DNA from: a virus
DNA: 64,000 bases
Virus record (IMG/VR): IMGVR_UViG_3300030329_001671
Span: 1 to 64,000 of that record
Direction: 5' to 3' (one strand)
A model generated the notes under the pieces. The model was given only the letters and a program-made list of their open reading frames with translations, was not told the DNA's origin and did no database searches. Position 1 is the first letter of the stretch; the number at the start of each line of letters is the position of its first letter. A program made the translations under genes and the position numbers. Positions 1 to 64,000 of the stretch are shown piece by piece.

Positions 1-23
1 ATATGTATGGGGTAAAGGCATAA
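1..23 (+). CDS. 3' end of a further tandem structural paralog (partial)
   Basis: Read in the frame starting at base 3, the window opens with codons for MYGVKA followed by TAA at 21-23, overlapping the next ATG as TAATG. The three complete genes that follow end in closely similar residues (MFGMAKT, MYGIKAL, MYGIL), so this is probably the tail of a fourth member of the same tandem family. Only six codons are visible. Confidence 0.6.
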
Positions 24-643
24 TGTCTGGTTTTATAGGGACAGGACTCCCTACCACTACAGAAGATAAAAACGTCGGATGGGTTTTTATAAAGTCACAA
101 AAAGTAACAAGTGGTGTTTCTACTGTCCAATTCCAAGACGGTACAAATGATGTGGTGATGGATTCAACTTATGATGAATATATGTTTGTTCTTACTAGCT
201 TACACCCCAATAGTAACGATGAAGGTATCGCTTTTCAAGTAAACGGTTCAGGGGAAAGTGGGTATAATGAAGCAATTAATTCAACTTTTTGGAGAGCAAA
301 ACATGATGAAGCAGATAGTGGGAGTCATGCAGCAATAGGGTACACAGCCGATTACGATCAAGCATCGACGGGAACTGCGTACCAGCGTTTATGTAATGAC
401 GTTGGAAACGACGCTGACCAATGCGTAAGTGGAACTTTTACTTTATATGAACCAGCAAATGCAGGGAAAGTAACTCATTTTATATCTAGAATGGTTGAAG
501 CTCACGCATTAGACATAATAATGGATAATTATGTAGCTGGTTATATAAATACAACCGCAGCTATTGACGAGATTAGCTTTGCGTTTACGAGCGGAAATAT
601 TGATGCAGGAACTATTACTATGTTCGGAATGGCGAAAACATAA
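23..643 (+). CDS. Structural protein, tandem paralog A
   Basis: 206 residues, ATG start in TAATG overlap with the preceding partial gene. It shares with the next two genes a common plan: an N-terminal beta-rich part, a central FQVN motif, a YDQA motif (residues about 110-115), a FTLYEPAN-type segment and a C-terminal SGNIDAGTITMFG motif. Comparable C-terminal SGNI-x-SGT-x-x-x-YG endings are familiar from tail or fibre proteins of environmental phages, so a receptor-binding or decoration role on the virion is inferred. No enzymatic motif is visible. It lies upstream of connector and tail genes. The family is unnamed as far as I can tell. Confidence 0.6.
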   Translation: MSGFIGTGLPTTTEDKNVGWVFIKSQKVTSGVSTVQFQDGTNDVVMDSTYDEYMFVLTSLHPNSNDEGIAFQVNGSGESGYNEAINSTFWRAKHDEADSGSHAAIGYTADYDQASTGTAYQRLCNDVGNDADQCVSGTFTLYEPANAGKVTHFISRMVEAHALDIIMDNYVAGYINTTAAIDEISFAFTSGNIDAGTITMFGMAKT

Positions 644-1248
644 TGTCATACTTAGGAAAACAACCCAGAAAAAATAGGGGCGGGGTAATCGCACTTAAAT
701 CTCAAACTGCTGACGGAACTGCGTCTTTAACTTTTAATAATATGGATGCCACTTACGTTGCGTATGAATTTCATTTTATAAATATTCATCCAGTAACCGA
801 TCAAGCATATCTCACCTTTCAAGTAAACGCTGAGGGCAATACCGCATTCGCTGAGAATATGACTACAACTTTTTTCAGAACCAAAAACCACGAAAACGGG
901 TCGGATCAAGAAATAGCATATGTAGCTAGTTACGACCAAGCTGACGGTGACGATGCGGAACAAGCTTTATGTAATGAAACTGGTAACGGTAACGACGAAA
1001 GTATAAATGGGGTATTTACTCTATATGACCCCGCCAATACAACTGTTGTAAGACATTTTGCGTCTAGGGTTATTGAATACCACGCATCAGATATAGTAAT
1101 GGATAGTTTTTGCGCCGGGTATATTACCCCAGCCGACATAACAGACCCTATTGATGAGATAAGGTTCAAGTTTCACAGTGGAAATATAGATTCTGGGACA
1201 ATTAAAATGTATGGTATTAAAGCACTCGACACAACGGAGGTTTCGTAA
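643..1248 (+). CDS. Structural protein, tandem paralog B
   Basis: 201 residues, ATG overlaps the previous stop (TAATG). It is clearly homologous to both neighbours: FQVN near residue 62, SYDQADGD, FTLYDPANT and a C-terminal SGNIDSGTIKMYGI motif. The tandem arrangement of diverged copies suggests duplication of a virion surface protein, a common route to varied host-recognition or decoration proteins. A function beyond a structural one cannot be assigned. Confidence 0.6.
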   Translation: MSYLGKQPRKNRGGVIALKSQTADGTASLTFNNMDATYVAYEFHFINIHPVTDQAYLTFQVNAEGNTAFAENMTTTFFRTKNHENGSDQEIAYVASYDQADGDDAEQALCNETGNGNDESINGVFTLYDPANTTVVRHFASRVIEYHASDIVMDSFCAGYITPADITDPIDEIRFKFHSGNIDSGTIKMYGIKALDTTEVS

Positions 1249-1839
1249 ATGCCAAAAACAATAGGTTACAATGACCATTTCCATGGCGGATATGACACTT
1301 TTACTGTTGGGGAAACAGGGGGACCTGTTTTATTAAATCGTGTAACACTTGCAGATATTTCTACTGTTACCTTTGATATTCCAAAGACCTATAACGCCTA
1401 TACATGGAGATTTTACAATATATCTACCGCATCTAACGGAGCAAATTTGGTATGGCAAGTTAATGCTCAAAAGGATGAGTCTATTACATCTTCCGCTTTT
1501 AGAGCATACAATAATGAAGCTGGTGATGACAATGGGTTAGGTTACCAGAGTGGGGAAGATCAAGCACAAGGTACTAGTAACGATCAGCTTATGAATAATA
1601 TAGGTTATGACCCAAAGGAAAGTTGTAGTGGGTTCTTTACAATGTACGAGCCTTCTGGTACTACCTTTGTAAAACATTTTATGTCAGAAATGACTACCAA
1701 AATGAATGGGTCAGGACCTAAACACGATCTTAGGTCGGGGTACGTTAACTACGCAAGTTTTCCGATATTCCAAATCCATTTTATGTCAAGTAGTGGAAAC
1801 TTTAAATCAGGAACCGTAGCTATGTATGGAATATTATAG
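1249..1839 (+). CDS. Structural protein, tandem paralog C
   Basis: 196 residues, ATG with upstream GGAGG. Third complete member of the family: WQVN near residue 67, EDQAQG, FTMYEPSGT and C-terminal SSGNFKSGTVAMYGIL. It is the most divergent of the three. The gene ends just before a GTATAATA promoter-like motif at 1848, so it is probably the last gene of its transcription unit. Structural role inferred from its paralogs. Confidence 0.6.
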   Translation: MPKTIGYNDHFHGGYDTFTVGETGGPVLLNRVTLADISTVTFDIPKTYNAYTWRFYNISTASNGANLVWQVNAQKDESITSSAFRAYNNEAGDDNGLGYQSGEDQAQGTSNDQLMNNIGYDPKESCSGFFTMYEPSGTTFVKHFMSEMTTKMNGSGPKHDLRSGYVNYASFPIFQIHFMSSSGNFKSGTVAMYGIL

Positions 1840-1847
1840 ATAAAGTA

Positions 1848-1855
1848 GTATAATA
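1848..1855 (+). promoter_or_regulatory. GTATAATA promoter-like motif
   Basis: GTATAATA in the 36-bp gap between paralog C and the gene at 1876. It is one of about ten copies found mostly in gaps between genes. No recognisable -35 box lies 16-18 bp upstream. Probable -10 element of a phage promoter. Confidence 0.5.
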
Positions 1856-1875
1856 AACAAGGGGAGGAAATTACC

Positions 1876-2238
1876 TTGGCAACTAAATCAGAATGGGTGA
1901 CAACACTAAAGTCACAACACGCAACTTTAAATAAGATGGTTAACGGTGTTACTATTCAGCTAGACTCTACTGAATATGAAGCCACGATTGACGAATGGGC
2001 AACTGTTAATGCTGCAACAGATGTCCGTAACGCTCTTATAGCAAGCGGCGGGAAATCAGCAGATTACAAAGATTTGCGTTCCAATAGTATGGTTGCAGGA
2101 AGCTACCCAAGTATTGGTGACCAACTAGACAAACTATATCATGACGTAGATGGCGGAAAGTTTGGCTCAGATGCAAAAACTGGTACATGGTATGCAGCAG
2201 TAAAAGCAACCAAAGACAAGTACCAGAAACCAGATTAG
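1876..2238 (+). CDS. Small conserved-looking phage protein, unknown function
   Basis: 120 residues, TTG start preceded by GGGAGGAAA about 8 bases upstream, the only good start in this frame. Mostly polar with a regular alpha/beta character, no cysteines and no membrane segment. It lies directly after a GTATAATA motif and before connector genes, so a minor structural or assembly role is possible. I do not recognise the family. Confidence 0.6.
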   Translation: MATKSEWVTTLKSQHATLNKMVNGVTIQLDSTEYEATIDEWATVNAATDVRNALIASGGKSADYKDLRSNSMVAGSYPSIGDQLDKLYHDVDGGKFGSDAKTGTWYAAVKATKDKYQKPD

Positions 2239-2339
2239 TTGACTCTAATCCAGTTTTTCTAAATTTTTTCTAAAAATTTTTGTATAATGAATATAGAACC
2301 AGATAGGTTCTTTAGGCGTAGAACAGGAGAATGGATTTT
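2239..2339 (+). promoter_or_regulatory. Intergenic leader with GTATAATG motif
   Basis: The gap holds an AT-rich stretch with T runs (about 2254-2281) and then GTATAATG at 2282-2289, matching the recurrent phage motif except for the last base. An AGGAG ribosome site lies at 2325-2329. Probable promoter for the connector operon. There is no good -35 box. Confidence 0.5.
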
Positions 2340-2567
2340 ATGGCTGAGTATGGTGATATTACCCAAGATATAGTAGAGATTCAGGCAGAGCTACAGGAAC
2401 TTGTAGTAGAACTTAGAACTCTAGATTCTCAACGAAATCAGAAGATGTCCGAATTTAATTCCAAGCAAGGTATTTTTCAATTCCTATTAGATAAAATTCC
2501 TGTGGAAGAGAGAGAAAGTATATTAACACCCCCGTCAACTGAGGAGTCTGCTGACAGCGACTCCTAA
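2340..2567 (+). CDS. Small coiled-coil protein
   Basis: 75 residues from ATG at 2340. This start is preferred over ATG 2331 because AGGAG at 2325-2329 is only one base from 2331 but ten bases from 2340. The protein is acidic, and residues about 8-45 form an evident heptad-type helix (ITQDIVEIQAELQELVVELR). It ends in a Ser/Glu/Asp-rich tail. Possible assembly or scaffolding accessory. Function unknown. Confidence 0.6.
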   Translation: MAEYGDITQDIVEIQAELQELVVELRTLDSQRNQKMSEFNSKQGIFQFLLDKIPVEERESILTPPSTEESADSDS

Positions 2568-2578
2568 GAGAGGATAGA

Positions 2579-3694
2579 TTGTCCGCAGGAACCCCGTACT
2601 TTACCGCAGTTTGGACTTATGATACTTCAGGTACTTCATATGGAAATCATACCAATGAAGCTAGACGAAGAGGCGGTACATCATTTGAATTATTTGATGC
2701 TGCCGCCGATTACCTAATTATAGGTGACGAAGATCGCTTTGATTTAGCTTACTTTGATATAGATACAGCAGGTAGCCTAGGTGATTTGACTTGGGAATAC
2801 TGGAATGGTAGTGCTTGGACTACATTTATTCCTTCTTTAGCTGATTTAGAAGGGAATGATGAAGAAACCGAATACGACTTCTCCGAAGATGGGGCAGAGT
2901 TATTTTTAGATTTACCGGGTTGGGCTACTTACGTATACGCTGCTAGTGGAACAGAACCAGATAGCACCTCTAGGTACTATATTAGGGTTTCTCCTGCGTC
3001 CGTATCCACTAGCCCCACCGTAAAGATGGTTCGTAAGCGATCTTATAATGCTTACTGTAGTCCTGCTGAAGTGTATGAGTTCCTAAACCTTAGGTGGACA
3101 ACTGGGGCGTTTACTACAGCCACCACTCCTGCCTTAGCAGCGGTGGAAAATATAATTCATAGGAGACAGTCCTATATAGATCGTATGACTAGAAAGAGTT
3201 GGCGACCTAATATAGCTTATGAGTATCACGATTTCAACCTAGCAGGTGTTTCTATGAAGAAGAAGCCTGTTATTGATGTTCTAAAGGTAGAAATTTGGAA
3301 TGGTACTGAATGGGAGAATAGAACTCAAGGACGTAATGAAGAGTGGTTCTTTACTCCCAACACCAACAAAATTAACTTCTCTAGACTTTTCTTGCTTCCC
3401 GCTAGGTTCACGGGTTTGAACAGAGGATATTACGGAGCAGGAATCGGAGAATTCTCTAACGCCGTAAGGATTAAGTACTTATTCGGGCGGAATAGAGTAA
3501 CAGATGAATTGGAAGGAGACACGATAAAAGACGCAGCAATCAAGTTGGCTACGATTGATCTTTTGACCCACCACGACTACACCAAGATTCTAACGACAGG
3601 TGTAAATAGTGTGGATATTCAAACCAAGATTATGACATGGCAAGAAGAAACAGCAAACACCTTACAATCACTAAGATCGTGGGAGACTTTTTAA
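2579..3694 (+). CDS. Probable head-tail connector/adaptor protein
   Basis: 371 residues with a TTG start (GAGAGGATAGATTG context). The N-terminal half is beta-rich with aromatic WEYWNGSAWTTF-type repeats seen in phage structural proteins. The C-terminal half (from about residue 155, AYCSPAEVYEFLNL) resembles the helical gp6/gp15-type adaptor family: an N-terminal helix, a linker with aromatic residues, and a terminal helical hairpin. It sits between small structural genes and tail-completion genes, where a connector is expected. The fold assignment is inference from pattern only. Confidence 0.5.
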   Translation: MSAGTPYFTAVWTYDTSGTSYGNHTNEARRRGGTSFELFDAAADYLIIGDEDRFDLAYFDIDTAGSLGDLTWEYWNGSAWTTFIPSLADLEGNDEETEYDFSEDGAELFLDLPGWATYVYAASGTEPDSTSRYYIRVSPASVSTSPTVKMVRKRSYNAYCSPAEVYEFLNLRWTTGAFTTATTPALAAVENIIHRRQSYIDRMTRKSWRPNIAYEYHDFNLAGVSMKKKPVIDVLKVEIWNGTEWENRTQGRNEEWFFTPNTNKINFSRLFLLPARFTGLNRGYYGAGIGEFSNAVRIKYLFGRNRVTDELEGDTIKDAAIKLATIDLLTHHDYTKILTTGVNSVDIQTKIMTWQEETANTLQSLRSWETF

Positions 3695-3957
3695 TGAGTC
3701 CTAAGAAAACAGAAGAGCTTCAAGAATTTTTAAAAAATCAACCAAATTTCCTGATGAAAGAACGGGAGGAACGACAACGAGCTGCGGAAGAACGAGGCTC
3801 GTGGAATGAAAACCCCGAAGAAGATGGATTTTGGATATCTCCAGATAGGAAAATTATAGAGATTTTTTACAATTGGGATTTGGATGATCTGGAACACATG
3901 GATTGGATTAGAACTGCCCGAAAACGACCTCCTGTAAAAGGTGTTAATGACAACTAA
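3694..3957 (+). CDS. Small hydrophilic protein, unknown
   Basis: 87 residues. The ATG at 3694 overlaps the previous stop (TAATG), the junction used throughout this genome, so it is preferred to an upstream in-frame start at 3637. Highly charged and Trp-containing (WISPDRKIIEIFYNWDLDDLEHMDW). No known domain recognised. Confidence 0.55.
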   Translation: MSPKKTEELQEFLKNQPNFLMKEREERQRAAEERGSWNENPEEDGFWISPDRKIIEIFYNWDLDDLEHMDWIRTARKRPPVKGVNDN

Positions 3958-6900
3958 GCTCATTAATTTTAAAACTTTCCTAAGTAAGGCTCCTTATCAA
4001 CCAAAAGGTTTAAAGCCCTGTCCACCCGGTGAACATCGACATTGGGGTAGGATGGATTGTCACGAAATTCCCCAAAAACACAAGAAATACCTAAAGCAGG
4101 GAATTGATCTGCACCACGGAATGGATATTGGAACAGGTCAAATTCCAGAAGGCACAATTCCTCCTAATGCCCATGACTTTTATGATGACGGTCATCACAT
4201 GGCTACAGCACATGGAGAACATACCGGAAGTAAGGGAGGAATGTGTAAGCCGGGAGAATATCCTAAAGGGTCAGGTAAACTAGCTCCCTACCACAGGCAT
4301 CCCGGAGCAGATTATTGCCACCCTGTCCAACAAAAACATGGTGGTTCCTCCCAAAGTAAGCAAATTGCTCAACAATGGCACAATACTCACGCCGCTGACA
4401 TTCAAGCATCTTGGTACGAATTTAATGAACAACATGGGCTTCCTCAAGAGGAAACTGTACCGGATCCTGTTTCTGATCCAGTAGACCCTTATGAGGGAGA
4501 TAATAAAGACAATGTACCTACCCCAACGGATAATGTAGATGTTGTCTCATCTACTGAAGAGGATCAGCCAGCAATAGACTCTATAGATTCGCCGGGAAGC
4601 GTATCTAACCCGTTTAATGCTCAAGTAAATGACATAATTACACTCACAGAAGATTACGTTGTGGATCATCCTTCTAAAACGTACAAAATTACTGATATAA
4701 GTGAAAATGCCTATGGGGAGGAGTTTGCCCAACTTGAGCATACCGAAACTGGGAAAAAATCTGGAATATGGTTAAGTGAAGATAACATAGAGAGTATAGA
4801 AAAATGGCAACCTGAAGGAGAGGCGGTAAACTCCTTAAATCCTCATGAGTTTACGATAGGCTCTAAATTTATTAGTTCAGCAGGAAAAACTTATGAGATT
4901 ACTGGTTTAGATGCCACCGCCAATAAAATTTACTACAACGTGACGGATGAAAATGGTGAAGATCCTGCCACCATGGAATTCAAATTAGATAAGTTTAATA
5001 ATTGGGTTACGGAGGAGTTAGGAGATTCTGAGGATTCTTGGGGAACTCAAAACGCTTCTATAGAGCATCCACAACCCCCTAAGGGATTTACTCCTATAAA
5101 TATAGGAGATACTCTAACCGAAGACAACATTAGTAGTTTAAAAATAGGTGATTCGTGGCATGGGACAACAACGCATGCGGATGGCACTACTAACATCACC
5201 ATACAAGGAACATTAAAGGAAATTGATAAATCCTCAGGCGGTATACCTGTTTTTTCTGTAACTTGGCAAGAAATTTTCCAACATGATGACGGGGATTTAG
5301 AAAAAACAGGTGAGTCTTGGGACGGTATGATTACGGGTTCTAACCTGATTGAAAATGACTACGTACTTGCTGAAGACGTTAGCCATGCTACAGTCACTAC
5401 TCCGACTCCATCCGAAGAACAGGTAAAGAACGCTCCGCCCGCAGGAACGATACTAACGTCTTACGACGAATTAAAAAATATTCCTGTAGGAGCTGTTTTA
5501 ATATCTCCCGGAAATTCAGAACTGACTATTTTGGGTAATACTGAAGAGGCAGGTACATATCATGGCGGAGTTATAGAATTTTCTTGGGCAGGATCGGATA
5601 AAGTCCAATCACTAACATGGGAAGCAATGCTTCAAGAAGGTTACGACGGAGATCAATATGCCGTTGGCACTCTTCCAGATGGGATAAGCACTCTCAAAAA
5701 TTTTGGTTACGAACTAGGTGGTAAGGTCACTAGTGGTAATTTTAAGGATTTACCTGAAGGTTTATCCTTTTTAGATGCTACAGGTAGTACGGTCACCGTA
5801 ACTGGAAAGAAAGATACCGCAGAGGGTTCAGGTATATATGTGGATATACATAAACCAAGCGGAGCGGTATACGGAGCGCAATTTGTCTCCGAACTGACTG
5901 AATTATCTACTGACGATAACATCATGGAAGATGGATTTAAAATTGTTGGGTTACCCGATGGAACAACCCTCCAAGAGGCTTCCGAACCAAAACAACCAGT
6001 TAAAATTAATAAACATGGATTGGATAAAGGGACAACGGTTACAGTTAAAAATATGGCAGGAGATGTTTCTTCCGCTAAAATCGTAAAGACTCATAAAACT
6101 AAAGCGGGACAGAACTATACTCTAGAATACACAGATGGTCCGAATGCGGGACAAACTACTAAAATATCCTCAGGACAAGTAAAAGATGATTTAGAGGGTT
6201 ACCAAGGATATGGCGGGGTTGCCGTAGATGTTCCTATATATAAACCCGGACAAGAACCCGAAGAAACCGTAGAACTAACCTTACCTCCATTAGGCTCTGA
6301 ACCCGGTAATTGGGACGATGTTCTAGAAAAAACTTCGGGGAAATTGGGTTACAACGAAGGTGGGATATTTAAACACAAACAAACGGGTCAGCAATATTAC
6401 ATTAAATTTAGTAGTTCTGGAAACGACCAACAGGTTAACTCCGAAGCTTTAGCTAATAAGTTGTATGAACTATGTGGAATTGGTACTTTAGGAGCCGATG
6501 TAATTAGCTTTCAAGGTAAAACCGCTTTAAAATCTGCTTGGAATCCTGATTTGGAACAAGTCAACATCAACGATATGAAAAACGAACCGGGCATCATGAA
6601 TTCGTTTGTCATTGACGCATGGTTAGCGAATTGGGATGTTATAGGACCAAATCACGATAACACCCAAAAATCTGGAGATAAAATAATTAAAGTTGACAGC
6701 GGGGGATCTTTAAAATTCCGAGGCGCAGGAGAATCCAAACCATTCCCATCTACTGTGTCGGAATTAGAGTCTCTGCGAGATCCTGCCAAAGCTAAAGTAG
6801 CTTACCAAGTTTTCCAGAATATTTCCGAAGAGAACTTGAAAGCAGGAGCTCAAATCCTGAAAGGTGTTAAAGACTCCCATATTGAAGACATAGTAGGTGC

Positions 6901-7939
6901 GTCGAGTATCCCTATTTCCCAACAGCAGGAAATGGCGGATACGTTAAAAGCTAGAAGGGATGATATCCTCAGCAAAATAGGTCAGGATGCAGATTCTATG
7001 GCGCATCCGGGTCAGCACAAACACGCTGGATACAGTGGATGGCACAGCAAAACCCAAGAACATGGTGGACATCTTGTAGAAGCTAATGAAGCACATAAGA
7101 AATTAAAGGAAGGTCCCTACACAAAGGGTGCGACTTCTGAACCGACTAAGAGAATTTGGTCGAGAATTGATTCGACTAGATCTCCAGAAGTTCAACAATT
7201 AGCGCAGAAGGCTAGGAATACTAATTTCTTAGTGGGTTCTCAGTCAGCTAACGCAGCAGCAGTTGGTAAATTCCTAAAAGAAAATAATATTAAAGATACT
7301 TTTCAGAGCCACTTTCAGGGTTGGCAATCTGGAAACCACGCAAGTATGTCTAACGTAAGAAGGATTACAGCTATTCGAGCTGCTTTACATTTCCTAAAAG
7401 GCGAGGGAGATTCTTGGGAAGACACAGAAAAACAATTCTGGCAACAGATGGGAGCAAAACCTTCCGACGTAAGTAAGGGTTGGACTCAAGGAATCAATAA
7501 TGCCATGGCCATCCTTCCATATATTGCTTTATCACAACAATATGTTAAAGCTAATATAACTAATAAAAAGACAGGTAAGGTCAATACGGTGTTCAGAGGT
7601 TTATCGGATAAATCTTCCTACAGTGGTACTAGTACTAATGTGGCTACAAACGTAGTAACTGCTTTAAAACTAGCTAAATCTGAGGGTGAAGTAGAAGACC
7701 AAGTAATTCGTATGCCTAATGATGGTATTTCGGGATACTCTACAAGCGAGGGAACTGCAAAAGGATTCGCTGGTGGAGGAGGTAAAGGAGTTGTGTTTAA
7801 GAAGGAAGGACTTGACCCAGAAGATGTCCTAATACACTTTAACGCATTCTCCAATAGTCATACATCCGAACAAGAATTATTAGTGGATAGCGCAGCCGTA
7901 AAAGAGTTTAGTGTCAACGAAGTGTATCAGTCACATTAG
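3947..7939 (+). CDS. Giant virion protein: beta repeats, kinase-like domain, ADP-ribosyltransferase domain
   Basis: 1330 residues from ATG 3947 (AAAGG six bases upstream). N-terminus: two Cys/His clusters (CPPGEHRHWGRMDCHE; later CKPGEYPKGSGK). Residues about 225-760 form at least six beta-domain repeats of around 60 residues. Residues about 780-1000 match a kinase-like domain found in phage head proteins, with YYIKF, DAWLANWDVIGPNHDN (about 889) and KVDSGGSLKFRG (about 914), which would supply the nucleotide- and metal-binding Asp/Asn residues. A His-rich linker follows. The C-terminus is an ADP-ribosyltransferase of the R-S-E class: VFRGL (about 1214), GYSTSEG (about 1262) and SEQELLV (ExE, about 1306). 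Probably carried in the virion and possibly injected; substrates unknown. Confidence 0.7.
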   Translation: MTTKLINFKTFLSKAPYQPKGLKPCPPGEHRHWGRMDCHEIPQKHKKYLKQGIDLHHGMDIGTGQIPEGTIPPNAHDFYDDGHHMATAHGEHTGSKGGMCKPGEYPKGSGKLAPYHRHPGADYCHPVQQKHGGSSQSKQIAQQWHNTHAADIQASWYEFNEQHGLPQEETVPDPVSDPVDPYEGDNKDNVPTPTDNVDVVSSTEEDQPAIDSIDSPGSVSNPFNAQVNDIITLTEDYVVDHPSKTYKITDISENAYGEEFAQLEHTETGKKSGIWLSEDNIESIEKWQPEGEAVNSLNPHEFTIGSKFISSAGKTYEITGLDATANKIYYNVTDENGEDPATMEFKLDKFNNWVTEELGDSEDSWGTQNASIEHPQPPKGFTPINIGDTLTEDNISSLKIGDSWHGTTTHADGTTNITIQGTLKEIDKSSGGIPVFSVTWQEIFQHDDGDLEKTGESWDGMITGSNLIENDYVLAEDVSHATVTTPTPSEEQVKNAPPAGTILTSYDELKNIPVGAVLISPGNSELTILGNTEEAGTYHGGVIEFSWAGSDKVQSLTWEAMLQEGYDGDQYAVGTLPDGISTLKNFGYELGGKVTSGNFKDLPEGLSFLDATGSTVTVTGKKDTAEGSGIYVDIHKPSGAVYGAQFVSELTELSTDDNIMEDGFKIVGLPDGTTLQEASEPKQPVKINKHGLDKGTTVTVKNMAGDVSSAKIVKTHKTKAGQNYTLEYTDGPNAGQTTKISSGQVKDDLEGYQGYGGVAVDVPIYKPGQEPEETVELTLPPLGSEPGNWDDVLEKTSGKLGYNEGGIFKHKQTGQQYYIKFSSSGNDQQVNSEALANKLYELCGIGTLGADVISFQGKTALKSAWNPDLEQVNINDMKNEPGIMNSFVIDAWLANWDVIGPNHDNTQKSGDKIIKVDSGGSLKFRGAGESKPFPSTVSELESLRDPAKAKVAYQVFQNISEENLKAGAQILKGVKDSHIEDIVGASSIPISQQQEMADTLKARRDDILSKIGQDADSMAHPGQHKHAGYSGWHSKTQEHGGHLVEANEAHKKLKEGPYTKGATSEPTKRIWSRIDSTRSPEVQQLAQKARNTNFLVGSQSANAAAVGKFLKENNIKDTFQSHFQGWQSGNHASMSNVRRITAIRAALHFLKGEGDSWEDTEKQFWQQMGAKPSDVSKGWTQGINNAMAILPYIALSQQYVKANITNKKTGKVNTVFRGLSDKSSYSGTSTNVATNVVTALKLAKSEGEVEDQVIRMPNDGISGYSTSEGTAKGFAGGGGKGVVFKKEGLDPEDVLIHFNAFSNSHTSEQELLVDSAAVKEFSVNEVYQSH

Positions 7940-7948
7940 GAGATAATA

Positions 7949-8398
7949 ATGGCATCTTTAGTCGCACAAGACGACGTAAAAGCTTTACTAGATGCACAAT
8001 GGAACGCTAGTAATGTAACAGAACCAACTATGAGAGTCATAAACCATAATGACACTCAGATTAGACACGACTTGGTAAATGCGGGAGACTTGCTTACTGT
8101 TCGGGCTGACTCACCATTTTTTAGGGAAACTCCTATAGGAAATCATAAGTACGGACACAGAGTTACTAACTTACTAATAGAAATTTGGACTACTAACAAT
8201 TCCGACGGTCGGGACAGACTTTACGACCTAGCCGAAGAAATAAGGCGCATAATCCATAATCAACGTCATAGTATGACGAACTTCCAAAGAATTCTCTATA
8301 TAGGTATGGATGAGATAGGGATTGAGGAGAATGAACAGGTTTGGGGGGCGCAAGTTCAGGTTGAATTAGAAAACCGAGCAGTATTATTAGAGACATAA
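7949..8398 (+). CDS. Probable tail-completion (tail terminator) protein
   Basis: 149 residues, ATG with GGAGATAAT upstream. Its size, its position just before the tail tube gene, and a pattern of a central beta region (HRVTNLLIEIWTTN) followed by a helix and a final strand pair fit the tail terminator/completion family. No catalytic motif. Assignment is mainly from order and general character. Confidence 0.5.
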   Translation: MASLVAQDDVKALLDAQWNASNVTEPTMRVINHNDTQIRHDLVNAGDLLTVRADSPFFRETPIGNHKYGHRVTNLLIEIWTTNNSDGRDRLYDLAEEIRRIIHNQRHSMTNFQRILYIGMDEIGIEENEQVWGAQVQVELENRAVLLET

Positions 8399-8401
8399 TA
8401 C

Positions 8402-8409
8402 GTATAATA
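8402..8409 (+). promoter_or_regulatory. GTATAATA promoter-like motif before the tail tube gene
   Basis: GTATAATA in the 51-bp gap before the TTG start at 8450. A short near-palindrome (GGGATTATCCC) lies just downstream at about 8416-8426. No clear -35 box. Confidence 0.5.
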
Positions 8410-8449
8410 ACAATAGGGATTATCCCATGATTGATAGGAGATTAAAAAA

Positions 8450-10174
8450 TTGGCAGTATATCGTAATGACCAAGTAGATTTTTCTTTCGCTTCGGAAGTA
8501 GCGTTAGGTGGATATTTTGCGCCTTTGGAAGCGACTCTAGAAAGTTCAGGGGGTTTTTCAGGAGCTTTGACTGCTGCTGTATCTCCCGGCTCTAGAACTA
8601 TTGCTGTAGATGGCGATAGTATGGATGATTTAGCCGCAGGGACTTATGTTATAATCGGTAACGATGCAGATACTCACGCTGGTGCTGATGACGCAACTCT
8701 AAATAGCGAAATTAGAAGGGTTGTATCTTTTACGGGCGCAGGAGGCTCTTCAGGTGTAATCACCTTATCTGCTCCCCTAGGATATCCTCATAAAGACAAC
8801 TGTACTGTCAAAGAAGCCGACGTTAATTCGGGCGTAATTCAAGGATTAGGAATTTCTGAGGATTCGGAAGGTGACGTAACTATGGATCACATCCGGTTTA
8901 CACCGGGTGTTTGGGAAACTATAGAGGCTCCTGACCCAACTATGGAATTTGAAGGTCGTTACTTCTTAGGATCTGAATCCAAGAGAGCATTTTATACTGC
9001 ATTCAAAGGACAACAGAGTTTCTCAGGAACTTTGTCTAACATGGAACTTATCAACGGGTATCCTCTTAGATTCCCTATTGGTAAGGTAGCCACTCAGGGG
9101 ACAGATCAAACTTCTAGTGGAGGAGGTTCTGTAACTGGCGCAGCAGTTAGCGCAGGAGATTACTTTGTTCTAGTCGATGCTGACACCAACTACTTAGACG
9201 ATGAGTATATTCAGGTAGGGGCTAGTGATAGTGGGCTAGAAGAAGTTAGGAAGATTATTCAAATTGACTCTAATACTGAATCTACGACTAAAGACCGAAT
9301 TTGGGTTGATTACCCCTTCCTTCTAGACCATGCAGCGGGAGTAGCGTGTAATCAGGTAATTGCCCCATTTACACATAGAATAATAGAAACTGTAGACTTA
9401 TCCCCCATAACTTGGCAGATAAAAAATAATGATTCTGCTGGAACGGCTGCTAATGTTTGGCTTAGGCGTTACATAGGTGGAAAAATTGGGCAAGCTACTA
9501 TAACTGCGGAAGAGGGCGGAACTCTCAGGATGAGTTGGGAATCTGCTCCGTTCATAGATATGCAGCATAACCAATATGACAGTAGTGCGGTAACTGCGCC
9601 CAATAATAAATATGATGCTGGGTTATCTGCTGTAACAGTAGAATACCCCGGTACGGAACCATATTTCTTCTCTCAAGGTTCTATTACTTTGTTTGGTGTA
9701 GAGCTCGCTAGAGTTACTAACTTTACCCTAAACATCAATAACAACCTTGAACCACGATATTTCATAAGAAACGATGGGTCAGAGAGAACCCCGTCAGATA
9801 TTTATGAAGGTCGGCGTGAATATAGTATGACAGCTACGGTTGTTTTACCAGACTCTACCGCAGGGGCTACCGATACTACTAGAAGCCTTTTCAAGGAACT
9901 TCTAGCAGAAGGTGACTATGGTTCAGGTACAGCAGGATTTGATATTGATCTAGTGTTTACTAGGGGAACTAACGATACCTTATCTATCAATATTCCTGCA
10001 AATAACGTAGCTGGAGCAAGCGTTGCGGCAGCAACGGGGGGTAATGCCCAAGGAGCATTTATACGATCAGCTAACACGAGTGTATCTACTGATAACCCGG
10101 TTTCTACTGAGGTAGATATTCTATTTAGGAATATTTCTATGGAGGTAGTAGACTCTGAACCAGTCTATCCGTAA
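8450..10174 (+). CDS. Putative major tail (tube) protein
   Basis: 574 residues, TTG start after AGGAGATTAAAAAA. Rich in Gly, Thr, Ser and Asp with alternating beta strands. It contains segments such as VTMDHIRFTPGVWETIEAPDP, LSNMELINGYPLRFPIGK and a late ITLFGVELARVTNFTLNINNNLE, a pattern typical of tail tube proteins with inserted Ig-like domains. It is followed two genes later by the tail-chaperone frameshift pair, the normal order in siphoviruses. Longer than the usual tube protein, probably from insertions at residues about 35-130 and 215-310. Confidence 0.6.
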   Translation: MAVYRNDQVDFSFASEVALGGYFAPLEATLESSGGFSGALTAAVSPGSRTIAVDGDSMDDLAAGTYVIIGNDADTHAGADDATLNSEIRRVVSFTGAGGSSGVITLSAPLGYPHKDNCTVKEADVNSGVIQGLGISEDSEGDVTMDHIRFTPGVWETIEAPDPTMEFEGRYFLGSESKRAFYTAFKGQQSFSGTLSNMELINGYPLRFPIGKVATQGTDQTSSGGGSVTGAAVSAGDYFVLVDADTNYLDDEYIQVGASDSGLEEVRKIIQIDSNTESTTKDRIWVDYPFLLDHAAGVACNQVIAPFTHRIIETVDLSPITWQIKNNDSAGTAANVWLRRYIGGKIGQATITAEEGGTLRMSWESAPFIDMQHNQYDSSAVTAPNNKYDAGLSAVTVEYPGTEPYFFSQGSITLFGVELARVTNFTLNINNNLEPRYFIRNDGSERTPSDIYEGRREYSMTATVVLPDSTAGATDTTRSLFKELLAEGDYGSGTAGFDIDLVFTRGTNDTLSINIPANNVAGASVAAATGGNAQGAFIRSANTSVSTDNPVSTEVDILFRNISMEVVDSEPVYP

Positions 10175-10203
10175 GAAAAAATTAAGTAATCAAGGAGCGA
10201 AGT

Positions 10204-10554
10204 ATGAGTTACGAAAAGTATATGTTAACTAGAGAGGTAGAAAAGGTAACACTAGATCTACCTTATGAGGAAGATGAAGAACAACTAGAAGTGTCTGTTA
10301 GACCTCTATCGTGGTCTAAGAAAAACTCGCTAGTGTCTCAGTGTACTAATTACACAGGAGATGGGGGTGTAGCTTTCGATGGGCAAAGGTACATCAATGA
10401 AGTATTGAAGTACATTATTACCGAAGCCCCGTGGGGAGCCACAACTGATATGTTCTTGGCTAAGGTAGATTTAAGTTTAGGAGGAGCCTTAGAAAAATTA
10501 GTTCCTTCCGCTACGGATTCAGATGTAGCTGAAAATGCTGAAAATTTAGCGTAA
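10204..10554 (+). CDS. Tail assembly chaperone (G-type product)
   Basis: 116 residues, ATG preceded by AGGAGCG. Acidic N-terminus, then a compact helical domain, ending in an acidic tail. Tail chaperones of this size lie between tube and tape-measure genes and bind the tape measure during tail assembly. The gene ends at TAA 10552-10554. A -1 frame opens across its last codons and continues to 10775 (separate entry), which is diagnostic of the G/GT pair. Confidence 0.75.
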   Translation: MSYEKYMLTREVEKVTLDLPYEEDEEQLEVSVRPLSWSKKNSLVSQCTNYTGDGGVAFDGQRYINEVLKYIITEAPWGATTDMFLAKVDLSLGGALEKLVPSATDSDVAENAENLA

Positions 10555-10775
10555 AGGTCCTATCCTACTTTAGAGGTAGGAAGGATGCTTTAAGTGTAGA
10601 CGAACTTAGGCATATAAGTTATTGGGGTATGGTTATGCGGTTGCTAGATGCCGGGTTCACTTATGATGTAATCCAAGACTTACATGAGGGTGATTTGACT
10701 TCTATATTAGCTATATTAGCTGCTAGGGATAAAAAAATGCACGAGGATCAACAGGCTAATGCCCACCGACGTTAG
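10204..10775 (+). CDS. Tail assembly chaperone GT fusion by programmed -1 frameshift
   Basis: The heptamer A_AAT_TTA at 10542-10548 is set in the phase required for -1 slippage (X_XXY_YYZ), four codons before the G stop. In the -1 frame a TGA at 10539-10541 sits just upstream, so the shift must occur after it. The frame then stays open for about 75 codons to TAG 10773-10775. A hairpin (stem 10563-10568 with 10576-10581) lies downstream. The fused product would be about 190 residues. The extension has the short helical character (ISYWGMVMRLLDAGFTYDVI) seen in T domains of other phages. Confidence 0.8.
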
Positions 10776-11964
10776 CGGAACTATAAATATCATTGCCGAA
10801 GTGGTAGGCCGTAATCAAACGATGTCTAGTGCTGGACATGATATTACCGAAGCTAAGGATAAGCGCACCAAGGAGAAAAATAGAAAAAATCTCCTTGGTG
10901 TTGCCTTAGAAATGAAAACCTTAGTTAAGATTCTCACTGTTGGAGGATTGGTATATCAATCTAAAGTTCTGTCACAAAGTTTGAGTACAATAGGAAATCT
11001 TTTAGGATTTTTAGTTGACGTTCTCTTATTGCCTTTCGTACCGTTATTTACGAGAGGTTTAAACGTTATGGCAAACATTCTAAATGCTGCGAATAACTTT
11101 GAATGGCCAAAGGGCAAAGAAGGTTGGAAAACAGTTTGGGAAGATTTGTTAGCGTGGTGGCAGAAGCAATGGGATGAAAAAGGTGGTTTAGTCGGCATTA
11201 TAAAAGAATTCTTTTTGGATGTCACTGGAACTATTTTACTAACGGCTTTACTGTCTACTCTTGTGTTTGGACCTAAAACTGGAATGTGGATTCTCAGTAA
11301 TACATTTGGATGGGGAACCGGACAAGGGGTTCGGCTAACTAAAAGCTTTTTAGGTACTTTACTTGGGTGGAGTAAACAGGTAGGGTCCGCTTTAATAAAT
11401 GCGACTAAAATGGGAGTAACCCTTATTGGGGAAGGGCTCGCAAGTTCAGGCACACTCCTAAGACGAATGTTTCCAAAGTCCGCCGCCCTATTTACGAAAA
11501 AACTGGTGAGTAGCGCATTTGGACTAGTTCATTATTTACCGGGAGGTAGGAAGGCAACTAGATCGGCAAGTAGAGCAGCTAGACTAGGGTGGGCAGCTCT
11601 ATTGTTCTCTACTAGTTACATAGGTGGAAAACTAGGGATAGTAAAAAACATTCTCACGAGTTTAGGTATACAAGCCACATTGATGAGTGTAGGTAAATTA
11701 GTTCTATTAAAATTTTTATTCGTTCTTTTTGTAGGAGCCGTTGTAGTTACCGGAGCAATGGTAATTAACTATATATTACAAAAAACCATTGGAAAGTCTC
11801 TTGGCGAAGTAATACCTTTTGTAAACACAAACAAAACGTATGAACAGGAATATAATGATGCAATGGCTTGGATGAGAATGTTTGGGTTTGACCCAAGAAC
11901 ATTCATGATGGGAGCTTTTGGTGGCACTTATGGTGTTGGTGGTGTAGGAGGTAATAGGCAATAA
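10759..11964 (+). CDS. Hydrophobic tail protein 1 (tape-measure-like segment)
   Basis: 401 residues, ATG overlapping the end of the frameshift product by 17 bases. The N-terminus TDVSGTINIIAEVVG is nearly repeated in the next gene. Several long hydrophobic segments are present (about 55-95, 155-180, 315-340) with amphipathic helices between them. The position directly after the tail chaperones is where a tape-measure protein belongs, but that family is normally one much longer protein. May act as a tape-measure component or as membrane-inserting tail protein. Confidence 0.55.
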   Translation: MPTDVSGTINIIAEVVGRNQTMSSAGHDITEAKDKRTKEKNRKNLLGVALEMKTLVKILTVGGLVYQSKVLSQSLSTIGNLLGFLVDVLLLPFVPLFTRGLNVMANILNAANNFEWPKGKEGWKTVWEDLLAWWQKQWDEKGGLVGIIKEFFLDVTGTILLTALLSTLVFGPKTGMWILSNTFGWGTGQGVRLTKSFLGTLLGWSKQVGSALINATKMGVTLIGEGLASSGTLLRRMFPKSAALFTKKLVSSAFGLVHYLPGGRKATRSASRAARLGWAALLFSTSYIGGKLGIVKNILTSLGIQATLMSVGKLVLLKFLFVLFVGAVVVTGAMVINYILQKTIGKSLGEVIPFVNTNKTYEQEYNDAMAWMRMFGFDPRTFMMGAFGGTYGVGGVGGNRQ

Positions 11965-13064
11965 TGGCCTCTGATGTCGGTGGAACTATACATATAATTG
12001 CAGAAGTTATGGGGGATGCCTCTTCTCCCCTTGCGGGTCAAGGTGAGGCTGTTGGTCCTAGACAGCGAAAGCAACAAAGAGAAGAAGCTAAAACCATTTT
12101 TGGTATGACGATTAGTGCATTAACCATAATTAAAGCCTTAACTATTGGGGGACTCCTTCGATACTCTAAAGTTATCTCTATGACAGTAAATTCTATGATG
12201 TTTATGTTAGGGATATTTTTGGATATATTTTTACTTCCTCTAACCCCTATGATTATGAGAGTATTTAACACTGTTTTTCCCATACTTGGCTATTTAGATA
12301 AGCTTAGAACAGGAGAAAAGTCTTGGGGAGATATATGGGGAGATATAGGAAAGTGGTGGAATAAGCAATACCACGAACATGGATTTTTCGGGGCTTTAAA
12401 AGAAATTTTTGCTACTATGACAGGGGGAGTTGTACTTGCTTTCTTGTTTGCTAGCGTAGTTCCCGGACTAAGTGGGAAATGGGTTTTAAATAATGTATTT
12501 AAAATACTCGGTGGACGATTCTTATGGAACGAGTTAACTTCTTGGTTCGGATTCAAGAAAACTTATACGGCTCGTAAAAAGAATATGGAAGCGATGAAAA
12601 GAGGAAGAAAGCTTAAACATGGGCTTCTAACTACAAAAAGTATGATGGCTCACTATTGGGATAAAGGAGCTTACCTACTAAAAGAGAATATGCGTAGAGC
12701 GTTAGATTTAGCAGTTGATTTATCGACTACATTTGGGGGAAGATTGTGGAAAGCCTTAGCCTTTAGGGGCAGAATGGTAATACCTATTTTATCTGCTTTA
12801 TTAGGAGGTTTAGGTTTAGCTAAATTAGGTAAGTATGGAACTTTAGCCTTACTACTTGGTGCAATTCTTTATGTTAGTGCGATGACAGCTAAGGAAGCGG
12901 TAGAAAAAGTAAAAGAATATCTACCTCAGGTAGACATACCAGATATGCCCAACATGACAGAGATACCTGATTGGATACAGCAAACTATTAATAACCTAGA
13001 TGAAGCTTTGTCTGGCAATTGGGGAACTCCTGAAATTAGTGGGACTAGAAACTTAGGCCAATAA
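11964..13064 (+). CDS. Hydrophobic tail protein 2, paralog of the preceding gene
   Basis: 366 residues, TAATG overlap with the previous gene. Paralog: N-terminus SDVGGTIHIIAEVMG, the same arrangement of hydrophobic segments (about 50-90, 145-170, 270-295) and the same KWWNKQYHEHG-type tryptophan region (compare WWQKQWDEKG in protein 1). Encoded between the tail chaperone and hub genes, so a tape-measure-like or tail-tip role is inferred. Confidence 0.55.
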   Translation: MASDVGGTIHIIAEVMGDASSPLAGQGEAVGPRQRKQQREEAKTIFGMTISALTIIKALTIGGLLRYSKVISMTVNSMMFMLGIFLDIFLLPLTPMIMRVFNTVFPILGYLDKLRTGEKSWGDIWGDIGKWWNKQYHEHGFFGALKEIFATMTGGVVLAFLFASVVPGLSGKWVLNNVFKILGGRFLWNELTSWFGFKKTYTARKKNMEAMKRGRKLKHGLLTTKSMMAHYWDKGAYLLKENMRRALDLAVDLSTTFGGRLWKALAFRGRMVIPILSALLGGLGLAKLGKYGTLALLLGAILYVSAMTAKEAVEKVKEYLPQVDIPDMPNMTEIPDWIQQTINNLDEALSGNWGTPEISGTRNLGQ

Positions 13065-13084
13065 TTAACGAGGATTAATGTAAA

Positions 13085-13513
13085 ATGGCGGCAACTTTAG
13101 ATGTAACTTTAAAATTTACTCCATCAGGGGGGTCATTGACGACATACTCTTTACAGGTAGAAGAGTTAGTTGTTAATATACGTCGTCAACCTTTGCACCA
13201 GCCTATTCCGGGATCTGACCCCCTACAAAACGACTTCGGACTAAGTGACCCTAATGTACGAGTTAGAGGTATTCTTCCAATAGCCCCCGGTAGTGACGGA
13301 ACGAATACTATATGCGATAAAGTGCAATTAGAGGATGTGGTAACGGATCATTACCAAAATGATATCACGCTAACCATAGGGGCGGGTTCAGGAGATGCTA
13401 GCGCACAGGCTTACGTAGGAAAAATTCAAGATTTTTCTGCAACTTTAAATGCTGGTAAAGAAGAAGTTTACTGGACATACTCCCTTACGTTATTAGCTCA
13501 ATTGAGGTCTTAA
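13085..13513 (+). CDS. Small tail structural protein
   Basis: 142 residues, ATG after ACGAGGATTA. Predicted all-beta; a strand-rich sequence ends in EEVYWTYSLTLLAQL, a pattern common in distal tail or tube-initiator proteins. It sits between two hydrophobic tail proteins. No motif names the family. Confidence 0.5.
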   Translation: MAATLDVTLKFTPSGGSLTTYSLQVEELVVNIRRQPLHQPIPGSDPLQNDFGLSDPNVRVRGILPIAPGSDGTNTICDKVQLEDVVTDHYQNDITLTIGAGSGDASAQAYVGKIQDFSATLNAGKEEVYWTYSLTLLAQLRS

Positions 13514-13515
13514 TC

Positions 13516-14682
13516 ATGGCTGCAAATGGCGTTATAGGCATTACTGCCCAAATATTAGAAAGCACCGACCTTGATGGGCAACAACAACCTACCCCAGATA
13601 TGTCTCTACTACAAAGAATTTCTGTAAGTCTACGTAACATGAGACAGAACTGGAAAAAGATGGTGGGAAGTAAGGCGACAGGCTTGTTTTGGATTATGTT
13701 AGCTAACTCTAAAATTGCCCAAACTCTTATAAATACAACCTTCCGTATGATAGCCACTCTTATGGATATCATAGTAGGAGCCTATATACTTCCTATTCTT
13801 AGATGGATTATAGAAAATCTAGGGGGTCTTATAGACACATTCCAAAATGTCGTAGAGGGACTTTGGAATTGGATGAAAGATACATTTGGACCTGTTTGGG
13901 ATTGGATAAAAGGAGCGGCTATGGAGGCTTGGGCAGCCATAGGTGAAATGGCGGGATTGTTAGGATTTGAAGGCGTGAAGGAAAACGTAGATTCTCAAGT
14001 AGAGCAGTTCTATAAAGATAAAGTTCTTTCAGAACTTACCCAAGAGGAATTAGAGGCTTGGGCAAAGGATCCCAATACTGGTCTTATAAAGGGCGGACCT
14101 ATTCCACCCGAACATTGGAAGTCGTTGTTAGAAGACGACCCCGATTTAGAAGGATACAATCCCGATTTGGAAGAGGAAGAAGACTTCGAGGAAGTATCGT
14201 GGGTTTATCAGAATGGTCCGGGCGCACCCGCAGATGGGAAACTAACGGCTGATAAAGTTGCTCTAGCAAACGCTAGAGGAGATTTAAAGTTAGTAGATGA
14301 ACAGTTTACGGAATCCGATATGGACGATGATAGTGACTCGTTTTGGACTAGTTGGCTTGATGGTGTAGAGCAGTTTGGATGGACTGACGTTCAATCGTGG
14401 TTTGATAATGGTACACAAGAGAACGAGGGAGGCCTTAGTTGGGAATGGGTTTTAACGGCAATGTTTGGAGATCATTTCGGAAGTAGTAAGGCTAGTGGAC
14501 AAGAGGTTGTAGAATCTCTGATTGATGCTTCCATTGAAGGTACAGAAGGTTCGCTTGATACGACATCAAGATATGCAAATGAAAATCCATTTCCATATTA
14601 CGAACCTTATATGGGAGGCACTACAATGCACCCCTTACCCGGTGTTGGTTCAGACTCACAGTATTGGTTCTCAGCGCAGTAA
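13516..14682 (+). CDS. Hydrophobic tail protein 3
   Basis: 388 residues, ATG two bases after the preceding stop. The N-terminus (ANGVIGITAQILEST) is a distant echo of the GTIxIIAEV start of tail proteins 1 and 2. Residues about 50-105 are hydrophobic and residues about 110-150 are Trp-rich amphipathic helix. The C-terminal half is strongly acidic with DDDSDS and EEEEDFEE runs. Likely a tail component working with proteins 1 and 2. Weak similarity only. Confidence 0.5.
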   Translation: MAANGVIGITAQILESTDLDGQQQPTPDMSLLQRISVSLRNMRQNWKKMVGSKATGLFWIMLANSKIAQTLINTTFRMIATLMDIIVGAYILPILRWIIENLGGLIDTFQNVVEGLWNWMKDTFGPVWDWIKGAAMEAWAAIGEMAGLLGFEGVKENVDSQVEQFYKDKVLSELTQEELEAWAKDPNTGLIKGGPIPPEHWKSLLEDDPDLEGYNPDLEEEEDFEEVSWVYQNGPGAPADGKLTADKVALANARGDLKLVDEQFTESDMDDDSDSFWTSWLDGVEQFGWTDVQSWFDNGTQENEGGLSWEWVLTAMFGDHFGSSKASGQEVVESLIDASIEGTEGSLDTTSRYANENPFPYYEPYMGGTTMHPLPGVGSDSQYWFSAQ

Positions 14683-14697
14683 AGAGGAATTGAATAT

Positions 14698-17130
14698 ATG
14701 GTAGCAACATTACAACATGGTAGCAGTTTCGGAACAACAGAAACCCAAACTATCCGAATACGAATAGTGGATGAAATAAATCACCCTAAATATTTAGAGG
14801 TTGATGTCGCTAGTCCCGCAGGTAACCGTAAAACCACGTATAACCCTTTCGATGAAGTTAGAATCGTGGAGTCGGATGTTACGGATGATCCAGTTTTATT
14901 CCGAGGCAAGATAGTCAAAATTAGTAGTCCTATTCACCCACAATTTGGGCAAGTTGTTAAGTTTATAGCGTTTGATAATTTACGAGAATTACATAATCTT
15001 AGAATCAACGATGGAGATTATAGTCAAAATGGTATAGATGCTTTAATTAACCATTTAATTAGAGAGCATGTTAAAACTATTAGCTCCTCTGGTATAAACT
15101 TACCTTCGGTAGACTCTAATACAACTAAGTTTACGTCTTCTGAAAATACGGGTGGCAGGACCGTTTACGCTAAAAATACAGGCAAATCTATATTACAAGT
15201 TTGTCAAGAACTCGCTGAAGTAGATCCGTGGACTAACACACCACAAACAGATACAAATTATGGATTTCATTTTTATATAGATGAAGATAATGACTTTAAC
15301 TACTATCGAAATGAAACTGTTCCTTCTAACGCCTACACTAACGGACTTAAAATAGTTTCGGGAGCCACTAGTGAAACCGACCTACAAAGACCAATGTTAG
15401 TTGGAGATTCGTGGGATGAGATAACGGATGACGTTATAACCGAAATTAAGTGTAACTATACCTTGGCTGGCGAACCTAAAGTTTTGAGGCTAAAAAGACT
15501 TACTCATCAATCGGTAGGGGGTTCTGGATATCCGTTTCACGCTAATGATGAAATTAGAGGTCAAAGTAGCGGAACAGTTGCTAAAGTTCAATTAGTCACT
15601 AGTTTGGCTTTAATAGTATCACATGTAGATGAGGGAGATAACGAGGTTCCAGTGTTTACGGCTGGTGAAACTATTGTTTCTACTAAGGTAGATAGGAATA
15701 GTGACGGAGTTTATAATACAGATACAGGAACATCCGCAGATGAAACTGGTCATGCTAGTTCTAATCCTGTATATAAATATTCTGTGGCAGATGGAGCTAC
15801 TGGACACGGAACATCCGCATATGTGACAACTGCTGGAGCATCTGCTGTATTTACGACTACTCCAGAAATTGAACTAGGCCAAAAGAGCGTTATAGAGTTA
15901 AATCTTCCAGAATTTAATTTCCCTTCGGGATTTTCCGACATCTCAGCTAGATCAAATGTAGCCACAGTAGCTGCCCCTTATTTAACCAAATCCTTTTTGG
16001 ATATCGACGTTTACACACATAGAAAAGGAATTTGTCAGATAGTTGGATTTCCATGGTATAGAACAGGAGGTAGTACTTATGTAGTTAGGGCAGGAAATGA
16101 AGTCTACTGCCAACAAAATGTAATACACGCCATAGCAGACAACTACACAGTATCTAAAATTGATTATGTTCAAGATTATGGAAGTGGTATGGCTAAGTCT
16201 ACTCTCTATGTAACTGACTCTAATGCGGGTGCTTGGAGGAGAACTTTAGTACAAGAGGCAAAAAAGGTGGGTGAGGACGCACCTAAAAATGCTGTTGACT
16301 CTGTGGGTAGGGGTCAGCTAGCATTTTTTAATGACGCAACCGCAAGTGGCTATATCCCAACTTCATCTGCAAGCCCAACTTATGGCATGTTTAGATATGC
16401 GTTAGACGGTGGTGGGGGTTCAGCAGATACACTAGCCTTCCTATCGGGACAAACTAGTGGTACTCCCGCAGCAGCAACGGCGGGATCCGCATTTTGGTCC
16501 ATGCTGAATGAAAGTGATGGCTCTACGGGCAGTAGACTTCTTTTTGAACCTATAGTTGATTATGACACAACTGATACTACTAAGAATCGTGCATGGATTG
16601 GATACCATAATTACCTATTCGGAATACAAGCTTATTACCAAAACGCAGGTACCGGAAGTGCGTCGTTCCCCGCCCACACTTTTATTACCGATACTAATAC
16701 TGGTATGTATCTTTCAAGCTCTGACACTATAGGGTTTTCTACTGGCGGTACTGCACGAGCTACTCTTAGTTCAAGTGGTCTTGCGATAGTCTCAAGCGTG
16801 GCTAGTGACGTTGAAGTTAACATAAATTCCTCTACTGGGTTACTTACTAAAGTAAGCTCTTCTAGACGTTATAAAGATAATATAGCAGACTTAGGTATAA
16901 ATACAGAAAATATTTATGATTTACGCCCGGTTTCTTTCGACTGGAAAAGTAATGGAAAGCCCGATTTTGGGTATATAGCAGAAGAAGTTCACGAAATATT
17001 ACCTGAACTAACTATTTATGATGATAAAAACAGACCCGAAGCAGTAAAGTATAAACAACTTTCAATTCTTATGTTGGAAGAACTTAAAAAACTTAGAAAA
17101 GAAGTTAAAGAATTAAAGGAGAAATTATAA
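14698..17130 (+). CDS. Tail hub/fibre protein with C-terminal S74 chaperone
   Basis: 810 residues, ATG with AGAGGAATTG upstream. The N-terminal 130 residues resemble baseplate-hub proteins (strand-rich, with PFDEVRIV and PVLFRGKIVKI). The middle is a long beta-rich region with Gly/Thr/Ser repeats. The C-terminal residues from about 717 match the intramolecular chaperone Peptidase_S74: SSRRYKDNI supplies the catalytic Ser and Lys, followed by YDLRPVSFDWK, DFGYIAEEVHEILPEL, YKQLSILMLEELK and a terminal coiled coil. S74 domains assist trimer folding of tail spikes and fibres and then cleave themselves off. Likely the receptor-binding tail tip. Confidence 0.75.
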   Translation: MVATLQHGSSFGTTETQTIRIRIVDEINHPKYLEVDVASPAGNRKTTYNPFDEVRIVESDVTDDPVLFRGKIVKISSPIHPQFGQVVKFIAFDNLRELHNLRINDGDYSQNGIDALINHLIREHVKTISSSGINLPSVDSNTTKFTSSENTGGRTVYAKNTGKSILQVCQELAEVDPWTNTPQTDTNYGFHFYIDEDNDFNYYRNETVPSNAYTNGLKIVSGATSETDLQRPMLVGDSWDEITDDVITEIKCNYTLAGEPKVLRLKRLTHQSVGGSGYPFHANDEIRGQSSGTVAKVQLVTSLALIVSHVDEGDNEVPVFTAGETIVSTKVDRNSDGVYNTDTGTSADETGHASSNPVYKYSVADGATGHGTSAYVTTAGASAVFTTTPEIELGQKSVIELNLPEFNFPSGFSDISARSNVATVAAPYLTKSFLDIDVYTHRKGICQIVGFPWYRTGGSTYVVRAGNEVYCQQNVIHAIADNYTVSKIDYVQDYGSGMAKSTLYVTDSNAGAWRRTLVQEAKKVGEDAPKNAVDSVGRGQLAFFNDATASGYIPTSSASPTYGMFRYALDGGGGSADTLAFLSGQTSGTPAAATAGSAFWSMLNESDGSTGSRLLFEPIVDYDTTDTTKNRAWIGYHNYLFGIQAYYQNAGTGSASFPAHTFITDTNTGMYLSSSDTIGFSTGGTARATLSSSGLAIVSSVASDVEVNINSSTGLLTKVSSSRRYKDNIADLGINTENIYDLRPVSFDWKSNGKPDFGYIAEEVHEILPELTIYDDKNRPEAVKYKQLSILMLEELKKLRKEVKELKEKL

Positions 17131-17315
17131 TGCCAGATGTAACGGTATCATTCACAGACGCACAATGGACTAGGGTTGTAGCAGCATCTTCAGCCATTCT
17201 TTTTCCACCTGATCAGACTGTAGATGTAGATAAGTTGGCAGCTAAATGGAAAACTGAAGTAACTAATGCTGTAAAATCGTATGAACATGAAAATGCTTCT
17301 GTAGCTGAATTCTAA
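17130..17315 (+). CDS. Small tail-module protein
   Basis: 61 residues, TAATG overlap with the S74 protein and itself overlapping the next start. Helical, no cysteine, with one short hydrophobic patch (VVAASSAILF). Position suggests a tail-associated accessory. Function unknown. Confidence 0.55.
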   Translation: MPDVTVSFTDAQWTRVVAASSAILFPPDQTVDVDKLAAKWKTEVTNAVKSYEHENASVAEF

Positions 17316-17623
17316 TGAAACTTCATAAATGGCGACGTAGACAAGTCAATAAGATGAAGAAAAAAGATCCTGCTAGAACCGCTACAAGCATCGCACAGGA
17401 GCTAGGGATATCTATAAGCAGGGTAACTGAGATATTGAAGCAGGACGGGCTGTATGAGTCTCCGTGGACTTCATTTACCTGTAATTATTGCGGAGAGGAA
17501 AACGCCATCCTAAAATCCGCTTTGGCTCAGAAAAAGCTACGAGGAAACCAAAATCTCTATTGCAATAGGGAACATTACGATAGAGACAGAAATGCTTACC
17601 CTTACTTAAGTAAGGGTACGTAG
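17315..17623 (+). CDS. Small HTH and zinc-finger DNA-binding protein
   Basis: 102 residues, TAATG overlap. The N-terminus is very basic (KWRRRQVNKMKKK). Residues about 24-46 form a convincing helix-turn-helix (TATSIAQELGISISRVTEIL). Residues about 54-90 hold a CNYCGEE pair and a later C-x-x-x-H (CNREH), which could bind zinc. Probably a transcriptional regulator. It ends in a perfect 22-bp palindrome (17597-17618) followed by two GTATAATA motifs, an obvious candidate target for this or another regulator. Confidence 0.65.
   Translation: MKLHKWRRRQVNKMKKKDPARTATSIAQELGISISRVTEILKQDGLYESPWTSFTCNYCGEENAILKSALAQKKLRGNQNLYCNREHYDRDRNAYPYLSKGT
17597..17618. promoter_or_regulatory. Perfect 22-bp palindrome, candidate operator
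   Basis: Bases 17597-17618 (left half TACCCTTACTT, right half its exact reverse complement) form a perfect palindrome. It overlaps the last codons of the HTH gene and lies nine bases before GTATAATA at 17627. With no loop it is more like a dimeric operator site than a terminator. Confidence 0.5.
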
Positions 17624-17775
17624 GTAGTATAATATAAAGACCTTAAAAATTGACCATTTATTTTTGAAAAACTTGAGTATAATAAAATTATATTTGGGTA
17701 GGAAAATATATAATTCGTCCAATGTTCTTAAATCTATGCTATACTTACAGTCCTATAAAGCTTAAGGAGAGCATA
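17624..17775 (+). promoter_or_regulatory. Intergenic region with two GTATAATA motifs
   Basis: The gap before the accessory gene cluster contains GTATAATA at 17627-17634 and again at 17677-17684. TTGACC at 17650 is 22 bp from the second -10, which is too far for a standard sigma-70 pair. AAGGAGA at 17763-17769 is the ribosome site for the TTG start at 17776. No ORF is visible in the gap. Confidence 0.5.
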
Positions 17776-18480
17776 TTGAACATACACACAGTAACTTTTA
17801 GTGGAGCGAGCAATGGAACGTCTATTACAAAGATGTGTGACCTCTACGAAACCCATCCATATATTGAATGGGGTATACAAACACCACATTTTGGAGGCGG
17901 GCTTTTTCCTGATGCTGGTTGGGTTAAAGAATTAACCTCTACCGACCTTCCTCTTTCTGCTCATATGTGTTCGGTAAAAGAACTATTAGAGAACTCTAAC
18001 CCGGTAGAAGTATTGTCTATTGAAGGATGGGATTCTTTTCAACGAGTACAGATTAATACTCACGGTCACCCTCACCACACTCAGCACACTACGTTAGAGT
18101 TGTTAAAATCGGATTTATTTTCGGACAAGGAAATTATATTTCAGTTGGATGATGTTCCTATGAACACGTACACATTTGAACTTGCTAACTCATTAGGCGT
18201 AAATGTATCAGGACTATTTGATACTTCTCATGGAAGTGGAACTTCTCCTAGCGTTTGGCCTAAAGCAGATCACGTTCTTTTGGGTGGAAAGTTTGGATAC
18301 TCAGGTGGCTTAGGTCCTGACAACATGAGAACTGTTCTTCCTCAAATTGCTACGGCAGCGGGAGATGCAGACATATGGATTGATATGGAAGGTAAAATAC
18401 GAAATTACGGCACGTTGGATTTTGATAAAATTCAGAGGGTTTTGGACGAAGTTGAAAACTCTGGATATCTAAAGCAATAG
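17776..18480 (+). CDS. TrpF-like TIM-barrel protein
   Basis: 234 residues. TTG at 17776 is preferred because AAGGAGA lies 6-7 bases upstream; upstream in-frame codons lack a site. The pattern of strands and loops fits a TIM barrel related to phosphoribosylanthranilate isomerase: HPYIEWGIQ, FQRVQINTHG (strand with QxN), LFDTSHGSGTSP, the phosphate-binding-type YSGGLGPDNM and DIWIDMEGKIR. The classical TrpF catalytic start (CGIT) is missing, so a different substrate is likely. It stands beside a cytosine methyltransferase and NadA. Could act on a phosphoribosyl compound; this is inference. Confidence 0.55.
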   Translation: MNIHTVTFSGASNGTSITKMCDLYETHPYIEWGIQTPHFGGGLFPDAGWVKELTSTDLPLSAHMCSVKELLENSNPVEVLSIEGWDSFQRVQINTHGHPHHTQHTTLELLKSDLFSDKEIIFQLDDVPMNTYTFELANSLGVNVSGLFDTSHGSGTSPSVWPKADHVLLGGKFGYSGGLGPDNMRTVLPQIATAAGDADIWIDMEGKIRNYGTLDFDKIQRVLDEVENSGYLKQ

Positions 18481-18491
18481 GAGTTAAATTA

Positions 18492-19937
18492 GTGTGGATA
18501 CACATCCCGAAATCAAATACATCAGTCTCTACTCAGGAGGCGGGGGACTCGACCTTGCCTTCAAACTCGCAAATCCAAGTGCTAGAGCAGTCTGTTACGT
18601 GGAAAGGGAAGCATCGAGCCTTGCGCTCTTGGTTGACCACATGCAAACGGGACAATTGGATGATGCGCCTATCTTTGCAGATTCCGGAACCTTCGACGGT
18701 AAACCATGGCGTGGAAAAGTGGATTGGATCATTGGAGGATTCCCTTGTCAGCCCGCCTCCGTTGCAGGACGAAGATCAGGACAAGACGATGAGAGATGGC
18801 TTTTCCCTCACATTAGGAGAATCGTGTCAGAAGCGCAGCCACAAGGGTTGTTCTTGGAGAACGTGCGTGGACTCCTATCTGTTAATGATGGGGGCGGATT
18901 CGAAGAAATCCTCAGGGACTTGGCCAACCTCAGGTACCATGTTGAATGGGGTGTTTACAAAGCGTCCGATGTTGGAGCCAGTCATAGACGAGAACGGGCG
19001 TTCATCTATGCCCAAATGGCCGACCCCCGACACGACGGACAGGAATTACAAGCCAAAGAACTTCCGAAAGGATACGAACTTCAATCCCGAAACGGGTTTG
19101 GGGAGACATTCGGTATCGTTGGGTCAGGTAGTGAGCAGTTGGTCCACCCCTACAGCGAGGGACGTAAAGGGAACCAACAGTCAACCGAAGTTTATGACGC
19201 AACTTCCGAATCAAGTAGCGCACGAATTCGTTCCCAGTTGGAAAGAAGAGTACAGTCAGGATATGAACTGGCCGACTCCCGATACGATGCCCGAAGCACC
19301 GAACCAGAACAGCAACGTGAAGAATCGTCCGAAATCTTTGCTGAAGGCAGCGGAACTAGCCCAAGAAGTGGGGAACAACTGGGCTTCTCCTACTACCTCA
19401 AACGCCAACGACAAGTTCAAGAACCGTCCGAAGGATCCCTCTCGTCTGATGGGACAAGCGGTGATGTGGTCAACTTGGCCGACCCCCACGACTCAGGAGA
19501 CCCCGCATCCCGATATGGAATTAACGGAAACGGGACGACGGAAGACGAAGGACGGAAAGAACAGCCACAGTCTGAACTTACAGGACAGGGTGGCGGGTTG
19601 GAGAACGCCAAGCGCATCAGATCCAGATGGTGGGATAGTGAAGAAGAACTACGGAGGCAATCCGAAGATAAAACTACGGGATCAAGCGTCGAATTGGTCA
19701 ACGCCAATGGCGGGGGACGACGGAGCGAAATCAACGGTGAATTCCCATCAACGGGGATTGATTTCGGATGCAGACCATTTTCATGGCCGCCCCGTCCAAC
19801 AAGCCCTGAGTGGGGACACATCCTCAGGGAAAGACCCGACCTTGCCCCGGCTAAACCCGAAGTTCGTGGAGTGGTTGATGGGTTGGCCGGAGGATTGGGT
19901 AGAGCTGACAAACTTCGCATACTTGGAAACGGAGTAG
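18492..19937 (+). CDS. Overlapping second-frame protein within the methyltransferase gene
   Basis: A 481-codon frame stays open across almost the whole methyltransferase gene, shifted by one base. GTG 18492 begins it, but the true start may be further in. The translation is not random: W-x-[TS]-P-x-x-[TS/A]-x-[DN] recurs about seven times (WPTPDTTD, WSTPTARD, WPTPDTMP, WASPTTSN, WPTPTTQE, WRTPSASD, WSTPMAGD), preceded by SGTWPTSGTMLNGVF and ending with LNPKFVEWLMGWP. I recall this motif set from phage proteins encoded with cytosine methyltransferases. Function unknown; a partner of the methyltransferase is possible. Expression is not shown. Confidence 0.6.
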   Translation: MWIHIPKSNTSVSTQEAGDSTLPSNSQIQVLEQSVTWKGKHRALRSWLTTCKRDNWMMRLSLQIPEPSTVNHGVEKWIGSLEDSLVSPPPLQDEDQDKTMRDGFSLTLGESCQKRSHKGCSWRTCVDSYLLMMGADSKKSSGTWPTSGTMLNGVFTKRPMLEPVIDENGRSSMPKWPTPDTTDRNYKPKNFRKDTNFNPETGLGRHSVSLGQVVSSWSTPTARDVKGTNSQPKFMTQLPNQVAHEFVPSWKEEYSQDMNWPTPDTMPEAPNQNSNVKNRPKSLLKAAELAQEVGNNWASPTTSNANDKFKNRPKDPSRLMGQAVMWSTWPTPTTQETPHPDMELTETGRRKTKDGKNSHSLNLQDRVAGWRTPSASDPDGGIVKKNYGGNPKIKLRDQASNWSTPMAGDDGAKSTVNSHQRGLISDADHFHGRPVQQALSGDTSSGKDPTLPRLNPKFVEWLMGWPEDWVELTNFAYLETE

Positions 19938-20008
19938 TTCCGCAACAAGCAGCGGTAGCGTTTCTTATGCTAGAAAATCGAATGTTAGGTGTACACGAAG
20001 GAAGTTAA
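18494..20008 (+). CDS. dcm: DNA (cytosine-5) methyltransferase
   Basis: 504 residues, GTG start with AGGAG about 11 bases upstream. Motif I: SLYSGGGGLDLAF (about 10-22). Motif IV: GFPCQPASVAG with the catalytic Cys (about 80). Motif VI: LENVRG (about 120). Motif VIII: HRRERAF (about 163). The C-terminal motif IX/X region contains RILGNGVVPQQAAVAF (about 474-489). It transfers a methyl group from SAM to cytosine C5, probably protecting phage DNA from host restriction. The target-recognition stretch, about residues 180-460, is unusually hydrophilic and coincides with a second long open frame (separate entry). Base composition is richer in GC than the surroundings. Confidence 0.9.
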   Translation: MDTHPEIKYISLYSGGGGLDLAFKLANPSARAVCYVEREASSLALLVDHMQTGQLDDAPIFADSGTFDGKPWRGKVDWIIGGFPCQPASVAGRRSGQDDERWLFPHIRRIVSEAQPQGLFLENVRGLLSVNDGGGFEEILRDLANLRYHVEWGVYKASDVGASHRRERAFIYAQMADPRHDGQELQAKELPKGYELQSRNGFGETFGIVGSGSEQLVHPYSEGRKGNQQSTEVYDATSESSSARIRSQLERRVQSGYELADSRYDARSTEPEQQREESSEIFAEGSGTSPRSGEQLGFSYYLKRQRQVQEPSEGSLSSDGTSGDVVNLADPHDSGDPASRYGINGNGTTEDEGRKEQPQSELTGQGGGLENAKRIRSRWWDSEEELRRQSEDKTTGSSVELVNANGGGRRSEINGEFPSTGIDFGCRPFSWPPRPTSPEWGHILRERPDLAPAKPEVRGVVDGLAGGLGRADKLRILGNGVVPQQAAVAFLMLENRMLGVHEGS

Positions 20009-20009
20009 A

Positions 20010-21218
20010 ATGGTAACGGCTACTAAACAAATAGTACCCATAACCGAATTAGAACAATCGGCTTTTTGTCAGTCGGATGGAAACCTACGCACCAAAACTT
20101 TAGAAGAAGAGTTTAAGGCAGGAGTTCGTTGGCAGAAGATACCTACTAGATATGCAAAATTAACTCCTGAGGAATTGACCGAAGGAATTGCGTTTGCTAG
20201 GAAGGAAATTGGAACTAAGGCTGTAGTGTTAGGTCACCACTACCAACGTGACGATGTAATACAATTTGCAGACATAACAGGAGACTCGTATCAACTATCT
20301 AAACAAGCGTCGGAAATCACAGACGCTAAATGGATAATTTTTTGCGGTGTCCACTTTATGGCTGAAACAGCCGATATTCTTACTTCAAACGACCAAAACG
20401 TTATACTGCCTAACTTAGCTGCAGGTTGTTCTATGGCGGATATGGCTGCGATAGATGATGTAGAGACTAGTTGGAGTGCGTTGAAATATGTGTTGGGTTC
20501 TACAGAGGATATTATTCCTATAACCTACATGAATTCCTCCGCCTCCATAAAAGCGCATTGTGGAGAAAATGGTGGCTTGGTGTGTACTTCATCTAACGCT
20601 GATAAAGCTTTTGACTGGGCGTTGGAACGAGGGAATAAAATATTATTCCTACCTGACCAACACTTAGGAAGAAACACTGGACTAGCTAAAGGCATACCTG
20701 AGTCGGATATGAAAGTCTGGAATCCTCACCTACCTATGGGTGGATTAGAGGAAGAAGAAATTCACAAAGCTACTGTGTTATTGTGGCAGGGACACTGTTC
20801 TGTTCATACTAGATTTACCACCGATCAAATAGACACTATCAGGGATAAAAATCCTCTGACTAATATCTTGGTACATCCTGAGTGTACTAGAGAAGTGGTA
20901 GACGCAGCGGATATGGCAGGTTCTACAGAGTTTATTTTGAAAACCATAGCTAACGCTCCCTCAGGAACGTCTTGGGGAATCGGAACTGAAGTTAATATGG
21001 TAAAACGGTTAGCTCAACAGTATCCCGATAAAGAGATATTTTGTCTCGACCCTATAGTGTGTCCTTGTGCTACAATGTATAGAATACACCCTGCGTACAT
21101 TCTTTGGGTATTGGAGGGGATATTGGCGGGAATTGCGATAAACAGGATTGAGGTTGAGTCAGGGCATAAGAGACATGCTTTAGTTGCGCTTGACCGTATG
21201 CTGAAGTTAGGGGCGTAA
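20010..21218 (+). CDS. nadA: Quinolinate synthase
   Basis: 402 residues from ATG 20010 with GAAGGAAG just upstream (an in-frame upstream ATG at 19989 has no site). It condenses iminoaspartate with dihydroxyacetone phosphate to quinolinate in de novo NAD synthesis, using a 4Fe-4S cluster. Visible family motifs: VVLGHHYQRDDVIQFADITGDS, IIFCGVHFMAETADIL, and the three cluster cysteine regions AGCSMADM (about 139), HPECT (about 291) and CPCATMYRIHP (about 351). All key motifs are intact, so it looks active. NadB and NadC are not in the window; the host would supply them. An unusual phage metabolic gene. Confidence 0.9.
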   Translation: MVTATKQIVPITELEQSAFCQSDGNLRTKTLEEEFKAGVRWQKIPTRYAKLTPEELTEGIAFARKEIGTKAVVLGHHYQRDDVIQFADITGDSYQLSKQASEITDAKWIIFCGVHFMAETADILTSNDQNVILPNLAAGCSMADMAAIDDVETSWSALKYVLGSTEDIIPITYMNSSASIKAHCGENGGLVCTSSNADKAFDWALERGNKILFLPDQHLGRNTGLAKGIPESDMKVWNPHLPMGGLEEEEIHKATVLLWQGHCSVHTRFTTDQIDTIRDKNPLTNILVHPECTREVVDAADMAGSTEFILKTIANAPSGTSWGIGTEVNMVKRLAQQYPDKEIFCLDPIVCPCATMYRIHPAYILWVLEGILAGIAINRIEVESGHKRHALVALDRMLKLGA

Positions 21219-21235
21219 TTTTTAGATAAAATACT

Positions 21236-21243
21236 GTATAATA
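21236..21243 (+). promoter_or_regulatory. GTATAATA promoter-like motif before tRNA
   Basis: GTATAATA ends 10 bases before the tRNA 5' end at 21254, the spacing expected for a -10 element. This gives the clearest support that the motif is a promoter. No good -35 box. Confidence 0.6.
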
Positions 21244-21253
21244 TAGTATCCAT

Positions 21254-21328
21254 TGCGGGGTAGAGAAGTGGTATCTCATCTGGCTCATTACTAGAAGATC
21301 GTGGGTTCGATTCCCACCCCCGCTACCA
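21254..21328 (+). tRNA. tRNA-Met (anticodon CAU), CCA encoded
   Basis: All four arms fold by hand. Acceptor: 21254-21260 with 21318-21324, six G-C pairs plus a U-U mismatch at the first position. D stem: GAGA with TCTC. Anticodon stem: 21279-21283 with 21291-21295, loop CTCATTA giving CAU. T arm: GTGGG-TTCGATT-CCCAC. Discriminator A, then CCA. The anticodon stem lacks the three G-C pairs of bacterial initiators, so an elongator Met tRNA is likely. An isoleucine tRNA with lysidine at C34 cannot be excluded. Confidence 0.9.
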
Positions 21329-21350
21329 ATAAATTTATAGGAGATAAGGT

Positions 21351-21662
21351 ATGTCAGAAAAGTTGGTAGCTTACGATAGTAAGTATCTCGTTGTGGAAGA
21401 CGATAACACTATGACCAAAGGCGGGTTGCATGTTCCGGGAGAACTAATGACAGTTCACGGATATGGGACTATAGCTAGTGTAGGTCAAGGTCGAGTAAAT
21501 GAGTTTTCTGGGGACACCATTAAACCCCGATTAAAGGTTGGAACTAGGGTGGTTTTTATAAAGCACTCTCAAATGGTGATAGACCATGAAGACACTAAGT
21601 ATTTTGTTCTAACTGACCACGAAATTGTGGCCACGTTGCACAAAACCAAGAAAGGTAAGTAG
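21351..21662 (+). CDS. groES: GroES-like co-chaperonin (Cpn10)
   Basis: 103 residues, ATG after AGGAGATAAGGT. The beta-barrel pattern of Cpn10 is visible: KGGLHVPGE takes the place of the mobile loop region, followed by GYGTIASVGQGRV, LKVGTRVVFIKH and YFVLTDHEIVATL. Phage GroES proteins (T4 gp31 and relatives) replace the host co-chaperonin to fold capsid protein in GroEL. No GroEL in the window. Adjacent to Hsp20, forming a small chaperone cassette. Confidence 0.8.
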   Translation: MSEKLVAYDSKYLVVEDDNTMTKGGLHVPGELMTVHGYGTIASVGQGRVNEFSGDTIKPRLKVGTRVVFIKHSQMVIDHEDTKYFVLTDHEIVATLHKTKKGK

Positions 21663-21872
21663 ATGTCAATAATCCAAGATAAACGAACCGAGTTGAGTGA
21701 GAATTTTACCTGTAACACAATAGACGAAGTTCATAAAGTTTTAACTGAGTTTATTGACAATAGAGCAGATGAAGCTAATTGGGATTTGCAAGTGCAGTTC
21801 CTAAAAGATAGTAAACTATGGTTAGTAGTTGCTAGGGCTAGTGTCATAGAAGGAGATATTCAATATGGCTAA
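21663..21872 (+). CDS. Small protein, unknown
   Basis: 69 residues, ATG directly after the GroES stop and overlapping the Hsp20 start by 8 bases. Helix followed by strands (NWDLQVQFLKDSKLWLVVARASV). No motif recognised. Tight coupling suggests co-translation with the chaperones. Confidence 0.55.
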   Translation: MSIIQDKRTELSENFTCNTIDEVHKVLTEFIDNRADEANWDLQVQFLKDSKLWLVVARASVIEGDIQYG

Positions 21873-22269
21873 TATTACAGATTTAATGAATCTTCCTCTT
21901 AGCGGAAATTTTGTCCGAAGTTTTTATGGTTTAGATACTCGGCGTCCTATGGATATAATAGATAGAGAGGCAGAATATTTAATAAGAGTATCTACACCGG
22001 GAGCAACGGATGTAAGCGTATCGGTTGAAGATAATTCTTTACTTATAGACGTAGAGCGAGATTTCTCTGAGAACGATAAAGAAGAAGGACAGTTTAATAT
22101 ACACGGTATATCAGACTATAAGTTTTCTAAAACTTTATCTCTGAATAATACTAATGTTGACGTAGATAAGATAACGTCAAAATATTCTAAGGGAATTCTA
22201 GAGATTACTCTTCCTAAAACTGAGGAAGCAAAACCTAAAGTAATTCCAGTAGATGTGACTATGGAGTAA
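21865..22269 (+). CDS. hsp20: Small heat shock protein, Hsp20/alpha-crystallin
   Basis: 134 residues, ATG with AGGAGATATTCA upstream. The alpha-crystallin domain spans about residues 33-130: MDIIDREAEYLIRVSTPGA, a central loop, then FSKTLSLNNTNVDVDKITSKYSKGILEITLPK, which contains the consensus G-x-L-x-x-x-x-P. The C-terminus holds a VIPV motif of the I-x-I/V type used for oligomer assembly. Holds unfolding proteins in soluble form. Common in marine myoviruses and some siphoviruses. Confidence 0.85.
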   Translation: MANITDLMNLPLSGNFVRSFYGLDTRRPMDIIDREAEYLIRVSTPGATDVSVSVEDNSLLIDVERDFSENDKEEGQFNIHGISDYKFSKTLSLNNTNVDVDKITSKYSKGILEITLPKTEEAKPKVIPVDVTME

Positions 22270-22272
22270 GTT

Positions 22273-22425
22273 ATGATTGGAAAACTTAGACCTCAAATCT
22301 TTTTAGCTATTATTGTCTTAGGCGTCCTAGCTTATACGGGAGCAAATAACGGTCTTCCAGAAATTGCTACAGGTACCATTGGGGGCATCATAGCTCTTGG
22401 AATGAAGGTACTGGAGAACGAATAA
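22273..22425 (+). CDS. Small two-helix membrane protein, holin candidate
   Basis: 50 residues, ATG at 22273. Two hydrophobic segments (IFLAIIVLGVLAYTGAN and IATGTIGGIIALGM) separated by a short loop, with a basic N-terminus (KLRPQ) and an acidic C-terminus (LENE). This is the layout of small class II holins or other phage membrane proteins. No endolysin is recognisable nearby, so the holin role is only a candidate. Confidence 0.55.
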   Translation: MIGKLRPQIFLAIIVLGVLAYTGANNGLPEIATGTIGGIIALGMKVLENE

Positions 22426-22487
22426 TGCTTTCTGAATGCAAATGTGGCGGAAATTGCCAATGTGGTAAAAAGGGGTTGACACACTAA
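22425..22487 (+). CDS. Cys-rich 20-residue peptide (possible)
   Basis: ATG in TAATG overlap with the membrane protein. It codes for 20 residues with a compact CKCGGNCQC motif, four cysteines arranged for metal binding. Its last codons overlap the TTGACA box of the next promoter. Translation is plausible from the coupled start but is not proven. Confidence 0.35.
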   Translation: MLSECKCGGNCQCGKKGLTH

Positions 22488-22504
22488 ATAAAATAGTGTA
22501 TACT
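22476..22504 (+). promoter_or_regulatory. Strong sigma-70 promoter
   Basis: TTGACA at 22476-22481 and TATACT at 22499-22504 with the ideal 17-bp spacing. The start site would fall near 22511, exactly at the first base of the structured RNA. This is the only near-consensus -35/-10 pair I found, which suggests transcription by host polymerase. Confidence 0.8.
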
Positions 22505-22510
22505 AATATG

Positions 22511-22684
22511 TATTCGCATGATCTACTTTGTACGGTAGATGGTAAGGGCTATTACATAGGTGGGAAGTCGTACACTATCCCACTAATGGTGCAAGTATAG
22601 CTAATGGATATGAACTGTGCATGAGTGAATATCTTGAACAGGCGTAGAGATGGAGCGGGAGTGGGAATCCCCGCCATGCGAATT
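22511..22684 (+). ncRNA. Structured non-coding RNA with kissing-loop potential, unknown class
   Basis: About 174 nt without a convincing ORF. The ends close with a perfect 9-bp helix (ATTCGCATG at 22512-22520, CATGCGAAT at 22675-22683). Inside: hairpin A (22521-22526/22535-22540), hairpin B (22560-22565/22578-22583), hairpin D (22590-22596/22614-22621, one bulge) and hairpin C (22655-22659/22670-22674). Loop A contains TGTACG (22529-22534) and loop B the exact complement CGTACA (22569-22574), a 6-bp kissing interaction. It matches no class I can name: no B12 box, RNase P or SRP signature. A dedicated promoter and an adjacent tmRNA-like gene support it. Confidence 0.7.
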
Positions 22685-22722
22685 ATTTAACACCCCCTTA
22701 TTTTTTTATTTGTGATAAGGTA

Positions 22723-22728
22723 TATAAT
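22723..22728 (+). promoter_or_regulatory. -10-like TATAAT before the tmRNA-like gene
   Basis: TATAAT ends eight bases before the GGGGG that begins the tmRNA-like RNA. The -35 region is T-rich without a consensus. The RNA could also be processed from the upstream transcript. Confidence 0.4.
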
Positions 22729-22735
22729 ATGTATT

Positions 22736-22875
22736 GGGGGCGCATGGTTTCGACTGGTTCCCTAGCAATCAATCAGAGATGTAATGTCTCAACTGCTAAA
22801 AAGCCCACAGCAAATACGGCAGGGTTGACCGAGTAGGAAGTCAGGACGAGGGTTCGATTCCCTCCGCTTCCACCA
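22736..22875 (+). ncRNA. ssrA: Compact tmRNA-like RNA (ssrA-like)
   Basis: The 5' end GGGGGCG followed by CATGGTTTCGACTGG is the tmRNA signature. The 3' end has a perfect T arm (GAGGG-TTCGATT-CCCTC) and CGCTTCC-A-CCA, which pairs with the 5' GGGGGCG. A P2-type helix joins CTGGTTCCCTA near the 5' side with TAGGAAGTCAG near the 3' side. The whole RNA is only 140 nt, against roughly 260-430 in bacteria, so most pseudoknots are missing. A possible tag frame starts at GCA 22810 (A-N-T-A-G-L-T-E, stop TAG 22834-22836) without the usual ALAA degradation end. Function uncertain: a mini tmRNA or a degenerate remnant. Confidence 0.65.
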
Positions 22876-22944
22876 AAACATAGAGTGCGTGACCGCCACA
22901 TGAAGACGGCCCTCCACACTCCTTAGTGCGTTTAGGAGAAAACA

Positions 22945-23043
22945 ATGCGTACTATTAGAGAGTTTTTTAGGGTGATTGTTCAAAAACTGGAGTTAGAAGA
23001 GTATTTAGGTCATAGAGACTCTTACATAAAATGGATAAGGTAA
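22945..23043 (+). CDS. Small basic 32-residue protein
   Basis: ATG at 22945 preceded by TAGGAGAAAAC, an excellent ribosome site. It ends five bases before the sigma-like gene. Amphipathic and mixed charge (FFRVIVQKLELEEYLG). It could be a leader peptide for the sigma-like gene or a small regulator. No family recognised. Confidence 0.45.
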   Translation: MRTIREFFRVIVQKLELEEYLGHRDSYIKWIR

Positions 23044-23047
23044 ACGT

Positions 23048-23635
23048 ATGACGCATAACGAAGCACAGTTGCTAGAACAGTGGGAGCCTAAGGTAAATTC
23101 TATGCTTCGTAGTGTGTCTATCGTAGGACTTGATCGGGAAGATATCGCCCAAGAACTTCGGATTTCAATACTGAAATCTGCTAGAGGGTATAATTCCGAA
23201 AACACTTCAGCTAAATTCCATACGTATTTACACGTATCTATGTTAAACGTAATTAGAAGTTTAATGGCGAAGGCGAAGAAACACGTACCGACTGTTTCTT
23301 TAGATCAACATCTAAGTTCTTCTATGTCTCAATCCGACACTAGAAATATAGGGTCGGTATCTAATAAGTTGCTAACGGCTTTAGAGGATCCTGCCCAGAT
23401 AGAAATTTTCGATGAAGTGGATTTATTGTCTCTGATAGATAAATGTAATCTCACCCCTAAAGAGTTAGATTTTATAGATTTACGAACCCAACGGTATAGG
23501 TTAAGGGAAATTAGTGATATACTAGAGGTTAATGCTGTAAAGCTACGAGAAAGCGTCAAACTTAAACTAGAATGGGGACTTAAATCAGAATGCCAATTAA
23601 CCTTTATGAGTTATCAGAACAATATAAAACTTTAG
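23048..23635 (+). CDS. Phage sigma-70-like transcription factor
   Basis: 195 residues. Residues about 28-80 match sigma region 2: LDREDIAQELRISILKSARGY, FHTYLHVSMLNVIRSLMAKAKK. Residues about 135-175 match region 4: LTPKELDFIDLRTQRYRLREISDILEVNAVKLRESV, a helix-turn-helix. Region 3 is replaced by a short linker, as in group 4 and phage sigma factors. It would redirect host RNA polymerase to phage promoters, and the recurrent GTATAATA motif is the obvious candidate target. Overlaps the next gene by 46 bases. Confidence 0.7.
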   Translation: MTHNEAQLLEQWEPKVNSMLRSVSIVGLDREDIAQELRISILKSARGYNSENTSAKFHTYLHVSMLNVIRSLMAKAKKHVPTVSLDQHLSSSMSQSDTRNIGSVSNKLLTALEDPAQIEIFDEVDLLSLIDKCNLTPKELDFIDLRTQRYRLREISDILEVNAVKLRESVKLKLEWGLKSECQLTFMSYQNNIKL

Positions 23636-24129
23636 TAGATTTTGCCGAAGAAGAAGATGTAGATATTTCGGAAGTCTTATTAGGTATTGCTGAAACACTA
23701 GACCAAAGAATGGAAAGTTTAGTGTTGTCGGTAAAGACTCTAGAGGCGCAATCCGCAGTAGTGGATTCAGAAATCACCCGGCTGAAAGATAAAAAGAAAG
23801 CTATCAATAACCACGTAACTCGAATAAAAGATTACATGAGGCAGTTACTAGAGGCTTCAGGAAGAACTAAAGCCGGGGGTACGCTAGGTTCTGTAAATAT
23901 ACAAAACAGTCCTCTGAGTTTAGTGGTAGATGATGAGAATGTGATTCCATCGGACTTTATGAAAGCCACACTAACCCTCCAACTAAATGAATTACCCGAA
24001 GAACTATCAGGACACCCCACACTAAAATTAGCTGTGGATAAAAAAGCTATTATAGATTTAGCTAGGAACGATGATTTTGAAGTTCAAGGAACTCACGTAG
24101 AAAGGAATCAACACCTAAGGCTACGATGA
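23590..24129 (+). CDS. Gp157-family (siphovirus Gp157) protein
   Basis: 179 residues. The pattern of the Siphovirus Gp157 family is clear: NLYELSEQYKTLVDFAEEE, a long coiled coil (about 35-85), IKDYMRQLLEASGRTKAGGTLGSVNIQNSP, then a beta region and a terminal KLAVDKKAIIDLARND. The family is linked to phage replication or recombination modules; its biochemical role is not established. The start lies inside the sigma-like gene, and its end overlaps the helicase start (ATGA). Confidence 0.75.
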   Translation: MPINLYELSEQYKTLVDFAEEEDVDISEVLLGIAETLDQRMESLVLSVKTLEAQSAVVDSEITRLKDKKKAINNHVTRIKDYMRQLLEASGRTKAGGTLGSVNIQNSPLSLVVDDENVIPSDFMKATLTLQLNELPEELSGHPTLKLAVDKKAIIDLARNDDFEVQGTHVERNQHLRLR

Positions 24130-25742
24130 TTCGGATAGACTACAAAGCCCCATTCTTTATTTTAGACTTTCCTTATAATAAGGGAGACTTGAAACTTGTC
24201 CAAAATTTACCAGTTCGTGAATGGAACAAATCAACCAAAGAGTGGAGAGTTCCTAGGTTAGCTAGTAAATCCTTAGAGCAATTAGGTCCCCCACGGACAG
24301 TACCCGCTACTTGGACAGATGCAGCTCAGGCAGCCAAACAAAAAGTCGAAGACACGATACTAAAATTAGTGGATTTGAAGTTTCAAGAAGGGGAGTCTGG
24401 CGGATTACTTCGCCCGTATCAAACTGTTGGAGTTGAGTTTCTAACGTTTGCTAAAAAAGGATTATTAGCGGATGATATGGGGTTAGGTAAATCCATTCAA
24501 GCTATTAAAGCTTCTATGGATGTATCTGCCGATAAAGTATTAGTATTATGTCCTGCGTCGTTAAAGTGGAAATGGGCTGACGAGTTTAAAAAACATTTCA
24601 ATATTGATGCTTTTGTGGTCGCAGGAAAAAAGGAAGAACGTAGAGCAGTTTGGAAATCTAAAGCTAAGTATATTATAGCTAACTATGACCTACTCCACCC
24701 TAATAGGGATTGGGACGATATGCCCCACAAATGGGATGTTATTATTGCCGATGAAGCGGTGTACCTAAAAAATCCCAAGGCCATAAGAACTAAACGAGCT
24801 CTAAAGTTAGAGGCAGAATATAAGTTCGCCTTATCGGGAATATACATAGAAAACAGCCTAACGGAGTTCTTTTCTATTATGAAATTTATCCGCCCTGAGG
24901 TTGTCCCCGATAACGTTTACACATTTACTAAACGCTATTGTGAAGTCGATTGGAACGGTAAAGTTTTAGGAGCGAAAAAAGAAAAATTACCAGAGCTCCA
25001 CGCCCTGACTTCTCCATTTGTGTTGCGTAGAACTAAGCTAGAAAAGCTGAAGGAGTTACCTCCAAAAATCTATACGCCTATTCCACTGGAGATGTCGGCG
25101 GAAGAAAAATCTGAATACTCAAAACTATCCTCAGAATTTAAAGCATGGGTTGAGGGTGGGAGTAAAGAAGAACATAAAACTGTGGGATCCGCTACGCTAG
25201 ATGTCAGATATTTCGTTGAAGGTATGTATGGTAATTTAGCTACTAAAACTAAAAGACAATGGCTAGAAGAGTTATATAAAACTGTAGATAAGTTAGTCGT
25301 ATTCACATTCTTTGAAAAAAGTGCCAGAATGTTGAAAGAGTATTTTGATACTCCTTATTACATATCTGGAAAAGAAAAGAACAATAGGTTTGAAGTAGTT
25401 AGGGATTTCAACAAAATTAAAAAGGGAATTCTCATATCTACCGATGCTGGAAAATTCGGCTTAGATATGGTGGGTGCGGATACATTAGTTCACTACGGAT
25501 ATGTCCATAACCCCGGTACGATGATTCAGCGTGAAGATAGATTATGGCGTATGGGTCAGGAAAAAACAGTTAACATTCTATTACCGTATTTAATCGGTAC
25601 AATAGATGAAGGAATACAGAAAGTTTACAATACTAGGTTGGCAGAATCTAATAATTTTATGGAAGGCGCAGAGCAAATGCAAGAAGTAAAATTATCGGTA
25701 CAAGATTATGCAAAATTAGTTGATGGAAATTATTATGAGTAG
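24126..25742 (+). CDS. SNF2-family helicase with HARP-like N-terminus
   Basis: 538 residues. N-terminal 50 residues (FPYNKGDLKLVQNLPVREWN, followed by TKEWRVP) resemble the HARP module of SMARCAL1-type annealing helicases. Helicase motifs: LRPYQTVGVEFL, DDMGLGKS (Walker A, about 115), LCPASLKWKW, IIADEAV (DEAD-box position, about 209), FALSGIYIEN (motif III), STDAGKFGLDM and QREDRLWRMGQ (motif VI, about 468). Motif II reads DEAV instead of DEAH/DEAQ. Probably remodels replication forks or anneals strands during phage replication. Confidence 0.85.
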   Translation: MIRIDYKAPFFILDFPYNKGDLKLVQNLPVREWNKSTKEWRVPRLASKSLEQLGPPRTVPATWTDAAQAAKQKVEDTILKLVDLKFQEGESGGLLRPYQTVGVEFLTFAKKGLLADDMGLGKSIQAIKASMDVSADKVLVLCPASLKWKWADEFKKHFNIDAFVVAGKKEERRAVWKSKAKYIIANYDLLHPNRDWDDMPHKWDVIIADEAVYLKNPKAIRTKRALKLEAEYKFALSGIYIENSLTEFFSIMKFIRPEVVPDNVYTFTKRYCEVDWNGKVLGAKKEKLPELHALTSPFVLRRTKLEKLKELPPKIYTPIPLEMSAEEKSEYSKLSSEFKAWVEGGSKEEHKTVGSATLDVRYFVEGMYGNLATKTKRQWLEELYKTVDKLVVFTFFEKSARMLKEYFDTPYYISGKEKNNRFEVVRDFNKIKKGILISTDAGKFGLDMVGADTLVHYGYVHNPGTMIQREDRLWRMGQEKTVNILLPYLIGTIDEGIQKVYNTRLAESNNFMEGAEQMQEVKLSVQDYAKLVDGNYYE

Positions 25743-26133
25743 AACACACATATCCGCTATCGAATTGAAAGGACCGTATAAGTGTTTAGCTAATTCATAC
25801 CCAACCTCTGTTATTGTCGAGGGAATTACCTATCCGTCGGTAGAACATGCTTTCCAAGCTGCTAAAGTTTTAGACAGAACCGTGAAATTTAAAATTTCTA
25901 AAATGTCTAATTTAGCTGAAGTTAAGAAGTTGTTACTAAATGAATGGACTCGACCCAACTGGAATGAGGTTAAGTATGCTACACTACATCAATTGGTAAA
26001 ATTAAAGTTTGAGTCTAATAAAGATTTAGCTAAAGTGCTAACTAATACTGGTACCAAGCGTATAGGCGGTAAAAAGGATTCCGAATTAGGCTCTATTTTG
26101 ATGAAAGTTAGAGGCGAAATACTTCGTGCCTAA
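25735..26133 (+). CDS. NADAR-domain protein (YbiA-like)
   Basis: 132 residues from ATG 25735 (8-base overlap with the helicase stop). Family hallmarks: GPYKCLANSYPTSVIVEGIT, YPSVEHAFQAAK with the conserved Glu, RPNWNEVKYATLHQLVKLKF, LTNTGTKRIG and ELGSILMKVRGEI. NADAR proteins are associated with NAD/ADP-ribose and have been reported to remove ADP-ribose from guanine bases, countering DarT-type toxins. Here it sits in the replication operon, so protection of phage DNA from host ADP-ribosylating defence is a reasonable inference. Alternative: a riboflavin- or NAD-metabolism side role. Confidence 0.8.
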   Translation: MSRTHISAIELKGPYKCLANSYPTSVIVEGITYPSVEHAFQAAKVLDRTVKFKISKMSNLAEVKKLLLNEWTRPNWNEVKYATLHQLVKLKFESNKDLAKVLTNTGTKRIGGKKDSELGSILMKVRGEILRA

Positions 26134-26539
26134 AAAAGTTCATCCAGAAAAGTATACTAGTAAACATCTTCTAGATTATTGGAACTCGGAATTTATAGTT
26201 CACCAGTCTAAACCATATGTGTCTTTACGATGGGGAGGTTTGGACTTACAATCTTTTAAGGACTTGCTGAACTATTATGATGTGTATACTATTTTATTGG
26301 CGATAGAGGTGGCCACTAAATCGGGTACGATAATTTCCGAATTCCGTAATAACTTTGAGGATTACGATTCTCACTCCGCCCACCCGAAGTTAGAATGGTT
26401 GGTAAAGGATAGAGGGAATAAGAGACAGAAAAATCTTTGGTATGAATATGAAGATATTTCTACTAGGTGGTTTCCGTCTGCATCTGACCGTAAGCGATTA
26501 TCAGAAATAGAAGAAGAGTTAAAGGAGTGGGCTAAGTGA
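26126..26539 (+). CDS. Replication-module protein, unknown
   Basis: 137 residues, GTG start, overlapping both neighbours. Helical and Trp/Tyr-rich (LLDYWNSEFIVHQ, WGGLDLQSFKDLLNYYDVYTILLAIEVA), with an acidic coiled C-terminus. Its place directly before the DnaB-type helicase would suit a helicase loader or accessory, but there is no ATPase motif. Unrecognised. Confidence 0.55.
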   Translation: MPKKVHPEKYTSKHLLDYWNSEFIVHQSKPYVSLRWGGLDLQSFKDLLNYYDVYTILLAIEVATKSGTIISEFRNNFEDYDSHSAHPKLEWLVKDRGNKRQKNLWYEYEDISTRWFPSASDRKRLSEIEEELKEWAK

Positions 26540-27807
26540 GTAACCTTTCATACACCTACGTAGAAAGTGGAATAGTTCTAAATATCTCATCTTATGCCGA
26601 TTTGAAGAAGATTAATGTAACTCCCCAACATTTTGCCGTTTTTGGGGAAGCCTTCCAGTTCATCTTGAATGAGTTAGATGATAGTAGGCAAGTTCCATCA
26701 AGATCTGTGCTTCTAGCAAAGTATCCAGAATTAGACCAAAGTGCCGCAGACGCAGCTGACGTAAGTTTCTTTTCGGGAGAACTGAAACATCAACTAATGT
26801 ATCGTACTGCCATCCAGTCTGCCAATGAGTGGGTTCCCCAAATACAGGGAAATAATCCACAACAAGCGATAGAGCGTTTGATTCAAGAATTAGAGGCTGT
26901 AACCGCTACCGTCGATGATGATATAGAAGTCTATGACTCAGGCAGTATAGATCGTCTAGCAGAGTACTCTGAGAGGGTTGCACAGCGTAAGGATAAGTCG
27001 TTGGGTATGTTGGGTATACCCACCCCGTTCAAGACGCTTAACAGGCTTGGTGTAGGGTGGATGCCGGGTGAACTATATTCACTCTTTGCTCGACCTACGG
27101 TAGGTAAGTCGTTCATGTCTGTAAAGGTAGCTGCTGTTGCCATGAAACAAGGGCATAAAACGCTACTGATATCTACAGAAATGCCCGTGAAAGCTATGTC
27201 CATGCGAATGGATGCTTTTTTGGGGAAACTATTGGGGTATGAGTTTTCTCTAACTAAACTTAGAAGAGGAGAAGAGGGGATAGATGAAGAACAGTATAGA
27301 GAATTTCTTACTTCTATGGACTCTAGAAATATTTTGTTTCCTCACCATTTGGGCTTTGATGCCTTAAGCATATCGACCATTAGAAATTTGGTGCGAAAAT
27401 ATACCCCAGACTTAGTGGTAGTTGATGGGGTATACCTACTTAGCGATGATTCTAGTAGGGCTAAGTGGGAACAGAATGATAATCTATTTAAAGGTTTGAA
27501 GAATATAGCGATGGCTCATGAAATTCCTGTGTTTTGTACCACTCAGGCAGGACGAGAAGCTGTAGACTTATTCAAGCCACCTAAGTTGAATCAGGTAGCT
27601 AATGGAGATGCGTTGGTTCGGGCTAGCGACATTGCGTTTGCGATGAGTAAAGTAGAAGATGATGATAATCAAAGATTTCTCTATTATATGAAACAACGTG
27701 ACGATGCAGAAATTACAGCTAAAAGTGTTCTGAGTTGGAATGTAGATGTTGGGGATGTTCAAGAACTAATGCAGGAAGATTTACAGCAAGAAGATGCCAA
27801 ATTCTAA
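26536..27807 (+). CDS. DnaB-type replicative helicase
   Basis: 423 residues, GTG start overlapping the previous stop (GTGA). RecA-fold helicase core: GVGWMPGELYSLFARPTVGKS (Walker A, about 180-192, with Ala in place of the first Gly), LLISTEMPVKAMSMRMD (motif H1a), DLVVVDGVYLL (Walker B, about 295), PVFCTTQAGREAV and a C-terminal YYMKQRDD. The DnaB N-terminal domain is reduced to a helical 130 residues. It unwinds the template ahead of the family A polymerase. Adjacent to primase and RNase H, as expected. Confidence 0.85.
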   Translation: MSNLSYTYVESGIVLNISSYADLKKINVTPQHFAVFGEAFQFILNELDDSRQVPSRSVLLAKYPELDQSAADAADVSFFSGELKHQLMYRTAIQSANEWVPQIQGNNPQQAIERLIQELEAVTATVDDDIEVYDSGSIDRLAEYSERVAQRKDKSLGMLGIPTPFKTLNRLGVGWMPGELYSLFARPTVGKSFMSVKVAAVAMKQGHKTLLISTEMPVKAMSMRMDAFLGKLLGYEFSLTKLRRGEEGIDEEQYREFLTSMDSRNILFPHHLGFDALSISTIRNLVRKYTPDLVVVDGVYLLSDDSSRAKWEQNDNLFKGLKNIAMAHEIPVFCTTQAGREAVDLFKPPKLNQVANGDALVRASDIAFAMSKVEDDDNQRFLYYMKQRDDAEITAKSVLSWNVDVGDVQELMQEDLQQEDAKF

Positions 27808-28324
27808 ATTAAAAATATATACTGATGGTTCTTGTAGGACAAACCCCGGCGGAGTAGGTGGATGGGGGGTTGTGATAACTAATGAAGATGAAGATATTTT
27901 GTTTATTCTTTCGGGGGGCGAACCCAACACTACTAATAGTGAAATGGAGTTGACGGGAGTTGTGCGGGGGCTGGAAACTTTGTATTTAGACGATTTATCT
28001 GAATGTGTTACTATTTATTCCGACAGTAAATATGTTATAGATAATTGTACTAAGTTTAGTACCTCCCCTAGTGATTTATGGGGTAAGTATTTCGCCTTAC
28101 ACCAATCGTTCAAGGATATTAGCCATGTATGGGTTCCGGGGCATTCGGGACATACTCTACAGGAAATGGCAGATACCTTGGCTACGAATGCGTCTGGAGA
28201 CTTGAAAGAATGGTTAGAGAAGAAAAGTCGAAACAGGAAACGGAAGTTCAATTTTACCCGTGGGAAGACATCCTCAACGAAGCAGGATTTGAAACCACAC
28301 TTGAAACAAATTCTGAGCGATTAG
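27794..28324 (+). CDS. rnhA: Ribonuclease HI
   Basis: 176 residues, ATG overlapping the helicase end by 14 bases. RNase HI active-site residues are all present: IYTDGSC (Asp, about 10), NSEMELTG (Glu, about 52), IYSDSKYV (Asp, about 76) and EMADTLA (Asp, about 126), with the GHSGH loop. Removes RNA primers from RNA-DNA hybrids. The basic C-terminal tail (about 140-176) is extra; it overlaps the primase start region and may bind nucleic acid. Confidence 0.85.
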   Translation: MPNSKLKIYTDGSCRTNPGGVGGWGVVITNEDEDILFILSGGEPNTTNSEMELTGVVRGLETLYLDDLSECVTIYSDSKYVIDNCTKFSTSPSDLWGKYFALHQSFKDISHVWVPGHSGHTLQEMADTLATNASGDLKEWLEKKSRNRKRKFNFTRGKTSSTKQDLKPHLKQILSD

Positions 28325-29166
28325 ATCAGAGGGTTTATCATTGTCCATTTCACGACGATAAAGCACCATCTCTTTCTATTAATTTAGATAGCGGTAAGTG
28401 GATTTGTTATGCTAATTGTGGGGCGGGAACCTTGGATTCGTTTATATCCAAGTACACAGGCTGGTCACGGTTACAAACCGATGTATTTATTAGAAAATTT
28501 TCTGAAAACGTAGGGTTACAACTTCAAGATACTTGGAATACAGCGGAAGAAGTTGAAGCTCCGTTAGAAGAAGTAAATTTAGAGTATACGAAAGGAGAAG
28601 TACCTAACTGGATTTTCGATAGAGAATTCACAGCAAAAACTCTGATTGACGCTGAGGCTGGAACAAACGGTCGTGGAGGATTAGTTCTTCCCATCAGAGA
28701 TGATAGAGGTGTTATAGTAGGAAGTGTAACCCGACAACCATCGGGCTATAACCCTAAATATTTATACAGTTTTGGATTGAAAAAGAGCAAAATCGTTTAT
28801 GGACTGTATAATATAGATGAGTCTAGTTTTATTTGTCTAACTGAAGGCATACTCGACACATTATGGCTTAAACAACATAACTTCGAATCAATAGCAATAC
28901 TTGGGGCTTCATTGTCTAAAAAACAAGAGTCCCTCATCAATACACTCCATACCTCTGAACTAGTCCTATGTTTGGACAATGATGAGACAGGAATAACCGC
29001 TTCTAAGCGGATTGCGTCTAAATTATCGAAGCATAGGTTAGTCAGTTTTGCTAGACTCCCTGATGGCTATAAAGACATTCAGGAAATTAGGGATGCAAGT
29101 CTTTTGCATTCTGTAATAACTAACCGAACCGTTTTAGGTTTGGAAGGGAGTTTTAAAAAATGGTAA
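28210..29166 (+). CDS. DnaG-type primase (CHC2 zinc finger and TOPRIM)
   Basis: About 318 residues from ATG 28210 (GGAG 10 bases upstream); an in-frame ATG at 28129 lies deeper in RNase H and is less likely. Zinc finger near residue 43: YHCPFHDDKAPSLSIN, then WICYANCGAG (CHCC set). TOPRIM: ICLTEGILDTLWL (Glu, about 212) and LVLCLDNDETGI (D-x-D, about 256). Synthesises RNA primers, working with the DnaB-type helicase two genes upstream. It overlaps RNase H by 115 bases, the largest overlap in this operon. Confidence 0.85.
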   Translation: MVREEKSKQETEVQFYPWEDILNEAGFETTLETNSERLDQRVYHCPFHDDKAPSLSINLDSGKWICYANCGAGTLDSFISKYTGWSRLQTDVFIRKFSENVGLQLQDTWNTAEEVEAPLEEVNLEYTKGEVPNWIFDREFTAKTLIDAEAGTNGRGGLVLPIRDDRGVIVGSVTRQPSGYNPKYLYSFGLKKSKIVYGLYNIDESSFICLTEGILDTLWLKQHNFESIAILGASLSKKQESLINTLHTSELVLCLDNDETGITASKRIASKLSKHRLVSFARLPDGYKDIQEIRDASLLHSVITNRTVLGLEGSFKKW

Positions 29167-30017
29167 GTGGTGGAATTGCTGGCATCAGCCAGCGAGCCGA
29201 CAAAGAAGAACAGGAACGCTCTTCTCGTAGGGGTCCCGGTTCTGAATTATGGCTTTACGATGGCGATATTGCTACCGTTTCTATAGTGCCTTCAGGCGAC
29301 CCCGAAGACTACCGAATTCAAGACTTTTCAACATATCGTGCTACTGGCATGGGACGTAATGGTGCCTATACCTATGACGCTATGGCTATTGGACAGTCTG
29401 CTGAGGGTGATTACAAAGCTGCGGAAGTAGATTCTGGAACTCAACTCAGGACTAAGTTTGGTGTTTGGTTGTACGTGGAAAATGTTATGAGGAACCCCGC
29501 TAACTTCCCAACGTTGTCAAAGAACTTTGGGGACGATGCTGTAGCTTCTTGGGAGTCAATACAGAGTCCTAGTGGAAAAGCTTTTATGCAACAGCCCGCA
29601 GGAAATTTCCAAATGTGGTCACAAGGTTTTGGTCGCAGTAAGTATCTATGGAATCAAATTGTAGATATTTATGATGAAGATGGGGCGTTGAATAAGCATA
29701 AGGTTAGAATCCGTCGAACTGGTAGTGGAAGAGATGACACATCGTACTCCATAAAAACCATTGCTGAGGATGCACAGGTTCCTTCTGAGGCGCAGGGTCA
29801 ATCAGCAGATTCTTTAGTTCGACCTGTAGACTTTTTCCTACAAAAAGAACGTGCTATAGCCGCAGCTGTAGAGAAGCGTAATTCAGATAACCAAACTACT
29901 TCCCTAAATGGAGTAGGTGGGTCGTCTAATCAGCCACCATGGAATGTGGATAGTTCGTCGGAAGTTCCGTCGTTCAACACATCCTCTGTGGATAACGATC
30001 AAGAGTCGTTATTCTAG
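29160..30017 (+). CDS. Probable single-stranded DNA-binding protein
   Basis: 285 residues, ATGGTAA overlap with primase. It has a compact N-terminal domain rich in aromatic residues (LWLYDGDIATVSIVPSGDP, FGVWLYVENVMRN), and a low-complexity C-terminal tail rich in Ser/Asn ending in acidic DNDQESLF, the style of tail used by SSB proteins to bind partners. Encoded between primase and DNA polymerase. The family is not certain, so the call rests on tail and context. Confidence 0.5.
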   Translation: MVSGGIAGISQRADKEEQERSSRRGPGSELWLYDGDIATVSIVPSGDPEDYRIQDFSTYRATGMGRNGAYTYDAMAIGQSAEGDYKAAEVDSGTQLRTKFGVWLYVENVMRNPANFPTLSKNFGDDAVASWESIQSPSGKAFMQQPAGNFQMWSQGFGRSKYLWNQIVDIYDEDGALNKHKVRIRRTGSGRDDTSYSIKTIAEDAQVPSEAQGQSADSLVRPVDFFLQKERAIAAAVEKRNSDNQTTSLNGVGGSSNQPPWNVDSSSEVPSFNTSSVDNDQESLF

Positions 30018-30033
30018 ATAAGGAGAGACCAGT

Positions 30034-30231
30034 ATGGGAATACTTGGGTTTGTAAAGGGGTTGTTCGGCGGAACTGCTATTGAGCCAGATTTCGCAAAGC
30101 CAACTCAGACATCTTCTAACCATAATGTAGCTAACCAGTTACACAGGCCAACTATGTCTGCTCCGACTACTAAACGTAGTCGAAAGCCCCGAAAACGAAA
30201 TGCTAAGGGTCAATTTGTATCCGAGGCGTAG
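30034..30231 (+). CDS. Small basic protein, unknown
   Basis: 65 residues, ATG after AGGAGAGACC. Short hydrophobic start (MGILGFVKGLFGG), Ser/Thr/Pro-rich middle and a strongly basic C-terminus (KRSRKPRKRNAKGQFVSE). The basic tail suggests nucleic acid binding. Unknown. Confidence 0.55.
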   Translation: MGILGFVKGLFGGTAIEPDFAKPTQTSSNHNVANQLHRPTMSAPTTKRSRKPRKRNAKGQFVSEA

Positions 30232-30252
30232 AATAGTAGGGGGGATGCTTAG

Positions 30253-32406
30253 GTGTCCCCCCTACACTCTATAACATTTATAAGAATTGAGAATTTTTTG
30301 ATAAATTACGGTATAGACACTTTATTCAGCAATGAATCTATAATTGTGACCCCTGAGGATTTTGATGACTGCCTTAGGAAATTAAATGAGTCTGATACTA
30401 TCTTTTTAGATATTGAAAGTAACGGGTTTGAATTTAATAAAAATGAGATATGTGGAGTAGGGTTGGCTACACCTGAGAGTGTGGTTATGTATTTCCCTTT
30501 CCGACACGCTGACCACCCGGAAGTGTATGGTAATCTGTCAGAAGATCACATGTTTAAGATGCTGAAAGCCTTAGAGCATACTAAAACGTTAGTTGGGTAT
30601 AACTTAAAGTTCGACTTAAAGTTTCTAGAGTATGAGTGTGGACTGACCGACATAGAGGATAGTTTTACTTGGTTGAACACTCAGGATAAAAATCTTGTTG
30701 ATGTTCTAGTCATGACACGCTTGACTGAAAAAGCCAAACATGAAAGATTAGATTTAACTCATACGATAACCCGTGAATTTGGAGAGGAAGCTTCCAAATA
30801 TGACGCTAATTGTAAAGAGCTCCTGAGAAAAAATAAGTGGAGCAAAAACTTCTCTTTAGCCCCCATAAGTTTATTAGGTCCATATTGCTGTAATGACGTA
30901 TTTTGGACTAGGGAATTATATTTTTCTAGAAAGAAAGCTATAGAAGAAACTAAACAGGTTGACATTTGGCAACAAAGTATCAAATTAACTTCTGTTCTAT
31001 ATGATATGGAGTACAGAGGAGTTAAAATAGATACAGAGTATGCTTTAGATGGGGCTAAACGTGTAGGGGCTAGACAAGAAGCGGTTCTGAAACGAATTTA
31101 TGAAATAGCGGGTGAAGAATTTAATGTTGCATCTAATATACAGTTAGGTAAGATATTTGAGTCGCTAGGTATTGAGTCCCCAGATAAAACTGACAAGGGT
31201 AACCCGTCATGGGGAGAAAAATCCTTAGTCAAAATTAACCATGAGTTAGCAGGCCGAGTAAGAGAGTACAGAACATTAGGTAAGATGTTGAGTACCTACA
31301 TTGAACCCTTCTCTCAAACGGATGTTCTTCACTGTACCTATGCTAATTGGGGAACAGTAACAGGTAGATTATCTTCCCGAAACCCTAACTTACAGAATAT
31401 TCCTAGAGGGATTATAAATACTGTAGAACAAAATCTCAATGAAGAAGAGATGAAAGCATTACAAGGGCGATTAGAGGCAATTGTAAAGGCTAATAAGGGT
31501 CGTATATCTTTGGATAACCAAGATATTTCGGCGTGGGCTTTTGTGGGGGAAGAAACTTTCGTTGACGGTGACCCCACTAAGTTTGCAACTAGGAAGGCTT
31601 TTGTTCCTAGAGAGGGATACACCCTATATGGTTTAGATTATAAACAGATGGAAGTTTGGGTCTTTCTTTCATATTTTATGAACGATAAAGAATTAGCAGC
31701 TTTGAAAGACAAAGGGGTTGACCTTCACGATAATTCCGCTAAGGCAGCATTCCATGTAGATGAAAATCATGCAGAGTGGAAATTCTATCGACAAGCGGCT
31801 AAAAACCTATCCTTTGGTATTTTATATGGTTTAGGATTAGAGAATTTAGCCAATTCTTTGGATTGCACTATCCCAGAAGCCAAGAAGTATAAAGCTAACT
31901 TTTTGAATGGACTACCGGGTTCTAAAGATTTTATTAAAAATGTCATGAGTAAAATCACCAAAACTGGTATGGTTCAGAATAGGTATGGTCGGAAATACTG
32001 GATTCCAGAAGATTTCGCATATGCGGGCATTAATTACTTAGTACAGGGTACATCGGCTGATATAATGTCTGAGCGTATGATTGCGGTGCATGAGTATCTC
32101 AGAGATAAAAAATCTGCCCTCATAATGCAGGTTCATGATGAATTATTAGTAGAGGTAGCTGATGGTGAAGAAAGCGTGGTGGAAAACATCCGTCGATTGA
32201 TGGAAGAAAATTCCATAGGCATTCCGTTGCTAGTAGATGTAGAAATTCATGACCCCTCATGGGCGCATGTAATGGACGCTGACAAGGCAATTAGGGAAGC
32301 ACAATATCCTGCTGACAGGGAGAAGGAGCAATTGGAAGACCATTATTGTATATGGAGACAAAAGTACGAAGATTTAGTTAAGACTGAAGAGGTAGTAATA
32401 CTATGA
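30253..32406 (+). CDS. polA: DNA polymerase I (family A) with 3'-5' exonuclease domain
   Basis: 717 residues, GTG start with an AGGGGGGAT site. Exonuclease: FLDIESNG (about 53), VGYNLKFDLKF (about 113). Polymerase: TGRLSSRNPNLQNIP, motif A GLDYKQMEVW (about 459), motif B RQAAKNLSFGILYG (about 513) and motif C MQVHDELL (about 624). The residue equivalent to E. coli Phe762 is Phe, the variant some surveys link with virulent phage life styles. An insertion between TGRLSS and motif A (about 390-445) is longer than in E. coli. No 5'-3' exonuclease domain. Main phage replicase. Confidence 0.92.
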   Translation: MSPLHSITFIRIENFLINYGIDTLFSNESIIVTPEDFDDCLRKLNESDTIFLDIESNGFEFNKNEICGVGLATPESVVMYFPFRHADHPEVYGNLSEDHMFKMLKALEHTKTLVGYNLKFDLKFLEYECGLTDIEDSFTWLNTQDKNLVDVLVMTRLTEKAKHERLDLTHTITREFGEEASKYDANCKELLRKNKWSKNFSLAPISLLGPYCCNDVFWTRELYFSRKKAIEETKQVDIWQQSIKLTSVLYDMEYRGVKIDTEYALDGAKRVGARQEAVLKRIYEIAGEEFNVASNIQLGKIFESLGIESPDKTDKGNPSWGEKSLVKINHELAGRVREYRTLGKMLSTYIEPFSQTDVLHCTYANWGTVTGRLSSRNPNLQNIPRGIINTVEQNLNEEEMKALQGRLEAIVKANKGRISLDNQDISAWAFVGEETFVDGDPTKFATRKAFVPREGYTLYGLDYKQMEVWVFLSYFMNDKELAALKDKGVDLHDNSAKAAFHVDENHAEWKFYRQAAKNLSFGILYGLGLENLANSLDCTIPEAKKYKANFLNGLPGSKDFIKNVMSKITKTGMVQNRYGRKYWIPEDFAYAGINYLVQGTSADIMSERMIAVHEYLRDKKSALIMQVHDELLVEVADGEESVVENIRRLMEENSIGIPLLVDVEIHDPSWAHVMDADKAIREAQYPADREKEQLEDHYCIWRQKYEDLVKTEEVVIL

Positions 32407-32612
32407 AGATAGATCAGGCTTTAGGATTTACCGTCAATTTAGGTGATTATAACAATGCTAAAATTGAAGTAACTATCCGAGATATAGACACAGAAGAAGA
32501 TTTGGATGAACAAATGGCTAAAGCTAAAGTCGCTATAAATAAGGCATGGCCTTTGGTTTTGTCTGCGGCTGATGCCGAGGTAACAAAAATAAGGAGTCTA
32601 GCTAATGGCTAA
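32403..32612 (+). CDS. Small protein between polymerase and RecA, unknown
   Basis: 69 residues, ATGA overlap with polymerase and overlap with the recombinase start. Acidic, with a beta hairpin then a helix (ATIRDIDTEEDLDEQ-like segment). No motif recognised. Translation appears coupled to its neighbours. Confidence 0.55.
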   Translation: MKIDQALGFTVNLGDYNNAKIEVTIRDIDTEEDLDEQMAKAKVAINKAWPLVLSAADAEVTKIRSLANG

Positions 32613-33624
32613 AACTAAGACAGAAACCCCTTTGATGGATCAGCTTCTAAAGGGAGTGGATGGGCTTACGTTAGCGTCGGATAACGAGTTTAAATTTGAG
32701 CGTATACCTTTCGGTATCCCCCAGTTGGATAAATTGACAGGTGGGGGAATTCCTAAGAAGCGGTTTACACTACTAACGGGTCAGCCTAGTGGTGGTAAGT
32801 CGTATCTTGCTATGAAAGCGGTCGAATCTGTCCAAAAAGCAGGAGGAACGGCGGTTTGGATTGATACTGAGATGTCTTTAGATGACTCATGGTTCCGTAA
32901 GTGTGGAGTCAACCCCGACTTACTTCTTGCGTCCCAACCAGAAAATGGGGAGGCGGCAATAGAAATTGCTAGAGCCGTTATGGAAGCAGGAGTGGACTTG
33001 GTGGTGATAGATAGTATTGCAGGTATGGTTCCCGCAGCAGAATTAGCGGATTTCGATAAAAGTCCTATGGGATGGTTGGCTAGGTTTGTAAACGATTCCC
33101 TTAGTAGGTTGATGAGTCGGCTAAAGCATGGGTCGTCCTTGATTTGTATAAACCAACAACGATCAGCTATTGGACCTGTGGCGATTAAAGACATGCCGGG
33201 TGGTAAGGGTCAGGTGTATTGGAACCACATGATGCTTGAAGTACGAAGATCCGGGTGGATAGAGAACAAGAAAACTAAAATTAAAGAAGGCTTCGATATG
33301 GAGGTCACTCTAAAGAAGAATAAAACTTCGGCTGACCATTGGCAAAAAGTGGTTGTACCCTTTAAAGTAGATGGTGGAATAGATACTATGGAAAGCTATA
33401 TGCGTGAAGGCATAGCTTATGGCTTCATCCAACAGTCTGGAGCATGGTACGAGTACAATGATAATAAGGTCATGGGATTAAATGGACTTAAGACTTTATT
33501 GGTAACAGAACAACCAGAGTTAGGACAAAAATTAAAGGAAGATGTAGATAATGCCTCTCAACGTTCAATCGGCACCTCAAGCGATGACTCCGCAGGAAGT
33601 AAAAATAGCCAACTACTTAAGTGA
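32605..33624 (+). CDS. recA: RecA/UvsX-type recombinase
   Basis: 339 residues. Walker A GQPSGGKSYLA (about 59-66), a downstream IDTEMSLDDSW that matches RecA's IDAEHALD, Walker B DLVVIDSIAGM (about 131), SLICINQQRSAIG (L2/Gln switch region, about 184) and NHMMLEVRRSGWI. It forms filaments on single-stranded DNA for strand exchange and recombination-dependent replication. The C-terminus overlaps the next gene by 74 bases, and the tail from about 313 on is low complexity. Confidence 0.88.
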   Translation: MAKTKTETPLMDQLLKGVDGLTLASDNEFKFERIPFGIPQLDKLTGGGIPKKRFTLLTGQPSGGKSYLAMKAVESVQKAGGTAVWIDTEMSLDDSWFRKCGVNPDLLLASQPENGEAAIEIARAVMEAGVDLVVIDSIAGMVPAAELADFDKSPMGWLARFVNDSLSRLMSRLKHGSSLICINQQRSAIGPVAIKDMPGGKGQVYWNHMMLEVRRSGWIENKKTKIKEGFDMEVTLKKNKTSADHWQKVVVPFKVDGGIDTMESYMREGIAYGFIQQSGAWYEYNDNKVMGLNGLKTLLVTEQPELGQKLKEDVDNASQRSIGTSSDDSAGSKNSQLLK

Positions 33625-33898
33625 GTTGGGGTTGCGGTGGGAGTCTCAGAGGGAAATAGGTAAATATTTTGTAGACTTTTGGATAGCCGAAATTGGGACA
33701 GTTATTGAGGCGGATGGGGTTTACGGTCATTTTTCTAAAAAAGATAAAGAACGGAATGAATTCTTGCTAGAAAGTGGAGTAGATTACGTTTTACATATTA
33801 CGTCGGAAAATGCTTCGGAAATTCAACACGATATTGACGCATTTTTAGTTGATATTGCTATAGACATGAATCGTAAAAAAGGAAATAAATGGGCGTAA
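33551..33898 (+). CDS. DUF559/Vsr-like endonuclease
   Basis: 115 residues, ATG inside the RecA tail. Core pattern of PD-(D/E)xK nucleases of the Vsr/DUF559 type: SELGLRWESQREIGKYFVDFWI, then GTVIEADGVYGH, KKDKERNEFLLESGVDYVLHIT. The Asp of VDFW, Glu of IEADG and His of YGH are candidate active-site residues. Could nick or cut DNA in recombination or host DNA breakdown. Overlap with RecA suggests functional coupling. Confidence 0.7.
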   Translation: MPLNVQSAPQAMTPQEVKIANYLSELGLRWESQREIGKYFVDFWIAEIGTVIEADGVYGHFSKKDKERNEFLLESGVDYVLHITSENASEIQHDIDAFLVDIAIDMNRKKGNKWA

Positions 33899-34587
33899 AA
33901 GAAATAACAGAAAATGTTACTAAATCTTGGGATACCAAAGATTTAGGTCAATTGCTAGTAAAACAGTTGGATAAACAGTTAGCCCATCCTCAAAAAAGTA
34001 CTAGTAAAGGTAAGTTCTTTGTATCTGCTATAGGGAACCCTTGTGACCGATACTTGTGGCTTCACTACAATGGACTAGTGCCTAAAAAATCAATTTCGTC
34101 TACGTTACAACGTATATTTGGTGTAGGTAGTTCCGCTGAGGATAGGTACGCTAAGTATTTTGGCGATATGATGCTATACAGGGAGCAATCCTGTAAGATA
34201 GAGAGCCCTGTTACTTTATCGGGTCGTGCTGACTTCATACTTCACCATGATGGTAGATTATTTGTGCTAGAACTCAAAACTATCAATCAAAGAGGTTGGG
34301 ACGAGGACATATCTAATGGTCCCAAGACTGAGCATTCTACCCAATTACAGTGTTACCTACATATGTTAGGACATTCCGAAGGAGTAATTTTGTATGAAAA
34401 CAAAAATACTCAACAGATTAAGACTTTTGTAGTAAAACGAAATGACGACTTATGGGATGGAATTTTGTCCAGAGCGCAAGCTATCGTTAATATGCCAGTT
34501 CCACCTAGATTAGCGGAAGTAGAGTCCACGCATTATCATTACTGTGATTGCAAATTAGTAAAAGATGAGGAATTAGGTCTTGGCTAA
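33889..34587 (+). CDS. PD-(D/E)xK exonuclease, Cas4/RecB-like
   Basis: 232 residues. Nuclease motifs: GSSAEDRYAKYF, LSGRADFILHHDG (Asp, about 108), LFVLELKTIN (E-x-K, about 121-123) and HSTQLQCYLHMLG (Gln helix). Cysteines CD at the N-terminal CDRYLW and CDCK near the end might hold an iron-sulfur cluster as in Cas4/AddB, though four well-spaced cysteines are not clear. Likely processes DNA ends for RecA. Confidence 0.75.
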   Translation: MGVKEITENVTKSWDTKDLGQLLVKQLDKQLAHPQKSTSKGKFFVSAIGNPCDRYLWLHYNGLVPKKSISSTLQRIFGVGSSAEDRYAKYFGDMMLYREQSCKIESPVTLSGRADFILHHDGRLFVLELKTINQRGWDEDISNGPKTEHSTQLQCYLHMLGHSEGVILYENKNTQQIKTFVVKRNDDLWDGILSRAQAIVNMPVPPRLAEVESTHYHYCDCKLVKDEELGLG

Positions 34588-35170
34588 ACTAATTGGGCTA
34601 CACGGTAAAATGCACACAGGCAAGTCTGCTGTAGCTAAACTAATTAAACAAAAAGATCCTAATAGAATTGAAATTATGTCCTTCGCTGGAAAACTCAGAG
34701 AAGTACTAAATGTTTTAGGCATTCAGGAAACTAGAGAGTCTATGCAACAAGTAGGGCAAAGTTTGAGGGATATATGGCCAGATGTTTGGGTGAAAGCCGT
34801 TCATAAAGATGTTCAGCGGAGGTTAAATTTAGGGCATTCTGTAATTTTCGATGATTTACGGTATCTTAATGAATTCGATTACGTCCGGGAAGAAAATGGT
34901 TTACTAGTTAAGTTGTATGCGGATGAGGAAGTGCGGTGGGACAGATATCAAAAGTCTAGTAAATGGGAACCGGGGGCAACTAGGGAAAAATGGAATTACG
35001 CTCAAACCCATTCATCCGAATTAGAATTAGATGATAAGGAATTAGATTGGAATCTAGCTATCGACACGAATAATTTATCTAAACGTGACATGAACGGTGT
35101 GGCCGACGCACTAGTGATAAGCCTTCAAGGTATGAGGAATATAAATGATAGAAGAAACTTGGACAGTTGA
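34580..35170 (+). CDS. Deoxynucleoside monophosphate kinase-like protein
   Basis: 196 residues, TTG start overlapping the nuclease stop. P-loop LIGLHGKMHTGKSAVAKLI (about 4-20), then IEIMSFAGKLREVL, DVWVKAVHKDVQRR, and VIFDDLRYLNEFDYV (Walker B-like Asp pair). The layout matches phage dNMP kinases of the T4 gp1 type, which convert dNMPs from host DNA into dNDPs. Works with the RNR and MazG-like enzyme for nucleotide supply. Confidence 0.75.
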   Translation: MAKLIGLHGKMHTGKSAVAKLIKQKDPNRIEIMSFAGKLREVLNVLGIQETRESMQQVGQSLRDIWPDVWVKAVHKDVQRRLNLGHSVIFDDLRYLNEFDYVREENGLLVKLYADEEVRWDRYQKSSKWEPGATREKWNYAQTHSSELELDDKELDWNLAIDTNNLSKRDMNGVADALVISLQGMRNINDRRNLDS

Positions 35171-35645
35171 AAAAGGCTACAATAAAGCTAATCAATATGT
35201 AGAGGATATGGAAATTCCTTTTATTAGAATTGAAGACAACACTCGTGAAGATATTACGTTTGGGAATTTGTCGGAAGCGACTAACGAACAACTACAGGAA
35301 TACTTATCTGTGTCTGGAGCTTGGTTAGCTTTTGTTGAATTAAATTTAGCCGCTTTGGGCGCAAAAAAGGGCGCATATGAAACGGCGTTTGAAACAGGGA
35401 TGAAGGTAGAAAAAGCCAAGCTAGCTGAAGAATATTTAGAAAAAGGAATCCGTAAACCTACTATTGATGAAATGGAAGGTATAATACTAAGAGACAATAA
35501 ACGTCTAAACACTAGTATGAAAACCCTAATAGAAATCAGAGCTGCCTACGATAAATTATTAGGGCGTAAAGAAGCCTTTAAGGGATTGTTTAATACATCT
35601 AGTAGAGTATTATCCGCTAGAAGCCTAGAGGCAGGAAAAGGATAA
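35145..35645 (+). CDS. Helical protein, unknown
   Basis: 166 residues. Mostly alpha-helical: residues about 70-120 are Ala/Lys/Glu-rich (ALGAKKGAYETAFETGMKVEKAK) and the rest continues as helical repeat. Between nucleotide-metabolism genes. Comparable coiled proteins occur in many phage replication modules, but no function is known to me. Confidence 0.55.
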   Translation: MIEETWTVEKGYNKANQYVEDMEIPFIRIEDNTREDITFGNLSEATNEQLQEYLSVSGAWLAFVELNLAALGAKKGAYETAFETGMKVEKAKLAEEYLEKGIRKPTIDEMEGIILRDNKRLNTSMKTLIEIRAAYDKLLGRKEAFKGLFNTSSRVLSARSLEAGKG

Positions 35646-36124
35646 TGGATATTATAGAAAAAGATCGGTTTATGGAAATAATGACGATAATAGCCGAGGC
35701 GGTTTACGACTTCCACGATAGATGGGGATTTACTCACACCGGCTCTTATGAAGGTCAATCCGATCAGGCTTTGGCCAAAGAGCGAATTCCTATTATAAAG
35801 GAAGAAGTGAAAGAATGGCAAGCCTCCATTAAAAATTTCCGAAAGGATCCTGCTAATTTTGATGAAGAAACTGGAGATTTGTTGTGGGTAGCTATGGGTA
35901 ATTTGATGGCTGTAGCTACTTCGGACGCTAGGGATAGAATTGTTAAATTAGTAGTAGATAAAAATAATTCTAAAAATATTGAAAATTATGCCATACGTAA
36001 AGATATTGGCAAACTCATTTCTATCCATAAACCCGAAAAGTGGAAAGGTGCTGAGGAGCAACTAAAAGAAGAATGGAGTCAGAGAGGCTTTGTTCTGGAG
36101 GAAGGGTCATCCACACAGGAATAG
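35645..36124 (+). CDS. mazG: MazG-like nucleotide pyrophosphohydrolase
   Basis: 159 residues. Contains the all-alpha NTP-PPase metal motif EEVKEW (E-E-x-x-E, about 56-61), followed by FDEETGDLLWV (E-x-x-D, about 77-81). MazG-type enzymes hydrolyse NTPs or alarmones and are frequent in environmental phages. The N-terminal helix has an extra RWGFTHTGSYEGQ segment. Adjacent genes also serve nucleotide pools. Confidence 0.7.
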   Translation: MDIIEKDRFMEIMTIIAEAVYDFHDRWGFTHTGSYEGQSDQALAKERIPIIKEEVKEWQASIKNFRKDPANFDEETGDLLWVAMGNLMAVATSDARDRIVKLVVDKNNSKNIENYAIRKDIGKLISIHKPEKWKGAEEQLKEEWSQRGFVLEEGSSTQE

Positions 36125-36555
36125 ATTGTAGTTCTAAGGCGGTTCACGCCACAACTATAGATAATAACGGCAATATAGTTAGATGTCTAAAATTTGACGC
36201 TAAAGGTAAGACTTCAGCAGATAGGTTCCCTGATATAGCTAAAGGTTTAGGAGTTCTTCCTTCCATGGTTGAGGGTGGAACAGTGGCTATAGAGAAACCA
36301 TTGTATTTTAAAAATCCCCATTCCACTATTTCTATATCTGAGGTAGTTGGAGCAGTAAAAGAAGTGTTAGAGTTGGCTAATATTTCATATAAAACTGTGG
36401 ATAATCGAGTGTGGAAAAAGGAAATTATAAGTATGGGTAATGCGTCTAAAGATGATATAATTAAATATGCGACTAAATATTTTGACGCAGATTTTGAAGA
36501 GCAAGATTGGGCTGATGCAGCCTGTATAGCAGAATGGAGCAGAAGAAATGCCTAG
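36073..36555 (+). CDS. RuvC-like Holliday junction resolvase
   Basis: Up to 160 residues. The RNase H-like fold starts at HTGIDCSSKAVHATTID (first Asp), then VAIEKPLYF (Glu), and QDWADAACIAEW (last two Asp), the four acidic residues of RuvC. ATG 36073 would overlap MazG by 52 bases; a GGAGGAAG stretch at 36098-36106 is followed by no standard start codon, so the exact start is uncertain. Resolves branched DNA before packaging, a role suited to its place just upstream of terminase. Confidence 0.75.
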   Translation: MESERLCSGGRVIHTGIDCSSKAVHATTIDNNGNIVRCLKFDAKGKTSADRFPDIAKGLGVLPSMVEGGTVAIEKPLYFKNPHSTISISEVVGAVKEVLELANISYKTVDNRVWKKEIISMGNASKDDIIKYATKYFDADFEEQDWADAACIAEWSRRNA

Positions 36556-37054
36556 AAAGCCGGGATCAATCCGTCGAAAGCCGAAGAAGCCTACTTTTGT
36601 AGTAACCAAGAAAGGAGATCCTAAGCACACTAGTGCTTTTGTACCTCCTGTTGAACATGTTCCAAATTCTGTCGAAGACTATAAGAAAGTTGTATACTGC
36701 AACGCCGCAGATTGTATGTTTAATAAGCAGGTAGAGGAACTTGTACATACTGAAACAGTAGTACGGCGGGGAAATAACAAACATTCTACTTGGAAGCCTC
36801 TCACCCCACAAATGGAGAAAATCTGGAAGTCTGTATGTACCCGAAGTGAAGTTGTAATCGACATTAAGACTCAGATGGGTCCAAGTGGGAGTAAAACTAG
36901 AGTACCGGGATGCCATACACCATGGGAACGTGGTCGATCAGGGCATGTTGATTTTAGCAAACGCATGGGAGAATCTTACACTATAGATGATAGTCAAGAC
37001 CCAATGGCTAGAGATGAAGGATGGGTAATGGAAAATTCCCCATTCCAAAACTAA
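36548..37054 (+). CDS. Basic Cys-containing protein upstream of terminase, unknown
   Basis: 168 residues. The N-terminus is very basic (PRKPGSIRRKPKKPTF). Cysteines occur at CNAADCMFN, VCTRSE and PGCH, a set that could bind zinc. It precedes small terminase and may act in DNA binding at packaging. No family recognised. Confidence 0.55.
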   Translation: MPRKPGSIRRKPKKPTFVVTKKGDPKHTSAFVPPVEHVPNSVEDYKKVVYCNAADCMFNKQVEELVHTETVVRRGNNKHSTWKPLTPQMEKIWKSVCTRSEVVIDIKTQMGPSGSKTRVPGCHTPWERGRSGHVDFSKRMGESYTIDDSQDPMARDEGWVMENSPFQN

Positions 37055-37063
37055 GGATTTTGA

Positions 37064-37573
37064 ATGAATCGAAAATACTCTCAAGAAGTTAAAGACTTTG
37101 CTGCAAAAACGTATATTCACGACGATGTAATAATTCCTAAAATTAAAGAAAATATTTTAGAAAAATTCGAGGTCGAAATTCCAGAAGATACGTTATACCA
37201 ATGGTCTAAAGAGCAAGGTTGGAAAGAATTACGTACCAAAGCTATTGCTAAGGCAAGGGATAAGATGGTAGAGCTTGAAGCAGATCATAGGCGACTAGAA
37301 TCAGAAATTCATTTAGATCAATATAAGAAAATAACCTCTAAAGCAGCAGAAGCTCTAGGCATTCTTCAATTTGATAGGGCTTCAGATGCCGCTAAAGCGG
37401 TGGATATGGGCATCAAGGGTGAGCGCACTATTCTAGAAGGTTTGATTTCTCGAAGATTTATTCAAGGAATTGTTACTATCATCATGGAAGAGGTAAATGA
37501 CAAAGAATTGCGTCAAAGACTAGGAAATAGACTCCAAGACTTTTTGCTAGAATTTGAGGACACTAATGGTTAA
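37064..37573 (+). CDS. terS: Terminase small subunit
   Basis: 169 residues. N-terminal HTH-like part (EVKDFAAKTYIHDDVIIPKI, PEDTLYQWSKEQGW), followed by a long coiled-coil region typical of the oligomerisation domain (about 60-140) and an acidic end. It overlaps the large subunit by 8 bases. Small terminases recognise the packaging site on phage DNA and regulate the large subunit. Identified from context and layout, since this family diverges fast. Confidence 0.75.
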   Translation: MNRKYSQEVKDFAAKTYIHDDVIIPKIKENILEKFEVEIPEDTLYQWSKEQGWKELRTKAIAKARDKMVELEADHRRLESEIHLDQYKKITSKAAEALGILQFDRASDAAKAVDMGIKGERTILEGLISRRFIQGIVTIIMEEVNDKELRQRLGNRLQDFLLEFEDTNG

Positions 37574-39263
37574 CGCTTCAAAAAGCGAAAACGCTAAATT
37601 ATCTTGGTCAGAAGCCGTTAATGAACTAGTTTCAGATTTAACTAATGATACTAGTATCGAGGTTCCGGAAACTTTTAAAGAATTTGTCTCAACAATTTGG
37701 AAATTTAGTTTCCCCCACCCCGAATTATTCGACATTTGGCATGTTGGTTTTATTTGCGATGAGTTAGATAGAGCCTTAGATGAGGGACAAAACTTTATTT
37801 GTGTGCTTCCCCGTGGACACTGGAAATCTACGATTTTAGGTCATGGGTATACGATTTGGCAATTAATGAGGACTCCTTCTAATAGTAAGAGTCTGTTGTA
37901 TGCTTCTTACAACCACGATATGGTAAGATACCATGTTAGAACTATGAAAGATGAGATACGAGCAAATCCTATTTTGTCTAATGAGTGGTTTACTAGAGAT
38001 TTGGCTAGAGGAGCAGATAACTCCATACGATACCAAACCGCAGATGGGGGTATTGTACGAGTAGAAATGGCAGGAGTAACTCAGTTTAAACGAGGACTTC
38101 ACACTAATGCTGGAATGGTAGTAGACGACATACTAAAAGATGCTAACTCTCCTACTGATCCCGGTGAATTGCCTAAAATTAAAGATTTATTCTTTAGGGC
38201 GTTGATGCCTATTCCTAACCCCGGAACTCCTACAGTTGTAGTGGGAACGCCAATGGCACCCGGCGACTTGATGGCTACGCTTATAGACGATGAAAAATTT
38301 AATAGTGTAGTACTACCTGCATTTGACCCTGTACCCGGTAGACATGTTTTAGCTCCAGAAATTCGGGATAAAGAGTGGCTAGAAGCGTACAAAAAGAGTA
38401 ACCGTAGTTCTTTTGCCTCAGAATATATGCTACAACCCCATTTTGGAACGGATGGGTATTTCACAGAAGAAGAAATTGAAAAGTGCGAAGATGAATCGCT
38501 GAAAATTTACAGGAGAACTCTAGATCACGCCGACGACTTAACTGAGGATTATGAATGGGTAGTAGCTGGATATGATGTAGGAAAACGTCGCCACCCTGCC
38601 CATTTAGCTATTTTTGGAAAGCGTAAAACGGACGGACACATTGTTCAATTGTACCACGAGTTTATACGGGGCATGTCGTATCAGGCGCAGGTTGACATAT
38701 TAAATCAGGTAGCGACTAATTTTCAAATAGATAAAGGTTTTATTGATAACACAGACAGGGCGTTAGAAGAAAGGGGTTTGCAAACCGATCACGAGCAAGG
38801 ATTAAGTGATAAAGAAAATACTGAACGAGTTAGACATTTAAGAGGGTTGAATAGAAAGTGGGATTTGATGCACTTTAGCCGTAGAGCCAAAAACAACATG
38901 GCTACAAAATTTGAACATTATGTTGTTAGCGAAAAACTTCATTTATTACCTGATGCTGTACAGAAAGAGCAAATTTTGGTGGTAAATAGAGATTTATACG
39001 CAGCGGAGACACCTAACGGTCACGGAGACTCTTTTTGGAGCATAGGATTGGCCTGTTTAGCAGCCGATAAGTTAGAAGGGCCTGCGTCGTATACAGGGGT
39101 AGGTGACGCTCAAGTTTTCTCCGGAAATTCGGTCGAAAATAGCGAACCAGTAGCCGATCATCCAGCGTATAATAATGACATGCCTGAAGACGAAGAGCTG
39201 ACTGCTGCGCTGGGCAATATTTACGCTAAAGCCGTTGAAATGTACGGCGAAGAATCCCTATAG
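37566..39263 (+). CDS. terL: Terminase large subunit
   Basis: 565 residues from ATG 37566 (ATGGTTAA overlap). ATPase: CVLPRGHWKSTIL (Walker A, about 80), AGMVVDDIL (Walker B, about 183), VVVGTPMAPGDL (coupling motif). Nuclease, RNase H-like: VVAGYDVGKRRHPAHLAIF (first Asp, about 336), GFIDNTDRALEE, and GHGDSFWSIGLA (last Asp, about 486). It packages DNA into the prohead and cuts it at the end. The next gene starts 10 bases after its stop. Confidence 0.93.
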   Translation: MVNASKSENAKLSWSEAVNELVSDLTNDTSIEVPETFKEFVSTIWKFSFPHPELFDIWHVGFICDELDRALDEGQNFICVLPRGHWKSTILGHGYTIWQLMRTPSNSKSLLYASYNHDMVRYHVRTMKDEIRANPILSNEWFTRDLARGADNSIRYQTADGGIVRVEMAGVTQFKRGLHTNAGMVVDDILKDANSPTDPGELPKIKDLFFRALMPIPNPGTPTVVVGTPMAPGDLMATLIDDEKFNSVVLPAFDPVPGRHVLAPEIRDKEWLEAYKKSNRSSFASEYMLQPHFGTDGYFTEEEIEKCEDESLKIYRRTLDHADDLTEDYEWVVAGYDVGKRRHPAHLAIFGKRKTDGHIVQLYHEFIRGMSYQAQVDILNQVATNFQIDKGFIDNTDRALEERGLQTDHEQGLSDKENTERVRHLRGLNRKWDLMHFSRRAKNNMATKFEHYVVSEKLHLLPDAVQKEQILVVNRDLYAAETPNGHGDSFWSIGLACLAADKLEGPASYTGVGDAQVFSGNSVENSEPVADHPAYNNDMPEDEELTAALGNIYAKAVEMYGEESL

Positions 39264-39273
39264 GAGAACCTCT

Positions 39274-41592
39274 GTGACGACACTTATTGCCCATCCCCAA
39301 GTACAGACAGAATCACACACTAATTCAGAAGACCACATCCACGACCATTCAGCACATACCCCCATTCAACTCTCTCCAAGTTTCTTAGATAAATACGAAT
39401 CGCAAGATTCTCCACTAAGTCCTATGGGATCTTTTGTATTTTATAGAACTTATTCTAGATTTTCTAATAAATTAGGTAGGCGAGAGACTTGGTTAGAGGC
39501 ATGTAAGCGAGCGATAGAGTATAACGTTGGATTGGCGTATACGCACCTTGAAAAAATCGGATACACTCCAGATGTAGATAAGTTGAATAAGGAAGCGGAA
39601 TCTTTATTCGATTCAATGTATAACACAAAACAGTTTGTTAGCGGGCGAACTCTTTGGATAGGCGGAGGAGAAAATCACGTTGCAGATAAGTATCCTCTAG
39701 CCAATTATAATTGTTCTTTTACCGCTATAGAAAAATGGGGAGATTTAGCCGATCTATTTTACCTCCTATTAGTGGGGACAGGCGTAGGATTCAAATGCAC
39801 CCCCGAAATGGCAGAAAATCTTCCTCCGATTAGAGCGAATATCGAAGTTTTGCATGATGATTATGTACCCGCTGCTCCCGAAAAACGTTTAGAAAACACT
39901 AAATGGATAGACTTAGAGCAAGGGTATGCCAAGATTTACATTGGGGACTCTAAGGAGGGCTGGGTTGAAGCCTTACGATTGTTCCTAAAGATTCTGACTG
40001 AATATGAGTATGAACACATCAAAACAGTCAAATTTGATTATAACTCTGTTCGACCTAGAGGTGAAAAACTTAAGACTTTTGGAGGAACCGCATCAGGACC
40101 CGAACCTTTGAGGGAAATGTTCGATGGATTCCATCAAGTACTCACAAATCAAATTGACCCTCACCTTGAACCACTACAAAGGGTTTATCAGGGCTATTAC
40201 AAAGTCCGCCCTATTCATATATTAGATATGGGTAACTTGATAGGCAATAACGTAGTAGTCGGGGGAGTCCGACGTACGGCAGAAATTTTTCTGATGGGTG
40301 AAGGTGATTATGAGTCACTACTAGCTAAATACGCCATAAATGGTCTTTGGACAGATGAGCAATTTGAAGCCCACGACAAGTTAGGGAAACAATTAGAAAA
40401 TATAGGTGAAAAACCTGCTTGGTGGGATTCTCTAAAGTTAGAGAATGGTCAAAATTCTAGAGAAGGATTAGATCATCGAAGGATGTCTAATAACTCTATA
40501 GTATTTTCCGACCAGCCAGATAAGCAATATCTTGACATGGTTTTTGATATGATGCGTTATGAGGGCGAACCCGGATTCTTTAATGAAGAAGAAGCATCTA
40601 GACGACGACCTAATGCTGTGGGAACCAATCCTTGTGGAGAAATTCTTTTAGATAGTCATGGTGTATGTAACCTCACTACAGTAAACATGTCAGCCTTTGT
40701 AGAAAATGGTGACTTGGATATAGATGGTCTAATCGAGGCTCAAAAAATGTCCGCTAGGGCAGGTTTACGTATGACGTTGGTGGATTTGGAGTTGCCCGCA
40801 TGGAATCTAGTCCAACAGAGGGATAGATTACTAGGAACATCTCTAACTGGAGTCAAAGATGCGTTTTCTGCTGTATCATATAGTAAGAGTGAACAAAATT
40901 CTGTTTTGCAGCGTCTACGAGAAGCTGCCAATTCGGAGGCCATCAGATATTCTAAGGAGTTGAGAGTTAACTCGCCTTTGTTGGTAACAACCGTAAAACC
41001 TGAGGGAACGTTAAGTTTGGTAGCCGGGGGAGTCTCGGCGGGAATTCACATGTCCCACAGCCCATACTACATTCGCCGTATGCGTATTAGTTCGATTGAC
41101 CCCATGGTACAGGTAATTCGGGAATTAGATTGGCCTATATCTCCAGAAGTTGGAACTCCGGGAGATAGTTTAGAAGAAAAAATGAATAATGCTAGAACTC
41201 TAGTTATAGATTTTCCAGTTAAAGCTAGTAGCACAGATACTAAAAACAATGTGTCTCTAGCAGATCAAATGGATACGTATTTTCAGTTTCAGGACAATTA
41301 TACCGACCACAATACTTCCATAACCATGACTGTAAAGAACGATGAATGGGATTTAGCTAAAGAATTAGCATGGAAAAATTGGGATAAATGGATGGGAGCA
41401 TCCTTTTTAGCCCATGATGGAGGAACTTACGAGTTGGCTCCGTATGAGGAAATCACTGAAGAGGAGTATAATAATATTAGTGCGTCATTTAGAGAATTCG
41501 ATCCAACTTTGTTATATAAGTACGAATCGGTGGAAGTAGACACCGAACTCATAGACGAAGCGTGTGAGTCGGGAGTATGCCCGATTAGATAA
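39274..41592 (+). CDS. nrdJ: Class II (B12-dependent) ribonucleotide reductase
   Basis: 772 residues from GTG 39274 (TAGGAGAACC upstream). N-terminus is His-rich and extended. Core motifs: NYNCSFTAIEKW (first active Cys), LLVGTGVGFKC, NVVVGGVRRTAEI, RRMSNNSIVF, AVGTNPCGEILL (N-P-C-G-E, about 450-455, thiyl radical Cys), VKPEGTLSLVAGG and a C-terminal redox pair ESGVCPIR with its partner Cys four residues earlier. Monomeric form resembling the Lactobacillus type. Makes dNTPs without oxygen, using adenosylcobalamin. It is placed between terminase and portal, away from the other nucleotide genes. Confidence 0.88.
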   Translation: MTTLIAHPQVQTESHTNSEDHIHDHSAHTPIQLSPSFLDKYESQDSPLSPMGSFVFYRTYSRFSNKLGRRETWLEACKRAIEYNVGLAYTHLEKIGYTPDVDKLNKEAESLFDSMYNTKQFVSGRTLWIGGGENHVADKYPLANYNCSFTAIEKWGDLADLFYLLLVGTGVGFKCTPEMAENLPPIRANIEVLHDDYVPAAPEKRLENTKWIDLEQGYAKIYIGDSKEGWVEALRLFLKILTEYEYEHIKTVKFDYNSVRPRGEKLKTFGGTASGPEPLREMFDGFHQVLTNQIDPHLEPLQRVYQGYYKVRPIHILDMGNLIGNNVVVGGVRRTAEIFLMGEGDYESLLAKYAINGLWTDEQFEAHDKLGKQLENIGEKPAWWDSLKLENGQNSREGLDHRRMSNNSIVFSDQPDKQYLDMVFDMMRYEGEPGFFNEEEASRRRPNAVGTNPCGEILLDSHGVCNLTTVNMSAFVENGDLDIDGLIEAQKMSARAGLRMTLVDLELPAWNLVQQRDRLLGTSLTGVKDAFSAVSYSKSEQNSVLQRLREAANSEAIRYSKELRVNSPLLVTTVKPEGTLSLVAGGVSAGIHMSHSPYYIRRMRISSIDPMVQVIRELDWPISPEVGTPGDSLEEKMNNARTLVIDFPVKASSTDTKNNVSLADQMDTYFQFQDNYTDHNTSITMTVKNDEWDLAKELAWKNWDKWMGASFLAHDGGTYELAPYEEITEEEYNNISASFREFDPTLLYKYESVEVDTELIDEACESGVCPIR

Positions 41593-41602
41593 GGAGGCTA
41601 TT

Positions 41603-42082
41603 ATGCCGGCAGGAGAGCAGTTACGTCAAAGAACGCAGCAGTTTGCAGTAAAGTACGATGAAGCTAGCCATATATGGAGAATTCTCGATACATGGAATAA
41701 ATCTTTAGAAGCTTTACAGGCAACCGATGAAATTCCAGACGATCATCCCGCTATGGTGCTATTACCCATGGCAGGTATGATTGAGGTTGTAAGGGTAGCG
41801 GAGGAGTTAAATTTACTCGAACATATGTTTGGGGGAGTTTCCGAGGATGAGTTGGCGGAGGTGGAGGAGCGATTAGCCGCTTCTGAAGCCACAGTAAAAA
41901 CTTTGAAAGAGCAATTAGACTTAGCCAGAACGTCTAAGCCTGATTCTAGTGAACCAGAAATTGTAAAGGAAGCATTATCCGATCAATCTCAGGTAGCTAT
42001 GGCAGCTATACACGCTCTTACACAAATAACAGGCCAAAGTCAGATCGACAAGGTGGTAAATGGCAGGACGACTAACCCTTAA
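41603..42082 (+). CDS. Coiled-coil protein upstream of portal
   Basis: 159 residues from ATG 41603, preceded by AAGGAGG. Helical N-terminus, then a clear coiled coil (about 88-120: EDELAEVEERLAASEATVK, TLKEQLD). C-terminus polar. It overlaps the portal gene by 23 bases. Possible packaging or portal assembly helper. Unknown. Confidence 0.55.
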   Translation: MPAGEQLRQRTQQFAVKYDEASHIWRILDTWNKSLEALQATDEIPDDHPAMVLLPMAGMIEVVRVAEELNLLEHMFGGVSEDELAEVEERLAASEATVKTLKEQLDLARTSKPDSSEPEIVKEALSDQSQVAMAAIHALTQITGQSQIDKVVNGRTTNP

Positions 42083-44066
42083 TGATTTTGCTCCAGAAGC
42101 TGGTCATTTAGCCCAAAAGGAATATGAGCTCAGTAGCCTTCTTAATACTATGGGGCAACAGGCTCTAATAAATAAAAGCGGAGAAACTTACAGAAACCCA
42201 ACTTTTGGGGTAGATCAAGTAGTAAACGTTTGGGTTCAACAACAAGCTGCCTTTAGGCAGCATATGATTCAGGATATCCAGCAGATTGCACAATCTGTGG
42301 AAGAAGTTAGATCTCCTGTCAACCATATTATTTCAGAAATTTTCCGTCGTGGTGTAACGTGGCAACCAGCGTTTGCCGTTAAATGTAGTAGTTGTTCCAC
42401 GGAATATAAAAACAAGCCTGAGGCGTGTACTAATAAGGGTTGTGATTACGAAGGAAGTTCAGAAACTCTCGTAGAACCTGATGCCGATCAATACCAAAAA
42501 CTCAAGTCTTTTATAACTGATTGTAACGTCTTCGACCAAACTCTAGAGGATGTTCTTAGGGAATTTTGGTGGGACGTAAACACTATAGACGACGGATTTA
42601 TTTATTTCGCCAAAGAATATAAAGATTATGGAGAGAAAGTCCGTTCTAAAGTTATTTCCGTGGAACGATTGAATCCGGCTCTTATCGAGTACGATTTAGA
42701 TAAATCTACAGGTGTTCCTAAAGCATTACATTATGTTTGTTACATTCACAGGGATGCTGCAGCTTCTGAGGTACCCGAAAACTGTAATGCGTGTGGAAAA
42801 CCGTTAGTTCCTGCTATGTTTACTTACCGATATAGAGGTAAGGAAGTTTATCTCTTAGATTCGGAAGTTCTACACGTATCTAAATTTATGCCCACCCGAA
42901 CTTACGGGTGGTCACCAGTTCTAACGCTATTTGATAAAGTCTTAACGATTATCGGTATGGATAAGACTCTTTACCGTTACTTCTTTGAGCGTAAGATGCC
43001 CGCATCCATGATTTTGATTTCTACGGATGATCCGGATAGTTTGAGGGCAGAACGGGAGCGGGTAGAACAAGAAATTCGACAAAACCCAGAATATATTCCT
43101 ATGATTGCAGTTAGCAACGAATCTCAACGTGGAAAGGTTGACATGATTCGTTTGTTCCACAATTTGCAAGAAATGGACTATTTACCTGTTAGACAGGAAA
43201 TTAGGGAAAGAATTGCAGCTATGTGGGGTGTAACTCCTGCATGGCAGGGTGCGCCTGAAGGATTCGGCGGACTATCGACCCAAACTCAGCAACTAGTTGT
43301 CATGAGCAGAGTGGTTGAGGGCGACCAACGTATTTTCCACGAAAAGGTATTCCCGATTATCTTGGATATGTTTGGAATTACTGACTGGAAGCTAGAGTTA
43401 CTCACTCCAGAAGAAAAAGCCGAAGCTACCCAACTTCAGTTCGTACAACAAAAAGTTATGATTGCGAGCCAATTGCTACAAGAAGGATATGACGTAAAAT
43501 TGAAGTCTTTGGACTCTGGAATAATGAGTTTGGACTTTGAAATATCTGGAAAGGGTCTAGGACCTAAAGAGCAGATGGAGATGCAACAGCAACAAATGAT
43601 GGGTGGCGGTATGGAAGGCATGGGAATGAGTATGGAAGGCATGCCTGATGGTATGGGCGACGCTGAACAAGGTATGACTGAACCTCCAGTTGCTCAAGGG
43701 CAACCCGGAATAGGTGGAGCAGGTAGAGACCAGACAGGTCAAATGGATTCTGGTGTTCCCGAAATGCAACCGAACATCCAAAATGCCTTTAATAGTAATT
43801 ACAATGGCACAAAAACGATGTTGAAACAAGTTATAGATAGGGGACATATCCCAGAAATACAAGATGTTACTACCGATATGGGTAAAATGTGGTTCAAGTC
43901 TAGCGGAGATGATTACGTCGCTACGTTTAATAAAACTGGTGATTTGATGGATATCGAACCTGCCCATTTCCCTAAACCCCCAGAAGATAGGGGTAAAAAC
44001 AAGCAAATGAATGCTATATACCAACCAGATAAATTAGACTTGCCGGATGGACTAGATGACCTCTAA
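42060..44066 (+). CDS. Portal protein with zinc-ribbon insertions
   Basis: 668 residues. Portal features: IISEIFRRGVTWQ, wing region, LLDSEVLHVSKFMPTRTYGWSPV (the characteristic H-x-x-x-F-x-P-x-x-x-x-G-x-S motif), a long stem helix region with YFFERKMPASMILI, and WGVTPAWQGAPEG. Two cysteine groups are inserted in the wing: CSSCSTE/CTNKGCDY (about 108-129) and CNACGK (about 243). The C-terminal quarter has Met/Gly/Gln-rich low complexity (about 505-555). Forms the dodecameric DNA channel at the capsid vertex. The zinc ribbons are unusual for portals. Confidence 0.85.
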   Translation: MAGRLTLNDFAPEAGHLAQKEYELSSLLNTMGQQALINKSGETYRNPTFGVDQVVNVWVQQQAAFRQHMIQDIQQIAQSVEEVRSPVNHIISEIFRRGVTWQPAFAVKCSSCSTEYKNKPEACTNKGCDYEGSSETLVEPDADQYQKLKSFITDCNVFDQTLEDVLREFWWDVNTIDDGFIYFAKEYKDYGEKVRSKVISVERLNPALIEYDLDKSTGVPKALHYVCYIHRDAAASEVPENCNACGKPLVPAMFTYRYRGKEVYLLDSEVLHVSKFMPTRTYGWSPVLTLFDKVLTIIGMDKTLYRYFFERKMPASMILISTDDPDSLRAERERVEQEIRQNPEYIPMIAVSNESQRGKVDMIRLFHNLQEMDYLPVRQEIRERIAAMWGVTPAWQGAPEGFGGLSTQTQQLVVMSRVVEGDQRIFHEKVFPIILDMFGITDWKLELLTPEEKAEATQLQFVQQKVMIASQLLQEGYDVKLKSLDSGIMSLDFEISGKGLGPKEQMEMQQQQMMGGGMEGMGMSMEGMPDGMGDAEQGMTEPPVAQGQPGIGGAGRDQTGQMDSGVPEMQPNIQNAFNSNYNGTKTMLKQVIDRGHIPEIQDVTTDMGKMWFKSSGDDYVATFNKTGDLMDIEPAHFPKPPEDRGKNKQMNAIYQPDKLDLPDGLDDL

Positions 44067-46683
44067 AAAATTAGAGAAATTTAAGGCTTTCTTGCAAAAA
44101 GAAGGTGGTGGTAACGGTGGAGGCGGCTCTGGCGGTGATGGTGGTGGCGGTCTTGCGGGAACAGTTTTTACGGTAGAATCTTCAGGATTTGTTCCTACTT
44201 ATGGTGGGGGTAAAAGAAAAAAGCCTAAGAAACGGGATATCAAGAAAAATACTCCCGAAGGGTTTGCTGAGGAATTGATGCAGTACGCCTTAGATAAGTC
44301 TATGGAATTAAAGAAAAATATGGCTCTAGGTATAGGACAGAAAGATGTAAGGAACACTGACTTAGGACAGTCTTCTAGAAGTGGAGATAATAGGAAATAT
44401 ACTCGCACCGCCGACGTAGGAGGAAAGAATCAGTACAAAGTTCTAAATCCTCCCGAAATTCCCTTTCAACATGACCCAGTTCTGTCTTGGGAAGATATTT
44501 TCCAAAAAGCTGAAGATGAAGATTTACAAATAACGGCTAAAGTTCTTATACGTGATGAGTCAGACAAAGTTTTAATTTTAAAGGATAGTTTCTCCGATTG
44601 GTGGGATTTACCGGGTGGACATATACACACCGAAGAAACTCCCGAAGAGGGAGCGTTGAGGGAAGTTGAAGAAGAAACGGGAATAAAGCTAAATGATGTC
44701 GATTTGGTTATAGGTCAAGAAGTTGAAACTGATTTAGGGCGTAAACTAGGGCTATTTCTAGTTGCTTATGTACCTTTAGACTCACCTAAACCCCTCCTTA
44801 GCGACGAGCATACGGACTATGCTTGGATAAACATGGAATCTACCTATTACTATAAATTAGGTGTTTGGGGTCCGATTATACGATATATCCTAAGATTTTT
44901 ATTTGAAGGCGCACATGAGGAAGATAATCCTTATGTGGAAACCCAATCGGCAGCTTTAGAGCGTTTAGATAAAGCTATGGTAATCCATACAGACGAATCT
45001 GGTGATAAAACCGCTTTGGCATCAGATGGAGTGTATTTGGTCAAAAGTGATGGAAAAGTGTTCAAACAAGAACCGTGGCCAGCATCGGAAGAAACTGGAG
45101 ACTTGTTGAATATAGAGGAGGATGATTTTCTCAACCATAGTTGGGTGTTGGAAAAGCGAAAAGATACTCCGATTCCTATGAAATTTTACCGGCCGATTTC
45201 AGAAGAGCATGACCAAATTGTAAATCGCCCATTTAAGCTATTGAGAGGCTCCCCTAAAGATTATGTTGTAGCCAAACCTCCCGCTCCCAACTCTGGAGAA
45301 GTTTTAGAAGATTTAGAACAAATTCAAGCGGATTTTAGAGCTTTATCTGAGAAAGGTCAGGAGCGGTTAAAAGAACAATTAGATATGGCTGATGAAGAGA
45401 TACTAAAACCTTTTTTGAGGTACGGCTTAGACCACGGGTTAGATTTAGGTGATTATGTGCCTATGTTGGAGGATTTTCTATCCGACATAAACACTATAGT
45501 TATGAGTAAAAAATATCAAATAAATTACCCTAGACCGTGGCAGTATGAAATGGATGAGCCTTACTTCATTTATGATGTTGTATCTGCCCTGCGACCGAGT
45601 ATAGACACTCCTTCGTACCCATCAGGACACTCTACCCAATCTTTGGTGGTAGCTGAGATATTAGGAAACTTATTTCCGGGACACGAAGAAAACTTCCAAG
45701 ATATTGCGGAAAGAATAGGTGTCAATAGAGTAAAAGCTGGTTGGCACTTTCCGATGGATCACACCGCCGGCCAGAAATTGGCATTAGAAATTATAGATTC
45801 TTTACCTAATGCTATTCAACTAGAAAAAGATAGAGTTTATCTGAAACCCGGTCAAGAGGCTCCTGAGGGAGTTAAAGTCGAAACGGGACCAGCGGGGGGT
45901 CGTTATTATGATGCCGAGGTTGATCCGGGACTAACGGAACTTGAAGGTCACGAAGAGCGTTCTGAGGCATCTTTCTACGGAGCAGTAGAGGGTAGAGAAC
46001 CGGGGATGACAGATAACTTCAATAAAGACTTCAATGAAGCTTATTTAGATATATCTAATCGAATCGTAGGAGAAATAGGTTTAGACTCAGAGGAATATAG
46101 GAATAAATTACAGGATGCTTTTTCAGAACCAGATGAAAATTTTGTGGATCACTCCGATATGCAATTTTTAGGAGATTGGTCAGGAAGTAGTGTAGAAAAC
46201 AGTTCAATAAGTATGCAATACGCCGCCGCAGAACTGTTCGGAAGTTCTTCGGAAAAATTAGATAACGTTAACTTTTTTAAAGCTACCTACCCAGAAGAAA
46301 CTGTAGAAGACTATAAGTATCCACAAGCTATAAATAGCGCAGGAACGTATCTGAAAGATTTGTATTCCAATACTCAAAGGAGTTTTGAAGAACGGGGTAT
46401 TAAGGAAATTACTTTGTACCGAGGTGTTAACACTAAACGACAAGTTCCCGTGAAATCGGGAGAAAGAGTAGCCATGAAGGATTTACCACTATCTTCTTGG
46501 ACTGCCCATCCGCACGAGTCCACGTATTTTGGAGATGTAGTGGTATCTAGAACATTTGATGTAAAGGATATTATAGCCTCTTGCGTGGACAAGCTTCCAC
46601 TTGGGGAGTTTGAATTTATAGTCCACACCCCAGATGTGGGGGTAGAGTCTACAGTAGAATACGTGTCGCATACAGGCATGTAG
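44056..46683 (+). CDS. Multi-enzyme virion protein: Nudix, PAP2-type phosphatase, cargo tag, ADP-ribosyltransferase
   Basis: 875 residues, overlapping portal. Gly-rich start. Nudix domain about 160-270: LPGGHIHTEE and REVEEETGI give a complete Nudix box. About 280-440 unassigned. PAP2/haloperoxidase-type phosphatase about 440-590: K-x6-R-P at NYPRPW (about 488), YPSGHSTQS (about 520), NRVKAGWH (Arg and His, about 556). A tag-like module RVYLKPGQEAPEG, ending GGRYYD (about 593-620), is shared with two other proteins. ADP-ribosyltransferase at the C-terminus: TLYRGV (about 786), LSSWTAHP (about 812), GEFEFIV (E-x-E, about 852). All three active sites look intact. Suggests NAD/ADP-ribose processing by a protein carried in the virion. 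Confidence 0.8.
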   Translation: MTSKKLEKFKAFLQKEGGGNGGGGSGGDGGGGLAGTVFTVESSGFVPTYGGGKRKKPKKRDIKKNTPEGFAEELMQYALDKSMELKKNMALGIGQKDVRNTDLGQSSRSGDNRKYTRTADVGGKNQYKVLNPPEIPFQHDPVLSWEDIFQKAEDEDLQITAKVLIRDESDKVLILKDSFSDWWDLPGGHIHTEETPEEGALREVEEETGIKLNDVDLVIGQEVETDLGRKLGLFLVAYVPLDSPKPLLSDEHTDYAWINMESTYYYKLGVWGPIIRYILRFLFEGAHEEDNPYVETQSAALERLDKAMVIHTDESGDKTALASDGVYLVKSDGKVFKQEPWPASEETGDLLNIEEDDFLNHSWVLEKRKDTPIPMKFYRPISEEHDQIVNRPFKLLRGSPKDYVVAKPPAPNSGEVLEDLEQIQADFRALSEKGQERLKEQLDMADEEILKPFLRYGLDHGLDLGDYVPMLEDFLSDINTIVMSKKYQINYPRPWQYEMDEPYFIYDVVSALRPSIDTPSYPSGHSTQSLVVAEILGNLFPGHEENFQDIAERIGVNRVKAGWHFPMDHTAGQKLALEIIDSLPNAIQLEKDRVYLKPGQEAPEGVKVETGPAGGRYYDAEVDPGLTELEGHEERSEASFYGAVEGREPGMTDNFNKDFNEAYLDISNRIVGEIGLDSEEYRNKLQDAFSEPDENFVDHSDMQFLGDWSGSSVENSSISMQYAAAELFGSSSEKLDNVNFFKATYPEETVEDYKYPQAINSAGTYLKDLYSNTQRSFEERGIKEITLYRGVNTKRQVPVKSGERVAMKDLPLSSWTAHPHESTYFGDVVVSRTFDVKDIIASCVDKLPLGEFEFIVHTPDVGVESTVEYVSHTGM

Positions 46684-46691
46684 GATGTGTT

Positions 46692-47429
46692 ATGATGAAA
46701 ACTATTGACATAACGGAACTTGACCCTAGTAATTTGAATTGGTTACGTGCGGGTAAGAAGTCAAAAGAAGCAGAATTGCAGAAAGGAAGGGTTTACTTGA
46801 AACCCGGACAACAAGCCCCTGAGAACGTACAAGTTCAAACTGGTCCTAGAGGCGGTCAGTTTTATGATGAGGCTCCTAGCCAATCAACTGCTGATGAGAC
46901 TGACCCCATCACTATACAACCGGAAGGTTCTATTTCTCCAGAGAATCAGGCGTTGATTGATGACCTAAAGGAAATTGGACAAATAAATCCAATTGATCCC
47001 GATGAAATGATTATTGATAACGTTAAAGTTGGACCGATAAAGGTTTGGAATGATAGAGTTAACCTTACTGGACTTACCTCCCTTGATCCAAGGTCGGGGG
47101 CAGGATCAAAAGCATTGAAACGTATAACCGATTTAGCCGATAAACATGGAGTCACGTTAGAAGATGCGGCTGTCCCGTTCAGAGGGGCTGATGGGGAAAT
47201 GATTCCAAAAGATAAGTTACGGGCGTTTTATTTACGACATGGGTATCAATTTTCAGATCCCAATGATCCAGACAGAATGGTACGTTTTCCCCAACCAACG
47301 GGACCCATTAGAATAAATATAGGCGGTGATGATAGTTGGACATCAGTACCAAGAGATCAAGAATACGGAGAAGACGAAGAAGATGAAGGGTATAATCCTT
47401 TTGCAGGAACAAATGTTTCGATTAGATAA
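46692..47429 (+). CDS. Tagged virion protein with GNAT-like domain
   Basis: 245 residues, ATG ATG start. Residues about 32-60 carry the tag module (RVYLKPGQQAPENVQVQTG, then GGQFYDE). Residues about 105-205 have the layout of an acetyltransferase: DNVKVGPIKVWNDRVNLTGL, RSGAGSKALKRITDLADKHG (acetyl-CoA loop R-S-G-A-G-S) and KLRAFYLRHGYQF, the usual GNAT end. Acidic C-terminus. Follows the multi-enzyme gene. Target unknown. Confidence 0.6.
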   Translation: MMKTIDITELDPSNLNWLRAGKKSKEAELQKGRVYLKPGQQAPENVQVQTGPRGGQFYDEAPSQSTADETDPITIQPEGSISPENQALIDDLKEIGQINPIDPDEMIIDNVKVGPIKVWNDRVNLTGLTSLDPRSGAGSKALKRITDLADKHGVTLEDAAVPFRGADGEMIPKDKLRAFYLRHGYQFSDPNDPDRMVRFPQPTGPIRINIGGDDSWTSVPRDQEYGEDEEDEGYNPFAGTNVSIR

Positions 47430-47444
47430 GTAAGCGAGGTTACT

Positions 47445-48701
47445 GTGCTTATTATAGAACAAGAAAAGCGGGACTGGTTACTAGAACAAGTTAATTCTAC
47501 ACCACATCCCAATTGGACAGAAATAGCCCGTCAGTACGAAGAAGTATTTGGCGAAAGGCGACACCGATCCACCATACGTAGGTGGGTTTTGACTTTGATG
47601 CGGGACGAGCATATCCTTGAACATTATGGGGAAGACGGGTTGCTCAGAGATGAGGTTGGTACCCGCAGAGCTAAACTAGAAAGCGCACATTTTAAGAAGC
47701 GTGTTAGCGACCTAGTAAATAAACAACTTTCCCACGAAAATATTGTAGATGTTATAAAAATGTCTGCTCAGGCGTTACCACCTAATAAGATACGTCTGAG
47801 AGAAACGCAGAAAACTACTTCGGAAAGCCCCATCGTAGCAGTAGCTCCACTTACGGATTTACATATTGGGGAATTCGTAGACACCCAGCAAATGGGAGGT
47901 CTTAATGCTTACGATTTTGAAATTTTTACTAATAGACTCTTTGGTTGGACTAATCAAATTAGTGATCTTTGCTCTTTACGGCGTTCCTTTGTTTCGGTAC
48001 CAATCCTTAAAGTGCCAATGCTCGGAGACATGGTGTCAGGAGAAATCCACGAAGAATTAGTTCGTACTAATTTAGATAATGTCATCATGACCATGGCTCG
48101 TGGTGCTTACATGGTATCCCAATCTCTCATGACGCTTGCTAGCCAATTTGAAGAGGTTCATGTGGATTCTGTGGTGGGTAATCACCAACGTCTAAGGAAA
48201 GAAATTTACTACAAAGATAAATATGTGGGGTGGGATTATTTATTCTACCAATGGGTGGCTGCTTTCTGTAAGGATCAGCCCAACATTAAATTTACTATTC
48301 CGAAAACTTTTTATCAGTTGATAGACGTAGCCGGATTTAATGTTCTCATACATCACGGGGATGCTATGAGAGGGTCATCCATGCAACAAAAAGTACACTC
48401 TCTACGACAGGCTTTACAACCACAAGGGAAAGCTTTCCAATACATGTTTATGGGACACTACCACCATGTAGAGGAACATGATATAGGTACAGGTACAGCA
48501 TTGATGTGTGGATGTATGAAGGGAACTGACGAGTATGCTATGCTGCAGGGATTAGCTTCTAGAGCAACACATGTTCTAACGTTCTTCCATCCCAAGTATG
48601 GATTGATTAGTAGGGATACTATTTACTTAGAAAACTTTGATGACGAGAGGCATGGTTTTAATGATTATGTCCCAGAGATTTGGGCGGAGCTTATTGAATA
48701 G
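47445..48701 (+). CDS. Calcineurin-like metallophosphoesterase with N-terminal HTH
   Basis: 418 residues, GTG start. Metal-binding motifs in order: PLTDLHIGE (D-x-H, about 138), MLGDMVSGE (GD, about 193), SVVGNHQRLR (GNH, about 244), LIHHGDAM (about 303), and MGHYHHVEE (G-H-x-H, about 335). The N-terminal 60 residues hold a helix-turn-helix-like segment (NWTEIARQYEEVFGERRHRSTIRRWVL). Similar phage proteins occur near head genes; a nuclease or phosphatase activity on DNA is possible. Confidence 0.8.
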   Translation: MLIIEQEKRDWLLEQVNSTPHPNWTEIARQYEEVFGERRHRSTIRRWVLTLMRDEHILEHYGEDGLLRDEVGTRRAKLESAHFKKRVSDLVNKQLSHENIVDVIKMSAQALPPNKIRLRETQKTTSESPIVAVAPLTDLHIGEFVDTQQMGGLNAYDFEIFTNRLFGWTNQISDLCSLRRSFVSVPILKVPMLGDMVSGEIHEELVRTNLDNVIMTMARGAYMVSQSLMTLASQFEEVHVDSVVGNHQRLRKEIYYKDKYVGWDYLFYQWVAAFCKDQPNIKFTIPKTFYQLIDVAGFNVLIHHGDAMRGSSMQQKVHSLRQALQPQGKAFQYMFMGHYHHVEEHDIGTGTALMCGCMKGTDEYAMLQGLASRATHVLTFFHPKYGLISRDTIYLENFDDERHGFNDYVPEIWAELIE

Positions 48702-48707
48702 AACCTA

Positions 48708-48715
48708 GTATAATA
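48708..48715 (+). promoter_or_regulatory. GTATAATA promoter-like motif before the gp10-like gene
   Basis: GTATAATA in the 36-bp gap after the phosphoesterase, before ATG 48738. An AGGGAGG ribosome site follows at 48721-48727. No -35 box. Confidence 0.5.
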
Positions 48716-48737
48716 TCATTAGGGAGGATTTTTCCTA

Positions 48738-49328
48738 ATGCCAGTTGACCGAGCTACTCATAGACGAATTAAAGATAAGATATTAAAAGCTATCACTAAA
48801 GGCGTTCAGGTCAACGGTAAGCATGTGTTCCAAAGATCACAACAATATGTTCCTGTACAAACAGGACAACTAAAAAAGAGTGGAGGTTTTTCAGCTAAAA
48901 AAGATGGTTGGATTTTAAACTATAGAGCCCCTTATGCTGCTGATGTACACAGTAGACCTTATAGTTCTAATGAAGAGGAGCAACCTCAAACTGTGGGGGC
49001 GCATATAAGGCGAGCCTTTAGGCGTAAGGATGGAACTCAGGTAAAAGCTACTAAAGTAAAAGGATACTACCTAACTAAATCGGGAAAACGTTTACGTCGT
49101 GATCCTAGACAAGGAGGAAAGTATCTTACTAGGGCAGTAGACACGGAGATGCCAGATTTGACTACTAATGTATTCAACGCATTACAGAGACAATTTGGCA
49201 GAGTAAAGTTATCATCTTCAACGGCTGGAAAACCAGCATCTTCTGGTGGAAATCCTACATCAAAGTCTGGTGGAAAACCTCAGACACAGGGATCGAAACA
49301 TAAGAATAAGTTTGGAGGAAAGAGATAG
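48738..49328 (+). CDS. HK97 gp10-like head-tail/tail-completion protein
   Basis: 196 residues, ATG after AGGGAGG. Early residues fit the gp10-like pattern: a helix, then YVPVQTGQLKKSGGF (the T-G-x-L-x-x-S motif) and APYAADVHSRPY, with a final KYLTRAVDTEMPDL. The C-terminal 45 residues are Gly/Ser/Lys-rich low complexity, perhaps disordered. Joins head and tail or completes the tail. It lies in the head module, apart from the other tail genes. Confidence 0.7.
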   Translation: MPVDRATHRRIKDKILKAITKGVQVNGKHVFQRSQQYVPVQTGQLKKSGGFSAKKDGWILNYRAPYAADVHSRPYSSNEEEQPQTVGAHIRRAFRRKDGTQVKATKVKGYYLTKSGKRLRRDPRQGGKYLTRAVDTEMPDLTTNVFNALQRQFGRVKLSSSTAGKPASSGGNPTSKSGGKPQTQGSKHKNKFGGKR

Positions 49329-49567
49329 TGCCGAGCAAACAGGAAATTCAAAAAATTATAGATAATATTACACCTTTTCAAGAATACATCATGCGGGGGG
49401 CATCTCGGATGGTAGGACAGACTCTAGACCAACTAGAGTCTTCTATGCCAGAAGGGAAACAACTAGAAAAACTGAAGCAGTTGATAGAGGATATTTTGTA
49501 CGAATACAGAGATAGTCTATTAAGGGCAACAGTTGAGTTAGATATACAGCAGAAGACAAAAAAGTAA
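49328..49567 (+). CDS. Small helical protein, unknown
   Basis: 79 residues, GTG start overlapping the previous stop. Entirely helical with heptad-like repeats (QTLDQLESSMPEGKQLEKLK). No motif. Possible scaffold or connector accessory. Confidence 0.5.
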   Translation: MPSKQEIQKIIDNITPFQEYIMRGASRMVGQTLDQLESSMPEGKQLEKLKQLIEDILYEYRDSLLRATVELDIQQKTKK

Positions 49568-49580
49568 TTAGGGGAAGTTC

Positions 49581-50204
49581 ATGTATCAGTCTGTAAGAAG
49601 GATAGACGGAGAAGTAGTTAAGCAAGATGAAATGCAAACCCTGTATGAAGGGTTGGCTACCAAACATCGAAATTTGTTTTTGTATGGAACTATAGTAGGA
49701 CCAATCGACAGGATAGATAATTGGAATTCTGGATTTACAGCAGACTCAATTATTTCTCTAAGTTTAGAGGATTCTAAGGCACCTATTATTTTACATATAG
49801 ATTCACCGGGGGGTTCGGTTAGGGACGGATTGAGGTTGATAGATATAATGAAGACAGTAGATGCTCCAGTTTGGACTGTGGGTTCTAATTGTTATAGTAT
49901 GGGGGCTATGATACTAGCGGCAGGTGAAGCGGGTCACAGGTACGTATACCCACATGCTCACACTATGTTGCATTTACCTTCGGGTACAACTAGAGGAGAT
50001 GCAAAGCAAGTAGAAATCCAAAGTAAAGAAATGCAAAAAGTCAAGAAAACTTTGGTCGGATTAATAAAGGAATGGGGAGTGTCTAAGGAAGAACGCACTA
50101 TAATGAAAGATATAGACAGAGAATTTTACTTAGATGCGTCGGAAACAATCGAGTATGGTTTAGCAGATAAATTCATTACTCAGAATACTTTTATTGGGAA
50201 GTAA
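49581..50204 (+). CDS. ClpP-like serine protease
   Basis: 207 residues, ATG after AGGGGAAGTTC. ClpP/crotonase fold: FLYGTIVGPI, PIILHIDSPGGSVRDGL (oxyanion region), SNCYSMGAMILAAG (nucleophile Ser, about 105), HTMLHLPSG (His, about 131), and IDREFYLDASE (Asp). The triad is complete. ClpP-type proteases often serve as prohead proteases in phages. The next gene is another protease-like protein, so one of the two is probably the maturation enzyme. Confidence 0.8.
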   Translation: MYQSVRRIDGEVVKQDEMQTLYEGLATKHRNLFLYGTIVGPIDRIDNWNSGFTADSIISLSLEDSKAPIILHIDSPGGSVRDGLRLIDIMKTVDAPVWTVGSNCYSMGAMILAAGEAGHRYVYPHAHTMLHLPSGTTRGDAKQVEIQSKEMQKVKKTLVGLIKEWGVSKEERTIMKDIDREFYLDASETIEYGLADKFITQNTFIGK

Positions 50205-50216
50205 CCCAGAGGTTTA

Positions 50217-51848
50217 ATGAACGAATTCACCTTACTAAGGGTGTGTAAAGACATCAAGGGTCATAGAGTTACTAATGATGAAATTAAGCATCTAGTAAAG
50301 GATGTTTCTACTAGAACTTTATCTTTCCCTAAGTCTAACGATTTTAAATCTTCTACAGCCTTTTTGGTAGATACTGCTTCGCAGTTCTCGCTAGATAAGT
50401 CTTTTTTCACTAGAGCATACCCTAAAGGTGATTATTCGTATTTTTCTAAGGCTATGCAAAATTTCATTGAAGACGATGAAATTTTAGAAAAAGAGGATGT
50501 GGTAACCCAAAAATCTGAGTACTTAGACTTTTCCGATACAGAAACCGGAGAACTTCTGAACTTATCTAAAGCTGCTCCCTCAGGCGGAATGACTACTAAA
50601 GGTAGTATTAAAGACGCTATTGATGAGTATGAACGTTTATATAAAGCAGGGTTCTCAACCGCCGCAGAAATTTTAACGCTATCTCGTTATTACCCTAACA
50701 ATAAAGCATATGCCCAACTTGCGGGTGATATTTTAGAGAAAAATGAACCTCTAGTGGTGGGTGGTCCCGCTTCAGTTGAAATGGTAGACCGAGAGGGACA
50801 CCTTATTACCATGGATGCTATGGATAGAGCATTTAGAAAGTTTATGGGTAATATCAGAACCCGTAACGCCATGGTTCTACACTCGGACGTACAAGTTGGG
50901 TGGGCGTTACCAGCGTACATAAATAAGTCGGGTCAAATATTTAAAAGTGGTGTGTATGAGAACCACCTGTTTTTCATTACAGAAATGCGTAACGACACCA
51001 AAATTGCCGACAGAGTAAAAGAGCAGGTGAAAGAGGGGCGTATACGAAGTTACTCCATCGCAGGCTCCGCCCTTGAAACCGACTCAGAGTTGGTTCAGGA
51101 AAAAGGTAAGGACAGAATTATAACTAAGGTAACTGAGTTAGAGTTAGCCGAAGTTACGGTCTGTGAAAAAGGGGTAAACCAAGGAGCTCATTTTAACTTA
51201 CTAAAAGCCCATGGTTCAGAAAATTCGGGAACTTGTATAGATGGCAGTTGCCTAATAAAGCTAGAAAAGGAACAAGCTGGACCGGGTTCAGGTGTTCCCC
51301 ATGGGGCGGATACTGGTGGAAACTATAACAAGTTTTATGGCGGATTCGACCCCGACAAAGATTTACCAAACGGATGTTACCGGTACGCAGGTAAAACGGT
51401 AGAAGAATATTCTCTATCTATGGATAATAATACTCAAGGGAGCATGTCCCCCGGATTAGAGTCGTACTCTGAGTATAATGAAGATAAGGTAGAAGAAATT
51501 ACTGAATATGATGAAAAGTTAGAAAAACGCCGACAGGAGGTTTTTAAAATGGTTACGGGAAAGCGTTCCTCTTTGGAACAACTGAAAAGTTTCATAAAAG
51601 CTGAGGTTGGTCCAGAAGGGACTTTGACCGAAATTTTTGACACTCCAGAGGAAATTTTAGAGCGAACTGAAGAAATTCGAGAAAAACATGGCTGGCCGAA
51701 AGAAAAGGAAGCCCTAAACGAATTACACGATATGAAAAACAATCCTGAATCTAGAGGAACCACTCAACGTGGTACTGCTGTCACTACGGCAGGACAGGAT
51801 TACCAAACTTTAGATATCACTAAATCTGAAGACTGCGGGTGTAGTTAA
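50217..51848 (+). CDS. XkdF/S78-like prohead protease-related protein
   Basis: 543 residues. The central part (about 185-330) matches the XkdF-type phage serine protease: VEMVDREGHLITMDAMDRAF, AMVLHSDVQVGWALPAY (His, about 222), YENHLFFITEMRNDTK, GRIRSYSIAGSAL (Ser, about 278), VTELELAEVTVCEKGVN. The C-terminal 200 residues are highly charged and helical, perhaps an internal scaffold-like part, with a TKSEDCGCS end. Likely processes the prohead. The N-terminus (about 1-120) has no recognised domain. Confidence 0.7.
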   Translation: MNEFTLLRVCKDIKGHRVTNDEIKHLVKDVSTRTLSFPKSNDFKSSTAFLVDTASQFSLDKSFFTRAYPKGDYSYFSKAMQNFIEDDEILEKEDVVTQKSEYLDFSDTETGELLNLSKAAPSGGMTTKGSIKDAIDEYERLYKAGFSTAAEILTLSRYYPNNKAYAQLAGDILEKNEPLVVGGPASVEMVDREGHLITMDAMDRAFRKFMGNIRTRNAMVLHSDVQVGWALPAYINKSGQIFKSGVYENHLFFITEMRNDTKIADRVKEQVKEGRIRSYSIAGSALETDSELVQEKGKDRIITKVTELELAEVTVCEKGVNQGAHFNLLKAHGSENSGTCIDGSCLIKLEKEQAGPGSGVPHGADTGGNYNKFYGGFDPDKDLPNGCYRYAGKTVEEYSLSMDNNTQGSMSPGLESYSEYNEDKVEEITEYDEKLEKRRQEVFKMVTGKRSSLEQLKSFIKAEVGPEGTLTEIFDTPEEILERTEEIREKHGWPKEKEALNELHDMKNNPESRGTTQRGTAVTTAGQDYQTLDITKSEDCGCS

Positions 51849-52576
51849 TGTCTAAGTATTTACTGTCCAAACTATTTCCTAATTTCGTAAAAAAGACTCA
51901 AACTCAACATTTGGCTAAAGGTCCCTTTGGTGAAGGTTTGGACGCTGCGGAATTGGATAAAGCTAGAGTTTACCTTAAGCCCGGTGAACAAGCTCCTGAG
52001 GGAGCGCAGGTACAAACGGGTCCTAAGGGTGGACAATACTACGACGACATGGGTGGTGGAGCCGTCCCTACAGATGAAGCTCAACCATACCCGGCTGAAG
52101 CGTATGACCAAGCTATGGATGCTGAAGTAGATGCTTTAAGTGGAATTCCACAAGAAACGCTTTCGCCTCCCGACGTATCCGAAGCTACATTTGATGGACA
52201 AGGTAATATACAGTTGCCGGGTAGTGACCCCTATCCTATTAGCGAACTTATTGGTTCAGACACGGAAGCTGTAAATGCCCTTGGGGAACGATATCAACAA
52301 GAAGGTGGAGCTAATCCGGCCGAATTACTTTCTGGTTATGACGGACCTCTGACTCAGGATGGTATACACGAGTACCTAAGCGATATAGTTCAATATGATG
52401 ACGCCTTCGTATCTGACAATGATTATCATAATGCTATAGATTTTGCTAGCTGGGTTGGTGAACAATCAGGATTATCCGAAACTCAAAAAATGGTTAAGAT
52501 GATGCAGAAACACAATATAGATAACAAAAGGCGTGATCCAATAGTATTGTCCAACAAGGGCGGTACACATAGGTAA
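51848..52576 (+). CDS. Tagged head-module protein
   Basis: 242 residues, TAATG overlap. Residues about 37-67 carry the tag module (RVYLKPGEQAPEGAQVQTG, then GGQYYDD), the third copy in the window. The rest is acidic with no catalytic motif I recognise. It may be an effector without known domain, or a minor head protein. Confidence 0.55.
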   Translation: MSKYLLSKLFPNFVKKTQTQHLAKGPFGEGLDAAELDKARVYLKPGEQAPEGAQVQTGPKGGQYYDDMGGGAVPTDEAQPYPAEAYDQAMDAEVDALSGIPQETLSPPDVSEATFDGQGNIQLPGSDPYPISELIGSDTEAVNALGERYQQEGGANPAELLSGYDGPLTQDGIHEYLSDIVQYDDAFVSDNDYHNAIDFASWVGEQSGLSETQKMVKMMQKHNIDNKRRDPIVLSNKGGTHR

Positions 52577-52588
52577 TAGGAGGTAACT

Positions 52589-53059
52589 ATGCTCTCATCT
52601 CTTTTTATGGGTACACTTCTGTTACAGAAGGAGAAACCCCATAAGTATATCAGTCGAACTATGGGACCTAATGGTAAGTGGCAATATGACTATGGTAACG
52701 ATGTAGTCTCACATGGCGCAGACGAGAATGCCTCTAGTAGAGATCAAGCTTGGCATCACCAAGATCAAGCAAAGATGCACCAAGAGAAGGTAGATTCTCA
52801 CCAAAGGCATCTCGATAGATGGGAGCCAGAAGGTCAAGCACCTGACTACTTGACCCCAATTGAGGAGTCTCAGGCTAAACGAGATGCTCATCAGGCAGCA
52901 GTAGATCACCACACAGCGGAAGCACAGCCTCATGAAGAGGCGTGGCAGCAAGAGCGACAAGCTAATATTGACGCTCTCGCAGCTAGGAGGGCTGCCCGAA
53001 GTCAAATGACTCCACATGAGAGAAATATGGAACAGGGTCGCATCTACGGATGGGACTAA
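52589..53059 (+). CDS. His-rich minor head-associated protein
   Basis: 156 residues, ATG after AGGAGGTAACT. The N-terminal part HKYISRTMGPNGKWQYDYG resembles the short aromatic module (K-Y-I-x-R and a W-x-Y-x-Y end) often seen at the start of phage head-associated proteins. Middle is His/Gln-rich helix (AWHHQDQAKMHQEKVDSHQ). The function is unknown; a virion cargo protein is possible. Confidence 0.5.
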   Translation: MLSSLFMGTLLLQKEKPHKYISRTMGPNGKWQYDYGNDVVSHGADENASSRDQAWHHQDQAKMHQEKVDSHQRHLDRWEPEGQAPDYLTPIEESQAKRDAHQAAVDHHTAEAQPHEEAWQQERQANIDALAARRAARSQMTPHERNMEQGRIYGWD

Positions 53060-53071
53060 GAGGAGACAACT

Positions 53072-53290
53072 ATGCTCGCATTTTTAAGTAAACTACTTCC
53101 AAAGGAATATAAAGGGTTATTGGCTTTGGGTCAACAAATCTTTGCTAACTTGGACACCAAGGAGGAACGGGCTGACGCTCTAGCTTACATTAAGGAAGCT
53201 TTGTCTGACGGTCAAGTAACCGTTCCAGAGTGGGGTCGGATTGGCGGTAAGTTAGGCATTCTAAAAACCCGTAAAAAGAAGAATGGCTAA
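53072..53290 (+). CDS. Small helical protein, unknown
   Basis: 72 residues, ATG after AGAGGAGACAAC. Pattern: LLPKEYKGLLALGQQIFANLDTKEER, ADALAYIKEALSDGQVT, VPEWGRIGGKLGIL, then a basic tail. Similar short proteins often lie beside small membrane genes in phages, as here. Function not known. Confidence 0.55.
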   Translation: MLAFLSKLLPKEYKGLLALGQQIFANLDTKEERADALAYIKEALSDGQVTVPEWGRIGGKLGILKTRKKKNG

Positions 53291-53471
53291 AATTAAAGAG
53301 TATTTCCCTATTCCCTTAATTTTATTCGGTGGGATAACTGCCGATATAGCTAATTCTATAGACACGGAAATAATAACGCTACAGGTAGTTGCGTGGTCTT
53401 CCGTAATTGTAGGTTCTATAGGTTTAGCCCGAATAGTGTGGAATAAAGTCCGGTGGTTCAGTAATTCGTAG
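53283..53471 (+). CDS. Small two-helix membrane protein, holin candidate
   Basis: 62 residues, ATG overlapping the previous gene. Two hydrophobic segments: FPIPLILFGGITADIAN and LQVVAWSSVIVGSIGLARIVW. Basic C-terminus. This layout is typical of small holins, but no endolysin is identifiable in the window, so the role is only suggested. Confidence 0.55.
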   Translation: MAKIKEYFPIPLILFGGITADIANSIDTEIITLQVVAWSSVIVGSIGLARIVWNKVRWFSNS

Positions 53472-53482
53472 GAGGAAGTGGC

Positions 53483-53659
53483 GTGGCTAATCTAGAGGCG
53501 TGGGAGAATCGGGATCGGAAGATTACCAAACGTAGACGTTTAAAGAGTATGAATAAATTAGACCCCCCTACTCCCAACCCTAAAAAGAGTAAAAAACCTA
53601 GAATTTCGGAAACTAAACTTCTCGCAGACTTAGATTTGGATGAAATATTTAAAATCTAA
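53483..53659 (+). CDS. Small basic protein, unknown
   Basis: 58 residues, GTG start at 53483 with TAGGAGGAAG upstream. Very basic (KITKRRRLKSMNK, PNPKKSKKPRI) with an acidic hydrophobic end (LLADLDLDEIFKI). May bind nucleic acid. It closes this operon before the promoter at 53681. Confidence 0.5.
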   Translation: MANLEAWENRDRKITKRRRLKSMNKLDPPTPNPKKSKKPRISETKLLADLDLDEIFKI

Positions 53660-53680
53660 GTTCATTTCCTTCTAATGTAT

Positions 53681-53688
53681 GTATAATA
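53681..53688 (+). promoter_or_regulatory. GTATAATA promoter-like motif of the scaffold-capsid operon
   Basis: GTATAATA lies in the long leader before the scaffold gene. A start near 53694 would give a leader of about 140 nt. No standard -35 box. Confidence 0.55.
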
Positions 53689-53702
53689 ACAATAGACAAG
53701 AG

Positions 53703-53731
53703 AAAGCAGTTGCTTTGGCATCTGCTTTTTT
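53703..53731 (+). terminator. Intrinsic terminator in the scaffold-capsid leader
   Basis: Stem AAAGCAG (53703-53709) pairs with CTGCTTT (53722-53728), followed by a T run. It lies about 10 bases after the expected start of the promoter at 53681, so it either ends upstream transcripts or attenuates the capsid operon. The rest of the leader (53732-53832) has a GAGGG/CCCTC hairpin and a GGAGG ribosome site. Confidence 0.65.
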
Positions 53732-53832
53732 ATTTGTTATTTCGCACAATTACGAGGGCATGCGGCGAGACCACCCTCCAAAGCGATAGAAAGGTTATGG
53801 AAAAAGTTTTTATTCTCTTTGGAGGAATAATA

Positions 53833-54660
53833 ATGACGGATCAAAACGATTTGCTAAAGGGTAACACCCTTGCGCTTGAGGCTATTGCCGAGCAGCTTCA
53901 GAAGTCTAACGACTTGTCAGCTAAACTCGCAGCCCGATTCGCAAAAGAAGACGAAGAAGCAGAAGAGAAAGAGCATGCAGAGGCCGAAGAGCTTGCTAAG
54001 GCTGCATTTACTAAAGAAATTGTAAAGGCAGTTGGTAACGCTTTTGGTCTTGCTAAAGGTGACGAGGCTCCTTCAGGAGAATCTCCTCAAGGTATGCCAG
54101 TTGACGACTACAACCCAAAGCCAGTTTCTAGCCCTGCCACTCCGCCAGCTGCGGACACAGAGGAAGACGCTGACCCTGACACTGACACTGAGACTGTTCA
54201 GCAGCCTATTGCTGCTGCTGCAGAAATTAAGTTGGCAGATGAGGGCGCAGACGAGTATCCTCAGGTAGAGGATCCCGGCGTTGTAGAAGATGAAGAAGTT
54301 AACATGGCGTACATGAAGTCTCAATTGACTTCAATGGCTAAGGCTATCGCTGACCTTGCTAAGTCTCAGGCTTCTACCGACTCTGCGGTTGCTTCGGCAG
54401 TCGAGAACCAGATGCGGAAGATTGGCTGGAAAGAGGCTGAGGTTGGTGGACGACCACAGAGCCGGATTCTTCCAGATGTAGGCGACCCACTTCAGAAAGC
54501 AGCAGAAATTGGTGAACAGGTTGCCGACGGTAACTTCGACCCTGAAGCTGTTGTAGACCAACTTACCAAAATGAGTTACGCTGACATGGCAGAAATGCAG
54601 GTTAGCATGGCTGGACAGGGCGACTCTCTAACGGGTATCCTTTCTCAGCCCTCAAAGTAA
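53833..54660 (+). CDS. Scaffold-like capsid assembly protein
   Basis: 275 residues from ATG 53833 with GGAGGAATAATA upstream. Acidic, Ala/Glu-rich and helical. Residues about 30-65 are a charged coiled coil, about 70-150 low complexity with Pro/Asp/Thr, and the last 80 residues helical. Directly before the major capsid gene, so a scaffold is the natural reading. Codons are more C-ending than the average of the window, suggesting high expression. Confidence 0.65.
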   Translation: MTDQNDLLKGNTLALEAIAEQLQKSNDLSAKLAARFAKEDEEAEEKEHAEAEELAKAAFTKEIVKAVGNAFGLAKGDEAPSGESPQGMPVDDYNPKPVSSPATPPAADTEEDADPDTDTETVQQPIAAAAEIKLADEGADEYPQVEDPGVVEDEEVNMAYMKSQLTSMAKAIADLAKSQASTDSAVASAVENQMRKIGWKEAEVGGRPQSRILPDVGDPLQKAAEIGEQVADGNFDPEAVVDQLTKMSYADMAEMQVSMAGQGDSLTGILSQPSK

Positions 54661-54680
54661 TTACGGAGATAAGATAGATA

Positions 54681-56045
54681 ATGGCTACTAATCCATCACT
54701 ATTTCAGTACTTCAGTCAGGCGCAACGTGGCCGTGGCTTGCTTGAGAACGTCTTCGGACCGGATTTCATGCAGAAGCAGTCTTACTTTACGGTTGACTCC
54801 GCTACTGGAATTTTCAATGCTACATACGGACGCAAAGTGTGGCATGCTCTAAACAACCAGACTCGATTCTGGAATGCCCTTCCCCGTGTGGTTTGGGGCA
54901 ATAGCGTTGGTTGGCGTGTACGAACCGACCGTGGTTCTGGGCGATCTCGTCCGATCACGGAAACGGGAACTCTCCCGACCGTTGACATCTCGAATATCGA
55001 GAATGTCCAGTCTCTACCGAGAATCGTGGGTACAACCTTCGGTGCAGCTGTGAAGGCAATCTTCACCGCCAACCTTGAGGGTGGTGCTGGCGACATTCTT
55101 GCGATGGAGCATGAGAACGCAGAAATTGACCACGTAAAGGAAATCAACGAAGAACTCCTTGCTGGTTCTGCTTACTTGACTAGCGCAGGTGCAACTACCA
55201 CTTTCACGGTTCCAGCTTCCGTAGCTAAGAACTTTAAAGTTGGTGACGCAGTTTCGCAGTACGACAACTCAGCAACCGACTGGGATCGCACAAGTGGTTC
55301 CGCAGTTTCCGCTGTCAACACCTCAACTGGTGTTGTAACGGTTGCTACTGGCACAACTTTCGCAGACAGCGACGTTGCTGCGATTTACAGTCGTGCAGGT
55401 ATGACCTCAATTGATGATATCGTCTGGGAAGACGGTGCAGCAGTTGGTGGTGCATCCCACGCTAACTACACCGCTAACGGTGGTGTACGAGCATACAACC
55501 TAACGTATGCTGACCGTACCGCTGGTACGTGGAATGCTGGTGCTTCGGTCCAGTATAACTCTGGTACAGGCCGTGACCTGTCGTTGAACCTTTTGGACAA
55601 CGCAATCATGAACATTCGTAAGAATGGTGGTGAGCCTAACCTCATCCTCATGGGTCATGACCAGTACTTCAAACTTGAGCGACTCTTGAACTCTCAACAG
55701 AGGTACTTGGGTCAGGAAGAGTTTGAAGTTGGTGTCGGTGACGAGCGAACATTCCCCGGTACTCGAACAGGACTTGTCCTCTCGACCTACCTTGGTATTC
55801 CGATTCTTACTGACAACGACGTTCCTGTTTCAGTTTCATCTGCTGATGCAGTTCTTGGTCAGAACGTTTACGTTCTTGACACGGACTCCATCGAGATTGC
55901 TGTAGCACAGCCTACTCAGTATGTTGAAAACCGTGACTACTTCGCAGCTAACGCTCTTGTAGTTCGTGGTCTTCTCTACACGATGGCTGAACTTCGAGCT
56001 CGCAACATTTGGCACACCGCCAAGATTGCTGACTTGAACACATAG
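54681..56045 (+). CDS. Major capsid protein (HK97-like)
   Basis: 454 residues, ATG after CGGAGATAAG. Pattern: helical start, TFWNALPRVVWG-type region, an RITETGTLPTVD-like E-loop zone (GRSRPITETGTLPTVDISN), an inserted Gly/Thr-rich beta region about 165-290 and the P and A domain end (NLILMGHDQYFKLERLL, GLVLSTYLGIPILTDNDVP, ALVVRGLLYTMAELRARN). Strong C-ending codon use and a perfect terminator after it fit a very highly expressed coat protein. Follows the scaffold. Confidence 0.85.
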   Translation: MATNPSLFQYFSQAQRGRGLLENVFGPDFMQKQSYFTVDSATGIFNATYGRKVWHALNNQTRFWNALPRVVWGNSVGWRVRTDRGSGRSRPITETGTLPTVDISNIENVQSLPRIVGTTFGAAVKAIFTANLEGGAGDILAMEHENAEIDHVKEINEELLAGSAYLTSAGATTTFTVPASVAKNFKVGDAVSQYDNSATDWDRTSGSAVSAVNTSTGVVTVATGTTFADSDVAAIYSRAGMTSIDDIVWEDGAAVGGASHANYTANGGVRAYNLTYADRTAGTWNAGASVQYNSGTGRDLSLNLLDNAIMNIRKNGGEPNLILMGHDQYFKLERLLNSQQRYLGQEEFEVGVGDERTFPGTRTGLVLSTYLGIPILTDNDVPVSVSSADAVLGQNVYVLDTDSIEIAVAQPTQYVENRDYFAANALVVRGLLYTMAELRARNIWHTAKIADLNT

Positions 56046-56062
56046 TCTAAAAGACTTGTTTA

Positions 56063-56093
56063 GGCGACCCCTTCAAATGGAGGGGTCGCCTTT
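56063..56093 (+). terminator. Intrinsic terminator after the major capsid gene
   Basis: Perfect 9-bp stem GGCGACCCC (56063-56071) with GGGGTCGCC (56082-56090), 10-base loop, followed by TTT. It ends 18 bases after the capsid stop codon. Confidence 0.85.
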
Positions 56094-56125
56094 CTATTGA
56101 ATGTAATGTAATGTAATGGTGAATA

Positions 56126-56344
56126 ATGAGAAGTGTGTATGCTGATGGCGTGTTGAAAAGTTTGAATATTCAAACTAATAGAATGGTTGGGGAAGTGATG
56201 AATCTTCTTGAAGCTTCATTACCTGACTCTGGTGCAACGACAGCTTTAAAGAAATCTATAAAGCAAGCCATGTGGCGCACGAATCGAAATATTCAAGATG
56301 ATGTGAACGGTCTGTCTTTCACAAATGAGGACAATATAGAATGA
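56126..56344 (+). CDS. Small helical protein after capsid, unknown
   Basis: 72 residues, ATG start with only a weak ribosome site. Short direct repeats (AATGT ATGTA) lie before it. Helical, polar. It overlaps the decoration gene by 4 bases (ATGA). Unknown function. Confidence 0.5.
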   Translation: MRSVYADGVLKSLNIQTNRMVGEVMNLLEASLPDSGATTALKKSIKQAMWRTNRNIQDDVNGLSFTNEDNIE

Positions 56345-56979
56345 CTAAACATACGTTTAAACAATCGGATGTAACAGGGGATACCCGTGGACTAGCACGA
56401 TCAGCCCTAGGTTACGACTGGAACTACTTGGCTGACGCTGAGACTCTTCTTTTCGGTAGCACCGATGAGACTGCATTCCGAATGCAGAATATGTCTCCCG
56501 GTACTGGTATTTCTACTGCTACAGGTGGTGTTTATAAGGCTAACGTTACATATGCAGGAGATTTAATCAAGACTGAGATTCTTATAGATTTGACTGGATT
56601 ATCTTCCGCTGCTGCCGCTGACATTATTGGTGTCAATGACGCTGCTAACTGTCACATAGGGCAAATTACTGCTGCTCTAAATGGTACAATTGTTGCGGGT
56701 CACATTGAATGTTTTGAGACTCCTACAACTGGTGAGCCTGACATTGATGTATACTCAGCTACAGAAGCTACTGGTACAGAAAATGCTGCAATCGGTGATC
56801 TAACTGAGACAGCTTTGTTGAACACTGGAGCGGATTGGACGCTGACTAAGCAAAAGATGGCTCTTACAGCGGTTCCTGCTGCTGACCAATACTTGTATCT
56901 GGTTGCATCTGGTGGTGGTGATGCTGGTGTTTATGACGCTGGTATTTTCCTACTCACGTTGTACGGTTACGCATCCTAA
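56341..56979 (+). CDS. Probable capsid decoration protein
   Basis: 212 residues. All-beta and rich in Gly, Ala and Thr, with alternating strands and no cysteine pair motif (ITAALNGTIVAGHIECFETPT, YLYLVASGGGDAGVYDAGIFLLTLYGY). It lies after the capsid gene and between two terminator hairpins. Typical of head decoration or vertex proteins. The exact role is inferred. Confidence 0.6.
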   Translation: MTKHTFKQSDVTGDTRGLARSALGYDWNYLADAETLLFGSTDETAFRMQNMSPGTGISTATGGVYKANVTYAGDLIKTEILIDLTGLSSAAAADIIGVNDAANCHIGQITAALNGTIVAGHIECFETPTTGEPDIDVYSATEATGTENAAIGDLTETALLNTGADWTLTKQKMALTAVPAADQYLYLVASGGGDAGVYDAGIFLLTLYGYAS

Positions 56980-56987
56980 TAAAAACG

Positions 56988-57016
56988 GTAGCCACCTCCT
57001 TGTTGGAGGTGGCTAC
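56988..57016. terminator. Perfect 12-bp hairpin after the decoration gene
   Basis: Stem GTAGCCACCTCC (56988-56999) pairs exactly with 57005-57016, loop of five. It is preceded by AAAAA but lacks a T run after, so it may stop transcription weakly or act as an RNA end-stabilising or processing structure. Confidence 0.6.
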
Positions 57017-57067
57017 TACAGATAATGAGTTTACAGTTACAGATGAAGAATATGAAATAAATAAAGT

Positions 57068-57095
57068 AACGCCATAGTTTGATATGGCGTTTTTT
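57068..57095 (+). terminator. Intrinsic terminator
   Basis: Stem AACGCCATA (57068-57076) with TATGGCGTT (57083-57091), then a run of T. It ends 16 bases before the GTG start at 57111. Confidence 0.8.
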
Positions 57096-57110
57096 GTTGG
57101 GAGAATATAG

Positions 57111-57425
57111 GTGGCAATAGACGCTTTAATATCTTCCGTGTTTTCTACTTATGGTGTATCGGGAGTGTTAACTTTAGTATCAGTTTATCTGGTGACTAAA
57201 TTATATTATTTGGAACGAAGGTACACTAAATTGGAGATGGACTTGAACGACATACAAAAATCAGTCGAACTTCATATGAATGACACTAGAGCTCATATGA
57301 TGGCAAGAGCCAAAGAGGTAGATTCTAACATGAAAGCGTTAGATAATAAATTAGATTCTTTGGTGAATTGGGCAATATCCACACGGCAAGGGGATGTTGG
57401 GTGGCTTCAAAAGAGGGGTAAATAA
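57111..57425 (+). CDS. Membrane-anchored coiled-coil protein
   Basis: 104 residues, GTG start. One N-terminal hydrophobic segment (VFSTYGVSGVLTLVSVYLVTKLYYL), followed by a coiled coil (about 38-85). The layout resembles inner-membrane spanins or holin-like (XhlA/BhlA-type) proteins. It is followed by a second small membrane gene, a pair often seen in lysis cassettes. Confidence 0.6.
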   Translation: MAIDALISSVFSTYGVSGVLTLVSVYLVTKLYYLERRYTKLEMDLNDIQKSVELHMNDTRAHMMARAKEVDSNMKALDNKLDSLVNWAISTRQGDVGWLQKRGK

Positions 57426-57616
57426 TGATTGCCCTAAGAGTTTTAGGACCAAAACGAGCTTGTAAATATTCCTTTGCTGCTACGGTGTCCTTACTCTTTT
57501 TATTATTGGTTAGTTTATCGTCATCAGCAAAAGGCGCAGTTGAGGTCTATTCTGAGGCAATTGATGATATAATAGAAGTAGAGGCAAAAATGTCTCCCAC
57601 AAATAGCGAGGATTAG
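57425..57616 (+). CDS. Small membrane or exported protein
   Basis: 63 residues, TAATG overlap. Basic start (VLGPKRACKYS) then a hydrophobic stretch FAATVSLLFLLLVSLSSSAKGA that looks like a signal peptide or single membrane segment, followed by an acidic tail. No lipobox Cys, so it is not a typical outer-membrane spanin. May pair with the upstream protein. Confidence 0.55.
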   Translation: MIALRVLGPKRACKYSFAATVSLLFLLLVSLSSSAKGAVEVYSEAIDDIIEVEAKMSPTNSED

Positions 57617-57624
57617 ATAGGAAA

Positions 57625-58602
57625 ATGGGAAATTTTACCACTGAGACACAAATTTTAGATACTTTAGTAAGGTCGCAATCAGATAACCTAGTAGATTTCT
57701 CTGTAAAGGAAAGTGTTCATGCTTGGAATCGCATAATTCCAGTCAGTGGAACCTTGTCTACTGCCGAAACTCCTCAAGATTTATATAACATCGGAGATGA
57801 GAACGCAAATCGTCCGGCTGCCGTAAACCTATTTACAAATCCTAGCTTTGAAAACTCCACCACAGGTGTAACCAATGATGGAGCCGCAGCCACTAGAGTT
57901 ACTACAACTCCCCGACTAGGGACTTATTCCCTTCAAGTAAATCCGGCTAACTCAGCAGCCCTTGAAGGCTGTTATGCCACCGTAAATAATATAGGTGGGT
58001 TAGATACTTATTTGATTGCCTCTATATATGTTCGTGATGCCTCCGATGCAGATGCCACAGTAATTTTAAAAATTAAAGACAGCGATGGTACTGACTTAGC
58101 TACCTCTGGGGCAGTCAACGTAACAGATTCTTATCAACGTCTAGAGGTTAGGTATGCCCTACCTGCTGCCTCTGCGTCGTATCGAATTTGGTTTGGAACC
58201 TCCTTACAACACAATACAGACACATTTTGGGATAGTTTACAGATAGAGCATCGTCAGGACGGTATGGCTACAGAGTTTATTGACGCAGTAAACCAAGCAA
58301 ACTGTTCTTGGCAAGGAACTGCTGACGCATCATACAGTCAGAGAATATCCCCACTTACGGTCATTAAAGGATTCAGACTCAATTTCTCTCATGATACCTT
58401 GATAGCATTTGATACCACAGCCGATGTAAAGGCTGTAGCAGCAGCTAGCAGGGAACGAAGCCATCTAATTGATGTCTCTGTTTCGGCAATATGGGAACCT
58501 AGTTGGCCTTTAGATATAAGACAAAATATTTCATTCACTAATGGAGCAGGTTCCGAAACTCCCACGGTATCCGGGACGCTGTTCGGAAGAAGTTCCGTCT
58601 AG
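57625..58602 (+). CDS. Structural protein with carbohydrate-binding-like domain
   Basis: 325 residues, ATG. About residues 65-215 resemble a CBM/galactose-binding fold: VNLFTNPSFENSTTGVTND, GTYSLQVNP, LIASIYVRDAS, YQRLEVRYALPAA, DTFWDSLQIEH. C-terminal part is beta-rich. Such domains in phage virions help attach to sugars on the cell surface. Could be a fibre or head decoration. The order relative to the head genes suggests a decoration or accessory fibre. Confidence 0.6.
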   Translation: MGNFTTETQILDTLVRSQSDNLVDFSVKESVHAWNRIIPVSGTLSTAETPQDLYNIGDENANRPAAVNLFTNPSFENSTTGVTNDGAAATRVTTTPRLGTYSLQVNPANSAALEGCYATVNNIGGLDTYLIASIYVRDASDADATVILKIKDSDGTDLATSGAVNVTDSYQRLEVRYALPAASASYRIWFGTSLQHNTDTFWDSLQIEHRQDGMATEFIDAVNQANCSWQGTADASYSQRISPLTVIKGFRLNFSHDTLIAFDTTADVKAVAAASRERSHLIDVSVSAIWEPSWPLDIRQNISFTNGAGSETPTVSGTLFGRSSV

Positions 58603-58604
58603 CC

Positions 58605-58772
58605 GTGAAGTTGTTTAAAAAATTATTAAGTTTTAGACATAAACATACACCTGTTATGCAGTTATCTAACTTTAAGGGAAGAAACCCTAGAGTACAGGTT
58701 ATTTGTGATTCTTGTGAACAACCAACAAGTCTTAAAACAACCAAGGAACGGTTTTTTCCTCCAAGCATTTAA
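58605..58772 (+). CDS. Small protein with Cys pair, unknown
   Basis: 55 residues, GTG at 58605. Basic helical start (KLFKKLLSFRHKHT), then VICDSCEQP, a possible zinc knuckle half-site. Short; the ribosome site is weak, so confidence is limited. Confidence 0.45.
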   Translation: MKLFKKLLSFRHKHTPVMQLSNFKGRNPRVQVICDSCEQPTSLKTTKERFFPPSI

Positions 58773-58783
58773 AGGATAAGAAT

Positions 58784-59311
58784 ATGAAATTATTCCAATC
58801 CTACAGAGTTGTTCCGTGGGAACCTGAAATAATAGCAGTAGATGATTTAGATGATGCTGTCCAATTGATTCACGCTAACCAAGAAGTTGATGATGAGTTG
58901 TTCTATAATACTAAAGATGCTATTGAGTTAGGTGTGGAGGAGCTATACGATTCCGAAGTTGACCTAGAAATGTCGGAACATATAGTAGTAACTCAGGATA
59001 GTTTACAAGCTGTACACCGATATATCTATCCCCAAACTCGTATCCCGAACCAATTTAGAGGAATTCCGATTATAATAAATAATCATCTTACTCCAGAACC
59101 AACTATTTTATCTAAACTTCTAACTAGGTTTGAGTCTGAGGCTAGAATAGCGTCTATTAGAGATTTAGAAGATTGGTATTGGGATTTCGGAACTATCAGT
59201 CCTTTCGCAGTCGGCAATAACGTAATCGGTGGTATAATACTATCAGCGGTGTCTTGTTTTTTGCAGGGTAATTATTTAGTTGAAGTCACAGAAGGAGTTC
59301 ATTATGACTAG
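58784..59311 (+). CDS. Protein of unknown function
   Basis: 175 residues, ATG with AAAGGATAAG upstream. Acidic, alpha/beta; includes RIPNQFRGIPIIINNHLTP and a C-terminal short hydrophobic stretch (NNVIGGIILSAVSCFLQGN). Not recognised. It overlaps the next gene by 8 bases. Confidence 0.55.
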   Translation: MKLFQSYRVVPWEPEIIAVDDLDDAVQLIHANQEVDDELFYNTKDAIELGVEELYDSEVDLEMSEHIVVTQDSLQAVHRYIYPQTRIPNQFRGIPIIINNHLTPEPTILSKLLTRFESEARIASIRDLEDWYWDFGTISPFAVGNNVIGGIILSAVSCFLQGNYLVEVTEGVHYD

Positions 59312-59510
59312 TTTAGCTATGGAAGAAGAACAGAGTTGTTCAACGTGTGGAACGGAGTTAGGTAAATATGAGTTAAATATATGCGATGTGTGTAAAACTT
59401 GTCCATTCTGTAGTAGTTCTTTTACGGTTACCCACTTGAATGGAATTGTAGTTGAGCGTAGGTGTCATAAATGTAATGCTTATACAGAAACTTATTTGGA
59501 TCCAATCTAA
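59304..59510 (+). CDS. Zinc-ribbon protein
   Basis: 68 residues from ATG 59304 (GAAGGAG upstream). Four CxxC-type knuckles: CSTCG, CDVCK, CPFCSSS and CHKC, forming one or two zinc ribbons. Likely binds nucleic acid or protein; may touch transcription. One of several small cysteine-rich proteins in this part. Confidence 0.6.
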   Translation: MTSLAMEEEQSCSTCGTELGKYELNICDVCKTCPFCSSSFTVTHLNGIVVERRCHKCNAYTETYLDPI

Positions 59511-59513
59511 CAA

Positions 59514-59723
59514 ATGCAAAAAATAGAAAACGCTGTTAACGTGTCCGTTTTGGAGGCACGAGAAATCATTAGTCGATTAGAGGAATGTGTGGCTGATGTG
59601 AAAATGGGAGTTCCGATTACAGAATGCGATCTGGATTTACATTTAGACAGGTTGATGAAGGTAGTAGATAGGGTTTTCAGTAAGGATCAACCTCATATTC
59701 CAACCCCGGAAGTCCCTTTTTAG
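59514..59723 (+). CDS. Small helical protein, unknown
   Basis: 69 residues, ATG. Helical, with two isolated Cys, acidic (AREIISRLEECVADVKMG). No motif recognised. It lies between the zinc-ribbon and HAD genes. Confidence 0.5.
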   Translation: MQKIENAVNVSVLEAREIISRLEECVADVKMGVPITECDLDLHLDRLMKVVDRVFSKDQPHIPTPEVPF

Positions 59724-59724
59724 A

Positions 59725-60117
59725 ATGGTTATGGAGATAACAGGACTTATGGAGAGTATAAGTAAGCTTTATGTCGATGTAGATGAAACGTTGATATTTT
59801 GGCCTAATCCGGATAAACCATACGTTGGAGAATACACTGTCAACAAGGATTTGGTGGATGTTTTACATAAAGTATTAGAAAAGAATTTATACGATGTGTA
59901 CATTTGGTCGGGTGGTGGTAAAGTTCATGCAGAGTCGATTAGTAGAAAACTTTTTGGGAACTACGACTTGCCATCTTATGGTAAATTTCAAATTTGGTGG
60001 ACACATATCACGGAAGAAGATTTTGCCATAGATAACAGAAGGCAGGAAGAAAGACGTTACTTAGAAAAATTTAAAAAGGTGTTCTCGCCTAGCGAATTTA
60101 TACAGGAGTACAAATGA
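59725..60117 (+). CDS. HAD-family phosphatase-like protein
   Basis: 130 residues, ATG. HAD motif I LYVDVDETLIFW (D-x-D-x-T, about 16-24), motif II-like YIWSGGG (about 70), and a late FAIDNRR (Asp, motif IV-like). Small cap. Removes phosphate from a small molecule or nucleic acid end. The motif is clear, but the substrate is unknown. Overlaps thioredoxin by 4 bases. Confidence 0.7.
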   Translation: MVMEITGLMESISKLYVDVDETLIFWPNPDKPYVGEYTVNKDLVDVLHKVLEKNLYDVYIWSGGGKVHAESISRKLFGNYDLPSYGKFQIWWTHITEEDFAIDNRRQEERRYLEKFKKVFSPSEFIQEYK

Positions 60118-60449
60118 TTTCGGTATCAAATGAAACATTCGACAAACTTGTTTTGGAAGCCAGTGAAAAACGACCAATTGTGTTAGATATGTGGGCAGAA
60201 TGGTGCGGCCCGTGTAAAGTATTTTCCCCAACGTATGAAAAAGTCTCTGAAGACTATTCCGATTCTATGGATTTTTATAAGTTGAATATAGATGAAAATC
60301 CAGAGTTAGCAGATAAATACGGTATAAAGAGCATACCCACAGTACTGGTGTTTAATAACTCCGAACCAATAGATCAAGTTGTGGGGATTATTCCAGAAGA
60401 TAAATTGCGCTATGAATTAGAGTATGTTTTGTCTATTACGCAAAATTAA
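60114..60449 (+). CDS. trxA: Thioredoxin
   Basis: 111 residues, ATGA overlap. Classic active site WAEWCGPCK (about 27-35), then KLNIDENPELADKYGIKSIPTVLVFNN with the cis-Pro, and VVGIIPEDKL. Reduces disulfides; the phage class II RNR needs a thiol donor, and thioredoxin is the usual one. In T7 the host thioredoxin is a polymerase clamp, but a similar use here is not shown. Confidence 0.9.
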   Translation: MISVSNETFDKLVLEASEKRPIVLDMWAEWCGPCKVFSPTYEKVSEDYSDSMDFYKLNIDENPELADKYGIKSIPTVLVFNNSEPIDQVVGIIPEDKLRYELEYVLSITQN

Positions 60450-60451
60450 CC

Positions 60452-60459
60452 GTATAATA
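60452..60459 (+). promoter_or_regulatory. GTATAATA promoter-like motif before the gene at 60508
   Basis: GTATAATA in the 58-bp gap. TTGTCT lies at 60429-60434 with 18-bp spacing, a weak -35 candidate. A hairpin-prone stretch follows (GGGAGTT...AACTTCC). Confidence 0.55.
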
Positions 60460-60507
60460 AAGTAGGGAGTTTTATAACTTCCTTTATATAGTAAACAAGG
60501 GGTATTA

Positions 60508-61632
60508 ATGAAACTACGTAACTTTTTAGGGGCTGTGAAAGACTTGATTCTGATGCCCTTTAAGAAAACTCCTGTTAGAAAATTAGGAACACTTCTACTT
60601 TGGACACCAAAAAAGATTGGATGGGTTCTTAGGAAAATACTCCATGGTATTGTAATAGGTCCTAGTTACGTATTTAGAGCGATTATAAAATCCCCTAAGA
60701 AAGCGTTTAGAAAAGCTATGATTATTAGAGATTGGATGTTGGAAAAGATAGATTACCTAGAAGCGGAGTCGGCCAAGTGGAAGCGTACATTCCAGATTAT
60801 AAAGTCTCCATACAGTTTACTACTAAAGATGGGATTCTCACCCCAGTATGCGATTGGTTTAATAGCTGTAGGTACGACTGCTACTACTGGTGTTGTGGCA
60901 AACGAAGCTATGAAGCCACCGTCTTTCGCAGCAGGAGACCCCGGCATTTATAATGCACCGACAGACTCACCTATATTTAGTGCTAAAGAATTTAATACGT
61001 TGCGCCTAGATTTGGGTACAACTCCTATTGGGTTAGTTGAAATCTCAGATATTACTGTAGGTACGGCATATAGTAACTCTGCTTTGCCTCAAGGTGAAAC
61101 AAAGCCTGTAATCGTTGGTGGTTTGCCGGCGGTTTCCGATCCTGCCTTTGCGGAAACGTTCCTTGAGGTTGGACACATGACTGTGGAGAAGTGGAGGTGT
61201 GACCAACTGTTGCTAACTAATATTGAGGCTCATGATCTCATAGTCAGGGATAATGCTTCAGATGGGCAATCAATCTCTGCAACTGCGGGTACTCCAAGAG
61301 ACCGGGGTATTTCTGGTGGTAACAGAGCAGCGGATATGTACACAAGCGGTGGCTACTATGACCAAGTGAAAATCACAGCAGCAACCACAAACGTAAACGG
61401 AAAGATCGACAGACTAGTTCTAAACAACCTCTACACGAAAGGTGGGGCTTGTGTTCTCGACAGAATCAAGGCGGGTACACTGGAAATAATTTTGAATGAG
61501 GTTGGACTTGGTAATGGTTTTGCGACTAAGGAATTCCAAATAGCTACTAGCGTTGTATACAAAAACTTCACAAACGAAGACAACGTAGAAGTTTCTATTG
61601 CATCCGCTCCTGCCGCAGCGGGACCAAGCTAG
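60508..61632 (+). CDS. Probable structural protein, unknown
   Basis: 374 residues, ATG after AAGGGGTA. The first 90 residues are basic, amphipathic helices with repeated Lys-Pro turns. A hydrophobic segment (YAIGLIAVGTTATTGVVANEAM, about 115-136) follows. The C-terminal part (about 150-374) is beta-rich with Gly and Thr. Could be a membrane-contacting virion protein. It has its own promoter-like motif. Confidence 0.55.
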   Translation: MKLRNFLGAVKDLILMPFKKTPVRKLGTLLLWTPKKIGWVLRKILHGIVIGPSYVFRAIIKSPKKAFRKAMIIRDWMLEKIDYLEAESAKWKRTFQIIKSPYSLLLKMGFSPQYAIGLIAVGTTATTGVVANEAMKPPSFAAGDPGIYNAPTDSPIFSAKEFNTLRLDLGTTPIGLVEISDITVGTAYSNSALPQGETKPVIVGGLPAVSDPAFAETFLEVGHMTVEKWRCDQLLLTNIEAHDLIVRDNASDGQSISATAGTPRDRGISGGNRAADMYTSGGYYDQVKITAATTNVNGKIDRLVLNNLYTKGGACVLDRIKAGTLEIILNEVGLGNGFATKEFQIATSVVYKNFTNEDNVEVSIASAPAAAGPS

Positions 61633-61853
61633 TGGGCGATTTCCGTATAATATCTGAAGACGTAATTGTTGCCTCAAACAAAGCTTCGTATGACTTTTTA
61701 AAGTCTAACTATCCTAGTCTAAGCACGACTGAATCTGTAGTTAAATCCCAAGTTAATGAACTTCTAGAGGGGTATGTTATCCCGCCCGAAGATAAAGAAA
61801 GTATGGTATCATCTATACAACGTAATGGAATGAGTATCCGATATACAGCGTAA
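61632..61853 (+). CDS. Small protein, unknown
   Basis: 73 residues, GTG in TAGTG overlap. Helical. No motif. Part of a tail end of short genes. Confidence 0.5.
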   Translation: MGDFRIISEDVIVASNKASYDFLKSNYPSLSTTESVVKSQVNELLEGYVIPPEDKESMVSSIQRNGMSIRYTA

Positions 61854-61863
61854 GGAGATAGGT

Positions 61864-62154
61864 ATGGATTGTTATATGTGGGTGGAAGCATCAACTGGAG
61901 ATAGTCTGATGATTCCCTACAATGATGCGTCTGAGACATTTTTAAATGCTCAGTTTTCAAGTTTGGTGGAGAAACCAAATAACTCTTTTGTCAAAACTCA
62001 TAAGGCGTATGTACTTCCGTCATCAGGTTCGGATTTAACTAAATTTAATAGCCTTTTAGATGCTAATTGTAGCCACACTGTTATTACTCACGACACTTGT
62101 GACGAAGATCCCGACTGTGATTCCAAGATACGACTTATACCTCAGGCATCTTAA
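61864..62154 (+). CDS. Protein of unknown function
   Basis: 96 residues, ATG after AAGGAGATAGGT. Contains Cys residues (MDCYMWV; CDEDPDCDSK) but no clear zinc site. Unknown. Confidence 0.5.
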   Translation: MDCYMWVEASTGDSLMIPYNDASETFLNAQFSSLVEKPNNSFVKTHKAYVLPSSGSDLTKFNSLLDANCSHTVITHDTCDEDPDCDSKIRLIPQAS

Positions 62155-62156
62155 GT

Positions 62157-62288
62157 ATGAAATTATCTCAAGACGTATTTGTAGTAGGTAGTAACTCAAA
62201 GTTCCCTCAGTGTTCAGTAAAGAAGTGTTTTTATACTGTTGCGAAAGACGGGTTATGTAAGAAGCATTTAGAAAGGATAGATAGGTGA
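62157..62288 (+). CDS. 43-residue zinc-type protein
   Basis: ATG at 62157. Cys at QCSVKKC, then GLCKKHLE, giving a C-x4-C...C-x2-H pattern. The weak ribosome site lowers confidence. Ends in GTGA overlap with the next start. Confidence 0.5.
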   Translation: MKLSQDVFVVGSNSKFPQCSVKKCFYTVAKDGLCKKHLERIDR

Positions 62289-62428
62289 CATCAGACTCCT
62301 ATTGGAACGACCATTTTGATGAGTGTCCCGCCGGGGCAGAAGAAAAAGATTGGGTAGAGAATCCAGTCTGTAGATGTGATTCTATAATGAAGACTCTAGA
62401 AGCTTTAGATACAGTAGAGGAGTATTAA
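62285..62428 (+). CDS. 47-residue acidic Cys-containing protein
   Basis: GTG start at 62285 overlapping the previous stop, TAATG overlap with the next gene. Holds single Cys at DECPAG and a CRC pair. Acidic. Unknown. Confidence 0.5.
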   Translation: MTSDSYWNDHFDECPAGAEEKDWVENPVCRCDSIMKTLEALDTVEEY

Positions 62429-62757
62429 TGACTAGGAATACACATACAATAATTCGTAATATCGGCGGGAAGTATGTAAGAAAGATAGTACCGGCTGACC
62501 CGGAATCTATCCCAATATCCCATCACATTAACCTAGCTAAAGAGATGCTTGCTGAAAACATAGCTACAGTACCACCCCACGGTTGCAAGAGAGAAAGAGT
62601 ATTAGATGTACTCAATAAAGTAGACTTATCGAATGTAGGTAGATTAGACCCATTTGTAGAAGCCTTACAGGCCATAGTGGTACTTAGTAATGATGATGAA
62701 GTAGTAATATTAGCAGACAGAGCTCTAGAGGTGTATTATGACCAGTATAAGTCTTAA
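62428..62757 (+). CDS. Protein of unknown function
   Basis: 109 residues, TAATG overlap. Short alpha-helical; starts with a positively charged strand (IIRNIGGKYVRKIV). No domain recognised. The next start lies inside its end. Confidence 0.5.
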   Translation: MTRNTHTIIRNIGGKYVRKIVPADPESIPISHHINLAKEMLAENIATVPPHGCKRERVLDVLNKVDLSNVGRLDPFVEALQAIVVLSNDDEVVILADRALEVYYDQYKS

Positions 62758-63022
62758 AGACGTAGTAGATGACATTATAGAAGGAAACGGCAGGAGTAAA
62801 GAAGGGGGAGAGACTATAACTCATATAATTGAGTACCATAACATCTTCGACCGCTCCCCTACGTGGAAACTATGCCGGGATGAAAAAGAATATAAGCATG
62901 CTATGGAAACTGGAGCATTCATCAACCCTAGACTAATCTGGCAGAGAGAAGAAACAAGTGACGAGGACGACTCCTCCCCCACTATCCCAGATGATGATGT
63001 GCTTGAGTTTCATTTAAGGTAA
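62738..63022 (+). CDS. Protein of unknown function
   Basis: 94 residues, ATG with AGAGGTGTATT upstream. Acidic end (DEDDSSPTIPDDDV). No recognised motif. Overlaps the previous gene by 20 bases. Confidence 0.5.
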   Translation: MTSISLKDVVDDIIEGNGRSKEGGETITHIIEYHNIFDRSPTWKLCRDEKEYKHAMETGAFINPRLIWQREETSDEDDSSPTIPDDDVLEFHLR

Positions 63023-63045
63023 GTAATGTATCAAAAGGAAGACTA

Positions 63046-63282
63046 ATGCAATCAGAACACAGAAGATGGATGACAGAACGAAGTTACACAGACAAAGTAG
63101 ACGATGCTTTAATTGAGTTAGAATTCTTAGCGAAACGTATAAATAGGATAGAGCGCAAGATAAGTAAGATGAATAAAGATTTCTTCAGAGTAACCAAAGC
63201 CCGCTCGAAGAAAAAGAAGGGACAACAGAACAAGTACGTAAGAAAACAATTAGTAGGTGTACTAGACGAAAAGGAAACATAA
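63046..63282 (+). CDS. Small basic helical protein
   Basis: 78 residues, ATG after AAGGAAGACTA. Coiled-coil-like (LIELEFLAKRINRIERKISK) followed by a strongly basic region (KARSKKKKGQQNKY). Probably nucleic-acid-associated. Confidence 0.5.
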   Translation: MQSEHRRWMTERSYTDKVDDALIELEFLAKRINRIERKISKMNKDFFRVTKARSKKKKGQQNKYVRKQLVGVLDEKET

Positions 63283-63467
63283 TGTCCTTATACAACATAG
63301 ACCAAACAAATAACCCATGTGTAGTATGCGGAAAACCCTCAACAATAATACAGACTGAAACTCACTACTGCTCCCCCTGCTACTACCAAAGATACATAAA
63401 AACAATACATAATTATACCGACCAAGGACTCAATACTGACCTATGTCAAGACTTCGGAACTAAGTAA
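63282..63467 (+). CDS. Small zinc-finger protein
   Basis: 61 residues, TAATG overlap. Two Cys pairs (CVVCGK and YCSPCYY) about 20 residues apart, a typical zinc ribbon. Last evident gene in the window. Confidence 0.55.
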   Translation: MSLYNIDQTNNPCVVCGKPSTIIQTETHYCSPCYYQRYIKTIHNYTDQGLNTDLCQDFGTK

Positions 63468-63508
63468 AATTAGTAAATCTCTAAAATAATAAGAAATAAC
63501 CTCATATA

Positions 63509-63516
63509 GTATAATA
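63509..63516 (+). promoter_or_regulatory. GTATAATA promoter-like motif before the repeat region
   Basis: GTATAATA stands 40 bp after the last gene, just before the non-coding repeat region. It may drive an RNA across the repeats or a gene beyond the window. Confidence 0.4.
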
Positions 63517-63719
63517 GAAAGTACAGTCACCGTGTAATAATAAGCCTGTTTTACGATGGAACATAAGTATTTTACGATAAATATATTTCAAAATATTTCA
63601 AATCAGTTCAAATTAGTGTTTTCATGGCCATATTTTCGGCTGAATGTCAAATCCAAAACTATCTTATATAATTATATGGTGAGTTCAAATCATAAGGTTT
63701 TGCCCCTAGGGAAACATAA

Positions 63720-63917
63720 AAAGGGAATTGGGAATCCGGGGAATCGGGAATTCGGGGAAACACTGGGGAATCGGCAATTACGGGGAATCGGGAATGCAGG
63801 GAATCGGGAATGTGTGGGCAATGCGGGAATACGCAGGGGAATAGGGGAATACGGGAATGTACAGGCAATGTAGGGAATACGGGAATATATAGGGAATCTG
63901 GGAATTGGGGGAATTAG
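63720..63917. repeat. Degenerate GGGAAT short repeat array
   Basis: About 200 bases made up of variants of GGGAAT spaced by 1-4 bases (GGGAATC, GGGAATA, GGGGAAT, GGCAAT), roughly two dozen units. G runs occur only on the + strand. No believable gene: an apparent short frame across it is a repeat artefact. Possible terminal, origin-like or packaging region. Confidence 0.75.
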
Positions 63918-63931
63918 AACATACGTTCTAA
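63914..63931. promoter_or_regulatory. Inverted repeat GAAC-ATAC-GTTC
   Basis: TTAGAAC (63914-63920) and GTTCTAA (63925-63931) flank ATAC. The core GAAC-N4-GTTC equals the Gram-positive-type LexA (SOS) box. Could be a regulatory site, but its placement inside repeats makes chance possible. Confidence 0.35.
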
Positions 63932-63993
63932 AGGAATTCGTAAATTAGGGAATTAGGGAATGTAGGAATTCGTAAATTAAATTAAGGAATTCG
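63932..63993. repeat. Direct repeats with AGGAATTCG core
   Basis: A 16-base repeat (AGGAATTCGTAAATTA) occurs at 63932-63947 and 63964-63979, with a third partial core at 63985-63993. It follows the GGGAAT array and reaches the window end. Confidence 0.7.
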
Positions 63994-64000
63994 ACGACTT

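Follow-up and report, generated by a model that had tools for sequence, protein, structure and literature searches.

The 64,000-nucleotide stretch of viral DNA analysed here (the window, part of an 88.5-kb virus record) contains a 174-nt segment, RNA X, and our best explanation, in which our confidence is evenly balanced, is that it represents a real, lineage-specific, non-coding, promoter-driven phage RNA that is co-transcribed with a neighbouring miniature tmRNA (mini-tmRNA) and acts in trans. The promoter, the closing helix, and the kissing hexamers on which the original prediction of a structured RNA was based were all confirmed (Table 1). The virus record encodes a large terminase, portal, major head protein, PolA, DnaB, and ribonucleotide reductase, together with NadA, GroES, Hsp20, and a sigma-factor-like protein, and its closest portal proteins among deposited phages were the distant ones of Haloarcula tailed viruses.

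Table 1. Features of the RNA X locus (window coordinates).
Feature	Position	Strand	Basis or remark
tRNA-Met	21254-21328		
-35 hexamer TTGACA	22476-22481	+	-35 of the mini-tmRNA promoter at the same place in L003; TTGGCA in L001
Inverted repeat ACACTA-N7-TAGTGT	22481-22499	+	spans the promoter spacer; read from sequence
About 215-bp segment	22493-22708	+	in the window, missing from L001; no counterpart in L003/L004
-10 hexamer TATACT	22499-22504	+	17-nt spacer
RNA X, structured RNA candidate, 174 nt, non-coding	22511-22684	+	folding, shuffle controls
Closing helix, 5' strand ATTCGCATG	22512-22520	+	folding, shuffles
Hairpin A, 6 bp, loop TTTGTACG	22521-22540	+	abuts closing helix; kissing hexamer 22529-22534
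Hairpin B, 6 bp, loop AGTCGTACACTA	22560-22583	+	kissing hexamer 22569-22574
G+C-rich hairpin	22655-22674	+	adjoins closing-helix 3' strand; folding
Closing helix, 3' strand CATGCGAAT	22675-22683	+	folding, shuffles
-10 TATAAT	22723-22728	+	immediately 5' of mini-tmRNA; a good -35 is lacking at 15-19 nt
mini-tmRNA, 140 nt	22736-22875	+	RF00023, 64.9 bits (gathering 47); CCA encoded; invariant G3-U pair
Putative tag frame ANTAGLTE-stop	22810-22836	+	ANTVGMFK-stop in L003; read from alignment

The promoter of RNA X had been described as near-consensus and placed at the 5' base of the closing helix, and both points were borne out: it is of the sigma-70 type (-35 and -10 hexamers 17 nt apart), matches 11 of the 12 consensus positions, and has a predicted transcription start at 22511-22512, where the closing helix begins. 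The exact form TTGACA-N16-18-TATAMT occurred at this single site in the 64 kb, with 0.17 occurrences expected. The inverted repeat in the spacer is a possible operator, and early, abundant expression of RNA X, as originally proposed, is suggested by the promoter alone. Because the 15-mer ATAAAATAGTGTATA at the spacer and -10 of this promoter recurs unchanged in the promoter of the tRNA-Met gene of L003, a related phage, the stable RNA genes of the phage appear to have promoter sequence in common. A shared promoter block, GATAAAATA-S-TGTATAATAT, precedes tRNA-Met and, with part of its sequence, RNA X (window 21225-21245 and 22487-22507; L003 5655-5675); tRNA-Met was without a good -35, and the sigma-factor-like gene is located at 23048-23635.

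The closing helix consists of nine perfect pairs with computed pair probabilities of 0.77-1.0, and was found in none of 3000 dinucleotide-preserving shuffles of the RNA X segment; at the 174-nt spacing, only three sites in the whole window have such a helix. The loop hexamers of hairpins A and B (TGTACG and CGTACA) are exactly complementary, as claimed, and a pair of hairpins with complementary loops and Watson-Crick stems of at least 6 bp arose in 0/3000 shuffles of the segment, or in 51/3000 when G-U was permitted in the stems. With Watson-Crick stems, the pair in RNA X was the sole one in the window, shuffled windows holding 0-3 (mean 0.5, n=12), and the A-B loop complementarity was thereby shown to exceed chance. 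The segment contained no sense-strand ORF of at least 40 aa, in agreement with its description as free of ORFs.

The prediction of four internal hairpins held for hairpin B, with a computed ensemble probability of about 1.0, but not equally for hairpin A (0.018), and because the minimum-energy fold (-57.7) pairs the hairpin A strand elsewhere, the four-hairpin picture is partly model-dependent. The best fold containing both A and B reached -54.2 with the kissing bonus excluded, 3.5 kcal/mol worse than the minimum; the six-pair kissing contact could offset this cost, and A and B would be the earliest hairpins to arise as the RNA is transcribed. Comparison of the folding energy with shuffled controls, which had been suggested as a check, gave z scores of -3.46 (200 shuffles) and -3.34 (1000 shuffles, one of them as low), but when 554 windows were scanned coarsely, at 20 shuffles each, RNA X had a z of -2.4 and ranked only 46th by z and 6th by raw energy. 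Folding energy by itself is thus modest support for RNA X. The 174-nt stretches starting at 6729, 56957, 56029, and 56841 gave z scores of -4.7 to -5.8 (20 shuffles each), stronger than that of RNA X.

RNA X is an orphan, with no homologue in Rfam, in the phage, plasmid, and viral collections, or in the approximately 700 genomes searched. The Rfam 15 covariance models matched nothing in RNA X up to E = 5, with the tRNA and tmRNA neighbours alone being recognized, which upheld the claim that it matches no known RNA class. No exact 20-mer of RNA X was found in viral contigs, blastn against phages with either 2.2 kb or RNA X alone returned only short AT-rich or chance matches, and the plasmid search yielded one chance 26-mer. 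A loop-anchored pattern had two matches in viral contigs (L017 and L018), by eye without the closing helix or stems, and three in genome contigs, none of which fit a single-sequence covariance model of RNA X. That model recovered no homologue in the fetched loci, the whole records of the phage and its relatives, further records, or 399 + 297 bacterial genomes from two phyla; such a model has little power and the host was not identified, so distant homologues may be missed. Antisense matches of RNA X to the rest of the window were rejected, the longest being 11 nt.

Related phages were located via the sigma-like protein, helicase, and DnaB, and the relatives spanning the locus, L001 (95% identical DNA) and L003/L004 (about 74%, and identical to each other across the fetched stretch), were all without RNA X. 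In L003, TTGACA-17-TATAAT sits directly before the mini-tmRNA, and the order in the window is the same -35, RNA X's own -10, RNA X, a second -10, and the mini-tmRNA; in L001, which is missing about 215 bp, the altered -35 is 25 nt from the -10. Because the relatives are without RNA X and the consensus promoter of L003 directly drives the mini-tmRNA, RNA X appears to be a lineage-specific accessory inside the mini-tmRNA transcription unit. Its gain in the lineage of the window, or its gain followed by loss in L001, would both fit. The original prediction had overlooked the mini-tmRNA 51 nt downstream of RNA X, the identity of the -35 with that of the mini-tmRNA in L003, and the absence of RNA X from the relatives.

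This distribution bears on a reading that we regard as doubtful, namely that RNA X has no selected function and is either a transient insertion or a remnant in decay, its fold inherited from its source or formed by chance. Its presence in one of the three lineages at the locus, as an indel relative to the 95% identical relative, is consistent with such an origin, as are its orphan status in every collection searched and a folding energy that is not exceptional for its genome, but decay would not leave a promoter that is still intact and directed at a closing helix without mismatches, together with a kissing pair (0/3000 shuffles).

The neighbouring mini-tmRNA has the acceptor with its G3-U pair, the UUCGAC motif, the T arm, the CCA, and the H2 helix of a tmRNA; ARAGORN does not detect it. 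In an alignment of the copies in the window, L001 (5690-5829), L003 (6690-6827), and L033 (11474-11613, minus strand), 96.6% of cells pair, and 8 of the 29 pairs are changed on both sides, more than in any one of 500 shuffles or in any slid version, a count that leans towards the structure that was hand-drawn on these four sequences. A GCA...stop frame of eight codons, a putative tag, was kept in the window, L001, and L033, and with changes in L003; the tag ends without the usual Ala-Ala. The near-identical gene in L033, a phage with different neighbouring genes, suggests that the mini-tmRNA was horizontally transferred. A search for SmpB that was positive in 10 of 14 control genomes detected no such gene in the record of the phage or in those of three relatives, so the mini-tmRNA would use host SmpB. 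Just 3' of the mini-tmRNA, GAGTGCGTGACCGCCAC...GACGGCCCTCCAC (window 22886-22930, L003 6838-6870) is near-invariant between phages of about 74% identity, and a search with this motif recovered the known relatives only.

For an RNA X that acts in trans, we propose that host sigma-70 polymerase would transcribe RNA X and read through into the mini-tmRNA; no terminator-like site was detected in 21500-24000. RNase P cuts the 5' ends of other tmRNAs and tRNAs, and cleavage at the 5' end of the mini-tmRNA by this enzyme would release RNA X. The closing helix would then keep the molecule shut while the A-B kissing pair compacts it, or alternatively the kissing pair could connect two RNA X molecules. 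RNA X would act as an accessory stable RNA, made alongside the phage translation RNAs (tRNA-Met and the mini-tmRNA), and that its partner is translation-related is no more than a guess based on this neighbourhood.

Such a stand-alone RNA is favoured because its promoter is rare and a consensus promoter occupies the same locus in L003, because neither the closing helix nor the kissing hairpins arose in shuffles, the kissing pair is unique in the window, and z is about -3.3, and because the promoter resembles that of the phage tRNA-Met and the neighbour is a genuine stable RNA. Co-transcription and release are favoured because RNA X and the mini-tmRNA lie in one transcription unit, because no terminator was detected between them, and because RNA X has the closing helix. 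In contrast, the lack of homologues and with it of covariation, the exclusion of hairpin A from the minimum-energy fold, the many genome windows with stronger z, and the absence of RNA X from both locus-covering relatives argue against it. Based on these data, RNA X looks real as a promoter-driven structured RNA, matches no known class, and has a kissing pair beyond chance, but no specific evidence supported the proposed roles as a mimic, a sponge, or a regulator of polymerase.

The arrangement of promoter, RNA X, and mini-tmRNA on one strand, with a 51-nt gap and no detected terminator, would also suit a riboswitch-like cis leader. In such a closed, multi-branched domain, the 3' strand of the closing helix would have two alternative partners, its own 5' strand and the initial 12 nt of the mini-tmRNA, and a ligand or state would thereby decide mini-tmRNA maturation. 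The anatomy of RNA X is aptamer-like, folding of the joint transcript gives a minimum-energy structure in which the closing helix is open and CCATGCG/CCCCC is instead paired with CGCATGG/GGGGG at the mini-tmRNA 5' end, and a phage tmRNA under a glutamine riboswitch provides a precedent (PMC9004378). We consider this leader function unlikely: no known riboswitch class matches RNA X, the 5' end of the mini-tmRNA is unchanged in phages without RNA X (L001 and L033), and a selected pairing of the RNA X tail with that end was rejected, since 145/2000 shuffled tails and 12/3998 genome windows did as well.

Descent of RNA X from a tandem duplication of the mini-tmRNA, followed by divergence, would account for the common start TAATATGTATT...CGCATG and for a last hairpin that is T-arm-like, but is very unlikely and was rejected: the two align closely from -10 to +12, an alignment including the promoter being equalled by 14/500 shuffles, but with the promoter excluded 294/500 shuffles align as well, no tmRNA model matches RNA X, the CCA and UUCGAC motifs are absent, and its closing helix has 9 rather than 7 bp.

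The packaging RNA (pRNA) of phi29 likewise measures 174 nt as a transcript, and it too has ends that pair and loops that are complementary. In contrast to phi29, the phage of RNA X has an ordinary large terminase, there was no sequence or model match, and we treated the equal length as a coincidence. The large ornate RNAs GOLLD and ROOL of phages and prophages resemble RNA X as phage-encoded structured RNAs of no known role that lie near tRNA genes and carry kissing loops (PMC12286853), but they are about 660 to over 800 nt long and have a large conserved secondary structure, whereas RNA X is too short for one, has no Rfam match, and comes with no evidence of multimers. In the OM43 phage Melnitz, a structured RNA element, the glutamine riboswitch, precedes the phage tmRNA in one transcription unit, a similar arrangement, but its tmRNA is two-piece and its riboswitch a recognised class (PMC9004378), in contrast to the one-piece miniature found here and an RNA X that matches no riboswitch. 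Very short-tag (2-aa) and CDS-less tmRNAs are on record, with the CDS-less form of phage DS6A inhibiting host tmRNA (PMC11915505), and the neighbour of RNA X is also a strongly reduced phage tmRNA, but one that keeps a conserved 8-codon frame, and RNA X itself is not a tmRNA.

We consider it improbable that RNA X founds a new class of phage RNAs, compact and stabilised by kissing loops, that came to sit in a phage tmRNA transcription unit and adjusts trans-translation or the working of the ribosome during infection, whether as a leader switch or in trans. Should RNA X prove to be expressed in infected cells, it would be a small structured phage RNA that falls outside existing classes and has a physical link to a miniature tmRNA, and the locus would offer a compact setting for studying the adjustment of ribosome rescue by phages. 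Gain or loss of such RNAs among close relatives is also seen at the locus, which bears on the origin of orphan phage RNAs.

A strict short-tmRNA pattern gave no matches, and a looser one returned 32 stretches, which included several plausible mini-tmRNAs of phages as well as some tRNA pairs. Short tmRNA-like genes of about 80-130 nt were observed in viral contigs L022, L025, L026, L027, L035, L036, L041, and L046, some apparently without a tag frame, and those of L035, L036, and L041 have a mid-gene AAGAC-N-TG-R-AA motif in common. The cytosine methylase gene of the window (18494-20008) is overlapped by a second long open frame in another register (18492-19937, 481 aa), which is long in L003 too (414 aa). 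Quinolinate synthase NadA (19989-21218) and a NADAR-domain protein (25720-26133) are phage-encoded in one region, pointing to a possible involvement of NAD metabolism in infection.
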